A stretch of DNA of 64,000 bases from an uncultured Marinococcus sp. Lineage in GTDB: Bacteria; Bacillota; Bacilli; Bacillales; Marinococcaceae. Shown here one piece after another: positions 1-64,000 of this stretch. Position 1 is the stretch's first letter. Every line of letters starts with the position of its first letter. Both the position numbers and the translations under genes were made by a program. The stretch is from NCBI RefSeq assembly GCF_947493875.1, contig NZ_CANLSU010000003.1, positions 1 to 64,000 of the forward strand, read 5' to 3'. The notes beneath the pieces are model-generated. The model saw only the letters and a program-made list of their open reading frames with translations, had not been told where the DNA came from and made no database searches.

Positions 1-20
1 TCGGCTAACTTCATTCTACT

Positions 21-40
21 AGAAAAGGACTTCCTTTTTT
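21..40 (+). terminator. possible terminator of an upstream off-window gene
   Basis: A short inverted repeat (AAAAGGA / TCCTTTT) with a two-base centre is followed by a T run. It would end a plus-strand gene lying before the window. The tiny loop makes this weak. Confidence 0.3.
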
Positions 41-172
41 CGTGTTCGCTCGTTTACACAAAATATTTTACGCTCTCAATTTGCGTGTAGGTTTTTTGCT
101 AAGAAAATAATTAATAAAAAATAGTATCATTTTGCAAATTCCTATTCTACAAATTTGAAACATGGAAAGCCC

Positions 173-201
173 TTACATAGTTGCGGCGGTTGTATTATAG
201 T
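173..201 (+). promoter_or_regulatory. candidate sigma-A promoter before the regulator remnant
   Basis: TTACAT (173-178) and TATAGT (196-201) are separated by 17 bases and lie about 70 bases before the remnant reading frame at 271. Seen by eye only. Confidence 0.4.
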
Positions 202-270
202 AACGGTATTCACTAGTGATGAGCAAATACATTTTGCAATTTGAAACAAAGAGGCGGGAGGTGAATCATC

Positions 271-651
271 ATCGTTCTGGATCAGCGCCGGACGGCGATC
301 TTAAATTATGTGCTGCAGGCGGACACGGTTGTGGAAGTGGACCGGTTAACGAAGCAGTTCGGCATCTCACAGCGCACCATCTATTACGACCTTCAGCAGA
401 TTGACGACTGGCTCGAGGAAAATAAGCTGACGCGCACCCAGCGAATCTACGGCAGGGGCATCTACCTGGACCCGGAGACGAAGCGAAAGCTGCAGGATGT
501 TACCCACATCGACAATGACTGGGATTACCGGTTTGACCAGTGGGAGCGCATCTACCTGATTGTGCTGCATCTCCTGGTGGCAAGAGCAAACGTACGGACG
601 AACACACTGCTCGACTGGTTTAGCTTGAGCCGCAGAGTCGCTGGAGCCTAA
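271..651 (+). pseudogene. 5' remnant of a PRD-type PTS regulator (BglG/MtlR-like), start codon ATC
   Basis: About 126 codons encode the N-terminal helix-turn-helix region of a transcriptional antiterminator/activator of the LicR/MtlR type; the PRD, EIIB-like and EIIA-like domains are missing. It aligns with the start of the complete regulator at 4325: LDQR at the start, then SQRTIYYDL against SERSIYLDL. The codon matching that gene's ATG is ATC at 271, with a good ribosome binding site (GGGAGGTGA, 256-264) six bases upstream. The next in-frame start is GTG at 310, inside the DNA-binding domain. The frame ends at 651 just before a terminator, so a large 3' deletion is likely. A short DNA-binding protein could still be made, but a decayed gene is more likely. 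Confidence 0.75.
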
Positions 652-667
652 ATACATACCAACCTCA

Positions 668-712
668 AATAGCAACCCGCTCTTAATTAGAGTGTAGGGT
701 TGCTATTTTTTT
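668..712 (+). terminator. Rho-independent terminator after the regulator remnant
   Basis: AATAGCAACCC pairs with GGGTTGCTATT around an 18-base loop and is followed by a run of eight T. The IS21-family element inserted immediately after the T run. Confidence 0.8.
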
Positions 713-714
713 GT

Positions 715-719
715 TTTAG
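715..719. repeat. left copy of the 5-bp target-site duplication (TTTAG)
   Basis: TTTAG directly precedes the left IS end and is repeated at 3377-3381 directly after the right end. Confidence 0.85.
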
Positions 720-765
720 TGACTATGGCCAGGAGATAGTTCCGGCTTTGCCGTTTTTTAGAACC
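720..765 (+). repeat. left terminal inverted repeat of the IS21-family element
   Basis: Begins TGACTATGGCC and matches the reverse complement of 3331-3376 at 35 of 46 bases. Confidence 0.85.
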
Positions 766-927
766 ATCCTTGCCATCAAATAGATCCACGTCTGCCATGA
801 CTAGATCCATATTGCTTCGACGAAGATAAGAAAAGGAAACAGGCAGCAAAAATTTATGCCTGTTTCCTTTTTATGTCTCGATTATATTGCATCAAGCGAT
901 GCAACAATGAAGAGAATCTTTTTTTCT

Positions 928-1674
928 TTATTGTTGGGCAATCCCATGTCTTTCCCGCATGGACTGCTCGCCATCAAGGAGAATGGAATAAGAGTCATGG
1001 ACAATGCGGTCTAAAATCGCATCGGCCAGCGTCCCTTCTCCGATTTTTTCATGCCATCCCCGAGGATCAAATTGAGAACAAAAAATGGTGGAACTGTTTT
1101 GATGTCTTGATTCGACGATTTCTAATAGATCCCTGGCTTCGCTGTCTTTCAGCGATGTCAGCAGCCACTCATCCAGGATCAGAAGATCCTGCTTGGTATA
1201 CTTTTTCATCACCTTGCGGTATGTGCCCTCTCCCCGGGCAATCGCTAATTCATCCAACAGGTCCGGCAGCCTCGTATACTGCACATGGTAAAATTGTTGG
1301 CAGGCAGCAATGCCAAAGGCGCATCCCAGGTACGTTTTCCCGTTTCCGGAGGCGCCTTTCAAAATAATATTATGTTTTTCTTCGATATATCGCCCCGTCG
1401 CTAAGCGAAGAATCTGCGCTTTATCCAGTTGACGGTCCGGATGGTACTCGATATTTTCGATGGAAGCCTGGGTGTCACGAAATCCAGCATTTTTCATCAA
1501 TCGGTCCAGCTTATTATTTTGTCGGCGTGTCCATTCCATATCCACTAGCAGGGCGAATCGGTCTTCGAAAGAAAGATCCTGGTAGGAGGGGTGTCGTAAC
1601 TGGTCCATATAGGTTTCAGCCATGGCGGTCATGCGCATGTCATTGAGTTTGGAAAGGGTGCTTTCGTTGGTCAT
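928..1674 (-). CDS. istB: IS21-family helper ATPase IstB
   Basis: A 248-residue AAA+ ATPase of the DnaC-like IstB family that helps IstA select target DNA. A P-loop (GASGNGKT, residues 107-114) and Walker B stretch (LLILDEW, about 164-170) are visible, and the length is normal. Its ATG overlaps the istA stop by four bases (ATGA), the usual translational coupling in this family. No frameshift or internal stop is seen. Confidence 0.95.
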   Translation of the reverse strand: MTNESTLSKLNDMRMTAMAETYMDQLRHPSYQDLSFEDRFALLVDMEWTRRQNNKLDRLMKNAGFRDTQASIENIEYHPDRQLDKAQILRLATGRYIEEKHNIILKGASGNGKTYLGCAFGIAACQQFYHVQYTRLPDLLDELAIARGEGTYRKVMKKYTKQDLLILDEWLLTSLKDSEARDLLEIVESRHQNSSTIFCSQFDPRGWHEKIGEGTLADAILDRIVHDSYSILLDGEQSMRERHGIAQQ

Positions 1675-3227
1675 TTGGTTTTCCTCCCGTAATATTCCGG
1701 CCCGCGTGTAAAACCGTAAGGATTCGTCGTTGGTGATTGGGATTCATTTTCTTTGGACATGGCCAGAGGCTGTTTATCGGATCCCGTTTTGAGGACGGTT
1801 TGAACACTTTTCAGGGTGGGGCGCGGCGTATACGTTAAAACGCGTTGACACGCATGTTCCACCCGTTCGACCGAGTAGGTGTCCGCCAGTTTGATCAATC
1901 CCAGGCACGCCCGCAGGGCCTGCTTTTCCACTTGATAGGAAGAAAGTATACGCTGTACGGTCGTGAAACTGTTTGGCCCCGCTTCGTTTCCCCATTTCAA
2001 TACGTAATCCGCATCGAACGTCATGTATTTTTTGTGGTCCGCGGGCATATGATCCATGATGGTGATCACTTGGCCCGTCGGGCCTGTCCGTTTCTTGTGA
2101 GAAGCAATACGGAAATGGTGATAAAACACTTCTACGATGGTCGATGTTACCCGCACATCGACTTGGTGCTTGACGTAATCATAAGGTACCGAGTAGTACA
2201 TTTCTTCAATGAAGATATGATAATCGTATTGCACGGTAGCTTTTTTCCAAGTGGCTAATTCGTATTTAGTCGTTGGGAGGGGCCGAAGAGCGAATTGTTC
2301 TTCTTCCCGAAAGGCCGTCTCCATGCTTCCTTTCTTTTTTTGAAAGGGTCTGGCATTAAAAGCCGTGCGTTTTTCCTGAATAGCCTCATTGAGCTCCGCC
2401 AGGGAAAAGAACGTCTGGTTTCGCAACGAAGCGATAATCCAAGTGGAAATATGTCCCACGGTGCTCTCGGCGCTCGCTTTATCTTTGGGATGCCGAACAC
2501 GTGCCGGGACCACTGTGGTTTGATAATGTTCCGCCATTTCCTGATAACTCGCATGAATCACGGGCTCGTATCGGGAGGCTTTCGTTACCCCCGTTTTTAG
2601 ATTATCGGGCACGATGATGCGGGGAGTACCGCCAAAAAACGTAAACGCTCGCATATGAGCCGCGATCCAATCGGAAGCATCCATCGATAAGCAACCTTCT
2701 ACATACGCGTACTGAGAGCATGGCAGGGCGGCGACAAAAATATACACAGGCATTTCCTCTCCCGTTAGGTGATCGTTCAACGTCATTGTCTGGCCCACCC
2801 AGTCGACTTCCAGTATCTCTCCGGGTTTGCGCTTAATGCGCATCGTCGCTTTGGTTTTACGTGCATACGCATGATAGAACCGGCAAAACTGCCGGTAACT
2901 ATATGGGATTTCATTTTGGGACCGGCAGGTCAGGCAGTATTCATCCCACAACAGAGCAAGGTTGACCCCAGGCTTTGCCAGTTCCTGATGAATCGCTTCG
3001 CAGTCGGGCCTTTTTCGAAAATCCGACGAAGCATGTTTTTCTGGAAACAATAGTTCCTGCAGGTCATGGTCCGTCCACGTAGCTTCCAAAGGCCATGACA
3101 AGTTCTTCGCCTGCGCCCGTTTCAAGACTTCCCTGATCGTGTTTCTCGATGTTGAACAACTGGATGCGATCCCCCGTTGGCTGACTTCCTGGGCATGAAG
3201 TCGAAGTATTTCTCGATACTTAACCAT
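1671..3227 (-). CDS. istA: IS21-family transposase IstA
   Basis: A 518-residue DDE transposase. An N-terminal helix-turn-helix (about residues 15-38) precedes the rve-type catalytic core. The likely catalytic triad is D142 (EVDWVG), D208 (VPDNLK) and E254 (KASAEST). It starts about 150 bases inside the right end of the element and overlaps istB by four bases. Full length and apparently intact. The usual function is cut-and-paste or circle-mediated transposition with short target duplications, which fits the 5-bp duplication here. Confidence 0.96.
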   Translation of the reverse strand: MVKYREILRLHAQEVSQRGIASSCSTSRNTIREVLKRAQAKNLSWPLEATWTDHDLQELLFPEKHASSDFRKRPDCEAIHQELAKPGVNLALLWDEYCLTCRSQNEIPYSYRQFCRFYHAYARKTKATMRIKRKPGEILEVDWVGQTMTLNDHLTGEEMPVYIFVAALPCSQYAYVEGCLSMDASDWIAAHMRAFTFFGGTPRIIVPDNLKTGVTKASRYEPVIHASYQEMAEHYQTTVVPARVRHPKDKASAESTVGHISTWIIASLRNQTFFSLAELNEAIQEKRTAFNARPFQKKKGSMETAFREEEQFALRPLPTTKYELATWKKATVQYDYHIFIEEMYYSVPYDYVKHQVDVRVTSTIVEVFYHHFRIASHKKRTGPTGQVITIMDHMPADHKKYMTFDADYVLKWGNEAGPNSFTTVQRILSSYQVEKQALRACLGLIKLADTYSVERVEHACQRVLTYTPRPTLKSVQTVLKTGSDKQPLAMSKENESQSPTTNPYGFTRGPEYYGRKTK

Positions 3228-3330
3228 AAAAAACCTCCTATATCAAACGAATGAGCACCGTAGGTGCCTCTTCATTATATAGAAGGTGGGTCTCTCCGTG
3301 TCCAAAGCGGATCTAAAACTTGTCTCAGGC

Positions 3331-3376
3331 GGATCTAAAAGATGACAAAGGTGGAACTAGTTCATGGCTGTAGTCA
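3331..3376 (-). repeat. right terminal inverted repeat of the IS21-family element
   Basis: Read on the minus strand it begins TGACTACAGCC and mirrors the left end. Bases 3228-3330 between istA and this repeat hold further copies of the GGATCTA motif. Confidence 0.85.
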
Positions 3377-3381
3377 TTTAG
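3377..3381. repeat. right copy of the 5-bp target-site duplication (TTTAG)
   Basis: TTTAG immediately after the right IS end, identical to 715-719. Confidence 0.85.
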
Positions 3382-3447
3382 TAACCTATTATATATTTAC
3401 TGCTTTTCTTCAATTAGTATATTAAGTATTAACTGAGATACTTTAAT

Positions 3448-4080
3448 TTACGCCTCCTCGGCCAGCCGTTGAAATTCAGCCGCAAAGCGGGTAACTTCCT
3501 CATAATCACCGGTTTTGGCCGGTCCGGTAATTGACCCGCCGGCGCCAATCATGATGGCCCCGGCCTGCAGCCATTCCTGCACGTTATCCAGGTCCACACC
3601 GCCGGTTGGCATCAGCTGCAGGTGCGGCAGCGGTCCGCGAAGCGTTTTGATAAAGGAAGGGTCGTACATCTCCCCGGGGAACAGCTTGACCACCTGGGCG
3701 CCGTAGGCGAGTGCTTCGGTCGCTTCCCGGACGGTCATGATACCCGGAAGATACGGCACCGCATAGCGGTTGCAGAGCTTCGCAACATCTTTATCGAAGG
3801 ACGGGCTCACAATAAAGGATGCGCCCCGGATAATCGCCAGCCGGGCCGTTTCGCTGTCGAGCACGGTACCGGCCCCGATAACGGCATCCGGATACTTTTG
3901 CACCAGCGTGCGCAGCACCTCGTCGGCATCCGGCACGGTAAAAGTGACTTCGAGTGTTTTAGAGCCGCCTTTCACGCAGGCATCTGCCGTCTTTACAGCC
4001 TGATCCGGGCTGTCGCCCCGGATCACTACCGCCACTTTGTTTACCATCATTTGATTCAGAATATGAAATACTCTCATCAC
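3448..4080 (-). CDS. eda: KDPG/KHG-type aldolase
   Basis: A 210-residue class I aldolase of the 2-keto-3-deoxy-6-phosphogluconate / 4-hydroxy-2-oxoglutarate family, which splits a 2-keto-3-deoxy acid phosphate into pyruvate and glyceraldehyde 3-phosphate. Visible family residues are R21 (VIRGDS), E44 (LEVTF), T72 (GAGT), the Schiff-base K132 (VKLFP) and PTGG near residue 160. The ATG has AAAGGAGATGCG just upstream. It is divergent from the PRD regulator and PTS operon at 4325, so it may be the last step of that pathway; a role in ordinary hexuronate breakdown is equally possible since no kdgK or uxa genes are nearby. Confidence 0.9.
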   Translation of the reverse strand: MMRVFHILNQMMVNKVAVVIRGDSPDQAVKTADACVKGGSKTLEVTFTVPDADEVLRTLVQKYPDAVIGAGTVLDSETARLAIIRGASFIVSPSFDKDVAKLCNRYAVPYLPGIMTVREATEALAYGAQVVKLFPGEMYDPSFIKTLRGPLPHLQLMPTGGVDLDNVQEWLQAGAIMIGAGGSITGPAKTGDYEEVTRFAAEFQRLAEEA

Positions 4081-4324
4081 GCATCTCCTTTAATATTATT
4101 AGTAGTACCAATGTTTTCGCTGTAATTCCTGCCATCCGTAGAAGGCAACTTTTTCAGCAGTAATAAAATAATACGTAAATACAGAACCCCTTTGCAAGTT
4201 TATCTGCGAAACAATTCTTTTCACGAAACTATTGAAAGCATTTGGTCTTAAGCTTTATGAAGAAAAAAGCTAAGATTATTATTAACAACCAACTGAAATG
4301 TCGCGACGAAAGGAAGGTTGTCTT

Positions 4325-6439
4325 ATGGCGTTGGATCAAAGGAGTTTGGAAATTTTAAGCAATTTGCTGGAAACGGAGGAGCCATTATCCGTTTCTTACC
4401 TGGCAGGGACTTTTCAGGTTTCGGAACGAAGCATTTATCTGGACCTGGATAAAATCAGTCACTGGATGAAGGAAAACCATTTTTCTGGCCTGGGCCATCA
4501 AAGATCCAGGGGATACTTTATCGAGCCGTTCATGAAAAGGGCTATTGCAGAGAGCGGGATACTGTATCAGCAGGAATACATTTATTCACGCGAGGAAAGA
4601 AAATCGGTTATTTACCTTATTTTAATCAGCAGCATAAAGGATAAATGGATGGTAGCTGATTTTCAGGAGCTGTTCCATGTGAGCCGCAACACGGTTTTAG
4701 ATGATGTCCGTCTGCTTCGGGAAGAGCTGAAAGCGTGGTCGTTGTCGATATCCTTTGATTTGACGGAGGGCTATCGCATCAAAGGCTTGGAAAAGGATAA
4801 ACGCCGTAAGATCAGTCATTTGCTGCATTATCATTTTACAGAGGAAGGACGTTTTTCCTTTTCATTCTTCTCCAGGCTCGGGGAATCGATGAATTTTTTG
4901 CAATATTCTGCTGTAAAGCATATTGAAACAGTTATTCATCAGATTGAAGAGGCTGCAGGGATAGAATACACCGATGACATTATTGAACAGCTGAGTGTAC
5001 GTTTTGCTTTCTTCCTTCGTCGTTCTAAGCATGGAAAGCATATACAGCTTGACCCGGCCGAACGGGAAGTTATTGTGAATACGCATCTCTACGAAATATC
5101 AAAACAGCATTTATGGGCGCTTCCGTTACCAGAAGAAACATCGGCACAGGAAGAGATCATCTACTTTACTGCCCATCTTCTGGGTGCACGCACGAATCGT
5201 ATTTCTGAATCGATGTGGGGAGAGCTTGGAAGGTCAGAGCTGTTGGCAGCGATTTATTCTTTCATTCGAGAATTCGAAAAATTCGCACTTGTGGAAATCG
5301 AAGACAAAAGAGGCCTGGCCAACAATCTTTCAATTCACCTGCAGCCGGCCATCTTCCGGATGCGCTACGGCATACAGATGAAGGATAAAGCCCTGGAAAA
5401 AGTAAGAGAAAACTTAAATGATGTATATATTTTAACGAAACAATCCAAGCACGTTTTAGAAACATTCCTGGGACAGGTGATACCGGACGAGGAGACAGCT
5501 TACCTGGCTATGCATTTTGGAAGCTGGCTGCAGCAGGAAGGTCTGGCGCCGGTGAAAAAATGGAAAATGCTGATTGTCTGCCACAGCGGCATCGGCACTT
5601 CTAGGCTGCTGGAGAGTCAGCTGCGTGACCTGCTTTCGGATATCGAAATTATAGATACGGTATCATTGCGGCAGTACCATGACATGGATATCAGCGACGT
5701 TGACTACATTGTCTCTACAATATCGATCCCGGAGCGGGAAATTCCGGTCATTCATGTACCGATAGTTTTTAGCGAAAGGGATAAAGAAATATTGCTCAAC
5801 CAGATTAACGGACGCTGGAAGCAGAAAAGCTTCAGCCGGGAGCAGCAGATGAAGCAGCTGATGAAAATCATTGGCAGGTATGCAAAGATTCAGGATGCTA
5901 AAGGCCTGACAGGTGAATTACAGGGATGGATGCAGCCCGAATTAGTGAGGGTGGCAAATACAAACAAGCAGATTTCTTCATTAGAACATGTTTTGCCGGC
6001 GGGCCATATACGTATGCTTCCTTCAGTAGGTTCATGGCAGGAGGCTGTCGAAGAAGCGTCCGCTCCGCTTTTAGAAAATAATATTATCAGCAGAGAGTAT
6101 GTCACGGCCATGCGTCAGAATTTACTGGAGCAGGGGCCCTATGTAGTAATCGCGCCCGAAATTGCCATGCCGCATGCAAGTTCAGATGCAGGTGTCCATC
6201 AGCTGGGCTTTAGCCTCTTATTGCTTGAAAATCCGGTAGACATGATTGGCAAATCAGTAAAACTTCTTATTGTGGTAGCTTCTCCGGATGACCATAGCCA
6301 TTTAAGAGCACTGGCAGAGCTGAATCAATTACTCTATGATGCCGGGAAACGCGAAGCGTTACTCCATGTCAGGGACCAGGAATCTTTAGTCAGTATAATT
6401 CATCCTGTAGAGCAGGACTCAGCCTCTTCCATATATTAA
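4325..6439 (+). CDS. PRD-type PTS transcriptional regulator (LicR/MtlR-like)
   Basis: A 704-residue activator with N-terminal helix-turn-helix domains (the first about residues 20-42), two PTS-regulation domains (about 180-410), an EIIB-like domain whose cysteine lies in VCHSGIGTSR (about 419), and a C-terminal EIIA-like domain with its histidine in AMPHAS (about 617). Such proteins switch on a PTS operon when their PRDs are phosphorylated by HPr and their EII-like domains are dephosphorylated by the transporter. ATG 4325 has AGGAAGG seven bases upstream; an earlier ATG at 4298 has no comparable site. It opens the operon that runs to 11030, 16 bases before the EIIA gene. Confidence 0.92.
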   Translation: MALDQRSLEILSNLLETEEPLSVSYLAGTFQVSERSIYLDLDKISHWMKENHFSGLGHQRSRGYFIEPFMKRAIAESGILYQQEYIYSREERKSVIYLILISSIKDKWMVADFQELFHVSRNTVLDDVRLLREELKAWSLSISFDLTEGYRIKGLEKDKRRKISHLLHYHFTEEGRFSFSFFSRLGESMNFLQYSAVKHIETVIHQIEEAAGIEYTDDIIEQLSVRFAFFLRRSKHGKHIQLDPAEREVIVNTHLYEISKQHLWALPLPEETSAQEEIIYFTAHLLGARTNRISESMWGELGRSELLAAIYSFIREFEKFALVEIEDKRGLANNLSIHLQPAIFRMRYGIQMKDKALEKVRENLNDVYILTKQSKHVLETFLGQVIPDEETAYLAMHFGSWLQQEGLAPVKKWKMLIVCHSGIGTSRLLESQLRDLLSDIEIIDTVSLRQYHDMDISDVDYIVSTISIPEREIPVIHVPIVFSERDKEILLNQINGRWKQKSFSREQQMKQLMKIIGRYAKIQDAKGLTGELQGWMQPELVRVANTNKQISSLEHVLPAGHIRMLPSVGSWQEAVEEASAPLLENNIISREYVTAMRQNLLEQGPYVVIAPEIAMPHASSDAGVHQLGFSLLLLENPVDMIGKSVKLLIVVASPDDHSHLRALAELNQLLYDAGKREALLHVRDQESLVSIIHPVEQDSASSIY

Positions 6440-6455
6440 TAAATTAGGTGATAGA

Positions 6456-6905
6456 ATGAAATTTTTACCAGAAGAAATGATAAATGTACAGCATCCTGTG
6501 TCTTCACCAGAAGAGGCCATTAGGGCAGCTGGGGATTTGTTGGAAAAGGAAAAAACAATAAGTTCTTCATATAAGCAGGCAATGGTGGAGGCCTATATTT
6601 CCCAGGGGGCGTACTTTGTATTGGCGCCTGGCGTTGCTGTCCCTCATGCAAGGCCGCAGGACGGGGCTTTAGAGTCCGCTATCTCCTTTGTACAGCTGGA
6701 AGAGCCTGTTGTATTTGGTCATTCGACAAATGATCCTGTCACATTGATATTTGGGCTAAGTGCAGCATCGAATGATGAGCATCTTCATATTTTGCAGAAA
6801 TTAACGATGCTTTTAAACGACCCATCAACGATAGAACAGATGAAGGAAGCCCGGAACGTACAGGATATTACAAAAATTATTCAAAGGAGCGGGATGAAGA
6901 AATGA
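6456..6905 (+). CDS. PTS EIIA component, ascorbate (SgaA/UlaC) type
   Basis: A 149-residue EIIA of the mannitol/fructose-like fold. The phosphorylatable histidine is H64 in the motif VPHARP. It passes phosphate from HPr to the EIIB encoded next. Its stop overlaps the EIIB start by four bases. Subtype is inferred from its partners (SgaB-like EIIB, SgaT-like EIIC); the substrate cannot be read from this subunit. Confidence 0.9.
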   Translation: MKFLPEEMINVQHPVSSPEEAIRAAGDLLEKEKTISSSYKQAMVEAYISQGAYFVLAPGVAVPHARPQDGALESAISFVQLEEPVVFGHSTNDPVTLIFGLSAASNDEHLHILQKLTMLLNDPSTIEQMKEARNVQDITKIIQRSGMKK

Positions 6906-7171
6906 AAATTTTAACTGTATGTGGTTTAGGACAAGGTACAAGCCTGATTTTGAAAATGAATGTTGAAACCGCCCTGGAACAGAAAAATATTGATGCTGAT
7001 GTAGAGCATATGGATGTATCGTCTGCATCCGGCGTACAGGCAGATTATATTATTACCAACCAGGAATTAGCCCCCAACTTAGAAGGACATAAAGCAAAGC
7101 TGATAATTGTGCAGAACTATTTTGATCCTAAAGAGATCAGCCAGGCAATTGATGAGCAGATGGAAGTTTAA
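6902..7171 (+). CDS. PTS EIIB component, ascorbate (SgaB/UlaB) type
   Basis: An 89-residue cytosolic EIIB of the lactose/ascorbate fold. The phosphocysteine is C7 in VCGLGQGTS, the characteristic P-loop-like start of the SgaB family. It is translationally coupled to the EIIA gene by a 4-bp overlap, and the EIIC gene follows after 29 bases. Confidence 0.9.
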   Translation: MKILTVCGLGQGTSLILKMNVETALEQKNIDADVEHMDVSSASGVQADYIITNQELAPNLEGHKAKLIIVQNYFDPKEISQAIDEQMEV

Positions 7172-7200
7172 TTTAGAGTGAACGCATAGGGGGATTAAGC

Positions 7201-8502
7201 ATGGAATTTGTGTTTTGGTTAGCAGACAATTTCTTTGGTACGCCAGCTATACTTATTGGGTTAATTGTATTAATCGGATTGCTTCTGCAAAAAAAGAGAG
7301 CCAATCAGGTTATCACTGGGACGTTCAAAGCGATCATCGGCTTTCTGATCATCACAGCCGGTGCGGGTATAATTACAGGCTCACTCGAAGTATTCGAGCC
7401 GTTATGGGCAGAAGTGTTTGGTTTAGATTACGCTTCCATCTCCAACTACATGGGGCAGGAAACGTTTAATGCAGAGTTTGGCAGCGTAGTTACACTTTCG
7501 ATGACGTTCGGCTTTTTGATCAACGTATTGCTCGCACGATTTACACCGTTAAAATATATTTATTTAACCGGACATATGATGTTTTGGACCTCGACGATAT
7601 TTGCCGGAATCATTGTTCATGCATCTGGCGGAAATGCGAATATGCTCGGCATGGTGGCATTTTTATCTATCGTTCTTGGGATTTATTGGACAGTGCAGCC
7701 GGCTATTGTTCAGCCTTTCATGAGAAAGATTATGGGTAATAATGAAGTAGCTCTTGGGCATACAAGCGCTTCTGTGGGGCTATTATCTGCCCTTGCTGGA
7801 AAGCTGGTCGGTAAGAATTCACAAAATACGGAAGACGTTAAATTGCCGAAAGGGCTTGAGTTTTTAAGGGATTCCAACGTTATTACAGCGCTTACCATGG
7901 CCCTTCTGTTTGTATCTGGTGCTATTATCATTACTCTCCGGAACAGCCCGGGTTCGGAAGAACTGGAGGCGATGGCTGGAAGTCAGAGCTTTATCGTTTA
8001 CGCCCTTATTCAGTCATTTACGTTCGCAGCCGGTATTGCTGTCGTTCTGACGGGGGTCAGAATGTTTATCGGGGAAATCGTACCCGCGTTCCGTGGTATA
8101 GCGACCAAAATCGTACCTGGAGCAAAGCCGGCCCTGGACAACCCGATTGTCTTTCCTTCCGCACCGAACGCAGTGATCGTAGGATTTATTGGAGCCTTTT
8201 TGGGAGCCCTCGTCTGGTTGGCGGTTCTCGGTAACACCGTGAGTTATATATTTGTTCCAACAATGATCGTTTTATTTTTCCACGGCGCGACAGCAGGGGT
8301 ATTTGGCAACATTACCGGAGGCATCAGAGGAGCATTTATGGGCGGACTTATAACGGCTACTGTTGTGGCCTGGGGCCAGTTCGTTATGGTGCGTATGCTG
8401 CTGCCGACTACCGTTCCGGATACAGCAATGTGGGCTGCAGATTCTGATATGTTCATCCTTGGACCGATCGTGTACTGGCTTGCTCATTTATTCTTTGGAT
8501 AA
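7201..8502 (+). CDS. PTS EIIC component, SgaT/UlaA family
   Basis: A 433-residue polytopic membrane permease of the ascorbate PTS family (about ten hydrophobic segments; LLQKKRANQVITGTFK after the first helix is typical). It would import and, with EIIB, phosphorylate the substrate. A GGGGG ribosome binding site precedes the ATG. The downstream genes are not the ulaDEF ascorbate genes, so L-ascorbate itself is doubtful as the substrate. Confidence 0.92.
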   Translation: MEFVFWLADNFFGTPAILIGLIVLIGLLLQKKRANQVITGTFKAIIGFLIITAGAGIITGSLEVFEPLWAEVFGLDYASISNYMGQETFNAEFGSVVTLSMTFGFLINVLLARFTPLKYIYLTGHMMFWTSTIFAGIIVHASGGNANMLGMVAFLSIVLGIYWTVQPAIVQPFMRKIMGNNEVALGHTSASVGLLSALAGKLVGKNSQNTEDVKLPKGLEFLRDSNVITALTMALLFVSGAIIITLRNSPGSEELEAMAGSQSFIVYALIQSFTFAAGIAVVLTGVRMFIGEIVPAFRGIATKIVPGAKPALDNPIVFPSAPNAVIVGFIGAFLGALVWLAVLGNTVSYIFVPTMIVLFFHGATAGVFGNITGGIRGAFMGGLITATVVAWGQFVMVRMLLPTTVPDTAMWAADSDMFILGPIVYWLAHLFFG

Positions 8503-8543
8503 TAATGCTGGTATAGTCTACTAAACAGGAAGGTGAAAGAATA

Positions 8544-9536
8544 ATGCCGTTCGTTCGAACGCTTCACGGAGATATATCTCCAGAGGAAATGAAAATTACT
8601 TATGCACATGAGCATATTGTCTGCCGGCCGCCCTATTGGGTGGAGAAAAAGGAATCAGATTTGCTGTTGGATGATAAAGAAAAATCACTGTTGGATGTAC
8701 AGGATTTCGTAGACCTTGGCGGCAAAACCATTGTTGATGCCACCGCTGTGGATTATGGCAGAGACGTTGCGGCTGTCGCAGACATTGCTGAACGTCTTTC
8801 CATGCACATTATAGGCACCGCCGGGTTTAATAAAAGCTTTCTATGGGATGCGGCTATTCCCGGCCATCTTCAGAAGAAGCTGGGCGAATTTAGAAGCTAC
8901 GGTGATTGGATCGAGCATACCTCTATCCAGGGGCTCACAAACCATGTAATAGCAGAGGTGGAACAGGGGCTGGAAGACACCAGCCACCGGGCAGGGCAGG
9001 TGAAATTCGGTACCGGCTACAACCGTATTACGCCGCTGGAGGAGAAAACGATCCGTGCAGTAGCGCGGGCTCATCATGAAACGGGGGCGCCTGTACATTC
9101 CCATACTGAAGTAGGCACGATGGCTTTAGAGCAAATTGAGCTGCTGAAAAAAGAAGACGTTCCTCTGGACAGAGTGAGCTTTGGCCATATGGATCGGAAC
9201 CCTGATCCTTATTACCACGAGCAGGTAGCGAAGACAGGCGCTTTCCTGAGCTTTGATGGCATTGGGAAAATCAAATATGCGCCAGAGAGCACGAGGCTGC
9301 ATTGTATTTTTAAGCTAGTGGAAAAAGGATATGCTTCTCAAATTCTGATTAGCGGGGATACAGCGAGGAAGTCCTATTACAGACACTACGATTACGGCCC
9401 GGGCCTGGCCTATATTTTAGAAAGCTGGGTGCCTCGTTTTATCGATGAGGCAGACCAGCTCGGTCTGGATGGCGAAAATTTAATTCATCAGTTTTTCGTC
9501 GAAAATCCAGCCAAGTGCATGACTTTTCACCGGTAA
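8544..9536 (+). CDS. phosphotriesterase-family (cog1735) hydrolase, probable sugar-lactone phosphate lactonase
   Basis: A 330-residue binuclear-metal amidohydrolase. The metal and bridging residues are visible in order: H22 and H24 (AHEHI), K154 (VKFGTGYN), H185 or H187 (VHSHTE), H215 (FGHMDRN) and D272 (SGDTAR). Some cog1735 members are lactonases acting on pentonolactone 5-phosphates, which would suit a PTS product; that assignment is inference. It lies 41 bases after the EIIC gene with GGAAGGTGA upstream, and the creatininase-family gene follows 17 bases later. Confidence 0.85.
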   Translation: MPFVRTLHGDISPEEMKITYAHEHIVCRPPYWVEKKESDLLLDDKEKSLLDVQDFVDLGGKTIVDATAVDYGRDVAAVADIAERLSMHIIGTAGFNKSFLWDAAIPGHLQKKLGEFRSYGDWIEHTSIQGLTNHVIAEVEQGLEDTSHRAGQVKFGTGYNRITPLEEKTIRAVARAHHETGAPVHSHTEVGTMALEQIELLKKEDVPLDRVSFGHMDRNPDPYYHEQVAKTGAFLSFDGIGKIKYAPESTRLHCIFKLVEKGYASQILISGDTARKSYYRHYDYGPGLAYILESWVPRFIDEADQLGLDGENLIHQFFVENPAKCMTFHR

Positions 9537-9553
9537 TTAGGAGGAAACCAACT

Positions 9554-10309
9554 ATGGAAATTGCATTTGCACGGTCTACAGAAATAAAAGAAAAGATTGA
9601 AGAACGCCCGGCAGCTGTATTACCGGTAGGGGCAGTAGAAGCCCACGGGGCCCATCTGCCGCTTGGCACAGATAATATATTGGCAGAACGGCTGACCAAA
9701 CGGCTCGCTGAGGAAACACAAAGCTTTCAGCTGCCACTTTTACCGTACGGTCAGGTGTGGAGCCTGAAGCAGTTCCCCGGATCCATTAGCATCACAAACG
9801 ATGTGCTGATAAATACGATTGTTTCGATTGGTGAAAGTCTTTACCAGCAAGGGTTCTGTATTTTTGCCATCGTAAACGGGCACCTGGGAAATCAGACAGC
9901 TTTAAAAGAAGCGGCGAGAGTGTTATATGACCGTTTTCCGGATCTTCGGGTTTTTTACTTCTTTTATCCAGGACTTAATCAGAAGCGAAAGGAAGTAGAA
10001 GAATCGGCGGTGCATCACTCTTATTTTCACGCCTGTGAAATTGAAACATCCATGATGCGGTACGTGGCGCCTGAGTACGTTGATATGAGCCGGGCCATCG
10101 ACGATCCTCCCCAAATTCCGATCGAAGCAGATTTTACACCGACCCCCTGGGAGGTATTCACCGAAACGGCAGTTCTGGGTGAAGCGACAAAAGCAACGGC
10201 TGAAAAAGGAGAAATCATTATTGAACACGCTTTGCAGCAAATGAAATTGATGATGGACCGTGCCTATGAGGAATGCAGGAAAATAGGAAGGGAGAAAAAA
10301 AATGATTGA
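9554..10309 (+). CDS. creatininase-family metal-dependent amidohydrolase
   Basis: A 251-residue protein with the family metal ligands in VGAVEAHGAHLPLGTD (E29, H31, D40) and the NGHLGN motif near H110, followed by HACEIETS (about 159-166). Family members open cyclic amides or formamides. In this operon it probably hydrolyses an amide or ring in the sugar-derived substrate, but its reaction is unknown. ATG 9554 is chosen because AGGAGG lies directly before it; the in-frame ATG at 9515 is inside the preceding gene. It overlaps the SIS gene by eight bases. Confidence 0.85.
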   Translation: MEIAFARSTEIKEKIEERPAAVLPVGAVEAHGAHLPLGTDNILAERLTKRLAEETQSFQLPLLPYGQVWSLKQFPGSISITNDVLINTIVSIGESLYQQGFCIFAIVNGHLGNQTALKEAARVLYDRFPDLRVFYFFYPGLNQKRKEVEESAVHHSYFHACEIETSMMRYVAPEYVDMSRAIDDPPQIPIEADFTPTPWEVFTETAVLGEATKATAEKGEIIIEHALQQMKLMMDRAYEECRKIGREKKND

Positions 10310-11030
10310 AACGTATTTTAATCGCATCCATCAACAGCTCGAGCAGGTACAAAAGTCGCAAACCGAGCCGATGACTCAGGCAGCTGCCCATATGGCTAAA
10401 TCACTCCAGCAAGGGGGGATTATTCAATTATTTGGGTGCGGACACTCCCATTTACTGACGCTCGATGTGTATTACCGTGCAGGAGGAATGGTGCCTGTTC
10501 AGCCTATCCTCCATGAGCCATTAATGCTTCATGAAGGTGCTCTGCGTTCCTCCGAACTGGAAAGAAAAAATCACTATGCAGAAACGTTTATGAAAGAACA
10601 AACGATCAAACCGGAAGATACAGTGATTGTCATTTCTACTTCTGGAAGAAATCCTGTGCCAGTAGACGTTGCTTTGGAAGCAAAAAAAGCTGAAGCCACA
10701 GTAGTCGTAATTACATCAATCGCCTATTCAAGCAGTCAGCCATCCCGGCATGAACAGGGATATAGGCTGGCTGATGTGGCTGATGTTGTAATCGACAACG
10801 CCGCTCCCCCGGGAGACGCTCTGCTGGAACTGGAGGAGGTGGAGGTGCCGTTTGGTCCCAGCTCCACTGCGGTAGGAGCTACTATTCTCCAAGCTGTGAT
10901 GGCTCAGACGGTCCAGGAGCTTACCAGCTTAGGCATTGATCCACCTGTATTTCTTAGTGGGAATATTGACGGTGCAGATGAGCGAAACAAACGGTTGATT
11001 GAATCCTATAAGGATCGTATAAAATTATAA
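10302..11030 (+). CDS. SIS-domain sugar isomerase/binding protein
   Basis: A 242-residue SIS-domain protein. The phosphosugar-binding signatures are IQLFGCGHSH (about residues 40-49) and VIVISTSGRNPVPVD (about 107-121). SIS proteins isomerise, deaminate or bind phosphorylated sugars, so this is a candidate for the final conversion of the operon's PTS substrate into a central metabolite. It starts inside the end of the creatininase-family gene and ends the operon; a strong terminator follows 31 bases after its stop. Confidence 0.88.
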   Translation: MIETYFNRIHQQLEQVQKSQTEPMTQAAAHMAKSLQQGGIIQLFGCGHSHLLTLDVYYRAGGMVPVQPILHEPLMLHEGALRSSELERKNHYAETFMKEQTIKPEDTVIVISTSGRNPVPVDVALEAKKAEATVVVITSIAYSSSQPSRHEQGYRLADVADVVIDNAAPPGDALLELEEVEVPFGPSSTAVGATILQAVMAQTVQELTSLGIDPPVFLSGNIDGADERNKRLIESYKDRIKL

Positions 11031-11061
11031 GCTCGTATGAAAAACAAGGTTTTTATACGGG

Positions 11062-11092
11062 AGCCCTGATGCGAAACAGCATCAGGGCTTTT
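11062..11092 (+). terminator. terminator of the PTS/lactonase operon
   Basis: AGCCCTGATGC pairs perfectly with GCATCAGGGCT around a six-base loop and runs into TTTT. Confidence 0.9.
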
Positions 11093-11114
11093 CAATGCCT
11101 GAATTTAATTAAAC

Positions 11115-11124
11115 CGTGATACAA
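11115..11124 (+). repeat. left direct repeat flanking the Gabija island
   Basis: CGTGATACAA, preceded by TTAAAC; the same decamer, again preceded by TTAAAC with one inserted base between, occurs at 15073-15082. Possible scar of island insertion. Confidence 0.4.
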
Positions 11125-11129
11125 AATTT

Positions 11130-11158
11130 GTTAGCAAAAATTTTAAATTTTTGCTAAC
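11130..11158. promoter_or_regulatory. perfect 14-bp inverted repeat upstream of gajA
   Basis: GTTAGCAAAAATTT is mirrored exactly around a single T. It ends 61 bases before gajA. It may be an operator or transcript hairpin controlling the Gabija operon; it lacks a GC-rich stem for a good terminator. Confidence 0.5.
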
Positions 11159-11219
11159 ATTTACTTTTAAGGGAATCATAAAATAAAAATTAATAAAATG
11201 ATGAACGGAGCTAGCAAAA

Positions 11220-13295
11220 ATGTATATATCCAAATTAATCATAGAAAATTTCAGAACATTCAATAAAAAAACAGAAATAGAATTTCATGAAGGTACGAAT
11301 GTAATAATTGGTCAAAATAACTCGGGAAAAACTAGCGTTATTAAAGCTTTGCAAATCTTATTCGATACCAACAAGAGTAATAAAATGACTATTGACGATT
11401 TTAATAGAAATATTAATATCGAAGACTTTAAAGAGATTCCTCCAAAAATAACAATTTCAGCTGAATTAAAAGAATCTGACAATGAAGAAGAATTTTCAGA
11501 AGAGCTGGCTACTATTTCTACATGGCTTACTAAATTAGAAAAACCATATAAAGCTCAGATTACTTATGAATTTTTTCTGCCTGAAAAAGAACTAGAATCG
11601 TATAAACAAGGTATTAAAAATTTAAATACTGATGAATATGATAAATTTTGGGAGCAACTTCAAAACAACTATTTGAAAAAATATGTTCAAAAAACATACG
11701 TGGGAGATTCTAAAAATAAGAACCAAGTTGATTCAGAAAGTATTAACAAATTTGATTTTCAATTCTTGACTGCTATAAGAGATGTTGAACGAGATTTGTT
11801 TACTGGAAAAAACGCATTATTAAAAGAAGTGATAGATTTCTTTATGGATTATGATATAAAAGCAGATCAAAGTTTAAGTAAAGAAGAACAAATTAATTTA
11901 ATCTCGAAGAAAAAAAATCATTTTTCTCAAGAAGCTCAAAAACTTATTGAGTCTTTACAGGAAAGAATGCAGGTTGGAAAAGAACATATGCTCAAGTATG
12001 CAGAGGATACAGGAGCCAGCTTTGGTGGAGCAAAACCTTCGTTTGACGGAAAAATGTTAGATACAGAATTATATTCTACGTTAAAACTGGTCGTAGAAAA
12101 TGAAACAGGGGTCAAATTACCAGCGATACATAACGGTCTTGGGTACAACAATTTGATATACATATCTTTATTATTAGCGAAAATGCAAAAAGATTCTTCG
12201 GGGGATTATTTAGGTTCAAATGCAAAAGTCTATTCTATTTTAGCTATTGAAGAACCAGAAGCTCATTTACATCCAAATATGCAAAAAAAATTCTTGAAAT
12301 TTTTACAAGGCAACCAGAATTCTAACGTTAAACAAATTTTTGTTACTTCACACTCCCCGAATATTACTTCGGCTGTTGAATTAGATGATTTAATTGTTTT
12401 ACAAAAAATTGATGGGAATATCCAAGCAGCTTATCCTGGAAAAGTATTCAATGAAGAATGTGAAGAAGATATAAAATCTAAAAATTTTATTAAGCGATTT
12501 ATTGACGTAACTAGGGCCGATATTTTTTTCGCGCAGAACCTTATACTAGTAGAAGGGCTAGCCGAACAGCTGGTAATACCAGCATTCTCAGAAAAAATGA
12601 ATGTTGACTTAGAAGGAAGCCACACTTCAATTATCAATATTGGAGGTAGGTATTTTGATCATTTTTTAAAATTATTTGATGAGGTTAAAAGTTCTTACGC
12701 TATTAACAAAAAAGTTGCGTGTATAACTGATACTGACCCAGTTCGCAAAGCCAAAACAAAGTATTCAAGGTGGAAAAGGTGTTCGCCACTATTTCTCGAT
12801 ATTGAACCGGAAAAGTATGAGTACAAAAAATGTTCAAATAATTTACTATTTGGTAAAAAAAGATTTAAAGAAGAGAAAATTAAGATATTCAATCAAGAAA
12901 TCGGAGAAAGTTCGACTTTTGAGTACGATTTAGTTTTGCATAATGTAAATTCAGAAAGTTTACTAGTAGAATCTCTATCTAATAAAAATGAAATCAAAGC
13001 ACTAATGGAAGCTTATGATGAAAATGTCACTTTTGAAGAAATGGTAAATCTAATCGAAAATAAAGAAATTAAACAAGAGATAGAAAAAATTAAAAATGGA
13101 TCGAAGGAAGAAAATATATTTATAGAAGATGATAAATTAAAAAGAAATTTAATTGCGGATAGATATTTGAGTTCTATTAGTAAGGGAGAAGCTGCGCAAG
13201 AAATAACTTACGTGATATCTTCTGAGAGAATAGAGAAGCAAGATATAGTTATACCAAAATATATTGAAGAGGCGATCGAATGGATTTATCAATAG
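11220..13295 (+). CDS. gajA: Gabija protein GajA, OLD-family ATPase-TOPRIM nuclease
   Basis: A 691-residue protein with an N-terminal ABC-type ATPase (Walker A GQNNSGKT, 31-38; Walker B LAIEEPEAH, about 341-349; H-loop TSHSP, 376-380) and a C-terminal TOPRIM domain (E445 in LVEG; D504 and D506 in TDTD). This is the OLD-family architecture of GajA, the DNA-nicking subunit of Gabija that is released from ATP inhibition during phage infection. It is followed with a 16-base overlap by a UvrD-like helicase gene, the defining Gabija pair. Codon use is strongly A/T-biased compared with both flanks, supporting horizontal transfer. The ribosome binding site (CGGAG) is modest. Confidence 0.92.
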   Translation: MYISKLIIENFRTFNKKTEIEFHEGTNVIIGQNNSGKTSVIKALQILFDTNKSNKMTIDDFNRNINIEDFKEIPPKITISAELKESDNEEEFSEELATISTWLTKLEKPYKAQITYEFFLPEKELESYKQGIKNLNTDEYDKFWEQLQNNYLKKYVQKTYVGDSKNKNQVDSESINKFDFQFLTAIRDVERDLFTGKNALLKEVIDFFMDYDIKADQSLSKEEQINLISKKKNHFSQEAQKLIESLQERMQVGKEHMLKYAEDTGASFGGAKPSFDGKMLDTELYSTLKLVVENETGVKLPAIHNGLGYNNLIYISLLLAKMQKDSSGDYLGSNAKVYSILAIEEPEAHLHPNMQKKFLKFLQGNQNSNVKQIFVTSHSPNITSAVELDDLIVLQKIDGNIQAAYPGKVFNEECEEDIKSKNFIKRFIDVTRADIFFAQNLILVEGLAEQLVIPAFSEKMNVDLEGSHTSIINIGGRYFDHFLKLFDEVKSSYAINKKVACITDTDPVRKAKTKYSRWKRCSPLFLDIEPEKYEYKKCSNNLLFGKKRFKEEKIKIFNQEIGESSTFEYDLVLHNVNSESLLVESLSNKNEIKALMEAYDENVTFEEMVNLIENKEIKQEIEKIKNGSKEENIFIEDDKLKRNLIADRYLSSISKGEAAQEITYVISSERIEKQDIVIPKYIEEAIEWIYQ

Positions 13296-14977
13296 CCATT
13301 AAATTGAAAGACAGTGATAGTTATGTACAAATAGATAATCATAGCAAGCTATATGCAGGTCCTGGGGCCGGAAAAACAAGATTTGTTGTTAACCATACTA
13401 ATAGAATATTAAATAACTCTAAAAGGCTAACTAATATAAAAAAAATTGCTTGTATCACCTATACAAACATCGGAGTGGAATCTATTAGAAGCCGCTTGAA
13501 GCAATCGGAGAATAATGTAGAAGTAAGTACTATTCATAGTTTTCTTTATAAGTACGTGGTGAAGCCATATATCCATTTCCTAAAAGAAGATCATTTTCCA
13601 AGCGAAAAGCTTGATGGACATGACGATATTTATTTAACACATGGTATGCTTGAAGATTTCCTGAAAAGTTCTCAACAGCTTCATCTTCGTCAAAACAAAA
13701 AAGATTTGGCAAATTCGTTAAACAAGCTTATTTGGAAATTCAATAATGGAGAATTGGAACTTGGTTACAACAAAGCATACCAAGGCAAGGTTGGCTCTAC
13801 ATATCATATAAGAAAAGATTCGTATTATTTATACAAGAAAATTTGCTGGGAAAAAGGCTTAATGGGACATGAAGATGTTCTGTATTTTGCCTATCGCTTA
13901 TTATATGAAAATGAAGGGGTTCGAAGAATCATAAGAGCTAAATTTCCATATATTATTTTAGATGAATTTCAAGATACTAGTCCTTTGCAGGCTGAAATAG
14001 TAAAGATTTTAAGCGAAAAGGAAACTATTTTTACAATAGTGGGGGATCCTTGCCAGGCGATTTTTTCCTTTCAAGGTACAGATGAAAATCTTTTTAGTAA
14101 ATTTACTTTAAACAATATGCATGTATATTATTTAAATATTAACCGAAGAAGTACTGAAGAAATAATAAATGTATTAAATCATGTGAGAAAACCAAGTGAA
14201 CTTTATCAAGAAAACCCTGAAAAATTCACTGGGGAAAAACCCACACTTTTAATAGGCGAACAGTCTAAAGCGCATCAAATTGTTAAAAATCAAGTAGATG
14301 AGAATAACGTCTTTATTTTAACTTATAGAAACGATGAAAAAGATATTATTGAATACGGCTTTGAACTATCTGACGATAAGGAATTTGATTTGAAGTATGA
14401 TGATGGCAATAGAGGATGGATGATATATTTTATTATATCTGCAATAGAGTTTGCTAAAAAATCTGAATTTACAGAAGCAATTAAAATGATGAATAAAGCG
14501 TACAAAAACAAAAACCAACTGACTGAGAAAGAAATTTTAGTTAACTTAAAACGATTTTTAAATAACTATGACGCCTACTATAATGAAAGCCTTAAAGACT
14601 TCTATAATAATTTTATTTTCGATCATTATGGAATAAAGCAGCGGATAACAAGCGGAAAAATCAAAGATAAATATGAAGAGGTTCTTTTTAAAGAAGTAGC
14701 CGCAAAAGTTAATGTTACTAATCACGCAAGTAATTATAAAACTATTCATGGTTCAAAAGGAGATGAATTCGATAATGTTTTTTTAACTATCCCAAGCAAA
14801 TCGGCTAGTAACAATTTGGATTTTTTATTAAGTCCTGACATGAAAAAAGAAGAACATAGGGTGTACTATGTAGCGTTAAGTCGTGCTATTAAAAAACTAT
14901 ATATTCATGTAGAAGACCTTAATGAAAAATTGGTACCAAAGATAGAAAAGATAGGGATAAAAATTGAAAGAATATGA
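13280..14977 (+). CDS. gajB: Gabija protein GajB, UvrD-like helicase
   Basis: A 565-residue superfamily 1 helicase. Motif I is GPGAGKT (27-33), motif II DEFQD (about 228), motif III GDPCQAIFSFQG (about 255), followed by late motifs IHGSKGDEF (about 487) and YYVALSRA (about 528). It overlaps gajA by 16 bases, so the two are translated together. In characterised Gabija systems GajB senses DNA ends or single strands and completes an anti-phage complex with GajA. It shares the AT-rich composition of gajA. The UvrD-family assignment is certain; the Gabija assignment rests on the pairing. Confidence 0.92.
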   Translation: MDLSIAIKLKDSDSYVQIDNHSKLYAGPGAGKTRFVVNHTNRILNNSKRLTNIKKIACITYTNIGVESIRSRLKQSENNVEVSTIHSFLYKYVVKPYIHFLKEDHFPSEKLDGHDDIYLTHGMLEDFLKSSQQLHLRQNKKDLANSLNKLIWKFNNGELELGYNKAYQGKVGSTYHIRKDSYYLYKKICWEKGLMGHEDVLYFAYRLLYENEGVRRIIRAKFPYIILDEFQDTSPLQAEIVKILSEKETIFTIVGDPCQAIFSFQGTDENLFSKFTLNNMHVYYLNINRRSTEEIINVLNHVRKPSELYQENPEKFTGEKPTLLIGEQSKAHQIVKNQVDENNVFILTYRNDEKDIIEYGFELSDDKEFDLKYDDGNRGWMIYFIISAIEFAKKSEFTEAIKMMNKAYKNKNQLTEKEILVNLKRFLNNYDAYYNESLKDFYNNFIFDHYGIKQRITSGKIKDKYEEVLFKEVAAKVNVTNHASNYKTIHGSKGDEFDNVFLTIPSKSASNNLDFLLSPDMKKEEHRVYYVALSRAIKKLYIHVEDLNEKLVPKIEKIGIKIERI

Positions 14978-15012
14978 TTTATTCTAATAACTATATCTAT
15001 TGGGGGAGTTAT

Positions 15013-15060
15013 ATGAATAGATATTTTAAATTATTAGCTATACGTGAAAAAATAGAATAA
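15013..15060 (+). CDS. 15-residue ORF with strong ribosome binding site, possible gene remnant
   Basis: ATG 15013 is preceded by TGGGGGAG and encodes 15 residues, MNRYFKLLAIREKIE, then TAA. It could be the truncated start of a former third island gene or a leader peptide. No family recognised. Confidence 0.25.
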   Translation: MNRYFKLLAIREKIE

Positions 15061-15246
15061 ATTATTTAAACACGTGATACAAGCTAAGATAACCAACCCA
15101 TAGTAATATTTTTCAAATGCTATTGTGCCACAGCATATACACAAGATTATAATAACAATAGCCGATGGGGCGCCTATAGGCTTTAATAGTATAGCTTTAG
15201 CAGCATAAACCAATATTAGGCTTATGCTGCTTTTTTTAATGATCAT
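15034..15246 (-). CDS. possible 70-residue hydrophobic ORF
   Basis: An open frame on the minus strand encodes a peptide with a basic start (MIIKK) and two or three hydrophobic stretches, such as SAIVIIILCICCG. It overlaps the Gabija terminator and the right repeat, and no good ribosome binding site precedes it. In AT-rich DNA such frames arise by chance, so this is tentative. Confidence 0.2.
   Translation of the reverse strand: MIIKKSSISLILVYAAKAILLKPIGAPSAIVIIILCICCGTIAFEKYYYGLVILACITCLNNLFYFFTYS
15073..15082 (+). repeat. right direct repeat flanking the Gabija island
   Basis: CGTGATACAA, matching 11115-11124; see that entry. Confidence 0.4.
15199..15237 (+). terminator. terminator at the right edge of the Gabija island
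   Basis: AGCAGCATAA pairs with TTATGCTGCT around a 13-base loop, followed by seven T. The rest of 14978-15320 holds the 15-codon ORF, the flanking repeat and nothing else recognised. Confidence 0.85.
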
Positions 15247-15320
15247 ATACAGGTTAATTTATTCCACTTTTATACACGCATCTAAAGCCTTGTAAATATT
15301 ACAGCCGCTTGCTAGTTTAT

Positions 15321-16451
15321 TTACGACCGCTTACGAATCATCGGCACCCATTTCATGTGCGTCCCGATCCGCCATACCCACTCCAGCGGGCCGTAGTAAA
15401 AGTATTTCAGCCACAGCGGGCTGGCGAGCAGCTGGGTCACAAACACGAGCAGGCCGATGAACAGTGCGAACACGTAGCCCGGCGGATCCCAAATCCCCAT
15501 GCCGTTAAAAAACGTCCGTCCGCTCTCGCGGAACAGGCTTACGAAAATGACCGACTGCAGCAGGTAATGGGTAAAGGTCAATTTCCCGACGGCGGTAAAC
15601 GGGGTGAGAAAGAGGCTGATGCTTTTGCGGCTCGTGCCAGCCAAAAGCAGGCCGAGGCCCAGCCCTAAGCTCACCAAAAATGCGTACACATCGTCGAGAT
15701 GAGCGACCAGCGGGCTGGCGGCTCCAGTATACAGAGCGGCTTTTCCAAGAAGTCCGACAAGGAGAAAGAGGACGGCGAGCCGCCATTTACGGGCGCGATC
15801 GTCCAGGGCTCTTGAAAAGATGCCGCTGCGATAGGCGTACATCCCAAAAAAGAAATAGCCAAAGTGATCGATCATCGTCGACCATTCAATCAGCAGGTAT
15901 TCCACGCCGGTCGGATAGTTTTGATTCGGCGGCAGGGCATCCTTCATCCACCGCTCCGGATTCATCTGGAAAGAGGTATAGCCATCCAGCAGGTCGATCC
16001 CAGTGGAATAGCCGAGCCAGAACAAAAACGCCAGTCCGAGAAGCCAATTGGCTGGAAGCCGGAGACACGTAAGCAGCACGAGTCCTGCGGAAGCGTACAT
16101 AAGTAAAATATCGCCCGCCCATACAAAGAAGCCGTGAAGACCCCCGACGAAAAACAGGATCACAAGCCGCCGGATGAGGGTCGGATAGGGATTTGTACCC
16201 TTTGTATGCAGCCGGCTGTAAATCAGCACGAGGCTGATGCCAAACATCATCGCAAACAGCGGCCGGGCGCTGTCCTCGAATACGATGGCGACGGCCGTAT
16301 GAATAGCGGTGCCCAGCCAGGTAGGATTGGCCGGGTTCACCAATGCGAGGCCGAAGATATTCACGATAAAAATCGCAAACAAGGCGAAGCCGCGTATTTG
16401 ATCAAGTATGTCGATGCGCGGGCCCTGAGCGCCGCCCTGGGGAATTGCCAT
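15321..16451 (-). CDS. DUF418 (YeiB-like) polytopic membrane protein
   Basis: About 376 residues with roughly ten membrane segments. The N-terminal RIDILDQIRGFALFAIFIVN and the C-terminal FTHYLLQSVIF plus PLWLKYFYYGPLEWVWR stretches are hallmarks of DUF418 proteins, which are acyltransferase-like membrane proteins of unknown substrate. ATG 16451 puts the start 11 residues before the conserved RIDILD and is preferred, though its ribosome binding site is poor (TAGGT); an in-frame TTG at 16511 with GAGGG upstream would add 20 residues. It stands alone between the Gabija island and the phosphatase gene. Confidence 0.85.
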   Translation of the reverse strand: MAIPQGGAQGPRIDILDQIRGFALFAIFIVNIFGLALVNPANPTWLGTAIHTAVAIVFEDSARPLFAMMFGISLVLIYSRLHTKGTNPYPTLIRRLVILFFVGGLHGFFVWAGDILLMYASAGLVLLTCLRLPANWLLGLAFLFWLGYSTGIDLLDGYTSFQMNPERWMKDALPPNQNYPTGVEYLLIEWSTMIDHFGYFFFGMYAYRSGIFSRALDDRARKWRLAVLFLLVGLLGKAALYTGAASPLVAHLDDVYAFLVSLGLGLGLLLAGTSRKSISLFLTPFTAVGKLTFTHYLLQSVIFVSLFRESGRTFFNGMGIWDPPGYVFALFIGLLVFVTQLLASPLWLKYFYYGPLEWVWRIGTHMKWVPMIRKRS

Positions 16452-16549
16452 ACGAAAACCTACTTTCTGCAAAGGGAACTTGTTCTGGGGTGTTGATCTA
16501 AGATGGGGCAAAGAACCCTCATAGAGGATATACGAAACTCAGGCAGAAA

Positions 16550-16583
16550 ATAAAGGGCCGGAAGTCGGGCAGGCTTTATTCAC
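16550..16583 (-). repeat. 3'-end repeat element, copy 1 (after phoD-like gene)
   Basis: This 34-base stretch matches 18539-18572 at about 28 positions. Both copies lie at the 3' end of a minus-strand gene and contain an imperfect hairpin (GCCGG core), so they may act as related weak terminators. Confidence 0.4.
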
Positions 16584-16628
16584 TCCAGGCGGCCTTGGGT
16601 ATCTCATCCGCAGAACCGGGCCCTTTGC

Positions 16629-18410
16629 TTAACCGAAAAGGCTGTTTTTCTCCTTCACGTTAATGGCTGCTTCTCCGTTTGGAATCTCGCATTGGAGCAG
16701 CACGGATTTAGGCGCCTGCTTTTCTTCGATGCTGTCCACCGCGCAGGCTGTCCAGACTGCCTTGGATTTCGAGAGCTCCAAAAGGGCATAGCCGTGCGAG
16801 GTGCTGTCAAATAGCTCAATCCAGGGATTTTCAATTTTGATGGCATTCTGCAGCTCTTTAAACAAAAACTCTGTGGGAATGATGCGTTCACTTAACGCGT
16901 CCGGCAGAAAGGTGCGAAAGATTTCGAGCGTCGCGTTTTGAGGCAGGGGGCTCGTGTGATCGAACAGGTTATTCAGGTTTTTCTGCACCATTTCATTCAG
17001 ATTGCTCGACGTCACAGACCCCACCATCAGCTCCACTCCGTATTTATGACCATCCCGGCTGTAATCCTCCTGCAGGTAAGAGGCTTCAAAGGAATGAAAA
17101 TCGCCCGTTAACGCAAGGAAATTCTGAACGCCTTCATTGATGACTGTCTGGGCGATGGTCTGCCGTTCGTGTGCAAACCCGTCCCAGGCATCAAGATTAA
17201 TGTACCTGCCCAAAAATTTCAGCTGGGTGATTTGCACCTGGTTGGCCCAAATGTTCCATAAGCTGCTGGAATTTTTCAATTCACCGAGAAACCAATCCTT
17301 CTGATCCCTGCCGAGCATGGATCGGTCGGGGCTGTGGATGTTTTCGCAGCCATCGGTGAAATAACGCTCCAGCTCCTGTTCGCCGCAGGGATGAGCATCC
17401 CGGTAGGCACGCTCGTCTGTAATGTACAGCGTGGCAAGGTCGCCAATAGTCATCGACCGATACAGCTTCAGGGCATTACTGGATGACGATGGGGAAGGGA
17501 CATACACTCTCGAAGGCATGTATTCCAGCCAGGCGCTGTTTGCCGAATGGCGCCGCTCGGGATTGGGCTCCAGGCTGTCATCCGGAGCGACCGCCGGGGC
17601 GTAGGTATCATTGGCAAATTCATGATCGTCCCAGGTGGCCACCATGGCATGGTTTTCGTGCAGCTTTTGCAGATCGGGGTCTGTGCGGTACACACTGTAC
17701 AGATGGCGGTAATCCTCCAGGGTAAAGGCTTTGTCTTCACCGCTTGGAAGGGTAATCTGTCTTGCTTCCATGCCGGTTTGGTACGAAGCGTCCCCGGCGG
17801 CTTCATACACGTAATCTCCGAGATGCAAAAAGAAATCCAGCTGCTCGTCCGCCAGGTGGGAGAGTGCATTGAAATAGCCGCTCGTGTAATCCTGGCAGGA
17901 CACGTAGCCGATGGTGGCGGTGGAGCAATTACTGCCTTCCGGCGGAAGCGTTCGGCATCTGCCGGCTCTGCTCACCAGACCGCTCCTTGTGATGAAACGG
18001 TAATAGTAAGTTTCATTAGGGTGCAGCAGTCCATCCAGGTCAATGCGGACCACGTTGTCATGGTCCTTCCATAGCGGGCAAAAACCGCTCAATTCCACGA
18101 AAGAAAAATCCGGATGGGTGCTCACCTGAAACATAACAGTCTGTGGCTGGTTTTCTCCAACGATTTCGGTATCAGAGGCACCCGCCTCTAACGAAGGATC
18201 CACTCTGGTCCAAAGCATCATTCCTGACGACGTGGGGTCGCCGGAAGCGACCGATTGGGGAAATCCTTTTCCCGCCGGCTGAGTCGCAGAATACGCTTCG
18301 GTATCCATATCGGTTGAACCATCCACCAGCTTAAAGGCTGAGCCGGTAAGAAAGCACTCAGGGAACGGAGTCCTGTTTTCATCGCCCATGGCTGAATCAT
18401 TAAAATACAC
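16629..18410 (-). CDS. PhoD-type alkaline phosphatase/phosphodiesterase without signal peptide
   Basis: A 593-residue metallophosphoesterase of the PhoD family. An N-terminal Fn3-like PhoD_N domain (FPQSVASGDPTSSGMMLWTR, about residues 50-70) is followed by the catalytic domain with HLGDYVYE (about 195), TWDDHEFAND (about 265), an Asn-containing NQVQ (about 377) and LTGDFHS (about 431). Classical PhoD carries a twin-arginine signal; here the GTG start has a good site (AAGGAGG) and the N-terminus is hydrophilic with no RR motif, so a cytosolic or otherwise exported enzyme is likely. Substrate could be a phosphodiester or phosphonate; unknown. Confidence 0.88.
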   Translation of the reverse strand: MYFNDSAMGDENRTPFPECFLTGSAFKLVDGSTDMDTEAYSATQPAGKGFPQSVASGDPTSSGMMLWTRVDPSLEAGASDTEIVGENQPQTVMFQVSTHPDFSFVELSGFCPLWKDHDNVVRIDLDGLLHPNETYYYRFITRSGLVSRAGRCRTLPPEGSNCSTATIGYVSCQDYTSGYFNALSHLADEQLDFFLHLGDYVYEAAGDASYQTGMEARQITLPSGEDKAFTLEDYRHLYSVYRTDPDLQKLHENHAMVATWDDHEFANDTYAPAVAPDDSLEPNPERRHSANSAWLEYMPSRVYVPSPSSSSNALKLYRSMTIGDLATLYITDERAYRDAHPCGEQELERYFTDGCENIHSPDRSMLGRDQKDWFLGELKNSSSLWNIWANQVQITQLKFLGRYINLDAWDGFAHERQTIAQTVINEGVQNFLALTGDFHSFEASYLQEDYSRDGHKYGVELMVGSVTSSNLNEMVQKNLNNLFDHTSPLPQNATLEIFRTFLPDALSERIIPTEFLFKELQNAIKIENPWIELFDSTSHGYALLELSKSKAVWTACAVDSIEEKQAPKSVLLQCEIPNGEAAINVKEKNSLFG

Positions 18411-18538
18411 TATCGTGCCTCCTTGATTGTTTCGTTTCTGTTGGCGGTTTTGGATTGATGAAAAATTGCCTTTCTTTTTATCATTAACAGAAATCAGTGT
18501 GGTAAAACCTGAAGGGCGGTGAAATCAGGCATAAATGA

Positions 18539-18572
18539 AAGAGCCGGAAGCCCGGCAAGCCTTATTTACTCT
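18539..18572 (-). repeat. 3'-end repeat element, copy 2 (end of ggt)
   Basis: Near-copy of 16550-16583 overlapping the ggt stop codon. Confidence 0.4.
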
Positions 18573-20284
18573 GAAGCACTGCTCTGCCAGTCTGCTTCCC
18601 GCCTCTGGTCTCGGGCCCCGGACAGCTCCCCGGTCTCCTGGTCCAGGGCTAACGCCTGAATCGACCCAAAGTAGAGCGGCGTCGGCTGTTCACTTATATC
18701 CTCGTACCCAATCGCAAGCAGCTCCTCGCGCTGCTGCGCTTCAGGCATTTCTTCCATCACCAGCTCGTCACCATCCAGATGAAAGCGCGGGGCTTCGACC
18801 GCTTCCTCGAGACTGGCATCATTTACCGTCCAGTCGGAAATCACCTGCGCGAGCATAATCGGGATCCGTTCGCCGCCCGGGCTGCCGATGCCAAGCACCG
18901 GTCCGTCGTCATTGGCCACAAGCATCGGAGACGACCAGGTTACCGAGCGCCGTCCCGGCTCCGGTTCATTGACGCTGCCTTCGCCAATATCAAACCGATC
19001 CATCTGGTTATTCAAAAAGTAACCATCGGCATATTCCCCGGATCCCCAGAAATTGGTGAGCGTATTGGTCATCGATACAAAGGTTCCGTCCTCGTCAACG
19101 ACCGTAATGTGGGTCGTGTTGGGGTCTCCCGTGTAGGAGGAGGCTTCCTCCTCGGAGATCAGGCTGTCCTCGGGTATTTCCGCAGCCAGCTCCGCGTTAC
19201 GTTCCGGATCCGTCAGTTCATCAACCGGCACATCGACAAAATTCGGATCGCCGTAGTCCGTTTCAATAAACTGGGAGGCGAGTCTCCAGGACATGGCGGT
19301 ATCGTGGATAAAGTCCGTGCTGTCCCGTCCTGCTTCCATGCTGTCACGCTCCTCCAGCATCTGCAGCATCTGAATAACGCTGATGCCGGGGAGCGGCGGT
19401 GCAGCACCGATAATGTCGTACCCTGCATAGGTTCCAACGGATGGATCGTTCTGGCTGATCTCAAAGGCTTCAAGCGAAGCGGTGTCTATGCCTTCGATTT
19501 GAGACGCGAGCGACTGCCCGGCCTCTCCTTCATACAAAGTATCGCTTCCGTTGTCACGGATGTCGCGCAGGGTGTCGGCGAGCTCGTCCTGTTCCACGGT
19601 AGAGCCCGCTTCGAGTGGCTCACCGTCGGGGTAGAAGTGGCTGAGCTCACTGACAGGCAGCCTGCTTTCTCCCGATTCGAGCTGATCTGCAAACAGCCCG
19701 GAGACCTCCGAGCTGTCGGCGAGCGTCACGGCAGGATCAAGCAGCTCCTCCCACTCCGCCGTACCATGGTCGGCGTGGAATTTATTCATTCCGGCGGTGA
19801 AACCGGGCACGCCGATGTCAGAGGAGGGGATGCCGCCCTCGGGCACGACTTCGCGGTAATCGTATGCCTGCGGGGCTTCTCCCTGCTCCTGAATCAACAC
19901 GGAACCTCCTCCGCCAATCCCGGAAGCAAATGGCTCGACCACTGAGACCGCATAGGCGGCTGCGACAGCCGCATCGGCCGCGTTTCCTCCGTTATCGAGC
20001 ACCTCCATGCCGGCTTCGACCGCATCCGGATGGCCGGCGCTCACCCCGTACTCGGTGATGGGCTCATTGGACGGCCCGGATTCTTCTTCCGCTGCTTCCT
20101 CGTTTTCATTAGTCTCGGTTTCCTCTTCCGGGGGCGCGCTTTCATCTTCGCTCTCTTCCTCTGACGAGCATCCGCTGATCACTATTACGGAAAGAACGGC
20201 TGCGGCGGGGGCGAAGCGGCGGACGTGATCGAACGAGGGGGAGGGGGCTTTTTTCCGGACTGGTATCACCTTTCTGTTAGCCAT
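18566..20284 (-). CDS. ggt: gamma-glutamyltransferase, lipoprotein type
   Basis: A 572-residue Ntn-hydrolase that moves or hydrolyses gamma-glutamyl groups (glutathione, poly-gamma-glutamate fragments). The N-terminus has a basic patch, a hydrophobic segment and a lipobox (ISGC, Cys39), then a strongly acidic Glu/Ser linker to about residue 75. The substrate-binding Arg is in YDYREVVP (about 144). Autoprocessing would occur at the Thr in PNTTHITVVDEDG (about 390), giving large and small subunits; GSPGGERIP (about 470) forms the oxyanion region. The acidic linker suits a saline or alkaline exterior. CapD-like capsule enzymes are related, but no capsule genes are near. Confidence 0.92.
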   Translation of the reverse strand: MANRKVIPVRKKAPSPSFDHVRRFAPAAAVLSVIVISGCSSEEESEDESAPPEEETETNENEEAAEEESGPSNEPITEYGVSAGHPDAVEAGMEVLDNGGNAADAAVAAAYAVSVVEPFASGIGGGGSVLIQEQGEAPQAYDYREVVPEGGIPSSDIGVPGFTAGMNKFHADHGTAEWEELLDPAVTLADSSEVSGLFADQLESGESRLPVSELSHFYPDGEPLEAGSTVEQDELADTLRDIRDNGSDTLYEGEAGQSLASQIEGIDTASLEAFEISQNDPSVGTYAGYDIIGAAPPLPGISVIQMLQMLEERDSMEAGRDSTDFIHDTAMSWRLASQFIETDYGDPNFVDVPVDELTDPERNAELAAEIPEDSLISEEEASSYTGDPNTTHITVVDEDGTFVSMTNTLTNFWGSGEYADGYFLNNQMDRFDIGEGSVNEPEPGRRSVTWSSPMLVANDDGPVLGIGSPGGERIPIMLAQVISDWTVNDASLEEAVEAPRFHLDGDELVMEEMPEAQQREELLAIGYEDISEQPTPLYFGSIQALALDQETGELSGARDQRREADWQSSASE

Positions 20285-20712
20285 GCATCATTCTCCTTTC
20301 CCGGTTCTTACTTGCTACTGCTTTGGTTCGGCAACCTCCTGCCATGCAGGAACGAAATAAGTAAAAATAAACCTTGAGTCTGGACAGTGACTGTCGATGC
20401 TTACAAGGAGTGAAAGGGAGCAGGGGAACTGGCGGGAGACGGAAATGAAATATGTATATAGCCAGCCGAGGGTTAAAAAATAGTCCTCCCCCTATAATAA
20501 CATGCTTATTCCCCGAAAGTGCCTGCATCAAAAGCTTGGGAATCCAGTTTAATGAAGCCTCACGGCATAACAATATTAGCGTTGGTTTAAGAAAAGTGGA
20601 AAGATTATTAATTAATGCTGTGATAAGATTCAGGAAAGTTTAAAAAGCATTGTAGAGTTTTGAATAAAAAATGAAGACCATTATTATATTAAGAATAAAG
20701 GGAGAGAATGAG
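20285..20712. other. intergenic region with no recognised gene
   Basis: This 428-base gap between the divergent ggt and DapA-family genes contains only unsupported short frames on both strands, without ribosome binding sites or recognisable domains. It must hold promoters for both flanking genes, but none stands out. Confidence 0.5.
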
Positions 20713-21540
20713 ATGCTGACAGAAAAATTTCATGTCGCCGTGCCTACCGCTTTTCATGAAGATGAATCCTTAAATGTTCAAGGCACAATAAACCACATAA
20801 AAGACTTGCATGAACAAGGAGTGAAATCTGTTCTCGTCTCGGGGACTACTGGAGAGCAGCATAGTTTGAGCCTCCAGGAAAAATTTGAACTGGTCCATGC
20901 TTTAGCGCTGGAAGAAGAACTGATTAGAACTATGGAGATTATCTTCGGTGTGGCTTCGATCAGACAAAAAGAAGCAGAAATGCTGGCGGAAAAGATCAGT
21001 CATACAGAGTTATCAGGCATTATGCTTGGGTATCCGCCTTATGTTGTACCAACCCAGGAAGAAGCACTCATTTACACAAAAAGAATCGTCCATCTGAGTA
21101 ATAAACCTGCGATCCTATATAATAACCCAAATAGAACGGGATTTGATTTATCAGAAAATAGTATTATTCAATTAAGTGAGATTGATGTGATAGTTGGTAT
21201 AAAGGAAGCCGGAAATAAAGAAAAAGTCGGGCGGTTAAAAAAAGATATAAACCGAAAAGATTTTTACTTTTATGCAGGAGGAGAAGTGGATTTAGAAAAC
21301 AAATTAATATTGGGATACGACCGTCTTTCTTCCATTGCCGGGAATGTCAACCCCGGAGAAATTAAGCGATGGTTCGAAAAAATGCTTATAAAACAAACAG
21401 TAAGTAAACAAGAAAAGGAGACAATAGAAAAAATCATGAACCAGGTTTATCAGGGCCATGCCGTAGTGAACCTGAAGAAGATCATAAACGACAAGGGAAC
21501 TCCTGTGGGCATTTGTAGAAGTCCAATTGGAAATGTCTAA
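20713..21540 (+). CDS. DapA/NanA-family class I lyase
   Basis: A 275-residue aldolase of the dihydrodipicolinate synthase superfamily. GTTGE (44-48), the catalytic Tyr136 (YNNPNRTG) and the Schiff-base Lys164 (GIKEAGN) are visible. Members condense or cleave pyruvate with an aldehyde; the sequence does not settle whether this is a lysine-pathway enzyme or a catabolic aldolase or dehydratase, and it is slightly short. ATG 20713 follows GGGAGAG; the ATG at 20671 has no site. It is convergent with gabR, so a tie to the GABA cluster is only positional. Confidence 0.85.
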   Translation: MLTEKFHVAVPTAFHEDESLNVQGTINHIKDLHEQGVKSVLVSGTTGEQHSLSLQEKFELVHALALEEELIRTMEIIFGVASIRQKEAEMLAEKISHTELSGIMLGYPPYVVPTQEEALIYTKRIVHLSNKPAILYNNPNRTGFDLSENSIIQLSEIDVIVGIKEAGNKEKVGRLKKDINRKDFYFYAGGEVDLENKLILGYDRLSSIAGNVNPGEIKRWFEKMLIKQTVSKQEKETIEKIMNQVYQGHAVVNLKKIINDKGTPVGICRSPIGNV

Positions 21541-21601
21541 GCAAGAACAAAAGATGGGCATAAAATATAAGAGCATACATGCATTAAAGGGCATGCATTA
21601 T

Positions 21602-23050
21602 TTATGAAAAAATTGAAGCTAGACGCTGAACCGCCTTTCGTATGTGATCATCCTCTAAGTTAGCGAATCCGATAATGATTTTTTTCTGCTTATTGAGAAG
21701 CAGTTCATCTCCCGAAAGGATAAAACGACGAAGCGTATATAATTCTATCTTATTTTCTTTTGCCCGCTCTTCGATCTCTTGATAGGAGAGGCTGGTCTCA
21801 ATGTCCATAAGAAAATGAAGGCCGGCTGGTACATCATAAATAGCGATTCTTCCGTTAAATGTGTGCTGCAGCTCGCGAACGAGGAGTGCCCGCTTTGTTT
21901 TATAATAAGTATTCATCCGCTTGACATGTCTCCCGTATTCACCTTCATCGATGAAATACTTTAAAGTCCACAGATTGAGGCCCGAAGGCCCGTCGATCCA
22001 ATCGCTGTACGCTTGGCGGTAATCCTTCAGTAATTCCGGGGGGAGCACCATATAACTGATTCGCAGGCTTGGCAGCAGAGTTTTGGAAAATGTGCCAGTA
22101 TAAACGACCTGGCGGTTCCGGTCCAGACTCTGAAGGGAAGGAATGTGGTCTGTCCCGTATTTGAATTCACTATCATAATCATCTTCTACAATGTAACGGC
22201 CCGAGGAGGCGGCTGCCCAGTTTAATAGTTCGATTCTTCGATTAATAGGCATAATCGTTCCGGTGGGGAATTGGTGGGAAGGCGTTACAAAAGCCCACTG
22301 GGCGCCGCTTTTTTGAAGGCCGCGAATGGAAAGACCGTATTCATCAACGTTTACAGGATATACTGGGAACCCCATGTTATTTAACAAATGATAAAAACGC
22401 TGATAGCCGGGGTTTTCTACCGCTATAGGCTTATCTGCTGATTGCAGAGACATAAGCTTGTGAATCAGCGACTGCGTGCCAGAGCCAATAATGATTTGCT
22501 CCGGGCGGCAGCGCACCCCACGTGTCAGAGCGATCAGAGTGGCAATTGATTCACGAACTTCATACGGGCCTTGGAAGTCGGGGAGTAGCGAGAGCTGCGG
22601 CCGGTGATCTTCCACGACTTTTTGCTGGTATTTTCTCCATTTCTTGAACGGAAAATGGTTCGCGTCTGTTGTGATGTGCGAAAAAGTAATTTCCGGTGTG
22701 AAGCTTTCCTGATTATTTTTTTCTTTAAGCTCTTCCGGGAATGGATCCGTTTCTTCTCCTTTTTTGATATAACGCCCGATATCCTCTACGATATATCCCT
22801 TTCGTTCTACGCTGTATATGTAACCTTCCGCTAACAACTGTTCGTAGGCATGTGCCACCGAATTTACGCTTACTTCCAGATCCTGCGCGAGCTTTCGTTT
22901 AGAAGGCAATTTTTCGTGCTTCGAAAGCGTATCTTCAAGAATAAGGTGTTTAAGACGTGTGTAAATTTGTTTGTAGACGGCAGAATAACCGCTCCCTTTA
23001 TTGATTTGAAAAAACAAATACAACTCCTCCTGAAATTTATCTGGTCCCAT
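21602..23050 (-). CDS. gabR: MocR/GabR-type regulator (GntR domain fused to aminotransferase fold)
   Basis: A 482-residue regulator with an N-terminal winged helix (KLPSKRKLAQDLEVSVNSVA, about 47-66) and a C-terminal fold-type I aminotransferase domain. The PLP lysine is in YTGTFSKTLLPS (about 312). GabR of Bacillus subtilis senses GABA with PLP and activates gabTD, and this gene is divergent from gabT with only 78 bases between, so the same role is likely. Effector specificity could differ because the downstream cluster carries additional hydrolases. Confidence 0.9.
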   Translation of the reverse strand: MGPDKFQEELYLFFQINKGSGYSAVYKQIYTRLKHLILEDTLSKHEKLPSKRKLAQDLEVSVNSVAHAYEQLLAEGYIYSVERKGYIVEDIGRYIKKGEETDPFPEELKEKNNQESFTPEITFSHITTDANHFPFKKWRKYQQKVVEDHRPQLSLLPDFQGPYEVRESIATLIALTRGVRCRPEQIIIGSGTQSLIHKLMSLQSADKPIAVENPGYQRFYHLLNNMGFPVYPVNVDEYGLSIRGLQKSGAQWAFVTPSHQFPTGTIMPINRRIELLNWAAASSGRYIVEDDYDSEFKYGTDHIPSLQSLDRNRQVVYTGTFSKTLLPSLRISYMVLPPELLKDYRQAYSDWIDGPSGLNLWTLKYFIDEGEYGRHVKRMNTYYKTKRALLVRELQHTFNGRIAIYDVPAGLHFLMDIETSLSYQEIEERAKENKIELYTLRRFILSGDELLLNKQKKIIIGFANLEDDHIRKAVQRLASIFS

Positions 23051-23128
23051 ACTTTTTTAAAAACTGGTTCTTTTAATTGTATCAGAAAATTATCATAATT
23101 ATCTATAAATTCGAAGGAGGATATTTAA

Positions 23129-24436
23129 ATGAGTGAGAAAGCAATCCCAAAAGAAGATTTGCAGAAAAAAAGAAAAAAATACATACCTAAAGGAATCGGA
23201 AATGGAAATACCAATATAGCTGACTATGCAAAAGGGGCGGAACTCGTAGATAATGAAGGCCGGAAATGGATTGATTTTGCTGGAGCTATCGGGACATTAA
23301 ATGTCGGTCACAGTCATCCTAAGGTGACAGAAGCTATTAAAAATCAGGTTGATCGTTATATACACCCGGGATTTAATGTCATTATGTATGACAGTTACAT
23401 TAACCTGGCGGAAAAATTATGTAAGATAACGCCTGGTTCTTTCGATAAAATGGCAATGCTTTTTAACTCTGGAGCAGAAGCTGTGGAGAACGCGGTGAAG
23501 GTAGCAAGGAAATATACAAAGCGTCAAGCTGTCGTTTCCTTCGAACGCGGCTTCCATGGACGGACGAATTTGACTATGGGGATGACAAGCAAGGTGAGGC
23601 CGTATAAATTTAACTTTGGCCCATTTACTCCGGAAGTGTACCAGGCCCCTATGCCGTACATGTCGAATAAACCGGCACAAATGACAGAGGAGGAGTACAT
23701 CGATTTCAGCATTACTCGGTTCAAAGAATTTTTCGTCACTACGATCGATCCGGAAATGGTGGCATGTATCATTATGGAACCAGTACAGGGCGAAGGCGGA
23801 TTTTTGATTCCCCCAAAACGCTTTGTCTCAGAAGTGCGTCAATTCTGTAATGCTCATGGGATTGTCTTCATTGCTGATGAAATTCAAACCGGTTTCTGTC
23901 GGACAGGAAAACTTTTTGCAAGCGAACATTTCGATATTGAACCAGACGTCATGACCTTGTCGAAATCTTTAGCAGCAGGACTTCCTCTTAGTGCGGTGGT
24001 AGGGAAAGCCGAAATTATGGATGTTTCGTCTCCGGGAGAGCTTGGAGGCACGTTTGCAGGCAATCCAGTTGCATGTGAAGCAGCCCTGGCAGTAATTGAT
24101 ATTTTGGAAGAAGAAAACCTGAATGAAAAAGCTGAATATATCGGGGCCGTGCTGGAGGATAAATTAAAAGATCTAAAAGCTCGTCACAGCTTCCTTGGAG
24201 ATATCCGCCGGCTTGGAGCAATGGTAGCTGTAGAAATTGTTGATGCAGAGAACCAACCAGATAAAGCAAGGACAGGGGCCATCACCTCCTACGCAAATAA
24301 CAATGGATTGCTGCTGCTTTCTGCAGGTATAAAAGGAAATGTGGTCCGTTTTCTCACCCCGCTTGTTATTACAGATGAAGAATTGAAGGAAGGCCTGGCC
24401 ATTCTCGAGCAGGCGTTTGAGGCAGCGGCAGAATAA
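23129..24436 (+). CDS. gabT: 4-aminobutyrate aminotransferase
   Basis: A 435-residue class III aminotransferase. LFNSGAEAVENAVK (about 113) binds the PLP phosphate, FIADEIQTGFCRTG (about 249) contains the Asp that contacts the ring nitrogen, and the PLP lysine is in TLSKSLAAGLPLS (about 276). It converts GABA (or a similar omega-amino acid) and 2-oxoglutarate into succinate semialdehyde and glutamate. A strong site (GAAGGAGG) precedes ATG 23129. It opens a six-gene run with gaps of 14-31 bases. Confidence 0.92.
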   Translation: MSEKAIPKEDLQKKRKKYIPKGIGNGNTNIADYAKGAELVDNEGRKWIDFAGAIGTLNVGHSHPKVTEAIKNQVDRYIHPGFNVIMYDSYINLAEKLCKITPGSFDKMAMLFNSGAEAVENAVKVARKYTKRQAVVSFERGFHGRTNLTMGMTSKVRPYKFNFGPFTPEVYQAPMPYMSNKPAQMTEEEYIDFSITRFKEFFVTTIDPEMVACIIMEPVQGEGGFLIPPKRFVSEVRQFCNAHGIVFIADEIQTGFCRTGKLFASEHFDIEPDVMTLSKSLAAGLPLSAVVGKAEIMDVSSPGELGGTFAGNPVACEAALAVIDILEEENLNEKAEYIGAVLEDKLKDLKARHSFLGDIRRLGAMVAVEIVDAENQPDKARTGAITSYANNNGLLLLSAGIKGNVVRFLTPLVITDEELKEGLAILEQAFEAAAE

Positions 24437-24457
24437 TCCAGAAGGGGAGGATAACAC

Positions 24458-25852
24458 ATGAAAGAGACGATTAAAGTGAAAAATCCGGCTACTGGAGAAG
24501 TGGTGGAGGAAATCGCTGTGACCCCAGAGACTGACGTAGAAAAAATACTCAGTCAGGGAAACGAAGCGTTTAAAACCTGGGCGGGAGTGAATGCCCATGA
24601 ACGTGCTGCTCTATTAAAAGAGTGGGCCGAAAAGGTGAAAAACGAGACGGAAAACCTGGCGGAAGTAATGACGCTCGAAAGCGGCAAACCGTTAAAAGAA
24701 TCACTCGGGGAGGTGGCTTACGCGGTAAGCTATATCGAGTGGTATGCAGAGGAAGCAAAGCGGGTGTACGGACGCATTGTTCCTTCTCATACAGAAAAGA
24801 AAAGGCTTGTGGTAACAAAAGAACCTATCGGTCTTGTAGCAGCGATCACTCCGTGGAATTTTCCGGCGGCAATGATGACCAGAAAAGCTGCCCCGGCTCT
24901 TGCAGCAGGCTGCACATTTGTAGTGAAGCCGTCTGAAGAAACGCCGCTTACTACAATTAGGCTCGTGGAGCTCGCGCATAAAGCGGGAATTCCAAAAGAA
25001 GCAGTGCAATACGTGAACGGCTACGGTGAAGACATTGGCCCCGTTTTCACCAGCAGCGGACTCGTCCGCAAAATCACTTTTACGGGTTCGACGCCAGTAG
25101 GTAAGAGCTTGATGAAAGATAGTGCTGACACTATGAAACATATTTCCATGGAGCTCGGCGGTCATGCCCCGCTAATCGTGGCAGAAGATGCCGACATTGA
25201 ATTCGCTGTAGAACAAACCCTTGCGTCAAAGTTCCGGAACGCTGGACAAACGTGTATCTGCGCGAACCGAGTGCTCGTTCATAAAAAGGTGGCTGTTGAA
25301 TTTTCTGAACAGCTGGTCTCGCGGGTTAAACAATTGAAGGTGGGGAATGGGCTTGATAAAACTGTAGACATCGGCCCTGTCATCAACATGGACGGGTATA
25401 CGAAAATCCACAATCAGATTGAAGATGCGTTAAGGAAAGGCGCCCGCCTGCTTTGCGGTCATCAATATGACAAAAGCGATGAAAAAGGTTATTATTTTGT
25501 ACAACCAACCGTCCTCGATCACGTAGAAGAAAAAATGAATATTATGCAGGAAGAAACGTTCGGTCCGGTTATTCCAATTACCACCTTCCGCGAGAACGCA
25601 GAAGCAGTGGAAATGGCTAACAACACCCCGTTCGGTTTAGCCGCTTACTTTTTCACCAATGATTATCGTACCGGTATCTATTTTCAGGAACAACTGAAGT
25701 TTGGCATACTCGGATGGAACGATGGAGCGCCGTCCGCTGCTCACGTGCCGTTCGGCGGAATGAAAGAGAGCGGGATGGGACGCGAAGGCGGGCTAGAGGG
25801 TATAGAGCCTTACGTGGAAACGAAATACATGTCTATTGGAGGCATTCAATAG
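24458..25852 (+). CDS. gabD: succinate-semialdehyde dehydrogenase
   Basis: A 464-residue aldehyde dehydrogenase. Visible elements are the nucleotide site [13 protein letters not shown] (about 131), the catalytic Glu in MELGGHAP (about 231) and the catalytic Cys in [12 protein letters not shown] (about 266). It oxidises succinate semialdehyde to succinate. It starts 21 bases after gabT with AAGGGGAGG upstream, completing a GABA shunt. NADP use is usual for this subfamily but not proven here. Confidence 0.92.
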
Positions 25853-25883
25853 ATATGGAAATCCTTTACAAAGAGGTGGAACA

Positions 25884-26063
25884 ATGAATGTTGAAGTTTT
25901 AATATTATTTATAAACGCCACACTGGTAACTGTTGTTTCTTCGATTGTGGTAATCGCTATTTTAAAAAAGCAATATCTTCCTGTCATCAAGGAAATGGAG
26001 AAGAAAGAAGAAGCAGAAAAAAGTAATGATTCTGAAAAGAAAGAAAATAATAACAAATATTAG
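25884..26063 (+). CDS. 59-residue single-span membrane protein paired with the symporter
   Basis: One hydrophobic helix (residues 4-27) is followed by a highly charged Lys/Glu-rich cytoplasmic tail ending in an Asn/Lys run. ATG 25884 follows AGAGGTGG. It sits between gabD and the SSS transporter, 14 bases before the latter. Small one-span subunits are often encoded beside SSS symporters, so it is probably an accessory subunit; no named family is recognised. Confidence 0.7.
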   Translation: MNVEVLILFINATLVTVVSSIVVIAILKKQYLPVIKEMEKKEEAEKSNDSEKKENNNKY

Positions 26064-26077
26064 CAGGGGGATTACAT

Positions 26078-27670
26078 ATGGCGGTAACTATATTTGCAGT
26101 CGTTTTATTACTTTATGTGGTCGTTGGGGCCATCGTTTCCCGTTTTGTCAAAAACAGTGATGATTTTTATACGATGGGAGGAAGGGGATCAACGATATTA
26201 ATTGTCGGTACTCTGGCCGCTACATATCTGAGTGCTGCGACCCTGCTGGGTATTGCCGGGCAATCTTATGCAGAAGGGCCCCTGGTTATCGCAGCACTCG
26301 GTTCCTTTGGTGCCTGGATCGGCACCTTGCTTGCTGTCGTCTATGTGGGAAGAAGAATGAAAGCTTTAAAGTGCAAGACGATGCCGGACTTTTTTGATAA
26401 ACGCTTCAACAATAAATGGGTTAGTGTTATTGCTATTATTATTATGATTGTGGGGCTCATTGGGTACGGCGTGATTCAATTCATTGGAGCAGGACTGGTG
26501 CTCAGTGAGGTTACCGGGATCAACTTTCAGCTGCTTATCGTACTTTTTACAGTAGCATTAATTGCGTTCACTGCCTTCGGTGGAATGTACGGAGTGGTAG
26601 TAACTGATACGCTTATGTTTTTCACGATGCTCGCCATCTCTGTCATCATTGCTCCGTTAATTATCGGCCAGGCCGGATTTGAGCAAATGAAAGGCCTGTC
26701 GGAAACCTTGCCGAACTACTGGACGATCGGTGGTACAGAGGAACGGTCTATCGGATGGTCGATTTCCCAGTTCCTTGTCTGGATCTTGTTCTTCACGTGC
26801 ATGCCAGCACTGGTGTCCCGGGTATTTCCGGCTAAAAACGATTTTGTTATTTTGAAAGCTGCCATTATCGGCGTATTTTTTGCTCCTTTCATGCAGCTGA
26901 CAGTCTTTATCGCTGCAGGCGGTATGCAAGTGCTTGAGCCAAATATTACACCTACTGATAACGCGATGATCGTCGGGTTTATGGAGTTCACTCCGCCAGC
27001 CATTGCTGGTATAGGGCTTGCAGCACTTATGGCTTCTATCATGTCTACGGCTTCTACGCTGTTTGTGCTGGTAGGTTTTGCTTTATCCAGAGACCTATAT
27101 GAAAGACTCTTCGAGAAAAAAGTTAATGAAAAGCAGAGTCTTAACGCGGCGAGAATTGGCCAGCTTATTGTAGCAGTAGTCATTTGTGCTATCGCTATTT
27201 CCCGGCCTTCAGCAATTTATTGGATTTCTATCTATGCTGGTTCCATTTTCGCTGTAGGTTGGCTGCCAACTATAGTAGCTTCCTTCGAATGGAAGAAAAT
27301 GAACAGTAAGGCTGCATCTATCAGCATGGTGTCAGGAACCGCCTCATTTATAGTATTCGGAGAACTCATAAGAAGTGGCGTAATGACCTTGCCTACCGGC
27401 ATAGATGAACTGATGCTAGCACTTGTAGTCTCGGTTGTTTCACTTGTTGTTACAGCTCTGTTAACGAAACCGAATACGCATGAATTGAATTATTATACGG
27501 AAATGAAAAATACAAGCATGGCCAAGCAAACAATCCAGGAGCTGTTGGCACAGCCAGGTGGGCTTCAAAAAATAAAAAAACAGTATAAACAGGTGATTCA
27601 AATTTCAGTCCTGTTTACTGTGATATCTATTGTCGTGTGGGGATATTTCTTCATTAAACTTGGTCTGTAG
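26078..27670 (+). CDS. sodium:solute symporter (SSS family)
   Basis: A 530-residue permease with about thirteen hydrophobic segments. The family start SDDFYTMGGRGS (about 28-38) and the YLSAATLLG Na+-site segment (about 49-57) are clear. Given its place between gabTD and two M20 hydrolases it probably imports the amino-acid derivative that they degrade. A GGGGG site precedes its ATG. Confidence 0.9.
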   Translation: MAVTIFAVVLLLYVVVGAIVSRFVKNSDDFYTMGGRGSTILIVGTLAATYLSAATLLGIAGQSYAEGPLVIAALGSFGAWIGTLLAVVYVGRRMKALKCKTMPDFFDKRFNNKWVSVIAIIIMIVGLIGYGVIQFIGAGLVLSEVTGINFQLLIVLFTVALIAFTAFGGMYGVVVTDTLMFFTMLAISVIIAPLIIGQAGFEQMKGLSETLPNYWTIGGTEERSIGWSISQFLVWILFFTCMPALVSRVFPAKNDFVILKAAIIGVFFAPFMQLTVFIAAGGMQVLEPNITPTDNAMIVGFMEFTPPAIAGIGLAALMASIMSTASTLFVLVGFALSRDLYERLFEKKVNEKQSLNAARIGQLIVAVVICAIAISRPSAIYWISIYAGSIFAVGWLPTIVASFEWKKMNSKAASISMVSGTASFIVFGELIRSGVMTLPTGIDELMLALVVSVVSLVVTALLTKPNTHELNYYTEMKNTSMAKQTIQELLAQPGGLQKIKKQYKQVIQISVLFTVISIVVWGYFFIKLGL

Positions 27671-27692
27671 AATCTAAGAGGTGATATAGGAG

Positions 27693-28919
27693 ATGGAGAC
27701 GCTGAATAAAATTAATGAAGCAAGATTGTTTCGAATGCTGGCCAAAAGTTCAGAAACGGGAGCGATACCCGGACAAGGACTGCGAAGATTAGCTCTTTCT
27801 GCTGAAGATAAAGAGATGAGAAATATATTCAAAGCTTGGTGTGAAGAAGCCGGTCTCATGGTAAAAGTTGATGACTTTGGAAATATGTACGGACGACGGG
27901 AGGGAAAGAAAAATCTCCCGCCAGTGGTCCTTGGCTCTCACCTGGATTCTCAGCCGGAGGGAGGACGATTTGATGGCGTGCTTGGAGTTCTGCTCGCCTT
28001 GGAAGTAATCCATTCGCTAAATGATAATGAGGTAGACACAGAGAGACCAATCGAAATAGTCAATTTTACTAACGAAGAAGGAGCAAGATTTGAACCTCCC
28101 ATGCTTGGGTCCGGTGGAATAGCAGGTGTGTTTGATGAGGATTATGTTCACAGCCGGCAAGATCATGACGGCTTCAGCTTTTTGGATGAACTAAAGAAGA
28201 TCGGCTATCACGGGACAAAGGAGAACAGGATAAAGGAATTTTACTCTTTTGTAGAACTTCATATTGAACAGGGACCGATTCTTGAAGATGAAAACAAACA
28301 GATTGGGATCGTAGAAGGTGTACAGGGAATTAGTTGGCTGGAAGTGGCTCTTTCCGGAGAAGCGGATCACGCAGGACCCACGCCAATGCATTTACGAAAA
28401 GATGCGTTAATGGCCGCTGCCGAAATTATGACCCAGTTGGAGTCGAAAGCCATTCAAGCAGGGGTAACAGTTACTGTGGGGAAAATTTCTGTCTCCCCGG
28501 ACACGGTCAATTGTATTCCGGGTAAAGCTGTTTTCACAATTGACCTCCGGAGTGCTGACGATCAAAAGCGAAGCGAAGCAGTAAAGGAAGCAAAAAGCTG
28601 TATCCGTGAAGTTTGCCAAAAAAGAGGTGTGAAAGTAGACATAGAGGAACTGTGGGACACGGGCAAAGCTGATTTTGATAAACACATTACCAACATCATT
28701 GAAAAAAACGCAGAAAATCTCCATTATTCTTCAAAAAGACTGCTGAGTGGCGCCGGTCATGATGCCAAATATGTAAACAATCTCGGGCCGACAGCTATGA
28801 TCTTTCTTCCGAGTGTTAATGGCAAGAGCCACGTGCCCTCGGAATTGACAGAGGATGATGATATTGTAAAGGGCGCCAATGTGTTATATCAAATGGCCCT
28901 TGAATTAGCCAATGAGTAG
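27693..28919 (+). CDS. M20-family amidohydrolase, N-carbamoyl-amino-acid hydrolase / allantoate amidohydrolase type
   Basis: A 408-residue metal-dependent hydrolase. Metal-binding motifs include LGSHLDSQPEGGRFDG (about 76-91), NFTNEEGARF (about 121) and LHIEQGP (about 188), with GHDAKYVNN near residue 354. This subgroup removes carbamoyl groups or hydrolyses ureido acids, releasing ammonia and carbon dioxide. Next to gabTD it could free GABA or beta-alanine from a carbamoylated precursor; that is inference. RBS AGAGGTGATATAGGAG. Confidence 0.88.
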   Translation: METLNKINEARLFRMLAKSSETGAIPGQGLRRLALSAEDKEMRNIFKAWCEEAGLMVKVDDFGNMYGRREGKKNLPPVVLGSHLDSQPEGGRFDGVLGVLLALEVIHSLNDNEVDTERPIEIVNFTNEEGARFEPPMLGSGGIAGVFDEDYVHSRQDHDGFSFLDELKKIGYHGTKENRIKEFYSFVELHIEQGPILEDENKQIGIVEGVQGISWLEVALSGEADHAGPTPMHLRKDALMAAAEIMTQLESKAIQAGVTVTVGKISVSPDTVNCIPGKAVFTIDLRSADDQKRSEAVKEAKSCIREVCQKRGVKVDIEELWDTGKADFDKHITNIIEKNAENLHYSSKRLLSGAGHDAKYVNNLGPTAMIFLPSVNGKSHVPSELTEDDDIVKGANVLYQMALELANE

Positions 28920-28934
28920 CGGGGGGAAGAATAA

Positions 28935-30203
28935 ATGAGTATTAATAGAGAACTGATCGAAGAGAAACTAGAAGAATTATGGGACGAAGAAAAACTATTT
29001 TTGCAGACTATTGGAAGCTTCCCTAGCACATTGGGAAATGAAAAAGAAGTACAGGCCTTCATCTATAATTATTTGCAGGATATGGGTCTTGAAACAGAAG
29101 CAGTGAAAGTCGAGCCAGAGCGGCTGAGAAAATATGAAAACTTTGGCGAGCCCGAATGGTCATACGAAAACAGGCCAGTAGTCGCGGGAGTATGGAAAAG
29201 TCCAGGGCCGAAAAAAGGAAAAAGTCTGATACTGCAAAGCCATTTGGATGTGGTTAGTGCCGGGCCGGAAGACCAGTGGGGCAATGACCCTTATTCTCCT
29301 GTTACAAAAGGAAATAGTATGTATGGCAGAGGCTTACTTGATATGAAAGGCGGCTTTGCAGCGATCGTATTTGCGGTTAAAGCCCTGCGTAAGGCAGGAG
29401 TGGAGCTTGGAGCAGATCTGCAGATTCATAGCGTCATCGAAGAGGAATGTACTGGGAACGGAGCGCTCGCATTATTGGATAGAGGCTATACGGCAGACGG
29501 GGCCTTGATACCCGAACCTACCCATTTGCGGCTTATTAATTCCCAACTGGGTGTCTTGTGGCTGCGAGTAACAGTAAAAGGCGCCGGAGCTCACGTAGAG
29601 CGTGCAGAAAGTGCGCAAAATGCGATTATGAAGGCTTCCAGGCTCATGGAGTCACTTATGGAATATCGCGAGCACATTAATAGTCGTCCTAAGCACCCAG
29701 ACTTTGAAAAGCACCCTCACCCGCTTAACGTAAATGTTGGTGCAGTCAAGGGTGGAGATTGGGCTTCCAGCGTACCAACGGAATGCACGTTTGAAGCGAG
29801 ATTAGGATTTTATCCAGGTACTGCGCCGGAAACGGTACAAAAAGAGGTGGAGCAGTGGCTGTTAGAGGCAGCCAATGAAGATGAATGGCTAAAAACAACA
29901 CCTCCGGAAATTACGTTTTTCGGTTTTGCTGCTCCAGGCTATTCTATTTCAAAAGACGAAGAGATTATGCAGGAAATGGCTGCTTCACATGCTTCTGTTA
30001 CTAACGAAAAAGTAGAGCATCTTCCTTTTACGGCTACGACGGATTTGCGGGCATTTGGGGAGTTTAATATTCCCGCTACTTGCTACGGACCGGTTGGTGG
30101 CGATATGCACGCCCCAAATGAATACATTGATCTTGCGAGTTTAAAGACCGTGACACACACGATAGCTGATTTCATCACTAGATGGTGTGAAGAAAATAAG
30201 TAG
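28935..30203 (+). CDS. M20 ArgE/DapE-type deacylase
   Basis: A 422-residue zinc hydrolase. SHLDVVSAGPEDQW (about 95-108), GRGLLDMKGG (about 131-140) and the catalytic EEECTGNGA (about 167) match ArgE/DapE deacylases; the C-terminal metal His lies in VGGDMHAPNE (about 388). It removes an acyl group from an amino compound. One characterised relative, YlmB of alkaliphilic Bacillus, deformylates a thiamine-derived pyrimidine. As the last gene of the gab cluster it likely releases an amine for gabT. A strong terminator follows. Confidence 0.88.
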   Translation: MSINRELIEEKLEELWDEEKLFLQTIGSFPSTLGNEKEVQAFIYNYLQDMGLETEAVKVEPERLRKYENFGEPEWSYENRPVVAGVWKSPGPKKGKSLILQSHLDVVSAGPEDQWGNDPYSPVTKGNSMYGRGLLDMKGGFAAIVFAVKALRKAGVELGADLQIHSVIEEECTGNGALALLDRGYTADGALIPEPTHLRLINSQLGVLWLRVTVKGAGAHVERAESAQNAIMKASRLMESLMEYREHINSRPKHPDFEKHPHPLNVNVGAVKGGDWASSVPTECTFEARLGFYPGTAPETVQKEVEQWLLEAANEDEWLKTTPPEITFFGFAAPGYSISKDEEIMQEMAASHASVTNEKVEHLPFTATTDLRAFGEFNIPATCYGPVGGDMHAPNEYIDLASLKTVTHTIADFITRWCEENK

Positions 30204-30248
30204 GTACGAAATGCTTACTGTTTTCCAACCTGAAAATAGGACAGAATA

Positions 30249-30300
30249 AAAAACAGAAGCCCCGGCATAAATGTAATATGCTCAGGGGCTTCTGTTTTTT
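30249..30300 (+). terminator. terminator of the gab cluster
   Basis: AACAGAAGCCCC pairs with GGGGCTTCTGTT around a 22-base loop, followed by T6. Confidence 0.9.
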
Positions 30301-30341
30301 ATAGTATAGTAGGGTTACAATCGATTGTTTTTGCATATACT

Positions 30342-31115
30342 TTAAAAACGATAAATTTTACCGTCATCCGGCACCCAAAGGTTTGCCGAGATGCCTTTTT
30401 CTTCAGCGAATGTCTTTAATTCTTCCTTTGATAATGTCCAGTGGTTCACCGCTTCCATGTGCACGGCGATAATCTTCGCGTCGGGGGCGGCCTGCTGCAA
30501 TTTGTACACGTCCTCCTTGCCCATGACGAGCGAACCGCCCTCGGCGAACTGGTTGTCGCCCGCATTGACCACAATGATATCCGGCTGCTGAAGGTTTACC
30601 GCCTCCTGGACGCCCTCGTACCAGACGGTGTCACCGGCTACATACAGCGTCTGCTCCGATTCGTGGCTGAACACAACGCCGCAAACCGGTCCGGTCATTT
30701 CAAGGATGTCGCCGCGGCCATGCTCGCCCTTCGTTTTGCTTAAGCTGATCCCTTCGAAGACGGTGTCTTCATGCAGCACCTAGACGTTCTGAAAGCCCTC
30801 GTTCCGGATAGTCTCCGCCTCGTCGGCATTCTGGGTAAACAAAGGAAGATCCTTGGCCAAAGCTTCTTTTGCGGCCTCGTCCCAATGGTCCTGGTGGGTG
30901 TGCGTGACGATCACCGCATCAATGCCTGCGGTAATTTCCTCCAGTGCAACCGGCAGCCCGGCGACGGGGTTGTTCTGGTCGCCGTCCGGTGCGTGGGGAG
31001 CCGGGTTCGGCAGCGGTGGGTAGGCGCCTTTTTCCCCTAAATACGGATCGATCAAAAACTTTTTGCCGGCGTATTCGACAATGAGCGTAGCGTTTCGGAT
31101 CTGATGGATGTTCAT
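30342..31115 (-). pseudogene. MBL-fold metal-dependent hydrolase interrupted by in-frame TAG
   Basis: The frame from ATG 31115 (GGGAG upstream) encodes about 257 residues of a UPF0173/UlaG-like beta-lactamase-fold hydrolase with VTHTHQDHWD (about 69-78), VAGDTVWY (about 160) and a late AVHMEAVNHW (about 219). At 30780-30782 a single TAG (residue 112) interrupts it in the same frame, after EGFQNV and before VLHEDTVF, a poorly conserved loop between strands. Both halves otherwise look intact. A CAG-to-TAG point mutation, a sequencing error, or real read-through would all explain it. Reinitiation at the adjacent GTG would give a protein without the metal site. Confidence 0.85.
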
Positions 31116-31306
31116 CTGACAAAACTCCCTTTACGTGAAAAATTTAATCGCGTCCTGTTTATTGTAACCGAAACCCGCCTGGGAAACACATACCACGATG
31201 TTTCGAATACCACTGTCTGGGAATGGGAATTACGTCAATGAATAGTTAATAGTTATGGGAAAACGAAACAGCAGGCTGCCCGCCGGGTAGTATAGGAGGA
31301 ATAAAG

Positions 31307-32080
31307 ATGAAGATTTTGATAACAGGAGCGACAGACGGCATAGGCATGGAAACGGCGAGGATGCTGACAAAAGAGGGCCATGAGGTGCTGCTGCACGGAC
31401 GCAGCGAAGAAAAGCTTGCGGATGTGGCCAAAGAAACGGGAAACGAAAACGCCGAGCAGTATGTGGCGGATTTGTCCGATCTGGCGAACGTGAGAAGCTT
31501 CGCCCGGGCGGTCAGGGAGAAGCACAGTCACCTGGACGTGCTCATCAATAACGCGGGCGTATATACGGCCCCGGGAGAGAAGACCGAAGACGGGCTCGAC
31601 ATCCGGTTTGCGGTGAATACGGTGGCGCCGTATATTTTAACGAATGAGCTGCTTCCGCTGATGGATGACTCGGGACGCGTAGTGAACCTGTCCTCCGCGG
31701 CGCAGAAGCCGGTGGATGCGAAGGCGCTTGCGGGTAACGCGGACCTGCAGGACGGAGAGGCGTATGCGCAAAGCAAGCTCGCGCTCACGATGTGGACGGT
31801 GGAGCTGGCAAATAGTGTCGATCCGGTTATCGTGGCTGTGAATCCGGGGTCCCTGCTCGGAAGTAAAATGGTAAAGACCGCGTTCGGCGTCGAAGGCAGC
31901 GATATTACCATCGGGGCGAATATTCTGTATCAGGCGGCTCTGTCGGATACATTTGCCGACGCGTCCGGGAAGTATTTTGACAACGACAGCGGCGATTTCG
32001 GCGACCCGCATCCGGACGCCATGGACCGGGACAAGCGTGCTGAGCTTATCAAACAGATAGAAGGCATTATCGGAAACTAA
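31307..32080 (+). CDS. short-chain dehydrogenase/reductase
   Basis: A 257-residue SDR. The NAD(P)-binding TGATDGIGMETA (residues 6-17), NNAG (about 81), catalytic Ser in VVNLSSAAQ (about 127) and YAQSK (about 152-156) are all present. The overall length matches the WW-domain oxidoreductase/retinol-dehydrogenase-like subgroup. Substrate unknown. AGGAGG precedes the ATG. It is monocistronic, with a terminator 28 bases after the stop. Confidence 0.88.
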   Translation: MKILITGATDGIGMETARMLTKEGHEVLLHGRSEEKLADVAKETGNENAEQYVADLSDLANVRSFARAVREKHSHLDVLINNAGVYTAPGEKTEDGLDIRFAVNTVAPYILTNELLPLMDDSGRVVNLSSAAQKPVDAKALAGNADLQDGEAYAQSKLALTMWTVELANSVDPVIVAVNPGSLLGSKMVKTAFGVEGSDITIGANILYQAALSDTFADASGKYFDNDSGDFGDPHPDAMDRDKRAELIKQIEGIIGN

Positions 32081-32108
32081 AGCCATAACAGTATTGATAT
32101 AGAAAAAA

Positions 32109-32146
32109 GCTGAGCCTCTGCCGGACATTACTGGCAGAGGCTCAGC
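32109..32146. terminator. bidirectional terminator between SDR and sulfatase genes
   Basis: GCTGAGCCTCTGCC pairs with GGCAGAGGCTCAGC around ten bases, with an A run on the left that serves as T run for the minus strand. Confidence 0.8.
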
Positions 32147-32164
32147 CTTCGTATAAAGAATTTT

Positions 32165-33553
32165 TTATGACTGTTCGTTGTATTGACGCCGTAAGGCCTG
32201 CAGTTCAGCTTTAAGCTCCTCGACGACAGAGGCATAGAGAGGGTTGTCGTATTCGTTTTTCATCTCCTTAGGATCCCGTTCGAGGTCAAAAAGCTCCCAT
32301 TCAGGCTCCATCGGCTTGTTGACGGCCCCAATCACATCAAGCGGTTCGCCGTAATAGTAAATCAGCTTGTACCGTCCGGTTCGTACGCCGTAATGGGCGG
32401 CCACGTTATGAATCGTCAGGTGCTCCCAGTACCGGTAATAAAACGAGCTCCGCCAGCTGTCCGGCGTGCGGCCTTCAGCGACCGGACGGAAGCTTTCCCC
32501 CTGCATCGGAGTACGCGGCTGGACGCCGGCATAGTCAAGCAGGGTGGGGGCAAAGTCATTGTTGATAATGATGCTGCTGGAGGTGCTCCGGGCGGGGATG
32601 CTTTTTGGATAGCGCATCAAGAATGGCATCTGCAGCGACTCTTCGTACATAAAGCGTTTATCGTACCAGCCGTGCTCGCCGAGAAAAAACCCCTGATCCG
32701 AGGTATAAATGACAATAGTGTTCTCTGCCAGTTGCTCCTCATCCAGATAGCGCAGCAGGCGGCCAATGTTTTCATCAATGGACAGTACGCAGCGCAGATA
32801 ATCCTTTATGTAGCGCTGGTATTTCCATTCCTTTACCTCCTGGTGCGTCAAGCCTTCAGGAGGCGTGCCCTTCACATCCTCCTCCGTTAAATCCTCTATC
32901 CGCATTTCCGCGATGCGCGCGGCTGTTGCCCGGTTTTCGTACGTATCGTTAAAGGTGGTGGGCAGCTGAAACTCCATATCGTTAAATGCGTCTTTATGCT
33001 TTTCCGCTGGCAGCCACGGCCGGTGCGGGGCTTTATGGTTTACCATCAGCATGAACGGTTCGTCGGTCCGGCGTGCCTGCATCCAGTCGAGCGCGTAATC
33101 GGTAACCACGTCCGTGGAATAGCCGGGCACCTGCTTTTGGCCGCCGGCTTCAATCATCGTGGGATTGTAATATTCCCCCTGGTCGTTAAAAATGCTCCAG
33201 TAGTCAAAGCCGGCCGGATGATGAGCCTCCCCGTGGCCGAGATGCCATTTACCCACCAGGCCGGTTTGATAGCCATTTTCCTGAAGCAGCCCTGGAAAAG
33301 TCTGCTGGGTGTTGTCAAAATGCTCGGACAGGCCGCGCACCCCGTTTTCGTGGCTGTACTGGCCGGTAAGAATCGTCGCGCGGCTCGGGGCACAGAGCGA
33401 GTTGGTACAGTAGACATTATCCATGCGAATGCCTTCGTCGGCAAGACGGTCAATGTGCGGGGTATGGATGAGCTGGTCATTGTAGGCGCTGATGGACTGG
33501 GCACCGTGGTCGTCACTCATGATAAACAGAATATTCGGGCGGGATGAATGCAT
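32165..33553 (-). CDS. type I sulfatase, apparently cytosolic
   Basis: A 462-residue arylsulfatase-family enzyme. The formylglycine cysteine is C54 in SLCAPSRATILTG; metal ligands include NILFIMSDDHG (residues 7-17) and YTSDQGFFLGEHG (about 282-294). It needs a formylglycine-generating enzyme, not encoded here. ATG 33553 is chosen because CAGGAGG precedes it; an upstream in-frame start at 33619 would run through the LacI stop region. No signal peptide, so the sulfated substrate must first be imported, presumably by the ABC transporter of this locus. It is the last gene of the operon, 28 bases after LacI. Confidence 0.9.
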   Translation of the reverse strand: MHSSRPNILFIMSDDHGAQSISAYNDQLIHTPHIDRLADEGIRMDNVYCTNSLCAPSRATILTGQYSHENGVRGLSEHFDNTQQTFPGLLQENGYQTGLVGKWHLGHGEAHHPAGFDYWSIFNDQGEYYNPTMIEAGGQKQVPGYSTDVVTDYALDWMQARRTDEPFMLMVNHKAPHRPWLPAEKHKDAFNDMEFQLPTTFNDTYENRATAARIAEMRIEDLTEEDVKGTPPEGLTHQEVKEWKYQRYIKDYLRCVLSIDENIGRLLRYLDEEQLAENTIVIYTSDQGFFLGEHGWYDKRFMYEESLQMPFLMRYPKSIPARSTSSSIIINNDFAPTLLDYAGVQPRTPMQGESFRPVAEGRTPDSWRSSFYYRYWEHLTIHNVAAHYGVRTGRYKLIYYYGEPLDVIGAVNKPMEPEWELFDLERDPKEMKNEYDNPLYASVVEELKAELQALRRQYNEQS

Positions 33554-33581
33554 AAAAGCCTCCTGAATCATATTATTATAG

Positions 33582-34577
33582 TCAAACCCGGCTGGTGCGC
33601 ACCGATTTTCTTTCGACAATATCGGTCATCAGTTTATAGTGATGGTCCACCTGTTCGCCGTCGAGCAGGCGAAAGATCAGATGGGAAGCGAGGGAGCCTG
33701 CTTCGTATTTTGGCTGACGGACAGTGGTCAGCGGTGGTGACAGGTATTCGGACAGCTGGATGTCATCAAACCCGATAATTGAAATGTCTTCGGGCACCTG
33801 AATCTGATTTTCACGGAATGCCTGCAGGCCGCCGATAGCCATCTCGTCGTTGGCGAAAAAGACGGCCTGCGGAAGATCACGCTGGGCGATCAGCAGCTTG
33901 ACGGCACGGTAGCCGCCTTCCCGGGTAAAATCGCTGGCGATTTCCCACTTCGGGTAGGGGGAAAGGTGGTAGTCCTCGAGTGCCTGCCGAAAGCCCTGAT
34001 AGCGGAGCTTATTGTCGCGGGCATTTGGTGGTCCGCTGATATAGGCAATCTGGCGATGGCCCCTGGTAATTAAAAATTCGGTCGCCTGTTTCGCTCCTGC
34101 AGTGTTGTCGACCTCCACCTGGAAAATATATTCGTGGTCGATCCTCCGGTCGAGAACGACGAGCGGAAAGGACTGCTTTGCGGCTTCGAGAGCGATCGCG
34201 TCGCTGATGTTATGGGCGAGGATGATTGCGCCGTCCACACGTTTTTCTGTGAGAAACTTAACCGCCGTTGACTGCGGACCGCCGACAGAGCTGCAGGCAA
34301 TCAGATCAAAGCCGTGCGCGGATGTTACATCCTGCACGCCCTTGATCAGCTCGGAATAATAAGGACCGGAGAGGTCGCTCAGCAGCAGAGCGATCGTATT
34401 CGTTTTTGTTTTTTTCAGGTCGGAGGCGAAGCCGTTTTTCTGATAGTTGAGCGACCTTGCCGCCTCTTCGACTCTTCTTTTGGTGGCCGGGCTTATTTTC
34501 GGGCTGTCGTTTAACGCATAGGATGCGGTCGACAGCGCGACCCCGGCCAGCTTAGCAACATCTTTAATATTTGCCAT
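33582..34577 (-). CDS. LacI-family repressor of the glycan locus
   Basis: A 331-residue regulator with an N-terminal helix-turn-helix (IKDVAKLAGVALSTASYALN, residues 4-23) and a periplasmic-binding-protein-like sugar domain. The two identical palindromic sites at 38464 and 38585 are typical LacI-family operators and are its likely targets. It lies within the operon it would control, between the esterase and the sulfatase. Confidence 0.9.
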   Translation of the reverse strand: MANIKDVAKLAGVALSTASYALNDSPKISPATKRRVEEAARSLNYQKNGFASDLKKTKTNTIALLLSDLSGPYYSELIKGVQDVTSAHGFDLIACSSVGGPQSTAVKFLTEKRVDGAIILAHNISDAIALEAAKQSFPLVVLDRRIDHEYIFQVEVDNTAGAKQATEFLITRGHRQIAYISGPPNARDNKLRYQGFRQALEDYHLSPYPKWEIASDFTREGGYRAVKLLIAQRDLPQAVFFANDEMAIGGLQAFRENQIQVPEDISIIGFDDIQLSEYLSPPLTTVRQPKYEAGSLASHLIFRLLDGEQVDHHYKLMTDIVERKSVRTSRV

Positions 34578-34608
34578 GATTTCCCCCTGATTTGTACTGT
34601 TGATAAAG

Positions 34609-35394
34609 TTATGCCTTCCGGGAATTATTTGCTTCTATCGGAAGCCAGTGCAGGACCCGCTGGATGGCTTCGTCCCAAAAATCCCACGTGTGGCCGCCGG
34701 GACGGAAATCTCCGTCCACAGGGATGCTCAGCCCGGCACATTTTTGGTGAAACCGCCGGTTGTGTTCGTATAAAAAATCCTCCGTGCCGCACGTCTGATA
34801 CAGGCGGGGCATTTGCCCGCCCGCGTGCTGAAGGGTGTCAAGCAGGCCTAAAATATCATTGGGCGTGGAGGCAATGTCTGCGTCCCCAAAAATCAATTCA
34901 AACTGCCGCCGTTTGTCGTCGGCCATTTGAGCATCGTGCTGTACATGGTAAACCATATCCGTCACACCGGAAAGGCTCGCGACTGCGGCGAACTGCCCGG
35001 GATGGTTCAATCCCCATTTTAATGCCCCGAATCCTCCCATTGAATGACCGGCGACAAATCGTTTAGAGGGGGAGGAGGCGATCGGCAGGAGCCGTTCGGC
35101 CACCGCCGGCAGTTCGTCGGTTAAAAATGTCCAGTACCTGCCGCCAAATGCCATATCGGTGTAGAAGCTGTTGTCTGCGGAGGGCATCACGACGGCCAGT
35201 TCCGCTTCCGACGCGTAGCGGACGATGGAGGTGTTATAAAGCCAGGCGGTATGGTTGTCGCTGAAGCCGTGCAGAAGGTATAACACGGGCGCAGGCACGC
35301 GGCTGTCCTGATACACGGACGGGGGAATAATAACGGAGGCCGCAACCGTTTTGGACAGCACCCGGGACGGAAAATCGATATGCATTACAGCCAT
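34609..35394 (-). CDS. esterase D-family alpha/beta hydrolase
   Basis: A 261-residue putative esterase. The oxyanion-side LYLLHGFSDNHTAW (about 38-51), nucleophile Ser in AGHSMGGFG (about 115-123) and late GGHTWDFWDE (about 240) with the catalytic His are visible. Relatives include tributyrin, acetyl-xylan and feruloyl esterases. No signal peptide is present. In this operon it probably deacylates an imported oligosaccharide before the sulfatase and beta-glucosidase act. AAGGAG precedes the ATG. Confidence 0.85.
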   Translation of the reverse strand: MAVMHIDFPSRVLSKTVAASVIIPPSVYQDSRVPAPVLYLLHGFSDNHTAWLYNTSIVRYASEAELAVVMPSADNSFYTDMAFGGRYWTFLTDELPAVAERLLPIASSPSKRFVAGHSMGGFGALKWGLNHPGQFAAVASLSGVTDMVYHVQHDAQMADDKRRQFELIFGDADIASTPNDILGLLDTLQHAGGQMPRLYQTCGTEDFLYEHNRRFHQKCAGLSIPVDGDFRPGGHTWDFWDEAIQRVLHWLPIEANNSRKA

Positions 35395-35415
35395 GCGGTT
35401 TCACTCCTTAGCGTT

Positions 35416-36237
35416 TTATTTAATGCCGGAAACGTTAAAGCCTTCCACGATGTATTTCTGGAACACCACGAAAACAATAATGATCGGAAGCACCATAAAG
35501 GTGGACCCGGCCATCTGAAGCCCGTAGTTGGTCACGTTCTGGTCCTGCAAAAGAGCAAGTCCGACCGACAGGGTATAGAGCGATTCATCGTTTGCGACAA
35601 TCAGCGGCCAGAGAAAGCTGTTCCAGGAGCCGATGAAGGTCAAAATAACCTGTACTGCAAGAATCGGCTTAGCCAGCGGAATGATCAGCTTAAAAAAGAT
35701 ATAGAATTCACCCGCGCCGTCCAGCCGGGCGGCCTCGATCAAATCGTCAGGGATGGTGACCATAAACTGCCGGATCAAAAATATGTTGAACGCGGCAATC
35801 AGTCCCGGGAGCACAATGCCGGCCATTGTGTTGGTCAGCCCGGCCTGGTTTAAAATCAGGTAGGTCGGAATCATCGTTACCTGCCCGGGAATCATCATCG
35901 TGACAAGCACGACAGCAAACCACATTTCCTTGCGCTTGAATTCAAACTTCCCGAAGCCGTAGCCGGCCATCGTGTTAAACAGCAGGCCGATCATGGAAAA
36001 GGCAACAATAATCAGTGTATTAATTAAGTACACATCAAAGTTCAGGTTCGTAAACAGCTCGATGTAGTTGGTGAAGGTCGGTTCGAGTGGAAAGAGCGTT
36101 GGCGGAATGCTCAGCACTTCGTTTTCATTTTTAAACGAGCTGAGCACCATCCAAAAAAACGGCAGTGCGACAAGGAAGCCGCCGACAACGAGCACCGTGT
36201 TGATCAGGGCTCTCTCCCATCTGTTATTTAGTTCCAT
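35416..36237 (-). CDS. ABC sugar permease, MalG type
   Basis: A 273-residue inner-membrane subunit of a CUT1 carbohydrate importer with six hydrophobic segments. The ATPase-contact EAA loop reads EAARLDGAGEFYIFFKLIIP (about 182-201), and the C-terminus YIVEGFNVSGIK is typical. It pairs with the MalF-type permease 12 bases upstream. No ATPase gene is in the locus, so a shared MsmX-type ATPase elsewhere must energise it. Confidence 0.92.
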   Translation of the reverse strand: MELNNRWERALINTVLVVGGFLVALPFFWMVLSSFKNENEVLSIPPTLFPLEPTFTNYIELFTNLNFDVYLINTLIIVAFSMIGLLFNTMAGYGFGKFEFKRKEMWFAVVLVTMMIPGQVTMIPTYLILNQAGLTNTMAGIVLPGLIAAFNIFLIRQFMVTIPDDLIEAARLDGAGEFYIFFKLIIPLAKPILAVQVILTFIGSWNSFLWPLIVANDESLYTLSVGLALLQDQNVTNYGLQMAGSTFMVLPIIIVFVVFQKYIVEGFNVSGIK

Positions 36238-36249
36238 GCGGAGTCCTCC

Positions 36250-37131
36250 TTATTGATCGGCTTTTCGGAATTTAAACTGGACCAGGGTAGCAACGATAAT
36301 GATCGCAAACAGAACAAAGGAAGCCGAGGCGCCGTAGCCGAATTCGCTGGACTGAAACCCTTCCTGGTAAATAAACAGCGCAATGGAATTTGTGCCGTTC
36401 AGCGGGCCGCCGTCCGTCATGACAAACGGCTCCTCGAAAAACTGCAGCCAGGCGATCAGCGTTGTCACAGTCACAAAGAAGGTGGCAAACCGCATCGAGG
36501 GAAGCGTAATGTTCCACAGCTTCTGCCAGCGGTTGGCGCCGTCTATGTCGGCAGCTTCATAATAGATTCGCGGGATGGACTGCAGGGCGGCTAAAAAGAT
36601 CAGCATGCTGACCCCGTTGCTTTTCCAGACCGCCATAATAATTAAGGATATTTTCGCCACGAAGGGATGCTCGAGCCACGGAACCGCCTGCAGATCGACC
36701 ATCGACAGCAGGTAATTAAACAGCCCGTACTGCTGGTTGTACAAAAAGCCCCATACAACGGCGATTGCGACAATATTTGTAATCGAGGGCATATAATAAA
36801 TCACCCGGAAGGTCGAAGACATCCGGTCGGTAACGAGCTTCAAGAACAATGCGATGACAAACGAACTGATAATCGCAAGCGGCACCCCGATCACGACGTA
36901 CAGCAGCGTGTTCCACATGGACTGAAGAAACACCGGGTCCTGGAACAGCCGGATAAAATTGCTGATACCGACAAAGCTGATCTGAGACCAGTTTGCAAGC
37001 CCGCCGATGTTCATATCAGTAAAGCTGATCACAAGGGCGATAATAATGGGCAGAAACGAAAACGCCACCAGAAGAAGGAGCGCCGGCCCGATAAATAAAT
37101 AAGGGGTCATGGATGCTTTTACACGATTCAC
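36250..37131 (-). CDS. ABC sugar permease, MalF type
   Basis: A 293-residue CUT1 permease with six main hydrophobic segments and an EAA loop (YEAADIDGANRWQKLWNITL, about 197-216). The GTG at 37131 is chosen because GGAGAGGTGA lies five bases before it; the longer frame to 37179 has no site. Partner of the MalG-type permease and the binding protein. Confidence 0.9.
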   Translation of the reverse strand: MNRVKASMTPYLFIGPALLLLVAFSFLPIIIALVISFTDMNIGGLANWSQISFVGISNFIRLFQDPVFLQSMWNTLLYVVIGVPLAIISSFVIALFLKLVTDRMSSTFRVIYYMPSITNIVAIAVVWGFLYNQQYGLFNYLLSMVDLQAVPWLEHPFVAKISLIIMAVWKSNGVSMLIFLAALQSIPRIYYEAADIDGANRWQKLWNITLPSMRFATFFVTVTTLIAWLQFFEEPFVMTDGGPLNGTNSIALFIYQEGFQSSEFGYGASASFVLFAIIIVATLVQFKFRKADQ

Positions 37132-37201
37132 TACATTCACCTCTCCACATGCTGCAAAGATGAAATTAGGTGCAGACAAGGTGCACCTAATTTGTTTTTA
37201 T

Positions 37202-38437
37202 CTATTCACCAAGAATTCGTGAAACCTCCTGCTGATATTCGTCGAGAGACTTATCAATATCGGCATCGTTGCGGTTGATCTGCTCAAGGGTGCTGAGAAG
37301 CTCCTGTCCCATCTGCTCATATTCAGGCACGAGCGGCAGCGGCTTGGTGTGCTCGAGCTGCTCGCCGAAGGTGCTGATTTTGTCATCGTCCTTTAGCACT
37401 GGATCTTCCCAGGCTTCCAGATTCGCCGGCAGTTCACTGTGGTCCTCATACCATTTCACCTGGGTTTCCGGGGCGGACATCCAGTTAATGAAATCAAGCG
37501 CTTCTTCAGTTTTTTCACTATTGTTGAAAACGGTCCAGTGCGCACCGCCCATCATGGAATCGTTGGTTTCTGCTTCCGGCATCAGGGTGACGTCCCAGTC
37601 GCCTTCAATTTCCGGGGTGCGCTCCTCAATTGTTTGTATATCCCACGGGCCGCTGATAAACATTGGCTTGGAGCCATCCGCAAATGCCTGGAAAAATTCC
37701 TTGCCTTCCCCTAATTGGGAATATCCTTCGTCATAAAACGTATGGTGAAGCTCGATAGCCTCCTGAAAGGCCGGATCGTCAAAGTTTTCAGCGCCTTTAT
37801 CCAGGTCGTAATCCCAACCCTGCTCCCAGGCCATCACGAAGGGAAACTGGGGATCATCAGCCAAAAGGTCGATAGCATACTGATCATCACCGCGGGCGGT
37901 AAGCTGCTCGGAGGCATCGACCATGTCATCCCATGTTTTTGGACCGTCCGGATAGCCTGCGTCCTCCAATATGTCGGTACGGTAAAAAAGAGCTCGTGTA
38001 TCCACGTACCAGGGGACGCCGATGGTCTGATCCTCGTATTTGGTCGTTTCCACGGCTGTATCATAGAAATTATCACTGCTGAGGTTGTCGTATTCATCTG
38101 TGTAGTCGGAAAGGTCTTTAAAAGTCCCCGCATCGGCGAATTCTGCCACCCAGGTGGTGCCGACCTGCAGAACATCCGGGCCGTCCCCGGAAGCAACGGC
38201 AGTGACGATTTTGTCATGGGCATTTTCCCACGGAATAGCCTGGACCTCTACTGTCGTTCCGGACTCATCCTCGTATTCCTGGACAAATTCATCGAGGCCG
38301 TCGGTCATGGTCCAGACAGTAATGGTGTCATCGCTGCTTTCGTTTCCCCCGGAGCCTCCACCGGAGGAGCAGGCAGCCAATACGAAGGACGAAGCAGCCA
38401 GCACAGACACAGTTTTAAACGCTTGATGTTTTTTCAC
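37202..38437 (-). CDS. ABC sugar-binding lipoprotein
   Basis: A 411-residue family 1 solute-binding protein. The signal sequence ends in a lipobox (VLAACSS, Cys about 23), followed by a Gly/Ser linker and a mature domain beginning DDTITVWTMTDG. It is rich in Asp and Glu, as in halophilic Bacillaceae. It delivers an oligosaccharide to the permeases downstream. First gene of the operon, with the operator at 38464 just upstream of its start. Confidence 0.92.
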   Translation of the reverse strand: MKKHQAFKTVSVLAASSFVLAACSSGGGSGGNESSDDTITVWTMTDGLDEFVQEYEDESGTTVEVQAIPWENAHDKIVTAVASGDGPDVLQVGTTWVAEFADAGTFKDLSDYTDEYDNLSSDNFYDTAVETTKYEDQTIGVPWYVDTRALFYRTDILEDAGYPDGPKTWDDMVDASEQLTARGDDQYAIDLLADDPQFPFVMAWEQGWDYDLDKGAENFDDPAFQEAIELHHTFYDEGYSQLGEGKEFFQAFADGSKPMFISGPWDIQTIEERTPEIEGDWDVTLMPEAETNDSMMGGAHWTVFNNSEKTEEALDFINWMSAPETQVKWYEDHSELPANLEAWEDPVLKDDDKISTFGEQLEHTKPLPLVPEYEQMGQELLSTLEQINRNDADIDKSLDEYQQEVSRILGE

Positions 38438-38463
38438 TCTAAAAACTCCCTTATGATTTTTAG

Positions 38464-38480
38464 TGAAACGTTTCTATAAA
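38464..38480 (-). promoter_or_regulatory. LacI-type operator 1, before the ABC operon
   Basis: TGAAACGTTTCTATAAA with palindromic core GAAACGTTTC, 27 bases before the binding-protein gene. The same 17 bases recur at 38585-38601. Confidence 0.8.
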
Positions 38481-38583
38481 AAACAAATAAAAAATTGAAG
38501 CAGTGAAAAGCTGATTAATAAGTAATTTAACGATTATACTCGTGAAATACATAAAGCTAAATAAAGAAATAATCGATAATCTA

Positions 38584-38612
38584 TTGAAACGTTTCTATAA
38601 ATCGATTATAGT
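38584..38612 (+). promoter_or_regulatory. sigma-A promoter of the beta-glucosidase gene overlapped by LacI-type operator 2
   Basis: TTGAAA (38584-38589) and TATAGT (38607-38612) are 17 bases apart. The operator TGAAACGTTTCTATAAA (38585-38601) covers the -35 box and most of the spacer, so bound repressor would block polymerase. Confidence 0.75.
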
Positions 38613-38687
38613 ATCAACTGAAAGCGATTTCAATATATTTTTTCAAAAATTGTATATTGAGAATTTATCACCTACAGGAGGATACTT

Positions 38688-40856
38688 ATGCAAACACAGG
38701 ATGTGCGTACATTAATAGAACAAATGTCTATCGAAGAAAAGGCAGCCCAGCTTCAGCAGCTGGCTACCCCGTTTTTCAAAGGAGCCTCCGACCGGGGCGC
38801 CATTACAGGTCCTCTTATAGGAATGGATGTTTCAGACGATGCGATTGCAAATACCGGCTCGGTGCTCGGCGCCTGCGGAGCGGCCGAAACCAACCGTATT
38901 CAGCAGAAGCATCTTGAAGAGAACCGCCTGGGCATTCCGCTGCTGTTTATGGCAGATATTGTGCACGGCTATCAGACCATTTTTCCGGTGCCCCTTGCGA
39001 TGGGGTGCACGTGGGATCTGGAGCTTGCTGAGCAAAGCGCTGCGGTAGCCGCTAAAGAGGCTTCTGTTTCAGGTGTTCACGTTACATTTGCGCCGATGGT
39101 CGATCTGGTGAGGGACCCAAGGTGGGGCAGGGTGATGGAATCCACGGGAGAGGATACTTATTTAAACGGAGCCTTCGCTGCTGCCCAGGTGAAAGGCTTT
39201 CAGGGAGATTCGGGAGGGACGGAAGTGGGCAAGCTCATCTCCTGCGTGAAGCATTTTGCGGCGTACGGTGCACCGGAGGGAGGCCGGGATTACAATACGG
39301 TGGATGTGTCCGAATTAACTCTGCGGGAGCAGTATCTGCCGGCGTACCGGGCCGCTTTGGATGCAGGAAGTGAAATGATGATGACAGCATTTAATACCGT
39401 CTTTGGGGTTCCGGCAACTGGCAACGCATGGCTGATGCGCGATCTTCTGCGCAAGGAATGGGGGTTCCAGGGCCCGGTCATCTCCGACTGGGGCGCCGTT
39501 AAAGAGCTGATTCCGCACGGAGTGGCTGAGGACAGCGCAGAAGCTGCGGAGAAATCATTGAAGGCCGGAGTGGATATCGAAATGATGACCACCACCTATA
39601 TCGAATCCATCCCCGAGCTTGTGCGCAACGGAATTCTGGAGGAAGAGGTAATCGATGAAGGTGTGGAGCGCATTTTACGGCTGAAGCAGAAGCTCAACCT
39701 GTTTGAACGCCCGTACCGTCATGCCGATGAAGCGTTGGAGCATAAGGTTATCCGGTCTCAGGAGCATCTGGAGGCCGCCAGGCAGACAGCCGCGGATTCA
39801 TGCGTGCTGCTGAAAAATGAAAACGAAGTGCTGCCGCTGCAAAAAGAGCAGACGGTCGCCGTTATCGGGCCGTTTGCTGATCACACCGATATTTTAGGGC
39901 AGTGGTCGTGGCGGGGCAAACCGGAGGAAACGGTCACACTCGTGCAGGGGCTGAAAACAACCGCCGGGGCGGGCAATATTCTGTCTGCCGAGGGCAGCCG
40001 CGTAGAAGAGACCGATGAAACGCTGCTTAAAGAAGCGCTGCAGGCGGCGGAAAAAGCCGACGTCATTATAGCGGCGCTTGGAGAGCCTTCAGAGTGGAGC
40101 GGGGAAGCCGGATCCCGCACGGATATTACCATCCCCCGGGCGCAGCGGGAGCTGCTGGCGCGTTTACGAAAAACTAATAAACCACTCGTAACGGTGCTGT
40201 TTAACGGAAGGCCGCTCGATCTGCAGGAGATTACAGAGCATACCGATGCCCTGGTGGAAGCTTGGTTCCCGGGATCTGAAGGCGGATCGGCGCTGGCGGA
40301 TCTTCTGCTTGGCAGTGTTAATCCATCAGCGAAGCTTACGATGTCGTTTCCACAGTCAGTCGGGCAGGTACCAGTGTACTACAATCATTTTAGTACCGGC
40401 CGTCCGAAAAGTGAGGGAAGGGACGGGGACCGCTATCTGTCGAAATATCTGGACAGCCCGAATGAGCCGCTGTTCCCCTTTGGCTACGGGATGAGCTATA
40501 CAACGTTCCAGTACAGCGGCTTTCACCTGGACAAAACAGAAATAACCCGAAAGGATACGTTAAACGTGAAGGTAACCATTACCAACACTGGCACAAGAGA
40601 CGGCAAAGAGGTGGTGCAGCTGTATGTCAGGGATCATGCCGGTGAAGCTGTACGACCGCTGAAGGAGCTGAAGGGATTCCAAAAAATACATTTAGCGGCC
40701 GGCGAATCCAGGGAAGTGGCATTCAGTATTAAGGAAGAGAATCTGCGGTACTGGCATCCGGATATGACGTATCGGAGCGACAGAGGCACATTCACAGTTA
40801 TGGCCGGTCCGAACAGCCGGGACGTGGAAGCCGCTGAATTTAGATTGAATGATTAG
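38688..40856 (+). CDS. bglX: GH3 beta-glucosidase, intracellular
   Basis: A 722-residue family 3 glycoside hydrolase with N-terminal barrel, a middle alpha/beta-sandwich domain (about 370-560) and a C-terminal fibronectin-III-like domain (about 630-715). The nucleophile Asp is in PVISDWGAV (about D267); KHFAAYG (about 187) and the acid/base-bearing middle domain are present. No signal peptide, so it cleaves imported beta-glucosides. It is divergent from the ABC importer operon and shares its operators. GGAGG precedes the ATG. Exact specificity (glucoside, xyloside) cannot be read. Confidence 0.92.
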   Translation: MQTQDVRTLIEQMSIEEKAAQLQQLATPFFKGASDRGAITGPLIGMDVSDDAIANTGSVLGACGAAETNRIQQKHLEENRLGIPLLFMADIVHGYQTIFPVPLAMGCTWDLELAEQSAAVAAKEASVSGVHVTFAPMVDLVRDPRWGRVMESTGEDTYLNGAFAAAQVKGFQGDSGGTEVGKLISCVKHFAAYGAPEGGRDYNTVDVSELTLREQYLPAYRAALDAGSEMMMTAFNTVFGVPATGNAWLMRDLLRKEWGFQGPVISDWGAVKELIPHGVAEDSAEAAEKSLKAGVDIEMMTTTYIESIPELVRNGILEEEVIDEGVERILRLKQKLNLFERPYRHADEALEHKVIRSQEHLEAARQTAADSCVLLKNENEVLPLQKEQTVAVIGPFADHTDILGQWSWRGKPEETVTLVQGLKTTAGAGNILSAEGSRVEETDETLLKEALQAAEKADVIIAALGEPSEWSGEAGSRTDITIPRAQRELLARLRKTNKPLVTVLFNGRPLDLQEITEHTDALVEAWFPGSEGGSALADLLLGSVNPSAKLTMSFPQSVGQVPVYYNHFSTGRPKSEGRDGDRYLSKYLDSPNEPLFPFGYGMSYTTFQYSGFHLDKTEITRKDTLNVKVTITNTGTRDGKEVVQLYVRDHAGEAVRPLKELKGFQKIHLAAGESREVAFSIKEENLRYWHPDMTYRSDRGTFTVMAGPNSRDVEAAEFRLND

Positions 40857-40894
40857 CAAACACTTGTTTTAAAAGGACAAATAAAGACAGGAGG

Positions 40895-40932
40895 GAAGCC
40901 AGTTCTTGAAACAGATCTGGCTTCTTTATTTA
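40895..40932 (+). terminator. terminator after the beta-glucosidase gene
   Basis: GAAGCCAG pairs with CTGGCTTC around 14 bases, followed by a T-rich tail. Confidence 0.75.
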
Positions 40933-41096
40933 TGTATTGAAACTAAGTCCCAGCAAGCTCCTTTATAAATATAGGCCCTTGTTATAGAAATGGTAAACAA
41001 CACTTGGCCTGCACAGGAAATATATGAAGAAAATGGTATATTGAATAAGGAAACCGATAGAAAATGGAAAAATGTTGAAATTGTGTGGAGGTTATT

Positions 41097-42182
41097 ATGC
41101 TATCAGGATTTTTTATTAACATTACTATACTCGTTTCGTTTATTTTTGTATTCCACCGTATATTTTATCAGGTGCCACTGCGGGAGTCTTCGTCGCTCGG
41201 TCAAAAACTATTTGCCGGAGTCCTCAGCGGAGTGCTCGGGCTGATTTTACTCACTTACAGCATTCCGTTAAGCGACACCACCATCATTGATCTTCGGATG
41301 GTTCCCATTACGTTAATGGCCATTTTCGGAGGATGGATCCCAACCACTATAGCCGGCCTGATAATTGTAGCGGGAAGGCTGGTTATCGGGGTGAGCATAT
41401 CTTCGGTGGCCGCGATCATCCTGATTATTGCGACCATTTTTTCCTGTCTGCTGGTGCATAAGCTTGTAAAAAACGTATGGATTCAGGCAGCATGGATGGT
41501 GCTCATCACTAACACATACATTGCTGTTACATTAGATATTCTTCTGCCACCCGGACAGTGGCTCCCTGTTTCCGGTATGTACCTGTTGTCGTCTATTCTC
41601 GGGACGGCAGTGGCCGTCTATATGTTTACCCACCTGACCCAGGTGAATGAATTATTCCGACGGTATCAGGATCAGGCTTATCGGGACGGCCTGACCAGCC
41701 TGTACAACAAGCGGGCGTTTCAGGAAATGATTCAGCAGACCGAAGCGGAATACACAGGTAGCTCCCGATCGCTGTCACTTCTGGTTCTTGATATCGATCA
41801 TTTTAAATCAATCAATGATACGTACGGTCACTCGGAAGGAGATGTGGTCTTAACCCAGCTTAGTGAAATCCTCGAGAGGTCTATTCGCTCGAATGATTTG
41901 GCGTTTCGTGTTGGCGGGGAAGAATTCACTATTCTGCTGCATGACTGTACGAGCGCCCAGGCATTAATCATTTCTGAACGAATTCGATTAAACGTGGAGG
42001 AAGCAGACTTTCACCTTCATCAAATTCCGGATTCTTTGAATGTTACTGTTTCGGTTGGGGTCTCCACCTACCCGGAAACAGAAGCACAGATCCAGCATCT
42101 GTACGATGCATCTGACGAAGCACTCTACCAGGCGAAAAGGCAGGGGCGGAACCGCGTCTGTTTTGCGGAAGCTACTGCCTAA
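41097..42182 (+). CDS. membrane-bound diguanylate cyclase (5TMR-LYT + GGDEF)
   Basis: A 361-residue protein with five or six N-terminal membrane segments of the 5TM-LYT sensor type (about residues 5-185) and a C-terminal GGDEF domain. DIDHFKSINDTYGHSEGD (about 228-245) and the active-site GGEEF (about 271) are intact. An RxxD-type inhibitory site is not obvious before it. It makes cyclic-di-GMP in response to an unknown membrane signal. ATG 41097 has TGGAGG six bases upstream. Monocistronic. Confidence 0.9.
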   Translation: MLSGFFINITILVSFIFVFHRIFYQVPLRESSSLGQKLFAGVLSGVLGLILLTYSIPLSDTTIIDLRMVPITLMAIFGGWIPTTIAGLIIVAGRLVIGVSISSVAAIILIIATIFSCLLVHKLVKNVWIQAAWMVLITNTYIAVTLDILLPPGQWLPVSGMYLLSSILGTAVAVYMFTHLTQVNELFRRYQDQAYRDGLTSLYNKRAFQEMIQQTEAEYTGSSRSLSLLVLDIDHFKSINDTYGHSEGDVVLTQLSEILERSIRSNDLAFRVGGEEFTILLHDCTSAQALIISERIRLNVEEADFHLHQIPDSLNVTVSVGVSTYPETEAQIQHLYDASDEALYQAKRQGRNRVCFAEATA

Positions 42183-42198
42183 ACCAAAGCATCCAAAA

Positions 42199-42232
42199 AA
42201 GCATCACCTGCCCATCGGCGGGTGATGCTTTT
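42199..42232 (+). terminator. terminator between the convergent GGDEF and mqo genes
   Basis: AAGCATCACC and GGTGATGCTT form the stem, extended by GCC/GGC, followed by TTTT; the A run on the left could also serve mqo. Confidence 0.85.
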
Positions 42233-42249
42233 GCATGCATGAAATGGTA

Positions 42250-43746
42250 TTAGTTTACAGCCCTCGTGAGCCGGAGGGTGCGCGAAGTGGAATCATGCAC
42301 CATATCAAGCAGCTCGGGGTTGTCCTCGAGAGACCTGCCGTAGGACGGAATGATTTCCTTCAGCTTCGGCTCCCACGCTTCCAGGTGCTCGGGGAAGCAT
42401 TTATTCAGGACTTCAAGCATAATCGACACAGACACCGAAGCGCCCGGCGATTCACCGAGAAGCGCCGCCATCGTGCGGTCTTCGGCATGAATCAGCTTGG
42501 TGCCAAACTGCAGGGCCCCGCGGCCGCCCTCCTCGGTATCCTCAATCAGCTGGACGCGCTGGCCGGCGACGAGAAGCTCCCAGTCCTCACTGGACGCATC
42601 CGGCACAAAGTTGCGCAGCTCCTCCATCCGGTGTTCCTTGGTCATGCTCAGCTGCTGGGCGAGGTACTTGAGCAGCGGGGTGTTCTTTGCGCCGGCTGCT
42701 AGCATCGTCAGCACGTTTGTCGGCTTGACCGAGCCAAACAGATCCATCGGCGACCCCTGCTTCAAAAACTTGGGCGTAAATCCGGCGAACGGGCCGTACA
42801 GAAGTGTATCCCTGCCTTCGATATGACGCCGGTCCAGGTGCGGCACCGTCATCGGGGGAGTGCCCTCCGGTTCTTTGCCGTACACCTTGGAATGATGCTT
42901 TTGGACGACCTCGGGATTATCACAGACAAGGAATTCACCGCTGATCGGAAATCCGCCGATATGCCTGCTTTCGGGAATGCCGGTTTTTTGCAGCAGCGGC
43001 AGGGCGCCGCCGCCGGCACCGATAAAGGCGAAGGAGGCCGTATGCTCTTCGAGCGTTTCCTGTTGGTGGTTTCGGACCTTTACTTCCCACGTGCCGTCTG
43101 GTCGCTGGGCAATATCGTCGACAGAGTGGTTGTAGCGGATTTCAACATTACTTTGCTTCTCCAGGCTGGCAAGCATCTGGCGGGTCAGTTCCCCGAAATT
43201 GATATCGGTGCCGTGGTCGACCTTGGTGGCCGCGATCGGCTCGTCGGAGTCACGCCCCTCCATCATTAACGGAATCCACTGCCTGATTTGTTCGGGATCC
43301 TCGGAAAACTCCATGCCCTGAAACTGGGGATGGCCGTCGAGGGCCTCGAACCGTTTCTTCAGAAAGTTTACGTGATCCTGGCCGTACACAAAGCTGATGT
43401 GGGGCAGGGGACGTATAAACTCCTCCGGATTTTTAAGGTCGCCCTGGTCCACCAGATGCGCCCAGAGCTGTCTTGAAATCTGAAACTGTTCATTAATTTC
43501 GACCGCCCGGCTGGTCTTCAGAGAGCCGTCCGGCTGCTCCGGGGTATAGTTCAGCTCACAGAGAGCTGCGTGGCCGGTACCGGCGTTGTTCCACTCATTC
43601 GAGCTCTCCTGTCCGGCGGAATCGAGCTTTTCAAAAATTGTGATGCGCCACTCCGGCTCCAGCTTTTTCAGAAGCGTGGCGAGCGTTGCGCTCACGATGC
43701 CGGCGCCAACAAGAATCACGTCCGTGGTGGTATTACTGTGGTTCAT
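42250..43746 (-). CDS. mqo: malate:quinone oxidoreductase
   Basis: A 498-residue FAD-dependent membrane-associated dehydrogenase that oxidises malate to oxaloacetate and passes electrons to quinone. The FAD site is [15 protein letters not shown] (about 9-23), then [20 protein letters not shown] (about 38-57) and [12 protein letters not shown] (about 311), all typical. AAGGAGG lies before the ATG. A cre-like site at 43775 suggests glucose repression by CcpA. Confidence 0.95.
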
Positions 43747-43774
43747 GGTTTTTCCTCCTTAAAAGGTGCATAAG

Positions 43775-43788
43775 TGTAAGCGTTTGCG
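43775..43788. promoter_or_regulatory. cre-like site upstream of mqo
   Basis: TGTAAGCGTTTGCG matches the catabolite-responsive consensus except for the last base, 29 bases before the mqo ATG. Confidence 0.55.
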
Positions 43789-43862
43789 TTAAGTAGTATG
43801 GTCATCTGATGACTTGGTTTTTATTATAACATAATCATCGGTTAAATAGAAAAATAAATAAA

Positions 43863-43894
43863 GGGAGCCTTTCCTCATTTCGTGAAAGGCTCCC
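43863..43894 (-). terminator. terminator of the MMPL gene
   Basis: On the minus strand GGGAGCCTTTC pairs with GAAAGGCTCCC and is followed by TTTATTTATTTTT. Confidence 0.85.
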
Positions 43895-43899
43895 ATGTA

Positions 43900-46071
43900 C
43901 TATTTATCCTGATTTTTGCGGTGGCTCAGTTTTTCCCCTTCCACGTCGATATCCGGAAGCAGGCGGTCGAGCCAGCGGGGCATGTACCAGGCGGCTCTGC
44001 CCATCAGCTTCATAACTGCCGGCACAATCGTCAGACGCACAACAAATGCATCGAATAATACCCCGAAGGTTAAGGAGAGGCCGATGGATTTGACCATGGC
44101 GTCCGGAGTTGCGATAAAGCCGATGAACACAGCCATCATAATGAGCCCGGCGGCGACAACGACTTTGCCGTTATCACGCATGCCGGCGAGAATGGCTTCC
44201 TGGGGATCACCGGTCTGGGTGTATACTTCGCGCATGCGGCTGACCAGAAATACCTCATAGTCCATGGCGAGACCGAATAAAATGCCGATGGAAATGATAG
44301 GAAGAAATGCCAGAACGGCGCTTTCCCCGGGAAAGCCGAATAAATCAAGCAGATGGCCGTCCTGAATAACAAAAACCACAAAGCCGAGCGTGGCTGCAAG
44401 CGACAGTAAAAAGCCCAGCACAGCCTTTAACGGCAGCAGAACCGAACGGAAGACCAGCACAAGTAATACATAAGCAAATCCGACAACAAACAGGGCAAAA
44501 ATCGGCAGGGCATCCTGCAGCTTATCTGAAATGTCAATGTTAACCGCGGTCGTTCCTGTTACAAACAGCTCTGTATTCTCATAGGAAAAGGATCGGATGT
44601 CCTCCACCAGGTTTTTCGTCTGCGGGTCATTCGGCCCGGAGGTCGGGGTGACGCTGACAATATATGTGTCTCCCGCTTCATTTGGAATCGGCTGGGCCAC
44701 CTGATCGACCGCATCGAGCTCCTCGAGGTCGGTGCTCATTTCCTGCAGCGTCTGCTGGACAGTCTGCTGATTCATTGAGTCATCCACCTGGAGCGCTGTG
44801 GTTAACGTCGCATGAACTCCTTCCCCGTAGGCTTCCGTTTGAAGATCGTAGGCCTTGTGCTCCGTAGTGTCTTCCTGCTTTGCCGTGCCGTCGGTCGGCA
44901 GGCCCAGATTCACATGCGTGAAGGGAAGGGCAATGGTAACAAGAAGGGCCGTGCTTATAATTGTCACGAGCCACGGGCGTTTGGTGACAAAGCCGCCCCA
45001 TTTGTTTTGGGGCCGGTCGCCTTTGGAGGTCCGGGTAAACGCGTTTAAAAACCGGTTGCTTTTAAACGGTGTAATGCGGTGTCCCAGAGCTCCAAGAAGC
45101 GCCGGCAGGACAATAATCGCAACGAACACAGCCATCAGGATGCTGATGGAGGCGCCGATGCCCATCATGGTCAGAAACGGAATGCCGGTAATGGAGAGGC
45201 CGAGCAGCCCGATCATCACTGTGATCCCGGCGAACACGACGGCTGAGCCGGCGGTCCCGTTTGCAATGGCCGCGGCTTCCCGCACGGAGTGTCCTTCCGC
45301 CAGCTGTTTACGAAAGCGTGTCATGATGAACAGGGAGTAATCGATTCCTACAGCAATGCCAAGCATGGCTGCCAGACTCAGCGATACGCCCTGAATATTT
45401 ACAAAATTTGATCCGATTACAATCAGTAATAGGCTGATGCCGAGGCCAAGCATCGCTGAAAAAATTGGCATGCCGGCTGCCAAAAACGAAGCAAACGTTA
45501 CCGCAAGCACAAGAAACGCAACAACAATGCCGAGGATTTCCCCGGAGCCGATGCCGTGACCGGAAAACTCAATGTCGCCGGTCAGCTCAGTCTGGATCCC
45601 CTGGTCACGCGTTTGGTCGACAGAGTCCTCCAGGTTTTCGACGGAGGAGGCCGGCACCTCCTCGGCCGGTTCATCAAACGTTACCGTCGCATACCCAACG
45701 GTTTCGGAGTCGTTGAAATTCTGGAGCTGAGACGGGGGAGCGATTGTTTCCACATGCTCATCGCTGTCCTGAATGGTGGTCAGCAAATCGTTAATCGCCT
45801 GCTGGTTATCAGCATCGGTCAGGGCTTCGCCTTCCGGTGCCTGGAATACGATGTCAGCCTGAGCACCGGTAGCGGCCCCGGAAAAGGCATCTTCGAGCAC
45901 GTCATTGGCTTCTTCAGCCGGAGTGCCCGGAATGGTTAATGCATCGTCAAACGAAGGTCCCCATTTAACGGTACCGAGAGCCAGCACGAGCAGGATCAGA
46001 AAAGCCCCGCTGATCACTGATTTCTTGTGGCGCACGGCCCAATCTCCTAATTTGTATAAAAGCGTTGCGAT
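43900..46071 (-). CDS. MMPL/RND-type transporter (YdfJ-like) with probable AUC start
   Basis: An approximately 723-residue transporter with two sets of about six membrane helices, each preceded by a soluble domain; GIDYSLFIMTRFRKQL (first half) and AMDYEVFLVSRMREVY (second half) are the family signatures. Likely exports lipids or toxic hydrophobic compounds. The best-placed start is ATC 46071: GGAGG lies eight bases upstream and it falls just before LLYKLGDWAVRHKK, where relatives begin. The only upstream ATG (46164) has no ribosome binding site and adds an unrelated hydrophilic stretch. It is divergent from a TetR gene, with a palindromic operator between. Confidence 0.88.
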   Translation of the reverse strand: MATLLYKLGDWAVRHKKSVISGAFLILLVLALGTVKWGPSFDDALTIPGTPAEEANDVLEDAFSGAATGAQADIVFQAPEGEALTDADNQQAINDLLTTIQDSDEHVETIAPPSQLQNFNDSETVGYATVTFDEPAEEVPASSVENLEDSVDQTRDQGIQTELTGDIEFSGHGIGSGEILGIVVAFLVLAVTFASFLAAGMPIFSAMLGLGISLLLIVIGSNFVNIQGVSLSLAAMLGIAVGIDYSLFIMTRFRKQLAEGHSVREAAAIANGTAGSAVVFAGITVMIGLLGLSITGIPFLTMMGIGASISILMAVFVAIIVLPALLGALGHRITPFKSNRFLNAFTRTSKGDRPQNKWGGFVTKRPWLVTIISTALLVTIALPFTHVNLGLPTDGTAKQEDTTEHKAYDLQTEAYGEGVHATLTTALQVDDSMNQQTVQQTLQEMSTDLEELDAVDQVAQPIPNEAGDTYIVSVTPTSGPNDPQTKNLVEDIRSFSYENTELFVTGTTAVNIDISDKLQDALPIFALFVVGFAYVLLVLVFRSVLLPLKAVLGFLLSLAATLGFVVFVIQDGHLLDLFGFPGESAVLAFLPIISIGILFGLAMDYEVFLVSRMREVYTQTGDPQEAILAGMRDNGKVVVAAGLIMMAVFIGFIATPDAMVKSIGLSLTFGVLFDAFVVRLTIVPAVMKLMGRAAWYMPRWLDRLLPDIDVEGEKLSHRKNQDK

Positions 46072-46196
46072 AGTTATTCCCTCCAGTAAATGTGATTGGC
46101 GGCTATGTACAAACGATGAAAAAGCACGGGCATCCGCCGTTGAAATTGACAGGCTGACGGTCATTCACTAGCCTGAAAAAAAAAGAAAACATTTGT

Positions 46197-46214
46197 ACTA
46201 ACAAATGTTAGTAT
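46197..46214. promoter_or_regulatory. TetR-type operator between MMPL and tetR genes
   Basis: TACTAACA and TGTTAGTA form an inverted repeat around AA, placed in the divergent promoter region. Likely bound by the adjacent TetR-family repressor. Confidence 0.75.
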
Positions 46215-46290
46215 AAAGACGGGAATGTTCATAATGCAATTTATTTTGACGGGTTAGAGGATAAAACAAACACTCAGGGAGGATGTGTTC

Positions 46291-46854
46291 GTGATGAGAA
46301 AAGCACGGCAGGACAGCATCAATTCAAAGCAGTACATTATGGAGGCAGTTACGCTCCTGATTGAAAAACAGGATATTGAAGATATTACCGTCACCGATAT
46401 CTGCAAAAAAGCAGGAGTGGCCCGGGTCACGTTTTACAAATACTATACATCGATTTATGACGTCATGAATGCCTCGGTGGAAAAGGAATTGAACTCCTTC
46501 ATCCGCCACCTGTCCGGCAAGGATCAGCGCGAGCATCTTACCCTTGAATTGTTTACGCAGCTGATGACCTATAAATTGAGCGAGCGCCGTCTTCCGCTGG
46601 AACGGCTGGTGAATTCGAATGCCCTTTCCATTCTGTTGGATTATTTTACGTACGCGGTGCAATCGTTATCTGCCTCCAACATGCTGTTTCATAACCAGCT
46701 GGACAGGGGGTCGGTGCTGTTTGCCGCCGGCGGCATGTTTAATATGGTGGTCGAATGGATCCGGGACGGATTTCAGGAGCCGGTAGAAACACTGGCTGAA
46801 CGGATGGCCCGGGTCATCCCGAAGGATATGCTCCGTGCCGATGAAGAGACGTAA
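46291..46854 (+). CDS. TetR-family repressor of the MMPL exporter
   Basis: About 187 residues with an N-terminal helix-turn-helix (ITVTDICKKAGVARVTFYKY, about 30-49) and a C-terminal TetR_C_7-like ligand domain. GTG 46291 has AGGGAGGA at ideal spacing; ATG 46294 right after it is an equal choice. Divergent from the MMPL gene with a palindrome between, so it probably represses both. Confidence 0.88.
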   Translation: MMRKARQDSINSKQYIMEAVTLLIEKQDIEDITVTDICKKAGVARVTFYKYYTSIYDVMNASVEKELNSFIRHLSGKDQREHLTLELFTQLMTYKLSERRLPLERLVNSNALSILLDYFTYAVQSLSASNMLFHNQLDRGSVLFAAGGMFNMVVEWIRDGFQEPVETLAERMARVIPKDMLRADEET

Positions 46855-47104
46855 ATAGCTTGTTTATCCAGTGGTCCAGTTAAAAAGATATTTATTCTTT
46901 ATAGGGATAAAACGACGAAGCCTTCCTGATTAAAAGCATTGAACTTCGTTATCGAAGGTACAAAGCCGGAGGGAGTAGCAGCATCACTCGACTTTGATAC
47001 ACATGGAAAATCTTTGTCCTGGTTCATGCTGGAAATGGAAATTTTGGTTTAGATAGGAACAAAAGGTTAATTATAATTTTCATACGCTCTATTTCATTTA
47101 TTCA

Positions 47105-47146
47105 ATAAGCAGGAAATTATCCTTAAAATAATTTCCTGCTTATTTT
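47105..47146. terminator. bidirectional terminator before the second tetR gene
   Basis: AATAAGCAGGAAATTAT pairs with ATAATTTCCTGCTTATT around seven bases, with T-rich flanks on both strands. Confidence 0.8.
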
Positions 47147-47178
47147 CTCTGGCAAAGCATCAAGATTCGTGTTAAATT

Positions 47179-47194
47179 TACCTAACGTTAGGTA
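47179..47194. promoter_or_regulatory. TetR-type operator before the tetR-MFS pair
   Basis: TACCTAACGTTAGGTA is a perfect 16-bp palindrome, 30 bases before the tetR start. Confidence 0.8.
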
Positions 47195-47224
47195 GGGAAC
47201 GAATGCAGAAAAGGTGATAATTTG

Positions 47225-47818
47225 ATGGAAACGCGCGAGCGGATTATTCATACGAGTCTGGAGCTGTTCACCGAGCGGGGCTACGAAGGAACAACGCTTG
47301 CGGCAATTGCCGGGCAAATAGGCATTCAAAAGCCGTCGCTGTATGCTCATTTTGCAAATAAGGAAGCTTTATTCCTGGCTACGGTTAAAAAAGCGGTGCT
47401 TGAATATAACCAGATCGTGAGCAGTGAGTTAAAAGCACTTGGGGCAGAAAGTGCCGAGATTCAGTTGAAAACGTTATTATACCGGCTTGCTGAAGTATAT
47501 TACGACGAATACACGATCAGCCAGTTTTATTACCGGTTTTTATTTTTTCCACCGCCGGGCCTGGGTTCGCAAATGCAGGAGCTGGTGGAGTATCACGGCA
47601 GTGCTGCGGACCAGCACATCGAAGCTGTCGTTCAGCAGGGCAAGAATGATGGGAAGATAGAGCCATCGATTGCCAGTGATCTTATTACGGAAACCTATTT
47701 AACCCTGCTGAGCGGCATCGACTTTGACACTCGTTATTACGATTTTAATAAAGAACAAATCCGAACCCACGTCGACCGTATATGGCAGGTGTTCTGGCGT
47801 GGGATTCGGGCTTTTTGA
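47225..47818 (+). CDS. TetR-family repressor of the MFS exporter
   Basis: A 197-residue regulator with helix-turn-helix TTLAAIAGQIGIQKPSLYAH (about 23-42) and an AcrR-like C-terminal domain. ATG 47225 follows AAGGTGA by seven bases. It lies 46 bases before the MFS gene and downstream of a perfect palindrome, so it likely controls its own operon. Confidence 0.9.
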   Translation: METRERIIHTSLELFTERGYEGTTLAAIAGQIGIQKPSLYAHFANKEALFLATVKKAVLEYNQIVSSELKALGAESAEIQLKTLLYRLAEVYYDEYTISQFYYRFLFFPPPGLGSQMQELVEYHGSAADQHIEAVVQQGKNDGKIEPSIASDLITETYLTLLSGIDFDTRYYDFNKEQIRTHVDRIWQVFWRGIRAF

Positions 47819-47864
47819 CTATACATGAAAGACGGAAGCAGCACAGATTTACAGGAGGGCACTA

Positions 47865-49085
47865 ATGGCTGATTCATGGACTTCGTTACTAAAAAATAAA
47901 ACGTTTGTGCTCGTATGGCTGTCGGGCATGACGGTGATGCTCGGCTTTTCCTTTTTCTTTCTGTCCGTTTCCTGGTTTGTCGTCGATGAAATGCAGCAGC
48001 CGGCGATTCTCGGGGTCGTCATGATGACGATCGCCATTCCGCGTGTGGCGATGATGATTTACGGCGGGGTGCTTGCAGATAAAATTCAGAAGTCGCGTAT
48101 TATGTTTACGACAAATGCAATGCAGGTGGTCGTCATGATCGTCCTGGTGGTGCTCGTGCAGCAGGACGCCCTGCAGACGACATCGTTGATCATTCTGGCA
48201 TTTATCTTCGGGTTTCTGGATGCGTTCTTTTTCCCGGCTGCTTCGGCAATGATTCCGAGTATTGTTCCGGTGAACCAGCTGCAGCAGGCGAACTCCTGGT
48301 ACCAGGGGTCCACGGAGCTGATGTTTATCCTCGGGCCGGTGGGGGCTGGGCTATTATTAACCTTTGGCGGCTTTAGCTTTGCGTTTTCCGCAGCGGCTGG
48401 TTTGATCGCGCTCTCGACCGTTCTGATTTATCCGCCGCTGTTGAAGGACCCGGTGCCTGAAGCGAGAACTGGCCGTCATACCGCCTGGATGGATTTGAAG
48501 GAGGGCCTCGCCTATGTACGCGGTTCCGGCATCCACCGGTCCGGTACGTTGGTGATTATTACGATTAATTTATTGATGATCGGACCGCTGTTGATCAGCA
48601 TTCCGATGCTTATCAGTGCTCTCGGGGGAGCGCCCTGGCAGTTAAGCCTGTTAGAAGGAGGGTTTTCGACCGGCACCTTCCTGTTAAGCGTGCTGCTCGT
48701 TACCTGGTCACTGAAGCAGCGACGGGGCCGATGGGTGCTAAGCGCACTGGGAGCAGGCTTTATTCTCCTGTTTGTGTTCAGCCAGGTGGAGGCGCTGCCT
48801 GTGCTGGTCGCTGTAATTACGCTCATGGGCGGGGCAGGTATGCTTGTGTACCTGCCGACGATTACGATGATTCAGGAAAAAACCGACAACAACAAGCTCG
48901 GCCGGGTGATGAGCCTCGTGAACTTTGCAGCGAGCGGATTCGAGCCTATTGCCTTTGCGCTCATTTCGTTTCTCGTCGCGGCATCGATTCCGATTCAGAC
49001 GGTGCTCATGTACACGTCCATCACCGGACTTGTGCTGGCTGGGCTGCTGCTGTGGCTGAGCCCCGAGTTCCGGCAGACCGATTAG
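47865..49085 (+). CDS. MFS exporter
   Basis: A 406-residue major facilitator with about twelve membrane segments and a motif A-like loop, YGGVLADKIQKSRIM (about 65-79). It resembles drug or macrolide-type efflux permeases of the MFS_3 group. CAGGAGGG precedes the ATG. Regulation by the upstream TetR is inferred from operon structure; the exported compound is unknown. Confidence 0.9.
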   Translation: MADSWTSLLKNKTFVLVWLSGMTVMLGFSFFFLSVSWFVVDEMQQPAILGVVMMTIAIPRVAMMIYGGVLADKIQKSRIMFTTNAMQVVVMIVLVVLVQQDALQTTSLIILAFIFGFLDAFFFPAASAMIPSIVPVNQLQQANSWYQGSTELMFILGPVGAGLLLTFGGFSFAFSAAAGLIALSTVLIYPPLLKDPVPEARTGRHTAWMDLKEGLAYVRGSGIHRSGTLVIITINLLMIGPLLISIPMLISALGGAPWQLSLLEGGFSTGTFLLSVLLVTWSLKQRRGRWVLSALGAGFILLFVFSQVEALPVLVAVITLMGGAGMLVYLPTITMIQEKTDNNKLGRVMSLVNFAASGFEPIAFALISFLVAASIPIQTVLMYTSITGLVLAGLLLWLSPEFRQTD

Positions 49086-49108
49086 AGCCGCCCTAAGAGT
49101 ACTGCCTA

Positions 49109-49133
49109 AGTCTTCCGCCCGGAAGGCTTTTTT
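49109..49133 (+). terminator. terminator after the MFS gene
   Basis: AGTCTTCC pairs with GGAAGGCT around CGCC-type loop bases and runs into T6. Confidence 0.85.
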
Positions 49134-49266
49134 CGTTCCGGCAGGACTGCTGTGCCCCCCTGCATCAGCAGAGCTCTCCCGGCATGACGGGAATGTCTTT
49201 AGGGGAAAACGGGAAAGGATCCTTAGACCATACATACATCACTACAATTTAGGGAGGGTGAAAGGC

Positions 49267-50334
49267 ATGAGGGTATTGTATGCGGGCATGGAAAATGAAC
49301 TGCTTGTACTCACCCACAGCGGTGAAGGGTGGCGGACGCAGGCAAAGCTTAAAGGCACCCAGCCCGTCCGGGTGGCGGTGGATCCTTCTGATGCTTCCAT
49401 TGTTTATTGTGCCACGTACGGGCATGGGCTTTGGAAAAGCGAGGATGCGGGAGAAAGCTGGCAGGCGACAGGGAAGCCGCAGCTGTATTTTGAACCGGCG
49501 GGGGACCATGGTATTCCTTCGCCGTACATCACGTTTGTCGGTACAAACCCGGTGAAGAAGGGGGAGGAGTCGCATGTTGTGTATGCCGGCACCGAGCCTT
49601 CGGCAATGTATTACTCAGAAGAGGGGGGCAGGCACTGGCAGGAGTGGACCGGAATCCAGCACATGACCTCCAGATCGGAATAGCAGTTTCCGCCTCGTCC
49701 CCACACGCATCACGTCCGCTGGATCACGCCGGGCTACGGGAATCCCGATCATATAGCGGTGTCCATTGAGTACGGGGCCGTGCTTTTGTCAGAGGATCAC
49801 GGAAGCACCTGGCGGGACCGGCCGGAGTACAGCCCGAGAGATGTGCATACCCTTCTGGCTCATCCGTCTGCTCCCGGCCGCCTGTACGCAGCCTGCGGGG
49901 ACGGCTTTATGAACGCTTCATTTTCTTACGCAGAAAGCGAAGACGACGGACGGCACTGGCATTATCAGAGCGAAGGACTGGAGAAGCATCCGTATCTTTA
50001 CAACATGGTGCTGAACGCCGCGGACGCGGACGACCGGTTCGTTTCCGCCGCCAGGGGGCCGCGCGAGGCCCATTCTTCTGATGCCGCGAGCTCCGCCATT
50101 TACCGAAAGCAGGGAGAGGCGCCTTTCAGGGAAATATCCCGGGGACTTCCGGCAGGCTCCTTTGCCCACGTCCTGGCCCAGGACCCGGAGGATACCGGCA
50201 TTTTTTACGCGCTCAATAACCACGGCATCTTTTTCCTCCGAACGGACGAAGAAATATGGCAGCCTCTCAATATAGCTTGGAAGGATGCATATAAGCAGCA
50301 GCACCCGTCGTGCTTTACTGCGGGCTCCCGGTAA
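49267..50334 (+). pseudogene. BNR/sialidase-like beta-propeller protein interrupted by in-frame TAG
   Basis: The frame encodes about 355 residues of a WD40/YVTN/BNR-like propeller protein with Asp-box-type repeats (SEDAGESWQATG, SEEGGRHWQEW, SEDHGSTWRDRP, SEDDGRHWHYQ). A single TAG at 49681-49683 (codon 139) interrupts it in frame, between MTSRSE and QFPPRPHTHHVRW. Both halves keep good codon use, so the change is recent or tolerated. ATG 49267 has GGGAGGGTG upstream. A lone nonsense mutation (e.g. TGG to TAG), sequencing error or read-through would fit. Function of the family is unknown. Confidence 0.85.
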
Positions 50335-50687
50335 GAGAATCAACAGGAAGCTAAGGCTCACTCCGGCATATTAGGGATTGAAGGTGCGGTATGTTTTACT
50401 TGGAAATCAGGCGGGTAAATATATTTTATAACGCAAAAACCAAAACAGCCTTCACTGTTTCAAAATTTAAATAAACGGCAGAAATGAATGGATATAAAAG
50501 CCAGTGCATGAGCCGGAAAAAGGACTTCGTTCCTTTTTCTGGCTTTTTTTATTGGGAAAGACCCCCCCATGCAGCCTGCGCCAAAAGGACGTGGGGCCAG
50601 GTATTAAGGAAAGAAGGCATTTATTGTCGCCTTTTCGGTATGATGCGTTAAAAAATGATGAAATCAAAGAAAGAGAGGAAGCATAAA
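50335..50687. other. intergenic region with one strong terminator
   Basis: No gene seen. The only clear element is a long hairpin at 50501-50551, which faces the plus strand and closes an untranslated stretch of over 150 bases; a small RNA ending here is conceivable. Confidence 0.5.
50501..50551 (+). terminator. strong terminator
   Basis: AAAGCCAG plus CGGAAAAAGGA on the left arm pair with TCCTTTTTCTGG and CTTT on the right, ending in T7. Confidence 0.85.
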
Positions 50688-50786
50688 ATGGAAATAGCAG
50701 CAGTAATTTTGTACGGCGTCTTTGCGGCGCTTCTATTGATTAATCCAGCACAGATTAACAAAACTAAAAGCCAGCAGCCGAAGTAA
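50688..50786 (+). CDS. 32-residue hydrophobic peptide
   Basis: ATG 50688 (AAGAGAGGAAG upstream) encodes a 32-residue peptide with one hydrophobic helix (IAAVILYGVFAALLLINP, residues 3-20) and a basic, polar tail. It is bracketed by terminators at 50501 and 50806, so it is a self-contained unit. No family recognised; single-span stress or regulatory peptides of this size are common in Bacillales. Confidence 0.6.
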   Translation: MEIAAVILYGVFAALLLINPAQINKTKSQQPK

Positions 50787-50805
50787 ATATTAAAATTCAC
50801 GGGGG

Positions 50806-50839
50806 ACCATCAGGGTGCACGCTGACCTGATGGTTTTTT
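50806..50839 (+). terminator. terminator after the 32-residue peptide gene
   Basis: ACCATCAGG pairs with CCTGATGGT, followed by T6. Confidence 0.85.
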
Positions 50840-50935
50840 AGTTTTCGGTCCGCGGGAAAGCTTGTTCAGCCGGACCGCCTGTATCGAAAATACAGATATG
50901 ATGGGCCGGGAGCACCGGCAAAAGCAGGCAGCAAC

Positions 50936-50961
50936 GTTTGAGGAATCCAGCTGCAGGAAAT
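50936..50961 (+). promoter_or_regulatory. possible sigma-B promoter before the GlsB/YeaQ gene
   Basis: GTTTGA and GGAAAT separated by 14 bases resemble sigma-B boxes (GTTTAA / GGGTAT); the -10 match is partial. Confidence 0.35.
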
Positions 50962-51012
50962 AGTCGGAAAAGAACATTAAAAATTATATCCATCCTCAAG
51001 GAGATGAATAGC

Positions 51013-51267
51013 ATGCTATCGTTTATTTGGAGTCTTATTATCGGCGGTTTGATTGGCTGGGCTGCAGGCGCACTTACGGGCCGCGACGTGCCATTTGGTA
51101 TTATTGGTAATATTATCGCCGGCTTTATCGGAGCGAGTCTAGGAACAGCGCTGCTCGGCAGCTGGGGACCAGCTATTGGCGGCTTCGCGATTATTCCTGC
51201 GCTTATTGGCGCGGTTATTCTCGTACTGATCGTAAGCTTTATTTTTCGATCCATCAAAAAGAAATAA
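51013..51267 (+). CDS. GlsB/YeaQ/YmgE-family membrane stress protein
   Basis: An 84-residue protein with three hydrophobic helices rich in Gly (IIGGLIGWAAGALTGRD; GIIGNIIAGFIGASLGTALL) and a basic tail, the transglycosylase-associated family. These are stress- or envelope-induced membrane proteins of unclear mechanism. ATG 51013 is chosen because AAGGAG lies about nine bases before it; ATG 51004 would be too close. Confidence 0.9.
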   Translation: MLSFIWSLIIGGLIGWAAGALTGRDVPFGIIGNIIAGFIGASLGTALLGSWGPAIGGFAIIPALIGAVILVLIVSFIFRSIKKK

Positions 51268-51290
51268 GGAAAAGAACTGCAAGATTGGAA

Positions 51291-51327
51291 AAGAGCTGTC
51301 TGTATGAAAGGCAGCTTCTTTTTTGTT
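51291..51327 (+). terminator. terminator after the GlsB/YeaQ gene
   Basis: AAGAGCTG pairs with CAGCTTCTT, followed by T-rich sequence. Confidence 0.75.
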
Positions 51328-51549
51328 GAAAATAAGTGTAAAGAGCCTGTGCTTTCTGCCTGGTAATCTGTAGCCATTCTTAAAGTGGAACGGAAATAGA
51401 TGTTTGAAGGGCACGGACTAACAGGAAGTATAATACAGGTGCGAAGGGTGTTGAATTTAAAGATGCATTGGTTCTTGGAAGGATGCAATGCCGCGAACAC
51501 TGCAGAAAGATAGCGTGGAAAAGAATTTCTATATTTAAGGAGGAACAAC

Positions 51550-51948
51550 ATGAAAATTGAATCTTTTACGGACAAGATCGCTGAGAAATACGGAGCAAAC
51601 GATGAAAAAACGATTGTTGATGAAGGGGCTGCCTTTATTGCCGAGTGGGTGAATACGATGCAAAGGGAGGTCCAGACGAAGACCCCGGTGGGCGTGCAAT
51701 TGTATGGAAGCAAGTACACGGAATCCATCATCGCGGTCGGGCATATTCGTATGGTATTTTGTAAGCATAATGACCCGGCGCATATTCAAGTATTGGTTTT
51801 CGGAGATGAACAAACCGAATCATCCGAACCCTATGATCAGCTGAAGGTTTCGGAAAATTCCCCTGCTCTTATGAGCACACGCTTTCAGCAGGAATTCAGC
51901 AAGGACGTATTTGAAAAATATCTGGATATTTTTCGGGAGGTAGTTTAA
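51550..51948 (+). CDS. hypothetical protein, 132 residues
   Basis: A soluble, acidic protein; ATG 51550 has an excellent site (AAGGAGG). No membrane segment, signal or known motif is seen. The middle (VGVQLYGSKYTESIIAVGHI) and the paired FQQEFSKDVFEKYLDIF helix suggest an alpha/beta fold. It stands alone between stress genes. Confidence 0.8.
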   Translation: MKIESFTDKIAEKYGANDEKTIVDEGAAFIAEWVNTMQREVQTKTPVGVQLYGSKYTESIIAVGHIRMVFCKHNDPAHIQVLVFGDEQTESSEPYDQLKVSENSPALMSTRFQQEFSKDVFEKYLDIFREVV

Positions 51949-52091
51949 GAAGAGACCGATTTCCGGTCTCTATCACGCAGGGGGTTGAAATAAAGATTTC
52001 AGCCATGCTGCGTGCATAGCATATATCGTTTTCGTCTCGATTGCCTTCACCTCAGGCATCCTTTCACAGCAAGCAGACAGCACAAGCACAG

Positions 52092-52114
52092 CCGGGCGAG
52101 AGCCCGGTTTTTTT
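52092..52114 (+). terminator. terminator between convergent genes
   Basis: CCGGGC, loop GAGA, GCCCGG and T7. It overlaps the stop of the acetyltransferase gene on the other strand. Confidence 0.85.
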
Positions 52115-52625
52115 ATGAAGTAGTGTTCGAGTATATATGAACCAGCTGTTCATTTATGCGTTTTTCTGCTTCGAACTGCATAGGGAGAGCTTTTGCCACC
52201 TGGATAGAAGGGATATTCTGCGGCTGAATGAGCGCGATCATTTTTTTAAGGTGCAGCTCTGTTTTACCTAGATGAAAAAAGGTGCGCGCGGCCTCCTTCG
52301 CATAGCCGAGTCCTTGAAATTCCGGCACGATCCAGTAGCCAATTTCATAGTAAAGACGGTGCTCGAGTATCTGCGGGATGATACCTGCATGGCCTAGGAG
52401 TGCTTTCGTCTGTGAATGCTCAATAACCTTCAAGCCGAGCTGTTCATTTTCCTGATAATAATGGAGGATCCACTGCAGAAAGGCTTCCGTTTCCTGCAGG
52501 GTTTTGGTCTTGCCGTTTCCGATATGCTTCATCACGGCGGGGGAAGCGAGCATCCGATGGAGAAAATCCGAATCCTGATAGGTGTAATCCCGGAAAGCAA
52601 GCCGGGGGTTGGACAAATAAAACAA
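52113..52625 (-). CDS. GNAT acetyltransferase, RimJ/RimL type
   Basis: A 170-residue N-acetyltransferase of the Acetyltransf_3 group. The acetyl-CoA loop is in PEFQGLGYAKEAAR (about 101-114), preceded by the YEIGYWI strand (about 93). It starts with TTG at 52625, with GGGAGGG at good spacing; LSNPRLAFRDY then gives the typical family N-terminus. Substrate unknown; ribosomal proteins or small amines are usual. Confidence 0.85.
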   Translation of the reverse strand: MFYLSNPRLAFRDYTYQDSDFLHRMLASPAVMKHIGNGKTKTLQETEAFLQWILHYYQENEQLGLKVIEHSQTKALLGHAGIIPQILEHRLYYEIGYWIVPEFQGLGYAKEAARTFFHLGKTELHLKKMIALIQPQNIPSIQVAKALPMQFEAEKRINEQLVHIYSNTTS

Positions 52626-52892
52626 ACAGCAACCCTCCCTTTGGTTTGTTTATTGATAAATCGCGTGGCTGCGGCTGAATGACAGCCATTCAATTATACA
52701 ATGCTGCCCCGGGACACAACAGGAGTATCGATGGATGATTGTAAAAGCATTCTTACCTCGCGTTTGGTCTTGGCTGGAAAAGGAAAAATTCAATGATACA
52801 AATACAAACAGCCAAAACCTGGCCCCTTTTACGTTTTACTATATTTTAATAAGGAATGATGCTGTATCGCTGTATCTATTGTTTATTCGGTC

Positions 52893-53636
52893 GTGCTGGC
52901 GGCCGTAAGTACGCTTCCCGTTTTTCCCGCAGAAATGGAGAAAGCTCCTGAACAGAAGTCCGAATGGTCCTATCAGGGCAATACTGGGCCGGCATATTGG
53001 GGAAGCCTGGACGCCGATTATACTGCGTGCACGAACGGGAAAAGTCAATCGCCCGTAAACCTGAGGGAAGCGGAAGCAAAACGGGGCGACTCCGAGGTAC
53101 AAATGAATTACAGGCCAACCGATTTCACCCTTAAAAACGATGGACATACCGTATTGGCAGAGCCCGGAAACGCCAATAATACATTAACCTATAAAGGAGA
53201 GGAATATACGCTTTCCCAATTTCACTTTCATGCGCCAAGTGAACACCAAATCAACGGCGAGTACGAGGATATGGAGCTCCATCTCGTGCACGAAAGTCCG
53301 GAGGGGGAAATCGTTGTGACTGCGTTTATGCTTGAGGAGGGGAGCGGCACAACTTTTCCTTCTTCATTTTGGGATAAAATGCCGTCAAGCGAAACAGACG
53401 CTCCGGCTTCTGTTGATAACCGTCTCAATCTGGAAGAATTGCTGCCATTTTCCGAAGCGAACTTTCAGTATGAAGGTTCGTTAACGACGCCCCCATGTAC
53501 AGAAGGCGTGAACTGGATCGTTTACGGAGAGCCGGTATCCGCTTCAAGTGACCAATTAGAAGATTTTCAGCAAATCTATGACGACAACCATCGGCCGGTC
53601 CAGCCGCTTAATGGAAGAGAAGTAATAAAAAACTGA
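52893..53636 (+). CDS. alpha-class carbonic anhydrase with disturbed signal-peptide start
   Basis: A 247-residue (from GTG 52893) zinc enzyme hydrating carbon dioxide. Zn ligands are in FHFHAPSEH and ELHLVHES, and SLTTPPCTEGVNW is typical. The frame stays open back to a TGA at 52857, and codons 52860-52895 encode a hydrophobic, signal-like stretch (CCIAVSIVYSVVLAAVS) with no standard start before it. The only ATG codons with a nearby site (AAGGA; ATG 52856) are in another frame, one base off. A one-base indel may have cut the start from the gene. GTG 52893 leaves only the end of the signal. Confidence 0.8.
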   Translation: MLAAVSTLPVFPAEMEKAPEQKSEWSYQGNTGPAYWGSLDADYTACTNGKSQSPVNLREAEAKRGDSEVQMNYRPTDFTLKNDGHTVLAEPGNANNTLTYKGEEYTLSQFHFHAPSEHQINGEYEDMELHLVHESPEGEIVVTAFMLEEGSGTTFPSSFWDKMPSSETDAPASVDNRLNLEELLPFSEANFQYEGSLTTPPCTEGVNWIVYGEPVSASSDQLEDFQQIYDDNHRPVQPLNGREVIKN

Positions 53637-53688
53637 CGCAAGTTATTTGCAATGCTTTGGCGTCCGCAGAAAAAAGAAAGCAGGAAGA

Positions 53689-53714
53689 GTTTGTACACAG
53701 GCACCACGGGGTAT
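53689..53714 (+). promoter_or_regulatory. sigma-B promoter before the YflT-like gene
   Basis: GTTTGT and GGGTAT are separated by 14 bases, closely matching the sigma-B consensus, about 125 bases before the gene. Confidence 0.7.
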
Positions 53715-53838
53715 CATCATCTATGGCACACTCTTCTTAGCCGTTCGTTAAGTATTGCTGGACAGTACCAGGAAACGAATGAAAAGAAGAGGTCTGGTTA
53801 CAGACAAAGGCCCGAAACTACACGAGGAGGAATCAAGC

Positions 53839-54183
53839 ATGAAGCCACAGGTACAGGAATACACCAACGAAGACAACATCGAGCAGGACGTACAAAAGCT
53901 TACGGAGAACGGTATCAGCCGCAACGACATTTATGTCATGAGTCACGATGATGACCGCACCGACCGGATTGCTGATAAGGCAGATACCAATGAACCTACC
54001 GATAAAGAATTTGGCATTGATTCCGAGAATCGTTTCTCGAAAAAGGGAGACGAGCTTCGCTTTAAGCTTCAGGAGCTTGGATTTACGGAGCAGGAAGCCG
54101 AGGACATGGAAGATGATCTCGACGAGGGCAAAGTATTGCTGATGGTTCAGGACGACAAGAATCTCAGTGAACTGCTGAAATAA
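53839..54183 (+). CDS. general stress protein, YflT/GSP17M-like
   Basis: A 114-residue acidic cytosolic protein. The start QEYTNEDNIEQDVQKLTENG with DIYVMSHDDDRTDRIAD matches the heat-induced stress protein YflT domain (residues about 4-110). Relatives in Bacillus belong to the sigma-B regulon, consistent with the promoter at 53689. ATG 53839 follows GAGGAGG. A terminator at 54239 closes the unit. Confidence 0.88.
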   Translation: MKPQVQEYTNEDNIEQDVQKLTENGISRNDIYVMSHDDDRTDRIADKADTNEPTDKEFGIDSENRFSKKGDELRFKLQELGFTEQEAEDMEDDLDEGKVLLMVQDDKNLSELLK

Positions 54184-54238
54184 TATCAGGCAAAACAGCT
54201 GGAGGCCAGTGGCTCTCCGGCTTTGTCTGTACATACAT

Positions 54239-54272
54239 AAAGACGCTTCCGCGTGGGAGCGTCTTTGTTTTA
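54239..54272 (+). terminator. terminator after the YflT-like gene
   Basis: AAAGACGCTTCC, loop GCGT, GGGAGCGTCTTT, then T-rich sequence. Confidence 0.85.
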
Positions 54273-54434
54273 TTTTTAATTATCTAAGCTAAAAAATTAA
54301 TCGCTAGGCGCGTAATGCTGTTAATGTCTATTTTTAACTTTTTAAGTGCGAATGGCAACGTTATTTTACTGACCATACCACTCTATTTGATACAATGGAA
54401 GGAAAATACAATTGAGATGAAAGAAGGAAATGTC

Positions 54435-55256
54435 ATGAAAAAATCGCCAATCATTCTTCCTTTTCTGGGACTGTTACTCAGCGCAGGACTCATCGGATGC
54501 AGCGGCGGGGAAACTTCGTCTGAAAGTGCCGGGACCCAGGAAGTGTCTACGAATAGTGATAACAGCCAGGAGGAAGAAAGCGCCGATACCTCCAGTGATC
54601 AGAAAGGGGAGACGCAGTTTCAGGGTGGGCAGGAATCCTCCGAAACGTCATCAGAGCAGTCTCCTGAAGGTGTGCGCCAGGAATTGGCGATGGATGAAGA
54701 CCAGATTTTCCTGCCGTTCAGTTTTCCCGACCACTCAACTGAAAATGTGCTCGTTTCTGTAGCTTCCAACAATGATCAAACCTACAGCGTGCAGTACCAG
54801 ACCAGTAATGGAGACCCTCTCGCGCATGTAACAGGTTCACAGTTTGCCAGTAAAAAGGAAGCAGTGGAGGAGCTGGAGTCTTTTCAAAACGGGAAAAAGG
54901 TAGGGCCATTCGAGCAGGGAGGGGAGGATCTTGGCTATGGTATTACCGGGTACGGCGAGGGTGCTGCGGGAAGCCAGTACTTCAGCTGGGAGGAAGGCAA
55001 TTGGCTTTTAAATCTCTCCTCTGCGACTGAAGACGAAATTGATCATCCGGCCGTCGCCCGGGAGATCGTGGAATATCTTGAGAGCCATACCCTCCCGGCT
55101 CCAGGTGAACTGGGCGTGGTGGATATCCATTATGACCGGGGAAGCGAAAACGTCACCGTGGATATTCGCTGGCAGGACGGCAGGATGGTGTATGAATTAA
55201 GCACCGGACATACCCCACTGGAAGCAATGCAGATGGCAACGTCCATGGAGAAATAG
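54435..55256 (+). CDS. acidic lipoprotein of unknown function
   Basis: A 273-residue protein with a signal peptide and lipobox (GLIGCSGG, Cys about 22), then a long low-complexity Ser/Glu/Gln/Thr linker (to about residue 85) and a C-terminal globular part with YSVQYQTSNGDPLAHVTGS. The start is the ATG directly before KKSPIILPFLGLLL; the longer frame to 54315 would bury the signal. Extreme acidity points to a saline or alkaline exterior. Function not recognised. Confidence 0.8.
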   Translation: MKKSPIILPFLGLLLSAGLIGCSGGETSSESAGTQEVSTNSDNSQEEESADTSSDQKGETQFQGGQESSETSSEQSPEGVRQELAMDEDQIFLPFSFPDHSTENVLVSVASNNDQTYSVQYQTSNGDPLAHVTGSQFASKKEAVEELESFQNGKKVGPFEQGGEDLGYGITGYGEGAAGSQYFSWEEGNWLLNLSSATEDEIDHPAVAREIVEYLESHTLPAPGELGVVDIHYDRGSENVTVDIRWQDGRMVYELSTGHTPLEAMQMATSMEK

Positions 55257-55290
55257 ATGATTACTCATATTTCCTCCATAAGACAAAAAT

Positions 55291-55346
55291 ACTCCCCCCT
55301 AAGCAAAACAGACGATTTATTTCATCTGTTTCCTTAGAGGGGAGCA
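55291..55346 (-). terminator. long hairpin, probable terminator for the ABC-F gene
   Basis: CTCCCC-CTAAG-AAACAGA pairs with TCTGTTT-CTTAG-GGGGAG with single mismatches around about ten bases; on the minus strand TATTTTT follows. Confidence 0.7.
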
Positions 55347-55442
55347 TATTATTGCCTGGAGAGTGTCTTTAACAGATTTTTAAAAGCACACTTCAGAAGC
55401 CATCCCGTATTGAGGTCTTCCTTTACCTGTCATCCTTATACA

Positions 55443-57092
55443 CTATTCGTGACATTGAAGAAGCTGAGCCTCCTGCCGTTTTTGAACTGCGTAGGCATAC
55501 GTTCCTTCGTATTTTTGCAACGCTCCGCAGTCCAGCCAGTACGTAACCGTAAAGAGCTGGTTCAAAAAATATCGGTCGTGCGAGATCGTGATAATAGTGC
55601 CGGGAAACTGCTTCAATGCTTCTTCCAGCGCTTCCTGGGATTCAATATCCAAATGATTGGTCGGCTCGTCGAGCACAAGAACATTGATATCTTCATACAT
55701 CATCTGAGCGATTCGCAGACGGGTGCGCTCTCCGCCACTCAAATCGTGCGTCCGTTTGAACACATCGGCACCGTAAAACAGAAACTGGGCCAGAATATTC
55801 CGGGCCTGACCTTCATCCACATAGGCCGTCTCGCGAAAGGTCTCTAGAACTGTGGCGGAAGCGTGAAAAGTTTCCATATGCTGCGTCATTCGCCCAAAAC
55901 GGACGTTGCTGCCGATATCTATGATGCCTTTATCAGGTCTGATTTCTCCGGTGAGAATCCGCATTAGCGTAGTTTTGCCGGAACCATTGGCCCCGACGAT
56001 CGCGACCCGTTCACCCATCCGGATATGCATATCGATCGAATGAAACAGTGTCGTTTGATCCCACTGTTTAGCGATATCGATCATGGTCACTACATCATTG
56101 CCGGTGCGCTGGGATTGGGCGAGCTGCACACGCATGGACGGGCGATGCAGCACGGGCTTGGGGAGCACTTCCATTTTTGCCAGTGCTTTTTCCATGCTTT
56201 TCGCCTGGCGATGCATGCCGGCGTTGGGCGGGTTGGCCCGATTCGCCCATTCCTTCAATTGCTTAATGCTTTGCTTCATTTTTTTAATTTTCTTTTGCTG
56301 GTCCTCGTACTGCTGAAACTGACGCATCAGGTTTTCTTCTTTTGTTTGGACGTACGCATGATACGGGGACTCGTACAGGGTGACCGACTGATCCTCCACA
56401 TCGGCGATCCGTGTAGCGGTATCGGCCAGCAGCGAGCGGTCGTGTGAAACGAGGACCACAGTCCCTGGATAATGATGAATATATTCCGTCAGCCATTCGA
56501 GAGCAGCTACATCCAGATGATTGGTCGGCTCGTCCAAAAGCAGAACGTCCGGCTGTCGAAGAAGCAGGCATGCAAGCCCGACCTTGGTTCGTTCGCCGCC
56601 GCTTAACGTGCTCCAGGCCGATGTCAGCTGGTACTCGATGCCAAGGCCGGCACTCACGCTCCGCATTCGTCTTTCCATTTCATAGCCGCCGGCATCATGA
56701 AAGGCGTCCTGTTTCATTCCGTATTGATGCATCACTTGCTCCAAATGTTTTGGGTCATGTAGATCCGCCATTTGCTGTTCCAGGAGGCGCAACTCCTGCT
56801 GGAGCTTGTAAAGATCGTGAAATTCACGCTGCAGGACATTGGCCACTGTGGTTTCATCGTTTTCTACCGGTCTTTGTCTTAACCGTCCCACGGTAAAGCC
56901 TTTTTTCCGGGACACCGTTCCCTGATCAAGTGGGGCTGAACCGTCCATTACCCGCAGCAGGGTAGATTTTCCACTGCCGTTGCGGCCGACAACGCCGAGG
57001 CGGTCGCCCTGATAAACCTCCAGATGCATCTGCCGAAGGACGGTATCGCCGCCCTGGGTGATTGTTCCGTGTTGAATGCTGATTGCTATCAT
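55443..57092 (-). CDS. ABC-F ATPase, probable antibiotic-resistance ribosome-protection protein
   Basis: A 549-residue protein with two ATPase domains and no membrane segments: Walker A GRNGSGKST (36-44) and GANGSGKTT (about 367), signatures LSGGERTK and LSGGERTR, and two DEPTNHLD motifs. The interdomain linker (about 255-335) carries KKIKKMKQSIKQLKEWANRAN and the Pro/Met-rich tip of Vml/Lsa/Msr-like ABC-F factors. These bind the E site and displace ribosome-targeting antibiotics. ATG 57092 follows CAGGAGG. A leader peptide and terminator precede it, as in drug-inducible members such as vmlR. Confidence 0.88.
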   Translation of the reverse strand: MIAISIQHGTITQGGDTVLRQMHLEVYQGDRLGVVGRNGSGKSTLLRVMDGSAPLDQGTVSRKKGFTVGRLRQRPVENDETTVANVLQREFHDLYKLQQELRLLEQQMADLHDPKHLEQVMHQYGMKQDAFHDAGGYEMERRMRSVSAGLGIEYQLTSAWSTLSGGERTKVGLACLLLRQPDVLLLDEPTNHLDVAALEWLTEYIHHYPGTVVLVSHDRSLLADTATRIADVEDQSVTLYESPYHAYVQTKEENLMRQFQQYEDQQKKIKKMKQSIKQLKEWANRANPPNAGMHRQAKSMEKALAKMEVLPKPVLHRPSMRVQLAQSQRTGNDVVTMIDIAKQWDQTTLFHSIDMHIRMGERVAIVGANGSGKTTLMRILTGEIRPDKGIIDIGSNVRFGRMTQHMETFHASATVLETFRETAYVDEGQARNILAQFLFYGADVFKRTHDLSGGERTRLRIAQMMYEDINVLVLDEPTNHLDIESQEALEEALKQFPGTIITISHDRYFLNQLFTVTYWLDCGALQKYEGTYAYAVQKRQEAQLLQCHE

Positions 57093-57138
57093 GATTATTC
57101 CTCCTGGTTGACCACCAGGAAGGTTGTTTCGGCACATC

Positions 57139-57169
57139 AAAAAGAGCCGAAGAACCGTCTTCGACTCTT
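57139..57169 (-). terminator. attenuator hairpin before the ABC-F gene
   Basis: On the minus strand AGAGTCGAAGA, loop CGGT, TCTTCGGCTCT, T5. It lies 45 bases after the leader stop and 47 bases before the ABC-F start, so transcription would stop here unless the hairpin is prevented. Confidence 0.8.
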
Positions 57170-57212
57170 GAGTCTGTCTGCGTGGGACAGGATCAAAGGT
57201 GAACGTCTCTTC

Positions 57213-57347
57213 CTAGTGGTCGTTATTTGCCATGGTCTGTACCGTCTGTTGGACATACGTATCCCCTGGGAGAAAAACCATCGCAAAAACGGAACGACAC
57301 AAATACATAAACCGGTCGAGTGCCGAACCACTATGAGAAATATTCAC
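57213..57347 (-). CDS. 44-residue leader peptide of the ABC-F gene
   Basis: GTG 57347 has a strong site (AAGGAGGG) and encodes 44 residues ending TVQTMANNDH, then TAG. Its position between the promoter and the attenuator hairpin suggests that ribosome stalling on this leader by an antibiotic permits read-through into the ABC-F gene. The peptide contains a hydrophobic middle (FAMVFLPG). Inference by analogy with leader-controlled ABC-F genes. Confidence 0.6.
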   Translation of the reverse strand: MNISHSGSALDRFMYLCRSVFAMVFLPGDTYVQQTVQTMANNDH

Positions 57348-57378
57348 CTTGATCCCTCCTTCCAATTTTTGTATTATT

Positions 57379-57407
57379 ACTGTACCATGTTCGTCAGCAG
57401 GGAGCAA
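57379..57407 (-). promoter_or_regulatory. candidate sigma-A promoter of the ABC-F leader
   Basis: On the minus strand TTGCTC, 17 bases, TACAGT, about 32 bases before the leader start. Confidence 0.5.
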
Positions 57408-57551
57408 TAGTCTCGCGCACATAAAGCATTGTCTTATAGAGACGGTCAATATTGCTTTTAGGCGATTATCTCTGAGGCTATTAAGAATTTTCATGAAATA
57501 TTGAAAGAAATGATTGAGGGAGGCGTCTCTCCGATTGGCAGGAGGATTACT

Positions 57552-57788
57552 ATGAGCAGAAGGAAGAAGCTGTTTAAGCACGATACAAACGCGAGGACGG
57601 TCAAAGATAAAGTGGATGATTTTCTCGTCCGGAAGCAGGAAAAAAAGCGGGAAAATCGGGGAAGGAAGGGAATAACAGTCCTTGTCCTGCTCGGGGTGAC
57701 CGCTTTATTTTATCTGGGTTCACATCTGTTCGGCTACAGCACAGAGACCTTTGAAGCCATTACGGATACGCTGAGCCGTCACGATTAA
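57552..57788 (+). CDS. 78-residue basic single-span membrane protein
   Basis: A very basic, Lys/Arg-rich N-terminal half (residues 1-40) is followed by one hydrophobic helix (ITVLVLLGVTALFYLGSHLF, about 41-60) and a short acidic tail. ATG 57552 has AGGAGG seven bases upstream; the frame to 57501 would include this site. No family recognised. Confidence 0.7.
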   Translation: MSRRKKLFKHDTNARTVKDKVDDFLVRKQEKKRENRGRKGITVLVLLGVTALFYLGSHLFGYSTETFEAITDTLSRHD

Positions 57789-57890
57789 ATAGCAGTGAAC
57801 GCAAGAGCCTCCACGTAAAGAAATAGGGGCTATATTTATTAACTTGATTTAATCAATCCGCCAACGAATACAACAAAGGGGAGAACTGGC

Positions 57891-58199
57891 ATGAACGTAT
57901 CTTTATGGGAACAGCTTCGTACACTAAGCATTCAGGAGCCCAAAACCCTGGAGCAAATGGCTTTAAAGCTTTCGGAGGAATCCGGCGAAGTCGCCGAAGC
58001 GGTGCTGGCGTCTTCGGGCGCCAGTGGAAGTGAGTACAAACAGGCATCCCGAAATCATATAGATGAAGAATGCATCGATGTCATTTTGGTAGCTGCCGCG
58101 ATGTTTTATCAATCCGGTCATGACACCGCTCATATGGAGGAGCTGCTGCAAAAGAAAATGGAGAAATGGCGGACCCATATGGCGAAGCGGGAGGTTTAG
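57891..58199 (+). CDS. MazG-like nucleotide pyrophosphohydrolase
   Basis: A 102-residue all-alpha NTP-PPase of the MazG-like group. The metal-binding pairs are in KLSEESGEVAEAV (about 26-38) and DEECIDVI (about 56-63). Such enzymes hydrolyse non-canonical or excess nucleoside triphosphates. AAGGGGAG precedes the ATG and a terminator follows the stop. Confidence 0.85.
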   Translation: MNVSLWEQLRTLSIQEPKTLEQMALKLSEESGEVAEAVLASSGASGSEYKQASRNHIDEECIDVILVAAAMFYQSGHDTAHMEELLQKKMEKWRTHMAKREV

Positions 58200-58237
58200 T
58201 TTAAAAACGAAAAAAGCAGAAATTGGCTGCTGACAAG

Positions 58238-58272
58238 CAGGGTCCGGACATAATTTCCGGGCCCTGTTTTTA
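58238..58272 (+). terminator. terminator after the MazG-like gene
   Basis: CAGGG-CCGGA pairs with TCCGG-CCCTG, followed by T5. Confidence 0.85.
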
Positions 58273-58352
58273 TCTACATATTGTTTTAATGCTACAGGGA
58301 ACCTACCTGCAAAAGAATTATTGCTTAAGATTTGTATAACGTATTTGAAGGT

Positions 58353-58856
58353 TCACGAATTGCCACTCCAAAAGGCATAAACCACGGCGGCAAGAAGAGC
58401 CGGTGAAACCCCCACAGCTATTTCCTCCATGCGAGTTTCCACCGCAGCGTTCCAAAGAAATCCTGTACGCTTTGTTTCTCCGACGCACTCATTTTTCACA
58501 TAAATATGGCCCTGGCCGTTCCACTTCAGCTGAATAGTCACATCCGGCAGGTGGTTCATGCCAAAGAGTGTTACCGCGTATTTATGCTTGAATGCGTGCA
58601 GGCTTGTTATATCTGCGATGTGCATTTGGTTTTGAGAAACGTGCCAGGAGTGTCCTTGGTCAAATGACTGCTGAACGATGGCATAACGATCGGATGCTTC
58701 CATGACTATGTTAACGTCGTGAACAGGACTGCGGGAAGGGCGGTCATTCCGAGCGTGAAACCAGTGGTGCATCGAGCCGATTTCTGTTTCCCGATCGTAC
58801 ACGGAAAGGGGCTGCGTTGATGCACCCCATAAAGGACGAGAATACGTTACCAGCAT
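58353..58856 (-). CDS. hypothetical protein, possibly tubby/LURP-one-like barrel
   Basis: A 167-residue protein of alternating beta-strands (VNIVMEASDRYAIVQQSF; VTIQLKWNGQGHIYVKNE) with a weakly hydrophobic C-terminal end (PALLAAVVYAF). The pattern resembles bacterial tubby-C-terminal-like proteins, but no diagnostic motif can be named. GGAG lies before the ATG. Confidence 0.65.
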   Translation of the reverse strand: MLVTYSRPLWGASTQPLSVYDRETEIGSMHHWFHARNDRPSRSPVHDVNIVMEASDRYAIVQQSFDQGHSWHVSQNQMHIADITSLHAFKHKYAVTLFGMNHLPDVTIQLKWNGQGHIYVKNECVGETKRTGFLWNAAVETRMEEIAVGVSPALLAAVVYAFWSGNS

Positions 58857-58880
58857 GGCGGGTTCTCTCCTTTATGATTG

Positions 58881-59203
58881 TTATACAGATAAGGTTTTTA
58901 TATTTTTCTCTAAACGGTTAGTGGTAAACAACAGGCGTACGCATAAAGTTGCAATCATTACTTCTACAAATGAAAGTAGTAACCAACTGCCATAAAAACG
59001 AAAAAGCTGTTGGCCATCAGAAATGTTGGAAGAAGCAGCCACCACAGCCGGCCAATCACAGCAAGAACAAATCCAATAGCACCGAAGGCCTGGCCAATGA
59101 ACCAGTAGCTGAACCCGTAATCCCAAATAAAGTTGGGCATCCACGAAGCCAGGCTCAGAAGCAGGCATAAGGCGCTCCATTTACAAAGGGTTCGACGATG
59201 CAT
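58881..59203 (-). pseudogene. small membrane protein gene with apparent frameshift
   Basis: From ATG 59203 (GGGAGAGGATATTC upstream) a frame encodes about three hydrophobic helices (SALCLLLSLASWMPNFIWDY; FGAIGFVLAVIGRLWWLLLP) and stops at 58964. An overlapping frame continues with a fourth plausible helix (WLLLSFVEVMIATLCVRLLF) and a basic tail to 58881. Joining them near 58970 gives a sensible four-helix protein of about 107 residues. Either a frameshift mutation or a chance open frame; no relatives recognised. Confidence 0.5.
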
Positions 59204-59346
59204 GAATATCCTCTCCCAGCGTTCCATAAGGAAAGAGTTTGTTCATTTATGGTAAAATTAGTTATAAATGTAATTTAAATGGTACCATAAAAAGAAAATT
59301 CAAGACACACCATACGTTACAAAAACCGGAGGATAGCAGGTCATCA

Positions 59347-59532
59347 ATGAAATGGACAATGGAGGATACACGTTTGTTTATTATATATATAATCGTCGGC
59401 TCTGTGTATGTATGGTTATTTAACCTCTTTTCAAGCCATCACCATTCATACCTTTCGTTGCTGGGGATAGGGGTATTGTACGTGTACTTTACTAAGCTGC
59501 TTACAAAACTGGAAAAGAAAAAGCGTGCATAA
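59347..59532 (+). CDS. 61-residue two-helix membrane protein
   Basis: Two hydrophobic helices (RLFIIYIIVGSVYVWLFNLF; SLLGIGVLYVYFTKLL) and a Lys-rich tail. The start is uncertain: ATG 59347 lies 15 bases after GGAGG, longer than ideal. First of a run of four small membrane-protein genes. Confidence 0.6.
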   Translation: MKWTMEDTRLFIIYIIVGSVYVWLFNLFSSHHHSYLSLLGIGVLYVYFTKLLTKLEKKKRA

Positions 59533-59574
59533 CACGACTTATTTTTACTTTATTATAGTAAAGGAGGTAGCTTT

Positions 59575-59874
59575 ATTTATACGTCAAATGCGTACAATGT
59601 CGCTCTTGTGCTCAATCTCATCTGCGGCGGACTAATCACTCTTTTTATGACCGGTGTTTTTATCACGGGCTTCATTGCGGAAGGAGACGGGCAAAACCCA
59701 TGGGGCTATCTGACTCCGATCGCTTTCGTACCTCCAGTGCTGACAGCCGTTTACACGTATAAAACAAAGTCAAAATGTCTTTTTTGGCTCACCATTGCGC
59801 TCTGCTGGATACTATCCATTCAATCGATACGCGTAGCAAGCTTCATTCGTGAGTTTGTTCTTTATTTTCAATAA
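59575..59874 (+). CDS. 99-residue membrane protein with probable AUU start, paralogue of the next gene
   Basis: Three hydrophobic helices; the C-terminal part (YTYKTKSKC, then TIALCW) is shared with the next gene. The conserved start is IYTS, against MYTS in the paralogue at 59911, so the initiating codon is ATT 59575. AAGGAGG lies seven bases before it, the best spacing in the region. The next standard codon is GTG 59608 with no site. Function unknown. Confidence 0.7.
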   Translation: MYTSNAYNVALVLNLICGGLITLFMTGVFITGFIAEGDGQNPWGYLTPIAFVPPVLTAVYTYKTKSKCLFWLTIALCWILSIQSIRVASFIREFVLYFQ

Positions 59875-59910
59875 ATAGAGGAAGGCAGCTGAAAAGAGAG
59901 GGGTAGTTCG

Positions 59911-60189
59911 ATGTATACTTCCAGATGGCGCACAGTCGTATTAGTTTTACATATTGTCTGGAGCGCTGTGTTTACTTATTTTATGAGTGCCAGCGTGTGG
60001 AACGATGCTATTCCTGAAGGAAAATGGGAATATATTGTTCCTCTTCACTTTCTGATTCCGTTACTTGTAGGAATTTATACATTAAAGACGAGGTCTAAAT
60101 GTGGATTTGTGTTCACCATCGCTGCCTGCTGGCTGTGTCCTTTTTTGTCGACTCAGGTTATGTGGTTCATTGAAGGATTTTTTCGATAA
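59911..60189 (+). CDS. 92-residue membrane protein, second paralogue
   Basis: Three hydrophobic helices with the pattern YTLKTRSKC followed by TIAACW near residues 58-80, matching its upstream neighbour. ATG 59911 follows AGAGGGG. Likely arose by tandem duplication; function unknown. Confidence 0.75.
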   Translation: MYTSRWRTVVLVLHIVWSAVFTYFMSASVWNDAIPEGKWEYIVPLHFLIPLLVGIYTLKTRSKCGFVFTIAACWLCPFLSTQVMWFIEGFFR

Positions 60190-60199
60190 GGGGTAGAAG

Positions 60200-60490
60200 G
60201 TGGAGAGGGCCCATAAGCGAACACTTATTATTAATGCTGTTTTAAGCTATTTTCTTGCGGCAGGTTTAACCGGGCTTTTAACTGGCGGACCCTTTACCGA
60301 TCAGGAAAGCGATGATCAGCTGTTTTATTTAGGCATGGCCGGTTATGTCGCTGCCTTAGCCGTTATCGGCTTTGCGTTCTACAAACGCACCGAATTTTGG
60401 CGAACGTTTGGAATTATTTCCTGCTGGACATTCCCGGTTATTGGGCTGGGAATAGCTTTTGTTATTTCTGTGGCGCAAAGCATAATGTAG
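60200..60490 (+). CDS. 96-residue membrane protein, possible third paralogue
   Basis: Three hydrophobic helices, with a basic YKRTEFWRTFGIISCW segment positioned like the SKC...CW segment of the two preceding genes. GTG 60200 follows AAGGGG. Only ten bases separate it from the preceding gene. Confidence 0.7.
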   Translation: MERAHKRTLIINAVLSYFLAAGLTGLLTGGPFTDQESDDQLFYLGMAGYVAALAVIGFAFYKRTEFWRTFGIISCWTFPVIGLGIAFVISVAQSIM

Positions 60491-60560
60491 CTGACACACT
60501 AATTCATGTTAATGGAAAATAAAAAAATAAATTTTTATTCATACAATTCAAAACTTCCTC

Positions 60561-60588
60561 TTGATTAATAAATGAGTTTTGATATACT
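60561..60588 (+). promoter_or_regulatory. sigma-A promoter of the second lacI gene
   Basis: TTGATT and TATACT with a 16-base spacer, directly before the operator at 60601. Confidence 0.65.
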
Positions 60589-60600
60589 GAAAGCGGTTTA

Positions 60601-60620
60601 TTTCAAAAACGTTTTTGAAA
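60601..60620. promoter_or_regulatory. LacI-type operator before the second lacI gene
   Basis: A perfect 20-bp palindrome with half-site TTTCAAAAAC, placed just after the -10 box, consistent with autoregulation. Confidence 0.8.
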
Positions 60621-60643
60621 ATGATTTTAACAGGAGAATGAAA

Positions 60644-61669
60644 ATGACTTCCATTAAACAAATTGCAAAAGAAGTCGGAGCATCGGTATCCACCGTTTCT
60701 CGAGCTTTAAATGGCTATCACGATGTTAACCCTAAAACGCGGGAAAAAGTGATTGAAGCGGCGCGCAACCTTAACTACTTTCCCAGTACCGCAGCCCGGA
60801 GTCTGGTAACAAAACGCTCACACATGATTGGTCTTTTTTTTGGTGACAATGTAAATTCAGGCTTTGAAGACCCGTTTTTCCAAAAAGTCTTATCGGCGAT
60901 TAGAGAGCTGGTTGGTGATGCGGGGTATGACTTGCTTGTATTCACAAACAAAAATAAAGAGCGAGCAACGTACACCACTTTGTGCAGAGAACGGGGAGTG
61001 GATGGCACGATTTTGATTTTAACCGGCAGGGAAAAGCAGGTAAACATTCAATTGACGGATCTACAAAACAGTGAAATACCCTGCGTAGCCATTGATGTTC
61101 CTCTGGAAGGAAAACGGTGTACCTACGTGGAATCGGACAACTTTTTGGGAATAAAGAAAGCGGTATCATATTTAGCTGGTCTTGGACATAGACAGATTGC
61201 TTTTATCGGCGGAGATGAAGTATCCAAAATAAGTTTGGACCGGTTGAATGGTTATCGCGCTGGGCTAAACGATGAAGAAATTGATTATGTGCCAGACTTA
61301 ATAGAAATGGGTTACTATTCAAAAGAATCTGCCGGCGTTGCAGTCAAAAATGTATTGAAAAAAAATAAAAAGGTTACTGCCTTTCTCTGTGCTAGCGATT
61401 TAATGGCCTTTTCTGCGGTAGAAACGCTTCAGGAAGAAGGCTTTTCCGTTCCCAGAGATGTGTCGGTCGTGGGGTTTGATGATGTTGACGAGGCTGCTAG
61501 TTACCATCCTTCCTTAACAACGGTAAAGCAGAATAAAGAAGAAATAGGCAGCTCAGCAACTGAGCAGCTACTAAAAATTATTGAAGATCCGGCTCTTTCG
61601 CCACCGCCTATTAAGATCCCATGTGAATTAGTTCTTAGACAATCTACTGCTGAAGTACGAAAAGATTAA
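60644..61669 (+). CDS. LacI-family regulator of the glucosyl-phosphorylase operon
   Basis: A 341-residue regulator with helix-turn-helix SIKQIAKEVGASVSTVSRAL (residues 3-22) and a sugar-binding domain starting HMIGLFFGD. ATG 60644 has AGGAG eight bases upstream. Palindromes sharing the core CAAAAACGTTTTTG lie before this gene and before the phosphorylase gene, so it likely represses both until its sugar ligand appears. Confidence 0.92.
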   Translation: MTSIKQIAKEVGASVSTVSRALNGYHDVNPKTREKVIEAARNLNYFPSTAARSLVTKRSHMIGLFFGDNVNSGFEDPFFQKVLSAIRELVGDAGYDLLVFTNKNKERATYTTLCRERGVDGTILILTGREKQVNIQLTDLQNSEIPCVAIDVPLEGKRCTYVESDNFLGIKKAVSYLAGLGHRQIAFIGGDEVSKISLDRLNGYRAGLNDEEIDYVPDLIEMGYYSKESAGVAVKNVLKKNKKVTAFLCASDLMAFSAVETLQEEGFSVPRDVSVVGFDDVDEAASYHPSLTTVKQNKEEIGSSATEQLLKIIEDPALSPPPIKIPCELVLRQSTAEVRKD

Positions 61670-61690
61670 TATATAATAATTTTTTTAACC

Positions 61691-61714
61691 ATTTCCAAAA
61701 ACGTTTTTGGAAAT
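61691..61714. promoter_or_regulatory. LacI-type operator before the phosphorylase gene
   Basis: A perfect 24-bp palindrome with half-site ATTTCCAAAAAC, 27 bases before the gene, sharing the 14-bp core of the operator at 60601. Confidence 0.8.
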
Positions 61715-61740
61715 AAATATTTATGCCGGGAGGAACCGAA

Positions 61741-63471
61741 ATGCCATTGAATGCGCACCAAAAACAAGAAGTAGAAGCAAAATTGAAATTGATTTATGAC
61801 GAAAAAAACTCGGCTTATTTATTAGCAGAGCTTTTGAAAGTGGTGGATAGATACAAAAACCTGGTTCCGAGTTTTGAGAAAAAGGAAGCATTTGTTTCGG
61901 AAAAAGACACCGTTTTGATTACTTACGGAGACTCCGTCCGAGAAAAGGGCAAAGCCCCGTTACAAACGCTGCATGAATTTCTAAATGATCATATTAAACA
62001 TACGCTGAATGGTGTTCATATTTTACCTTTTTATCCATACAGCTCGGATGACGGCTTCTCGGTGATAGATTATTTTCAGGTGGATCCTGAGCTCGGGGAA
62101 TGGAAAGATATCGAGAATATGGCCACAGATTATGACTTAATGTTTGACGCAGTGATTAACCATATTTCGGCAGGAAGCAACTGGTTTCAAGGTTATTTGA
62201 AAGGAGAACCGGCATACAAAAATTATTTTATCGAGGCAGATCCTGAAGCTGACTACAGTAAAGTCACCAGGCCAAGAGCGCTGCCGCTCCTGACTAAATT
62301 TGAAACAGCCCAAGGCTCTAAACACATTTGGACCACGTTTAGCGAAGATCAAGTTGACTTAAACTATAAAAATCCGGATGTGGTGGCGAAGATTATTGAA
62401 TTACTTCTTTTTTATATTAGTAAAGGAGCAAAAATGATCCGCCTGGATGCCATCGGGTTTTTATGGAAGGAGATGGGGACTACGTCTATCCATCTGGATC
62501 AGACTCACAAAATGATTCAGGTTTTTAGAATAATTATTGAAGCTATTGCGCCGGAAGTTATTTTAATAACAGAAACGAATGTGCCTCATAAAGACAATAT
62601 TAGTTACTTTGGCTCCGGGTACAATGAAGCGGGCATGGTATATCAATTTCCCCTCCCTCCATTAACACTGCACGCATTTTTGACGGGAAATGCTAAACAT
62701 TTGTCGGAATGGGCGGGAAGTTTGGAAGAGACAACAGAGGAAACGACCTTCTTTAACTTTTTAGCTTCGCACGACGGTATTGGTGTGCGCCCGGTAGAGG
62801 GGATTCTTGCTAACGAAGAAGTGGAAAAAATGATTGAAACAGTATATGAACATGGTGGGAAGGTGTCCTATAAAGATAATGGAAATGGCATGAAAAGTCC
62901 TTATGAACTAAACATCAATTATTTAGATGCGCTCTCCCATCCGAAGGACGAACAGGAATTGAAGGTAGCACGTTTTCTCGCAGCTCAGTCAGTACTGCTG
63001 TCTATGGCCGGTGTTCCCGGAATCTATATACACAGTTTATTCGGCTCGCGCAATTATCATCAGGGAGTAGAAGAAACTGAACGTTTCCGTACGATTAATA
63101 GAGAGAAGATGGACCGGCAGATGCTGGAGGAGGAATTGAACGACCCTGGGTCGCTTCGTCACAAGGTCTTCTCTAAGTTCAAACAGCTTATTGCTATTCG
63201 GACCAATGAAAAAGCTTTTCATCCGAATAGTGCTCAACAGGTGCTGTTTTTGAATAACCAGGTTTTTTCTTTAGTGAGAACAGATAAACACAACTCAGAA
63301 GAGCAAGTCACTGTATTAGTGAACGTATCAAATGAAGAACAAGAAGTAGCTATAGATGTTCGAAATAATCAAAAGACGATGAGAGATCTTATAAGTGGTC
63401 AGCAATTGGAAGTGAGGGATAAAAAAGTTAATACAACACTGAAGCCGTATGCAGCTGCCTGGCTTAAATAA
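61741..63471 (+). CDS. GH13_18 glucosyl phosphorylase (sucrose-phosphorylase-like)
   Basis: A 576-residue alpha-glucan-type phosphorylase. The nucleophile is in MIRLDAIGF (about D236), the acid/base Glu in LITETNVPH (about E278) and the third carboxylate in LASHDGIG. The length and HILPFYPYSSDDGFSV match subfamily 18, which includes sucrose, sucrose-6-phosphate, glucosylglycerol and glucosylglycerate phosphorylases; these release glucose 1-phosphate. ATG 61741 follows GGGAGG; ATG 61723 would include the site. With a Na+ symporter next to it, an osmolyte glucoside is an attractive substrate (inference). Confidence 0.88.
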   Translation: MPLNAHQKQEVEAKLKLIYDEKNSAYLLAELLKVVDRYKNLVPSFEKKEAFVSEKDTVLITYGDSVREKGKAPLQTLHEFLNDHIKHTLNGVHILPFYPYSSDDGFSVIDYFQVDPELGEWKDIENMATDYDLMFDAVINHISAGSNWFQGYLKGEPAYKNYFIEADPEADYSKVTRPRALPLLTKFETAQGSKHIWTTFSEDQVDLNYKNPDVVAKIIELLLFYISKGAKMIRLDAIGFLWKEMGTTSIHLDQTHKMIQVFRIIIEAIAPEVILITETNVPHKDNISYFGSGYNEAGMVYQFPLPPLTLHAFLTGNAKHLSEWAGSLEETTEETTFFNFLASHDGIGVRPVEGILANEEVEKMIETVYEHGGKVSYKDNGNGMKSPYELNINYLDALSHPKDEQELKVARFLAAQSVLLSMAGVPGIYIHSLFGSRNYHQGVEETERFRTINREKMDRQMLEEELNDPGSLRHKVFSKFKQLIAIRTNEKAFHPNSAQQVLFLNNQVFSLVRTDKHNSEEQVTVLVNVSNEEQEVAIDVRNNQKTMRDLISGQQLEVRDKKVNTTLKPYAAAWLK

Positions 63472-63516
63472 GGGGCCGACAGCCACATATAGAAGATATC
63501 AAAGGAGGAGCACAGA

Positions 63517-64000
63517 ATGAATAATTTTACGATGATAGATTTCGTAGTCTTGATTGTGTATGTTGTTGGGATTGCTTTATTTGGGGCTTTCTTCGGAAGA
63601 AATCAGAAATCGACGAAGGATTATTTCTTAGGCGGGCGCAGCATCCCCTGGTGGGCCGTCGGCCTGTCAGTGATGGCCACCCAGGCAAGCGCAATAACGT
63701 TTATAGGGGCCCCGGGCTGGGGCTACGAAGGCGGGCTTGACCGTATCAATACCTATATCAATTTACCGCTTGTTATGGCTTTTTTAATGGTGACGCTAGT
63801 GCCATTTTTTTACCGTACAGAAGTGTATACAGCCTATGAGTATCTGGAAAGAAGATTTGATACGAAAACAAGATCGCTGACAGCGGCGTTATTTCTGGTA
63901 TCACGGGGCTTGGCCACTGGAGTTGTATTGTATGCGCCGGCCCTGGTTCTTTCAGTGGTAACTGGGTGGAACGTCAATCTGACGATTGCTCTTATGGCCG
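63517..64000 (+). CDS. sodium:solute symporter, N-terminal part (cut by window end)
   Basis: The first 161 residues of an SSS-family permease. FFGRNQKSTKDYFLGGRSIP (about 27-46) and the following WWAVGLSVMATQASAITFIG segment with the Na+-site region are diagnostic. ATG 63517 follows AAAGGAGG. It is 45 bases after the phosphorylase gene and likely co-transcribed, so it should import that enzyme's glucoside substrate. The gene continues beyond 64000. Confidence 0.9.
   Translation, partial: MNNFTMIDFVVLIVYVVGIALFGAFFGRNQKSTKDYFLGGRSIPWWAVGLSVMATQASAITFIGAPGWGYEGGLDRINTYINLPLVMAFLMVTLVPFFYRTEVYTAYEYLERRFDTKTRSLTAALFLVSRGLATGVVLYAPALVLSVVTGWNVNLTIALMA

Follow-up and report, generated by a model that had tools for sequence, protein, structure and literature searches.

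A recurrent phosphotransferase operon of Bacilli, possibly for the catabolism of an N-acylated amino-sugar lactone

The window, a stretch of 64,000 nucleotides from an uncultured Marinococcus sp., contains an operon in which a phosphotransferase system (PTS) is joined to a lactonase of the phosphotriesterase (PTE) family (LAC), a creatininase-family hydrolase (CRE) and a SIS-domain protein (SIS). We tentatively suggest, as a favored reading that we hold loosely, that it encodes an inducible, PTS-based pathway by which an N-acylated amino-sugar lactone is catabolized to a KDPG-type product that an aldolase then splits. The observations behind this are the gene content and its conservation, a recurrent aldolase, the amino-sugar neighborhood of SIS relatives and the conserved active-site residues. 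The operon recurs in Bacilli, and we have found no description of its substrate. If our reading is correct it would show how these bacteria use oxidized amino sugars as food. It would also assign roles to three families whose annotations are vague at present (phosphotriesterase-related, creatininase family and sugar isomerase domain), and would tie NagS, a toxicity enzyme of Streptomyces, to a nutritional pathway.

The operon, which an earlier note had placed at 4325-11030, is real and intact; every named gene is an open frame on the + strand, with overlaps or short gaps in between. The open frames and a Pfam scan of the nine proteins in and around the operon give the order PRD regulator, IIA, IIB, UlaA-type IIC, LAC, CRE, SIS. 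The PRD-type transcription regulator (4325-6439, +) contains HTH_11, Mga, two PRD stretches and PTS_EIIA_2, together with a sub-threshold IIB-like stretch. Position 4325, taken earlier as the start of the operon, is the second ATG of a frame that is already open at 4298. Behind SIS, the last gene, lies a terminator-like stem-loop (11129-11159, +), with a 14-pair stem followed by a T-rich tail. Its likely role as a terminator is suggested by its position and stem length rather than by the count of such sites: there are 11 in the 8.2-kb stretch, and shuffled versions average 7.9. Promoter-like matches occur about as often as chance predicts (13, with 13.9 expected), and neither an Rfam nor a tRNA search found anything in the window. 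Note that an Eda-type KDPG aldolase gene (3448-4080, -; PF01081, 160 bits), absent from the earlier note, lies beside the regulator gene and is divergent from it.

The PTS comprises IIA (6456-6905, +; PF00359, PTS_EIIA_2, 108 bits), an ascorbate-like IIB of the lactose/cellobiose fold (6902-7171, +; PF02302, PTS_IIB, 53 bits) and IIC of the GAT/UlaA family (7201-8502, +; PF03611, EIIC-GAT, 387 bits). IIC passes the NCBIfam model for ascorbate IIC (NF006919; 502 bits, cut-off 380), while IIA and IIB are far under the ascorbate models (83 vs 187 and 40 vs 138 bits, respectively). None of the families of ulaD, ulaE, ulaF and ulaG was found by Pfam among the operon proteins, which bears out the description of an ascorbate-type PTS in an operon without ula enzymes.

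LAC (8544-9536, +; PF02126, PTE, 165 bits) is a candidate phospho-lactonase. It is matched over its full length by 3pnz (521 bits), the PDB entry of a close relative, and by 3msr (147 bits). LAC scores 179 bits with the phospho-furanose lactonase equivalog NF045706, under the cut-off of 630. R218, K244, Y245, R275 and Y278 are present in at least 98% of 90 aligned sequences (the window protein and 89 matches with E 1e-15 and a query coverage of 80% or more, others being dropped). These would presumably be the phosphate-ligand positions of the Mycoplasma lactonase (Lys, Lys, Tyr, Arg and Tyr), with R218 replacing the first Lys. The Mycoplasma phospho-furanose lactonases Ms0025 and Mag6390 share the PTE family with LAC, but the substrate of LAC is likely to be larger and to contain nitrogen.

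CRE (9554-10309, +; PF02633, Creatininase, 218 bits) is a metal hydrolase and a candidate deacylase. Its frame opens with GTG at 9515 and has its first ATG at 9554; our residue numbering and queries start at base 9551, one codon ahead of that ATG. An AlphaFold2 model, calculated from 40 rows (the window protein and 39 of 88 collected relatives), has a mean pLDDT of 90.5. Foldseek returned creatininases as the top matches, with a query TM of 0.80-0.84 over the first 21 rows, although such matches to a predicted structure only restate the creatininase fold. E30, H32, D41 and H111, presumably the metal ligands of that fold, are present in all 89 aligned sequences (the window protein and 88 matches selected by the same coverage and E value, others dropped). 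By sequence and modeled fold CRE belongs with the creatininase-fold hydrolases, and it has their core metal-site residues. A true creatininase was rejected: CRE scores 132 bits with the equivalog TIGR04448 (cut-off 235), the position of creatininase Glu122, whose importance is suggested by mutant entries in the PDB, is Gly in 87 of the 89 sequences, and residues other than Trp occupy the positions of the window protein that align with creatininase W154 and W174.

SIS (10302-11030, +; PF13580, SIS_2, 154 bits) passes the subfamily model NF002805 (328 bits, cut-off 135) and is 39% identical to NagS (SCO4393; PDB 9eol), the Streptomyces enzyme that dehydrates GlcNAc-6-phosphate. The nine residues of the NagS active site (H53, S54, R64, S91, E94, S119, S121, D179 and N228) are all identical in SIS, and the four that are essential occur in 110-111 of 111 aligned SIS sequences (the window protein and 110 matches passing the limits of coverage and E value used for LAC, others dropped). 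With every active-site residue of the dehydratase present, a plain isomerase, as the earlier note had it, is less likely, and we regard SIS as a candidate NagS-like dehydratase. Its identity to NagS is nevertheless below the 58.7% or more found among the orthologs in Streptomycetaceae. Linkage to dmdR1 is a second mark of NagS, and the scan of nine proteins in and around the operon revealed no dmdR1-like regulator. Dehydration of GlcNAc-6-phosphate was absent or negligible with relatives that are 26-36% identical to NagS. In favor of our reading, 6-phosphogluconate is a competitive inhibitor of NagS.

The operon is found in many Bacilli, including Geobacillus, Paenibacillus and Listeria. We collected 142 related stretches, and the best 80 in named genomes, i.e. 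the closest LAC matches, were compared gene by gene. IIC and CRE are present at 80 of the 80 and SIS at 79, frequencies that describe close relatives only; a homolog of the regulator is present at 75 of these best 80 of 142. The gene order is conserved beyond chance, recurring in 79-80 of 80 loci, though the loci had been selected for their closeness to LAC. Among 398 genomes of the phylum LAC relatives occur in 11 and CRE relatives in 11, with eight common to both (own genome included; hypergeometric 2e-12 with relatedness ignored). The lactonase, the creatininase-family protein and the SIS protein thus do co-occur in other genomes, on which the earlier note had staked its proposal. Variants also exist. 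A second Listeria operon has the PTS, LAC, an Eda-type sequence and CRE, and on a plasmid of Alicyclobacillus an ABC transporter and an FGGY-type kinase replace the PTS while LAC, CRE and a KDGP aldolase are kept; neither has SIS within the stretch shown. Genomes with a SIS-less operon can also carry a SIS-bearing one. In other variants a SIS relative is accompanied by a Ula-type PTS only, without LAC and CRE, so the enzymes of the operon are separable.

A KDPG-type aldolase seems to belong to this operon system. Between CRE and SIS there is a KDGP aldolase (PF07071) in 36 of the best 80 of 142 loci, the slot being empty in the other 44, and in the more distant locus L121 an Eda-type aldolase (PF01081) occupies it, so that two aldolase families occur in one slot. 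Eda-type enzymes are found in or next to this place in related operons. The PF07071 proteins score 151-184 bits with the DgaF equivalog, under its cut-off of 300. No aldolase was seen in the examined stretches of the distant operons L100, L101, L105, L122 and L123, some of which lie at contig edges. We had considered that aldolase-free operons might lie in aldolase-free genomes, and this was not borne out; Eda is present in 43 of the 43 genomes examined with such an operon (L076 left out), and 21 of the 43 carry a PF07071 aldolase elsewhere. By comparison, Eda is missing from five of the 36 genomes whose operon carries an aldolase (Fisher p 0.017, with genomes treated as independent though they are related), and it is also present in eight of 14 control genomes. 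There is no PF07071 match in the Marinococcus genome, and the Eda gene at 3448-4080 is a possible pathway partner of the operon. The Marinococcus genome has another Eda copy, and the two proteins are 92% identical. In a BLAST comparison window positions 3449-4078 were matched at 89.5% identity in a row that we assign to locus L082, where the coordinates fit the Eda ORF. A recurrent KDPG/KDGP aldolase points to a 2-keto-3-deoxy acid phosphate that is split to pyruvate and triose phosphate, and this argues against a pathway ending in a phosphosugar, as had been supposed.

The relatives of SIS are found close to genes of amino-sugar metabolism. Close relatives are the last genes of nagE-nagA-nagB-gntR operons, and in this genome one comes after a nagE-like gene. 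A set of 20 SIS regions was taken from the top of the match list for inspection. Other relatives adjoin MurR/RpiR-like regulators, that of L107 also a GH3 gene; in L108 the SIS gene had been masked by a longer false ORF during ORF picking. In a tree of 52 hand-chosen proteins, including 20 from the 79 close operon loci, three nag-linked relatives (two from the ends of nag operons and that following the nagE-like gene) fall inside the main operon clade at three separate places. The operon SIS proteins of L105, L121, L122 and L123 fall outside it, so the operon proteins are not one clade. In L105 the genes for LAC, IIA, IIC, CRE, SIS, NagB and NagA all run in the same direction, and NagA or NagB is on the same strand at 10 of the best 80 of 142 loci (raw count). 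The possibility that the organism's own chitin LPMO provides an oxidized substrate (GlcNAc1A) was not supported; in two draws of 169 genomes of the order, apparently the same genomes both times, an LPMO is present in none of the nine that bear LAC and in 12 of the other 160.

The enzyme families would most naturally be read, as in the earlier note, as acting on a phosphorylated substrate that contains both a lactone and a nitrogen group. Most simply this substrate would be an oxidized N-acetylhexosamine, i.e. a 2-acetamido-2-deoxy-aldonolactone. We infer the reactions, their order and the substrate as follows. Import through IIABC would be coupled to phosphorylation, probably at C6, and the PRD regulator would sense the traffic of the compound. 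LAC would open the ring of the phospho-lactone, and SIS would catalyze beta-elimination of the C3 hydroxyl, the reaction of NagS on GlcNAc-6-phosphate. These two steps could occur in either order, although C2 of a free aldonate is not acidified by a carbonyl, and SIS may therefore need to act on the intact lactone. CRE would then remove the acyl group, and the enamine would be converted to the imine with loss of ammonia. A KDPG-type aldolase would cleave the product, KDPG or a stereoisomer, into pyruvate and glyceraldehyde-3-phosphate; the enzyme would be the KDGP aldolase within the operon in many relatives, and here Eda, perhaps that encoded at 3448-4080. Against the amino-sugar lactone stand the near inactivity of the NagS relatives at 26-36% identity, the separability of the enzymes, the aldolase-free operons, the scores of the PF07071 proteins under the DgaF cut-off, the common occurrence of Eda, the scatter of the operon SIS proteins in the tree and the unsupported LPMO origin.

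Alternatively the product could be an N-acetylhexosamine-6-phosphate, which we consider unlikely. SIS would be MurQ-like, or a hydratase/epimerase, giving GlcNAc-6-phosphate for NagA and NagB, while LAC and CRE would do no more than trim a lactone or a (cyclic) amide, on a muramic-acid-like compound for instance. This would fit the presence of SIS relatives in nag operons and in units with only a Ula-type PTS, the NagB and NagA at the end of the L105 unit and the same-strand NagA/NagB genes elsewhere among the best 80 of 142 loci. The MurR/RpiR-like regulators, the GH3 gene of L107 and the description of NagS as MurQ-related in the NagS paper are also in its favor. However, it gives no role to the recurrent KDPG-type aldolase of two families, and the SIS-less variants retain LAC, CRE and aldolase. 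Those variants, in Listeria and Alicyclobacillus, would fit a substrate that carries the 2,3-unsaturation from the start, or for which ring opening and deacylation are otherwise sufficient, such as an ascorbate-shaped 2-acylamino-enono-lactone, with SIS acting on the hydrated form or in a side branch. The compound that Ula is known to handle, ascorbate, also belongs to the 2,3-unsaturated 1,4-lactones. Yet SIS is retained at 79 of the best 80 of 142 loci, and the SIS of a co-resident operon could help a SIS-less one. We know of no abundant natural compound of this type, and think such a substrate quite improbable.

The sugar lactone might also be free of nitrogen, with CRE acting as another hydrolase or a dehydratase rather than an amidase and the nag neighborhood incidental. 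The creatininase family includes IolN, a C-C hydrolase, and the IolN model matches CRE at 76 bits, under its cut-off of 245; the lack of creatininase Glu122 is also in keeping with a different activity. Such a lactone would not explain why, in separate lineages, SIS relatives are repeatedly linked to NagA and NagB, and we find it decidedly improbable. Plain degradation of ascorbate was rejected as the main reading, given the missing ula enzymes and the weak scores of IIA and IIB. Very improbable too is a variant pathway for L-ascorbate or isoascorbate with a non-orthologous lactonase. The score of IIC above the ascorbate cut-off is consistent with it, but the same features of the operon count against it, ascorbate has no nitrogen on which CRE could act and the SIS relatives accompany nag genes; nor, to our knowledge, does ascorbate yield KDPG.

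The amino-sugar lactone pathway that we favor also shares features with known pathways. The oxidative chitin (GlcNAc1A) pathway of Pseudoalteromonas (OngB-OngC-KdgK) converts an N-acetylated amino-sugar acid to KDG-6-phosphate, an end like that predicted here. It uses an SSS transporter, the deacetylase OngB and the PLP deaminase OngC, with the kinase last, whereas the present operon has a PTS, a lactonase, SIS and a creatininase-family enzyme, and phosphorylation would come first. The D-glucosaminate pathway (ammonia-lyase and DgaF) also begins with import by a PTS, of another family, and a DgaF-family aldolase (by its NCBIfam name) is common to it and to the related operons. The lactonase and creatininase-family enzyme are additional here, and no PLP ammonia-lyase was found among the nine proteins scanned around the operon. 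The UlaABC-UlaDEFG pathway has an IIC of the same family and, presumably like the operon, a phospho-lactone that must be opened, but its catabolic enzymes have no counterpart in the operon and its lactonase differs in fold from LAC. It is conceivable, though we are doubtful, that the operon provides a PLP-free, dehydration-based route from an imported N-acyl amino-sugar lactone to KDPG, using a phospho-lactonase, a NagS-type SIS dehydratase and a creatininase-fold enamide deacylase. On the same doubtful footing, these three enzymes would replace the deacetylase and PLP ammonia-lyase or deaminase of the GlcNAc1A and glucosaminate pathways. Such a route would give a catabolic role to an orphan SIS subfamily and a likely evolutionary origin to NagS.

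The earlier interpretation thus survives in its type of PTS, its co-occurring enzymes and, as the natural reading, its lactone- and nitrogen-containing substrate; it gives way in the phosphosugar end and is less likely in the isomerase role. Its statement that no pathway had been described also holds among open-licence papers, in which none was found for the gene combination, the lactonase or the names of the Listeria locus. The gene set is less new, being already annotated in Listeria, and the lactonase relative has its PDB entry. What is new here is the apparent tie of the aldolase to the operon system, and a SIS protein with the full NagS active site and relatives in nag operons. The Listeria operon (NZ_LR134400.1, EL207_RS04155-RS04120) is annotated gene by gene, without a pathway, as regulator, IIA, IIB, IIC, phosphotriesterase, creatininase, KDGP aldolase and SIS. 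Its gene set and order are those found here, except that the slot filled by the KDGP aldolase in Listeria is empty in the Marinococcus operon, which has the divergent Eda gene instead.

The operon occupies 4298-11030 on the + strand of the window, where open-frame reading finds seven co-directional genes that overlap or are separated by short gaps. They encode a PRD regulator, IIA, IIB and a UlaA-type IIC, followed by a candidate phospho-lactonase of the PTE family (LAC), a creatininase-family hydrolase (CRE) and a SIS-domain protein that is a candidate NagS-like enzyme (SIS). The regulator frame opens at 4298 and has a second ATG at 4325, the start chosen in an earlier note made from the sequence; the first ATG of the CRE frame is at 9554. 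A terminator-like stem of 14 pairs (11129-11159) lies behind SIS, the last gene. Pfam and NCBIfam agree with the gene families that the earlier note had named. Absent from it is an Eda-type KDPG aldolase gene (3448-4080, assigned by Pfam), divergent and upstream of the operon; beyond this are IS21-like frames (928-3227) that we take to be istA and istB.

The operon is a real conserved unit. A LAC query of the named genome collection gave 142 related stretches, and among the best 80 of these IIC and CRE are present in all 80, SIS in 79 and the regulator in 75. The phylum was also sampled evenly, with 398 genomes drawn (our own among them; E up to 1e-45 for LAC and 1e-30 for CRE): 11 have a relative of LAC and 11 a relative of CRE. 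Both are found in 8, against 0.3 expected (hypergeometric 2e-12, kinship of the genomes being ignored). SIS has relatives in more of the genomes (67/398 at E up to 1e-20); one lies in the same cluster in seven of the eight genomes with both LAC and CRE, while none was found in the cluster of the other, G275. The grouping of these three enzymes, read originally from this one stretch, is thus borne out in both collections. Its distribution is patchy. When our own genome and 60 relatives were searched, close CRE (E up to 1e-60) was present in 2/61, i.e. our own and one of the same order, and absent from 3/3 relatives in the genus and 24/24 in the family; LAC is present in 9/169 genomes of the order sample. 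The operon has therefore probably moved laterally.

In 36 of the best 80 loci CRE and SIS are separated by a gene of roughly 240 codons; the other 44 have no aldolase in this slot. The three such proteins scanned match PF07071 (KDGP aldolase) at 168-250 bits, and score 151-184 bits with the DgaF-type NCBIfam model, under its cut-off of 300. In L121, a locus of the phylum sample, the slot is filled by an Eda-type aldolase (PF01081, 130 bits). A second Listeria operon comprises GntR, IIA, IIB, IIC, LAC (40% identity) and CRE, the last two flanking an Eda-type sequence; in three of the 80 loci (L063, L072, L073) an operon of this kind is head to head with one of the first. In a plasmid-borne operon of Alicyclobacillus the PTS is replaced by an ABC transporter and a FGGY-type kinase, but LAC, CRE and KDGP aldolase are kept together; L124 is similar, but with an Eda-type aldolase. 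The sequence retrieved around five remoter operons (L100, L101, L105, L122, L123) showed no aldolase; in some cases it stops at a contig edge. Because two aldolase families recur in one slot, a 2-keto-3-deoxy acid phosphate intermediate is well supported.

Our own genome has no PF07071 match, as is also the case for the control genomes; the same model matches in 21/43 genomes whose operon lacks the aldolase. Our own genome has four PF01081 genes. That at 3448-4080 shares 92% protein and 89.5% DNA identity with the copy at G000:C3:152059-152631, which is flanked by SDR-like and pfkB-type kinase-like genes (by eye). The DNA identity covers about 630 bases and is limited to the gene itself, suggesting that it was duplicated or transferred fairly recently. 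Eda is present in 43/43 genomes checked (of 44) for loci without the in-operon aldolase, and in 31 of the 36 with it, 5 lacking it. This association (Fisher p 0.017) is a hint, since the genomes are related to one another and Eda is common (8/14 controls).

LAC retains R218, K244, Y245, R275 and Y278 in the alignment, positions that we take to correspond to the phosphate ligands of the Mycoplasma lactonases. Those enzymes are reported to open D-xylono- and L-arabino-1,4-lactone-5-phosphate (PMC10971088). CRE has the creatininase fold (fold search with the predicted structure) and the core metal-site residues. The position of creatininase Glu122 is Gly in 87/89 aligned CRE sequences, ruling out CRE as a creatininase. 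SIS and NagS share 39% identity across 227 positions. SIS carries all nine NagS residues reported at the GlcNAc-6-phosphate site or essential for NagS, and each of the four essential ones is conserved in at least 110 of the 111 aligned SIS sequences. NagS is described as dehydrating GlcNAc-6-phosphate, giving a product that NagA deacetylates to an unstable enamine; 6-phosphogluconate is a competitive inhibitor, and homologues at 26-36% identity are reported to have nil or negligible GlcNAc-6-phosphate activity (PMC12680351).

We infer every reaction of the following route. The PTS would deliver a phosphorylated N-acyl amino-sugar lactone, whose ring LAC would open. SIS would eliminate the C3 hydroxyl, CRE would deacylate the enamide to a product that sheds ammonia unaided, and an aldolase would split the resulting KDPG. 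There would be one step per enzyme, those of SIS and CRE mirroring NagS and NagA. The route has two weak points. A free aldonate is ill suited to metal-free elimination, and therefore SIS may act before LAC; and variants without SIS exist, i.e. the second Listeria and the Alicyclobacillus operons.

GlcNAc1A of C1-oxidized chitin is the best-known compound of the predicted substrate kind. Pseudoalteromonas is reported to take it to KDG-6-phosphate (PMC9537276, PMC12017989), with enzymes other than those of this operon. LPMO genes are present in 0/9 LAC-bearing genomes of the order sample, compared with 12/160 others; the substrate may be scavenged from compounds produced by other organisms.

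Relatives of SIS also lie among amino-sugar genes. On Priestia and Planococcus plasmids nagE-nagA-nagB-gntR operons end in SIS relatives (50% and 58% identity). A second SIS copy in our own genome (G000:C4:23615-24334, L099:9104-9844; 59% identical) directly follows a nagE-like PTS gene; relatives of NagA, NagB and GntR lie a few kilobases beyond. A tree of 52 SIS proteins places these three copies at separate positions inside the main operon clade, two with well-supported joins. Outside that clade are the nag-operon SIS of L092 and L103, and the operon SIS of L105, L121, L122 and L123. L105 has LAC, IIA, IIC, CRE, SIS, NagB and NagA all in one direction. NagA or NagB is near a SIS relative in 7/20 fetched regions (L099, L103, L105, L113-L116), and in 10 of the best 80 operon loci, always on the operon strand; six of these are from the Planococcus group. 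In Enterococcus and Carnobacterium SIS relatives stand alone with a Ula-type PTS.

Each gene of the Listeria operon is already annotated, singly, and PDB 3pnz is a close relative of LAC. A pan-genome paper lists lmo1968 and lmo1969, creatinine-amidohydrolase-like and KDPG-aldolase-like, as lineage-II specific (PMC2996996); these are probably genes of the second Listeria operon. The literature searched, mostly outside subscription journals, yielded no description of the pathway, and the earlier statement that none is described holds for that coverage. The operon is a PTS sugar pathway built from known families whose combination is undescribed, and the predicted chemical route is possibly new.

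Some neighbouring genes were also observed. Ceramidase-family proteins lie beside SIS relatives in L106, L107, L109, L112 and L115; the one that was scanned, from L107, matches PF04734. All of these loci but L115 also have MurR-like regulators, and L107 has a GH3 gene as well; such pairs perhaps represent another amino-sugar amide pathway. A CutC-family gene is near the operon in 10/80 loci (L005, L018, L025, L026, L033 and others), mostly after SIS, and also in L100; the one protein scanned has PF03932. In 12/80 loci (L045, L048, L060 and other Paenibacillus) a second PTS enzyme I-like gene, recognized by eye, follows the operon. The contig starts at window position 1, and a short frame (310-651) near the istA- and istB-like frames resembles the N-terminal part of an HTH/PRD regulator (HTH_11 slightly under cut-off); no remainder is visible by eye in the frames flanking the insertion sequence. 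Immediately after the operon, at 11220-14977 on the + strand, is a Gabija-type anti-phage pair, with best PADLOC matches of 933 bits for GajA and 638 bits for GajB.
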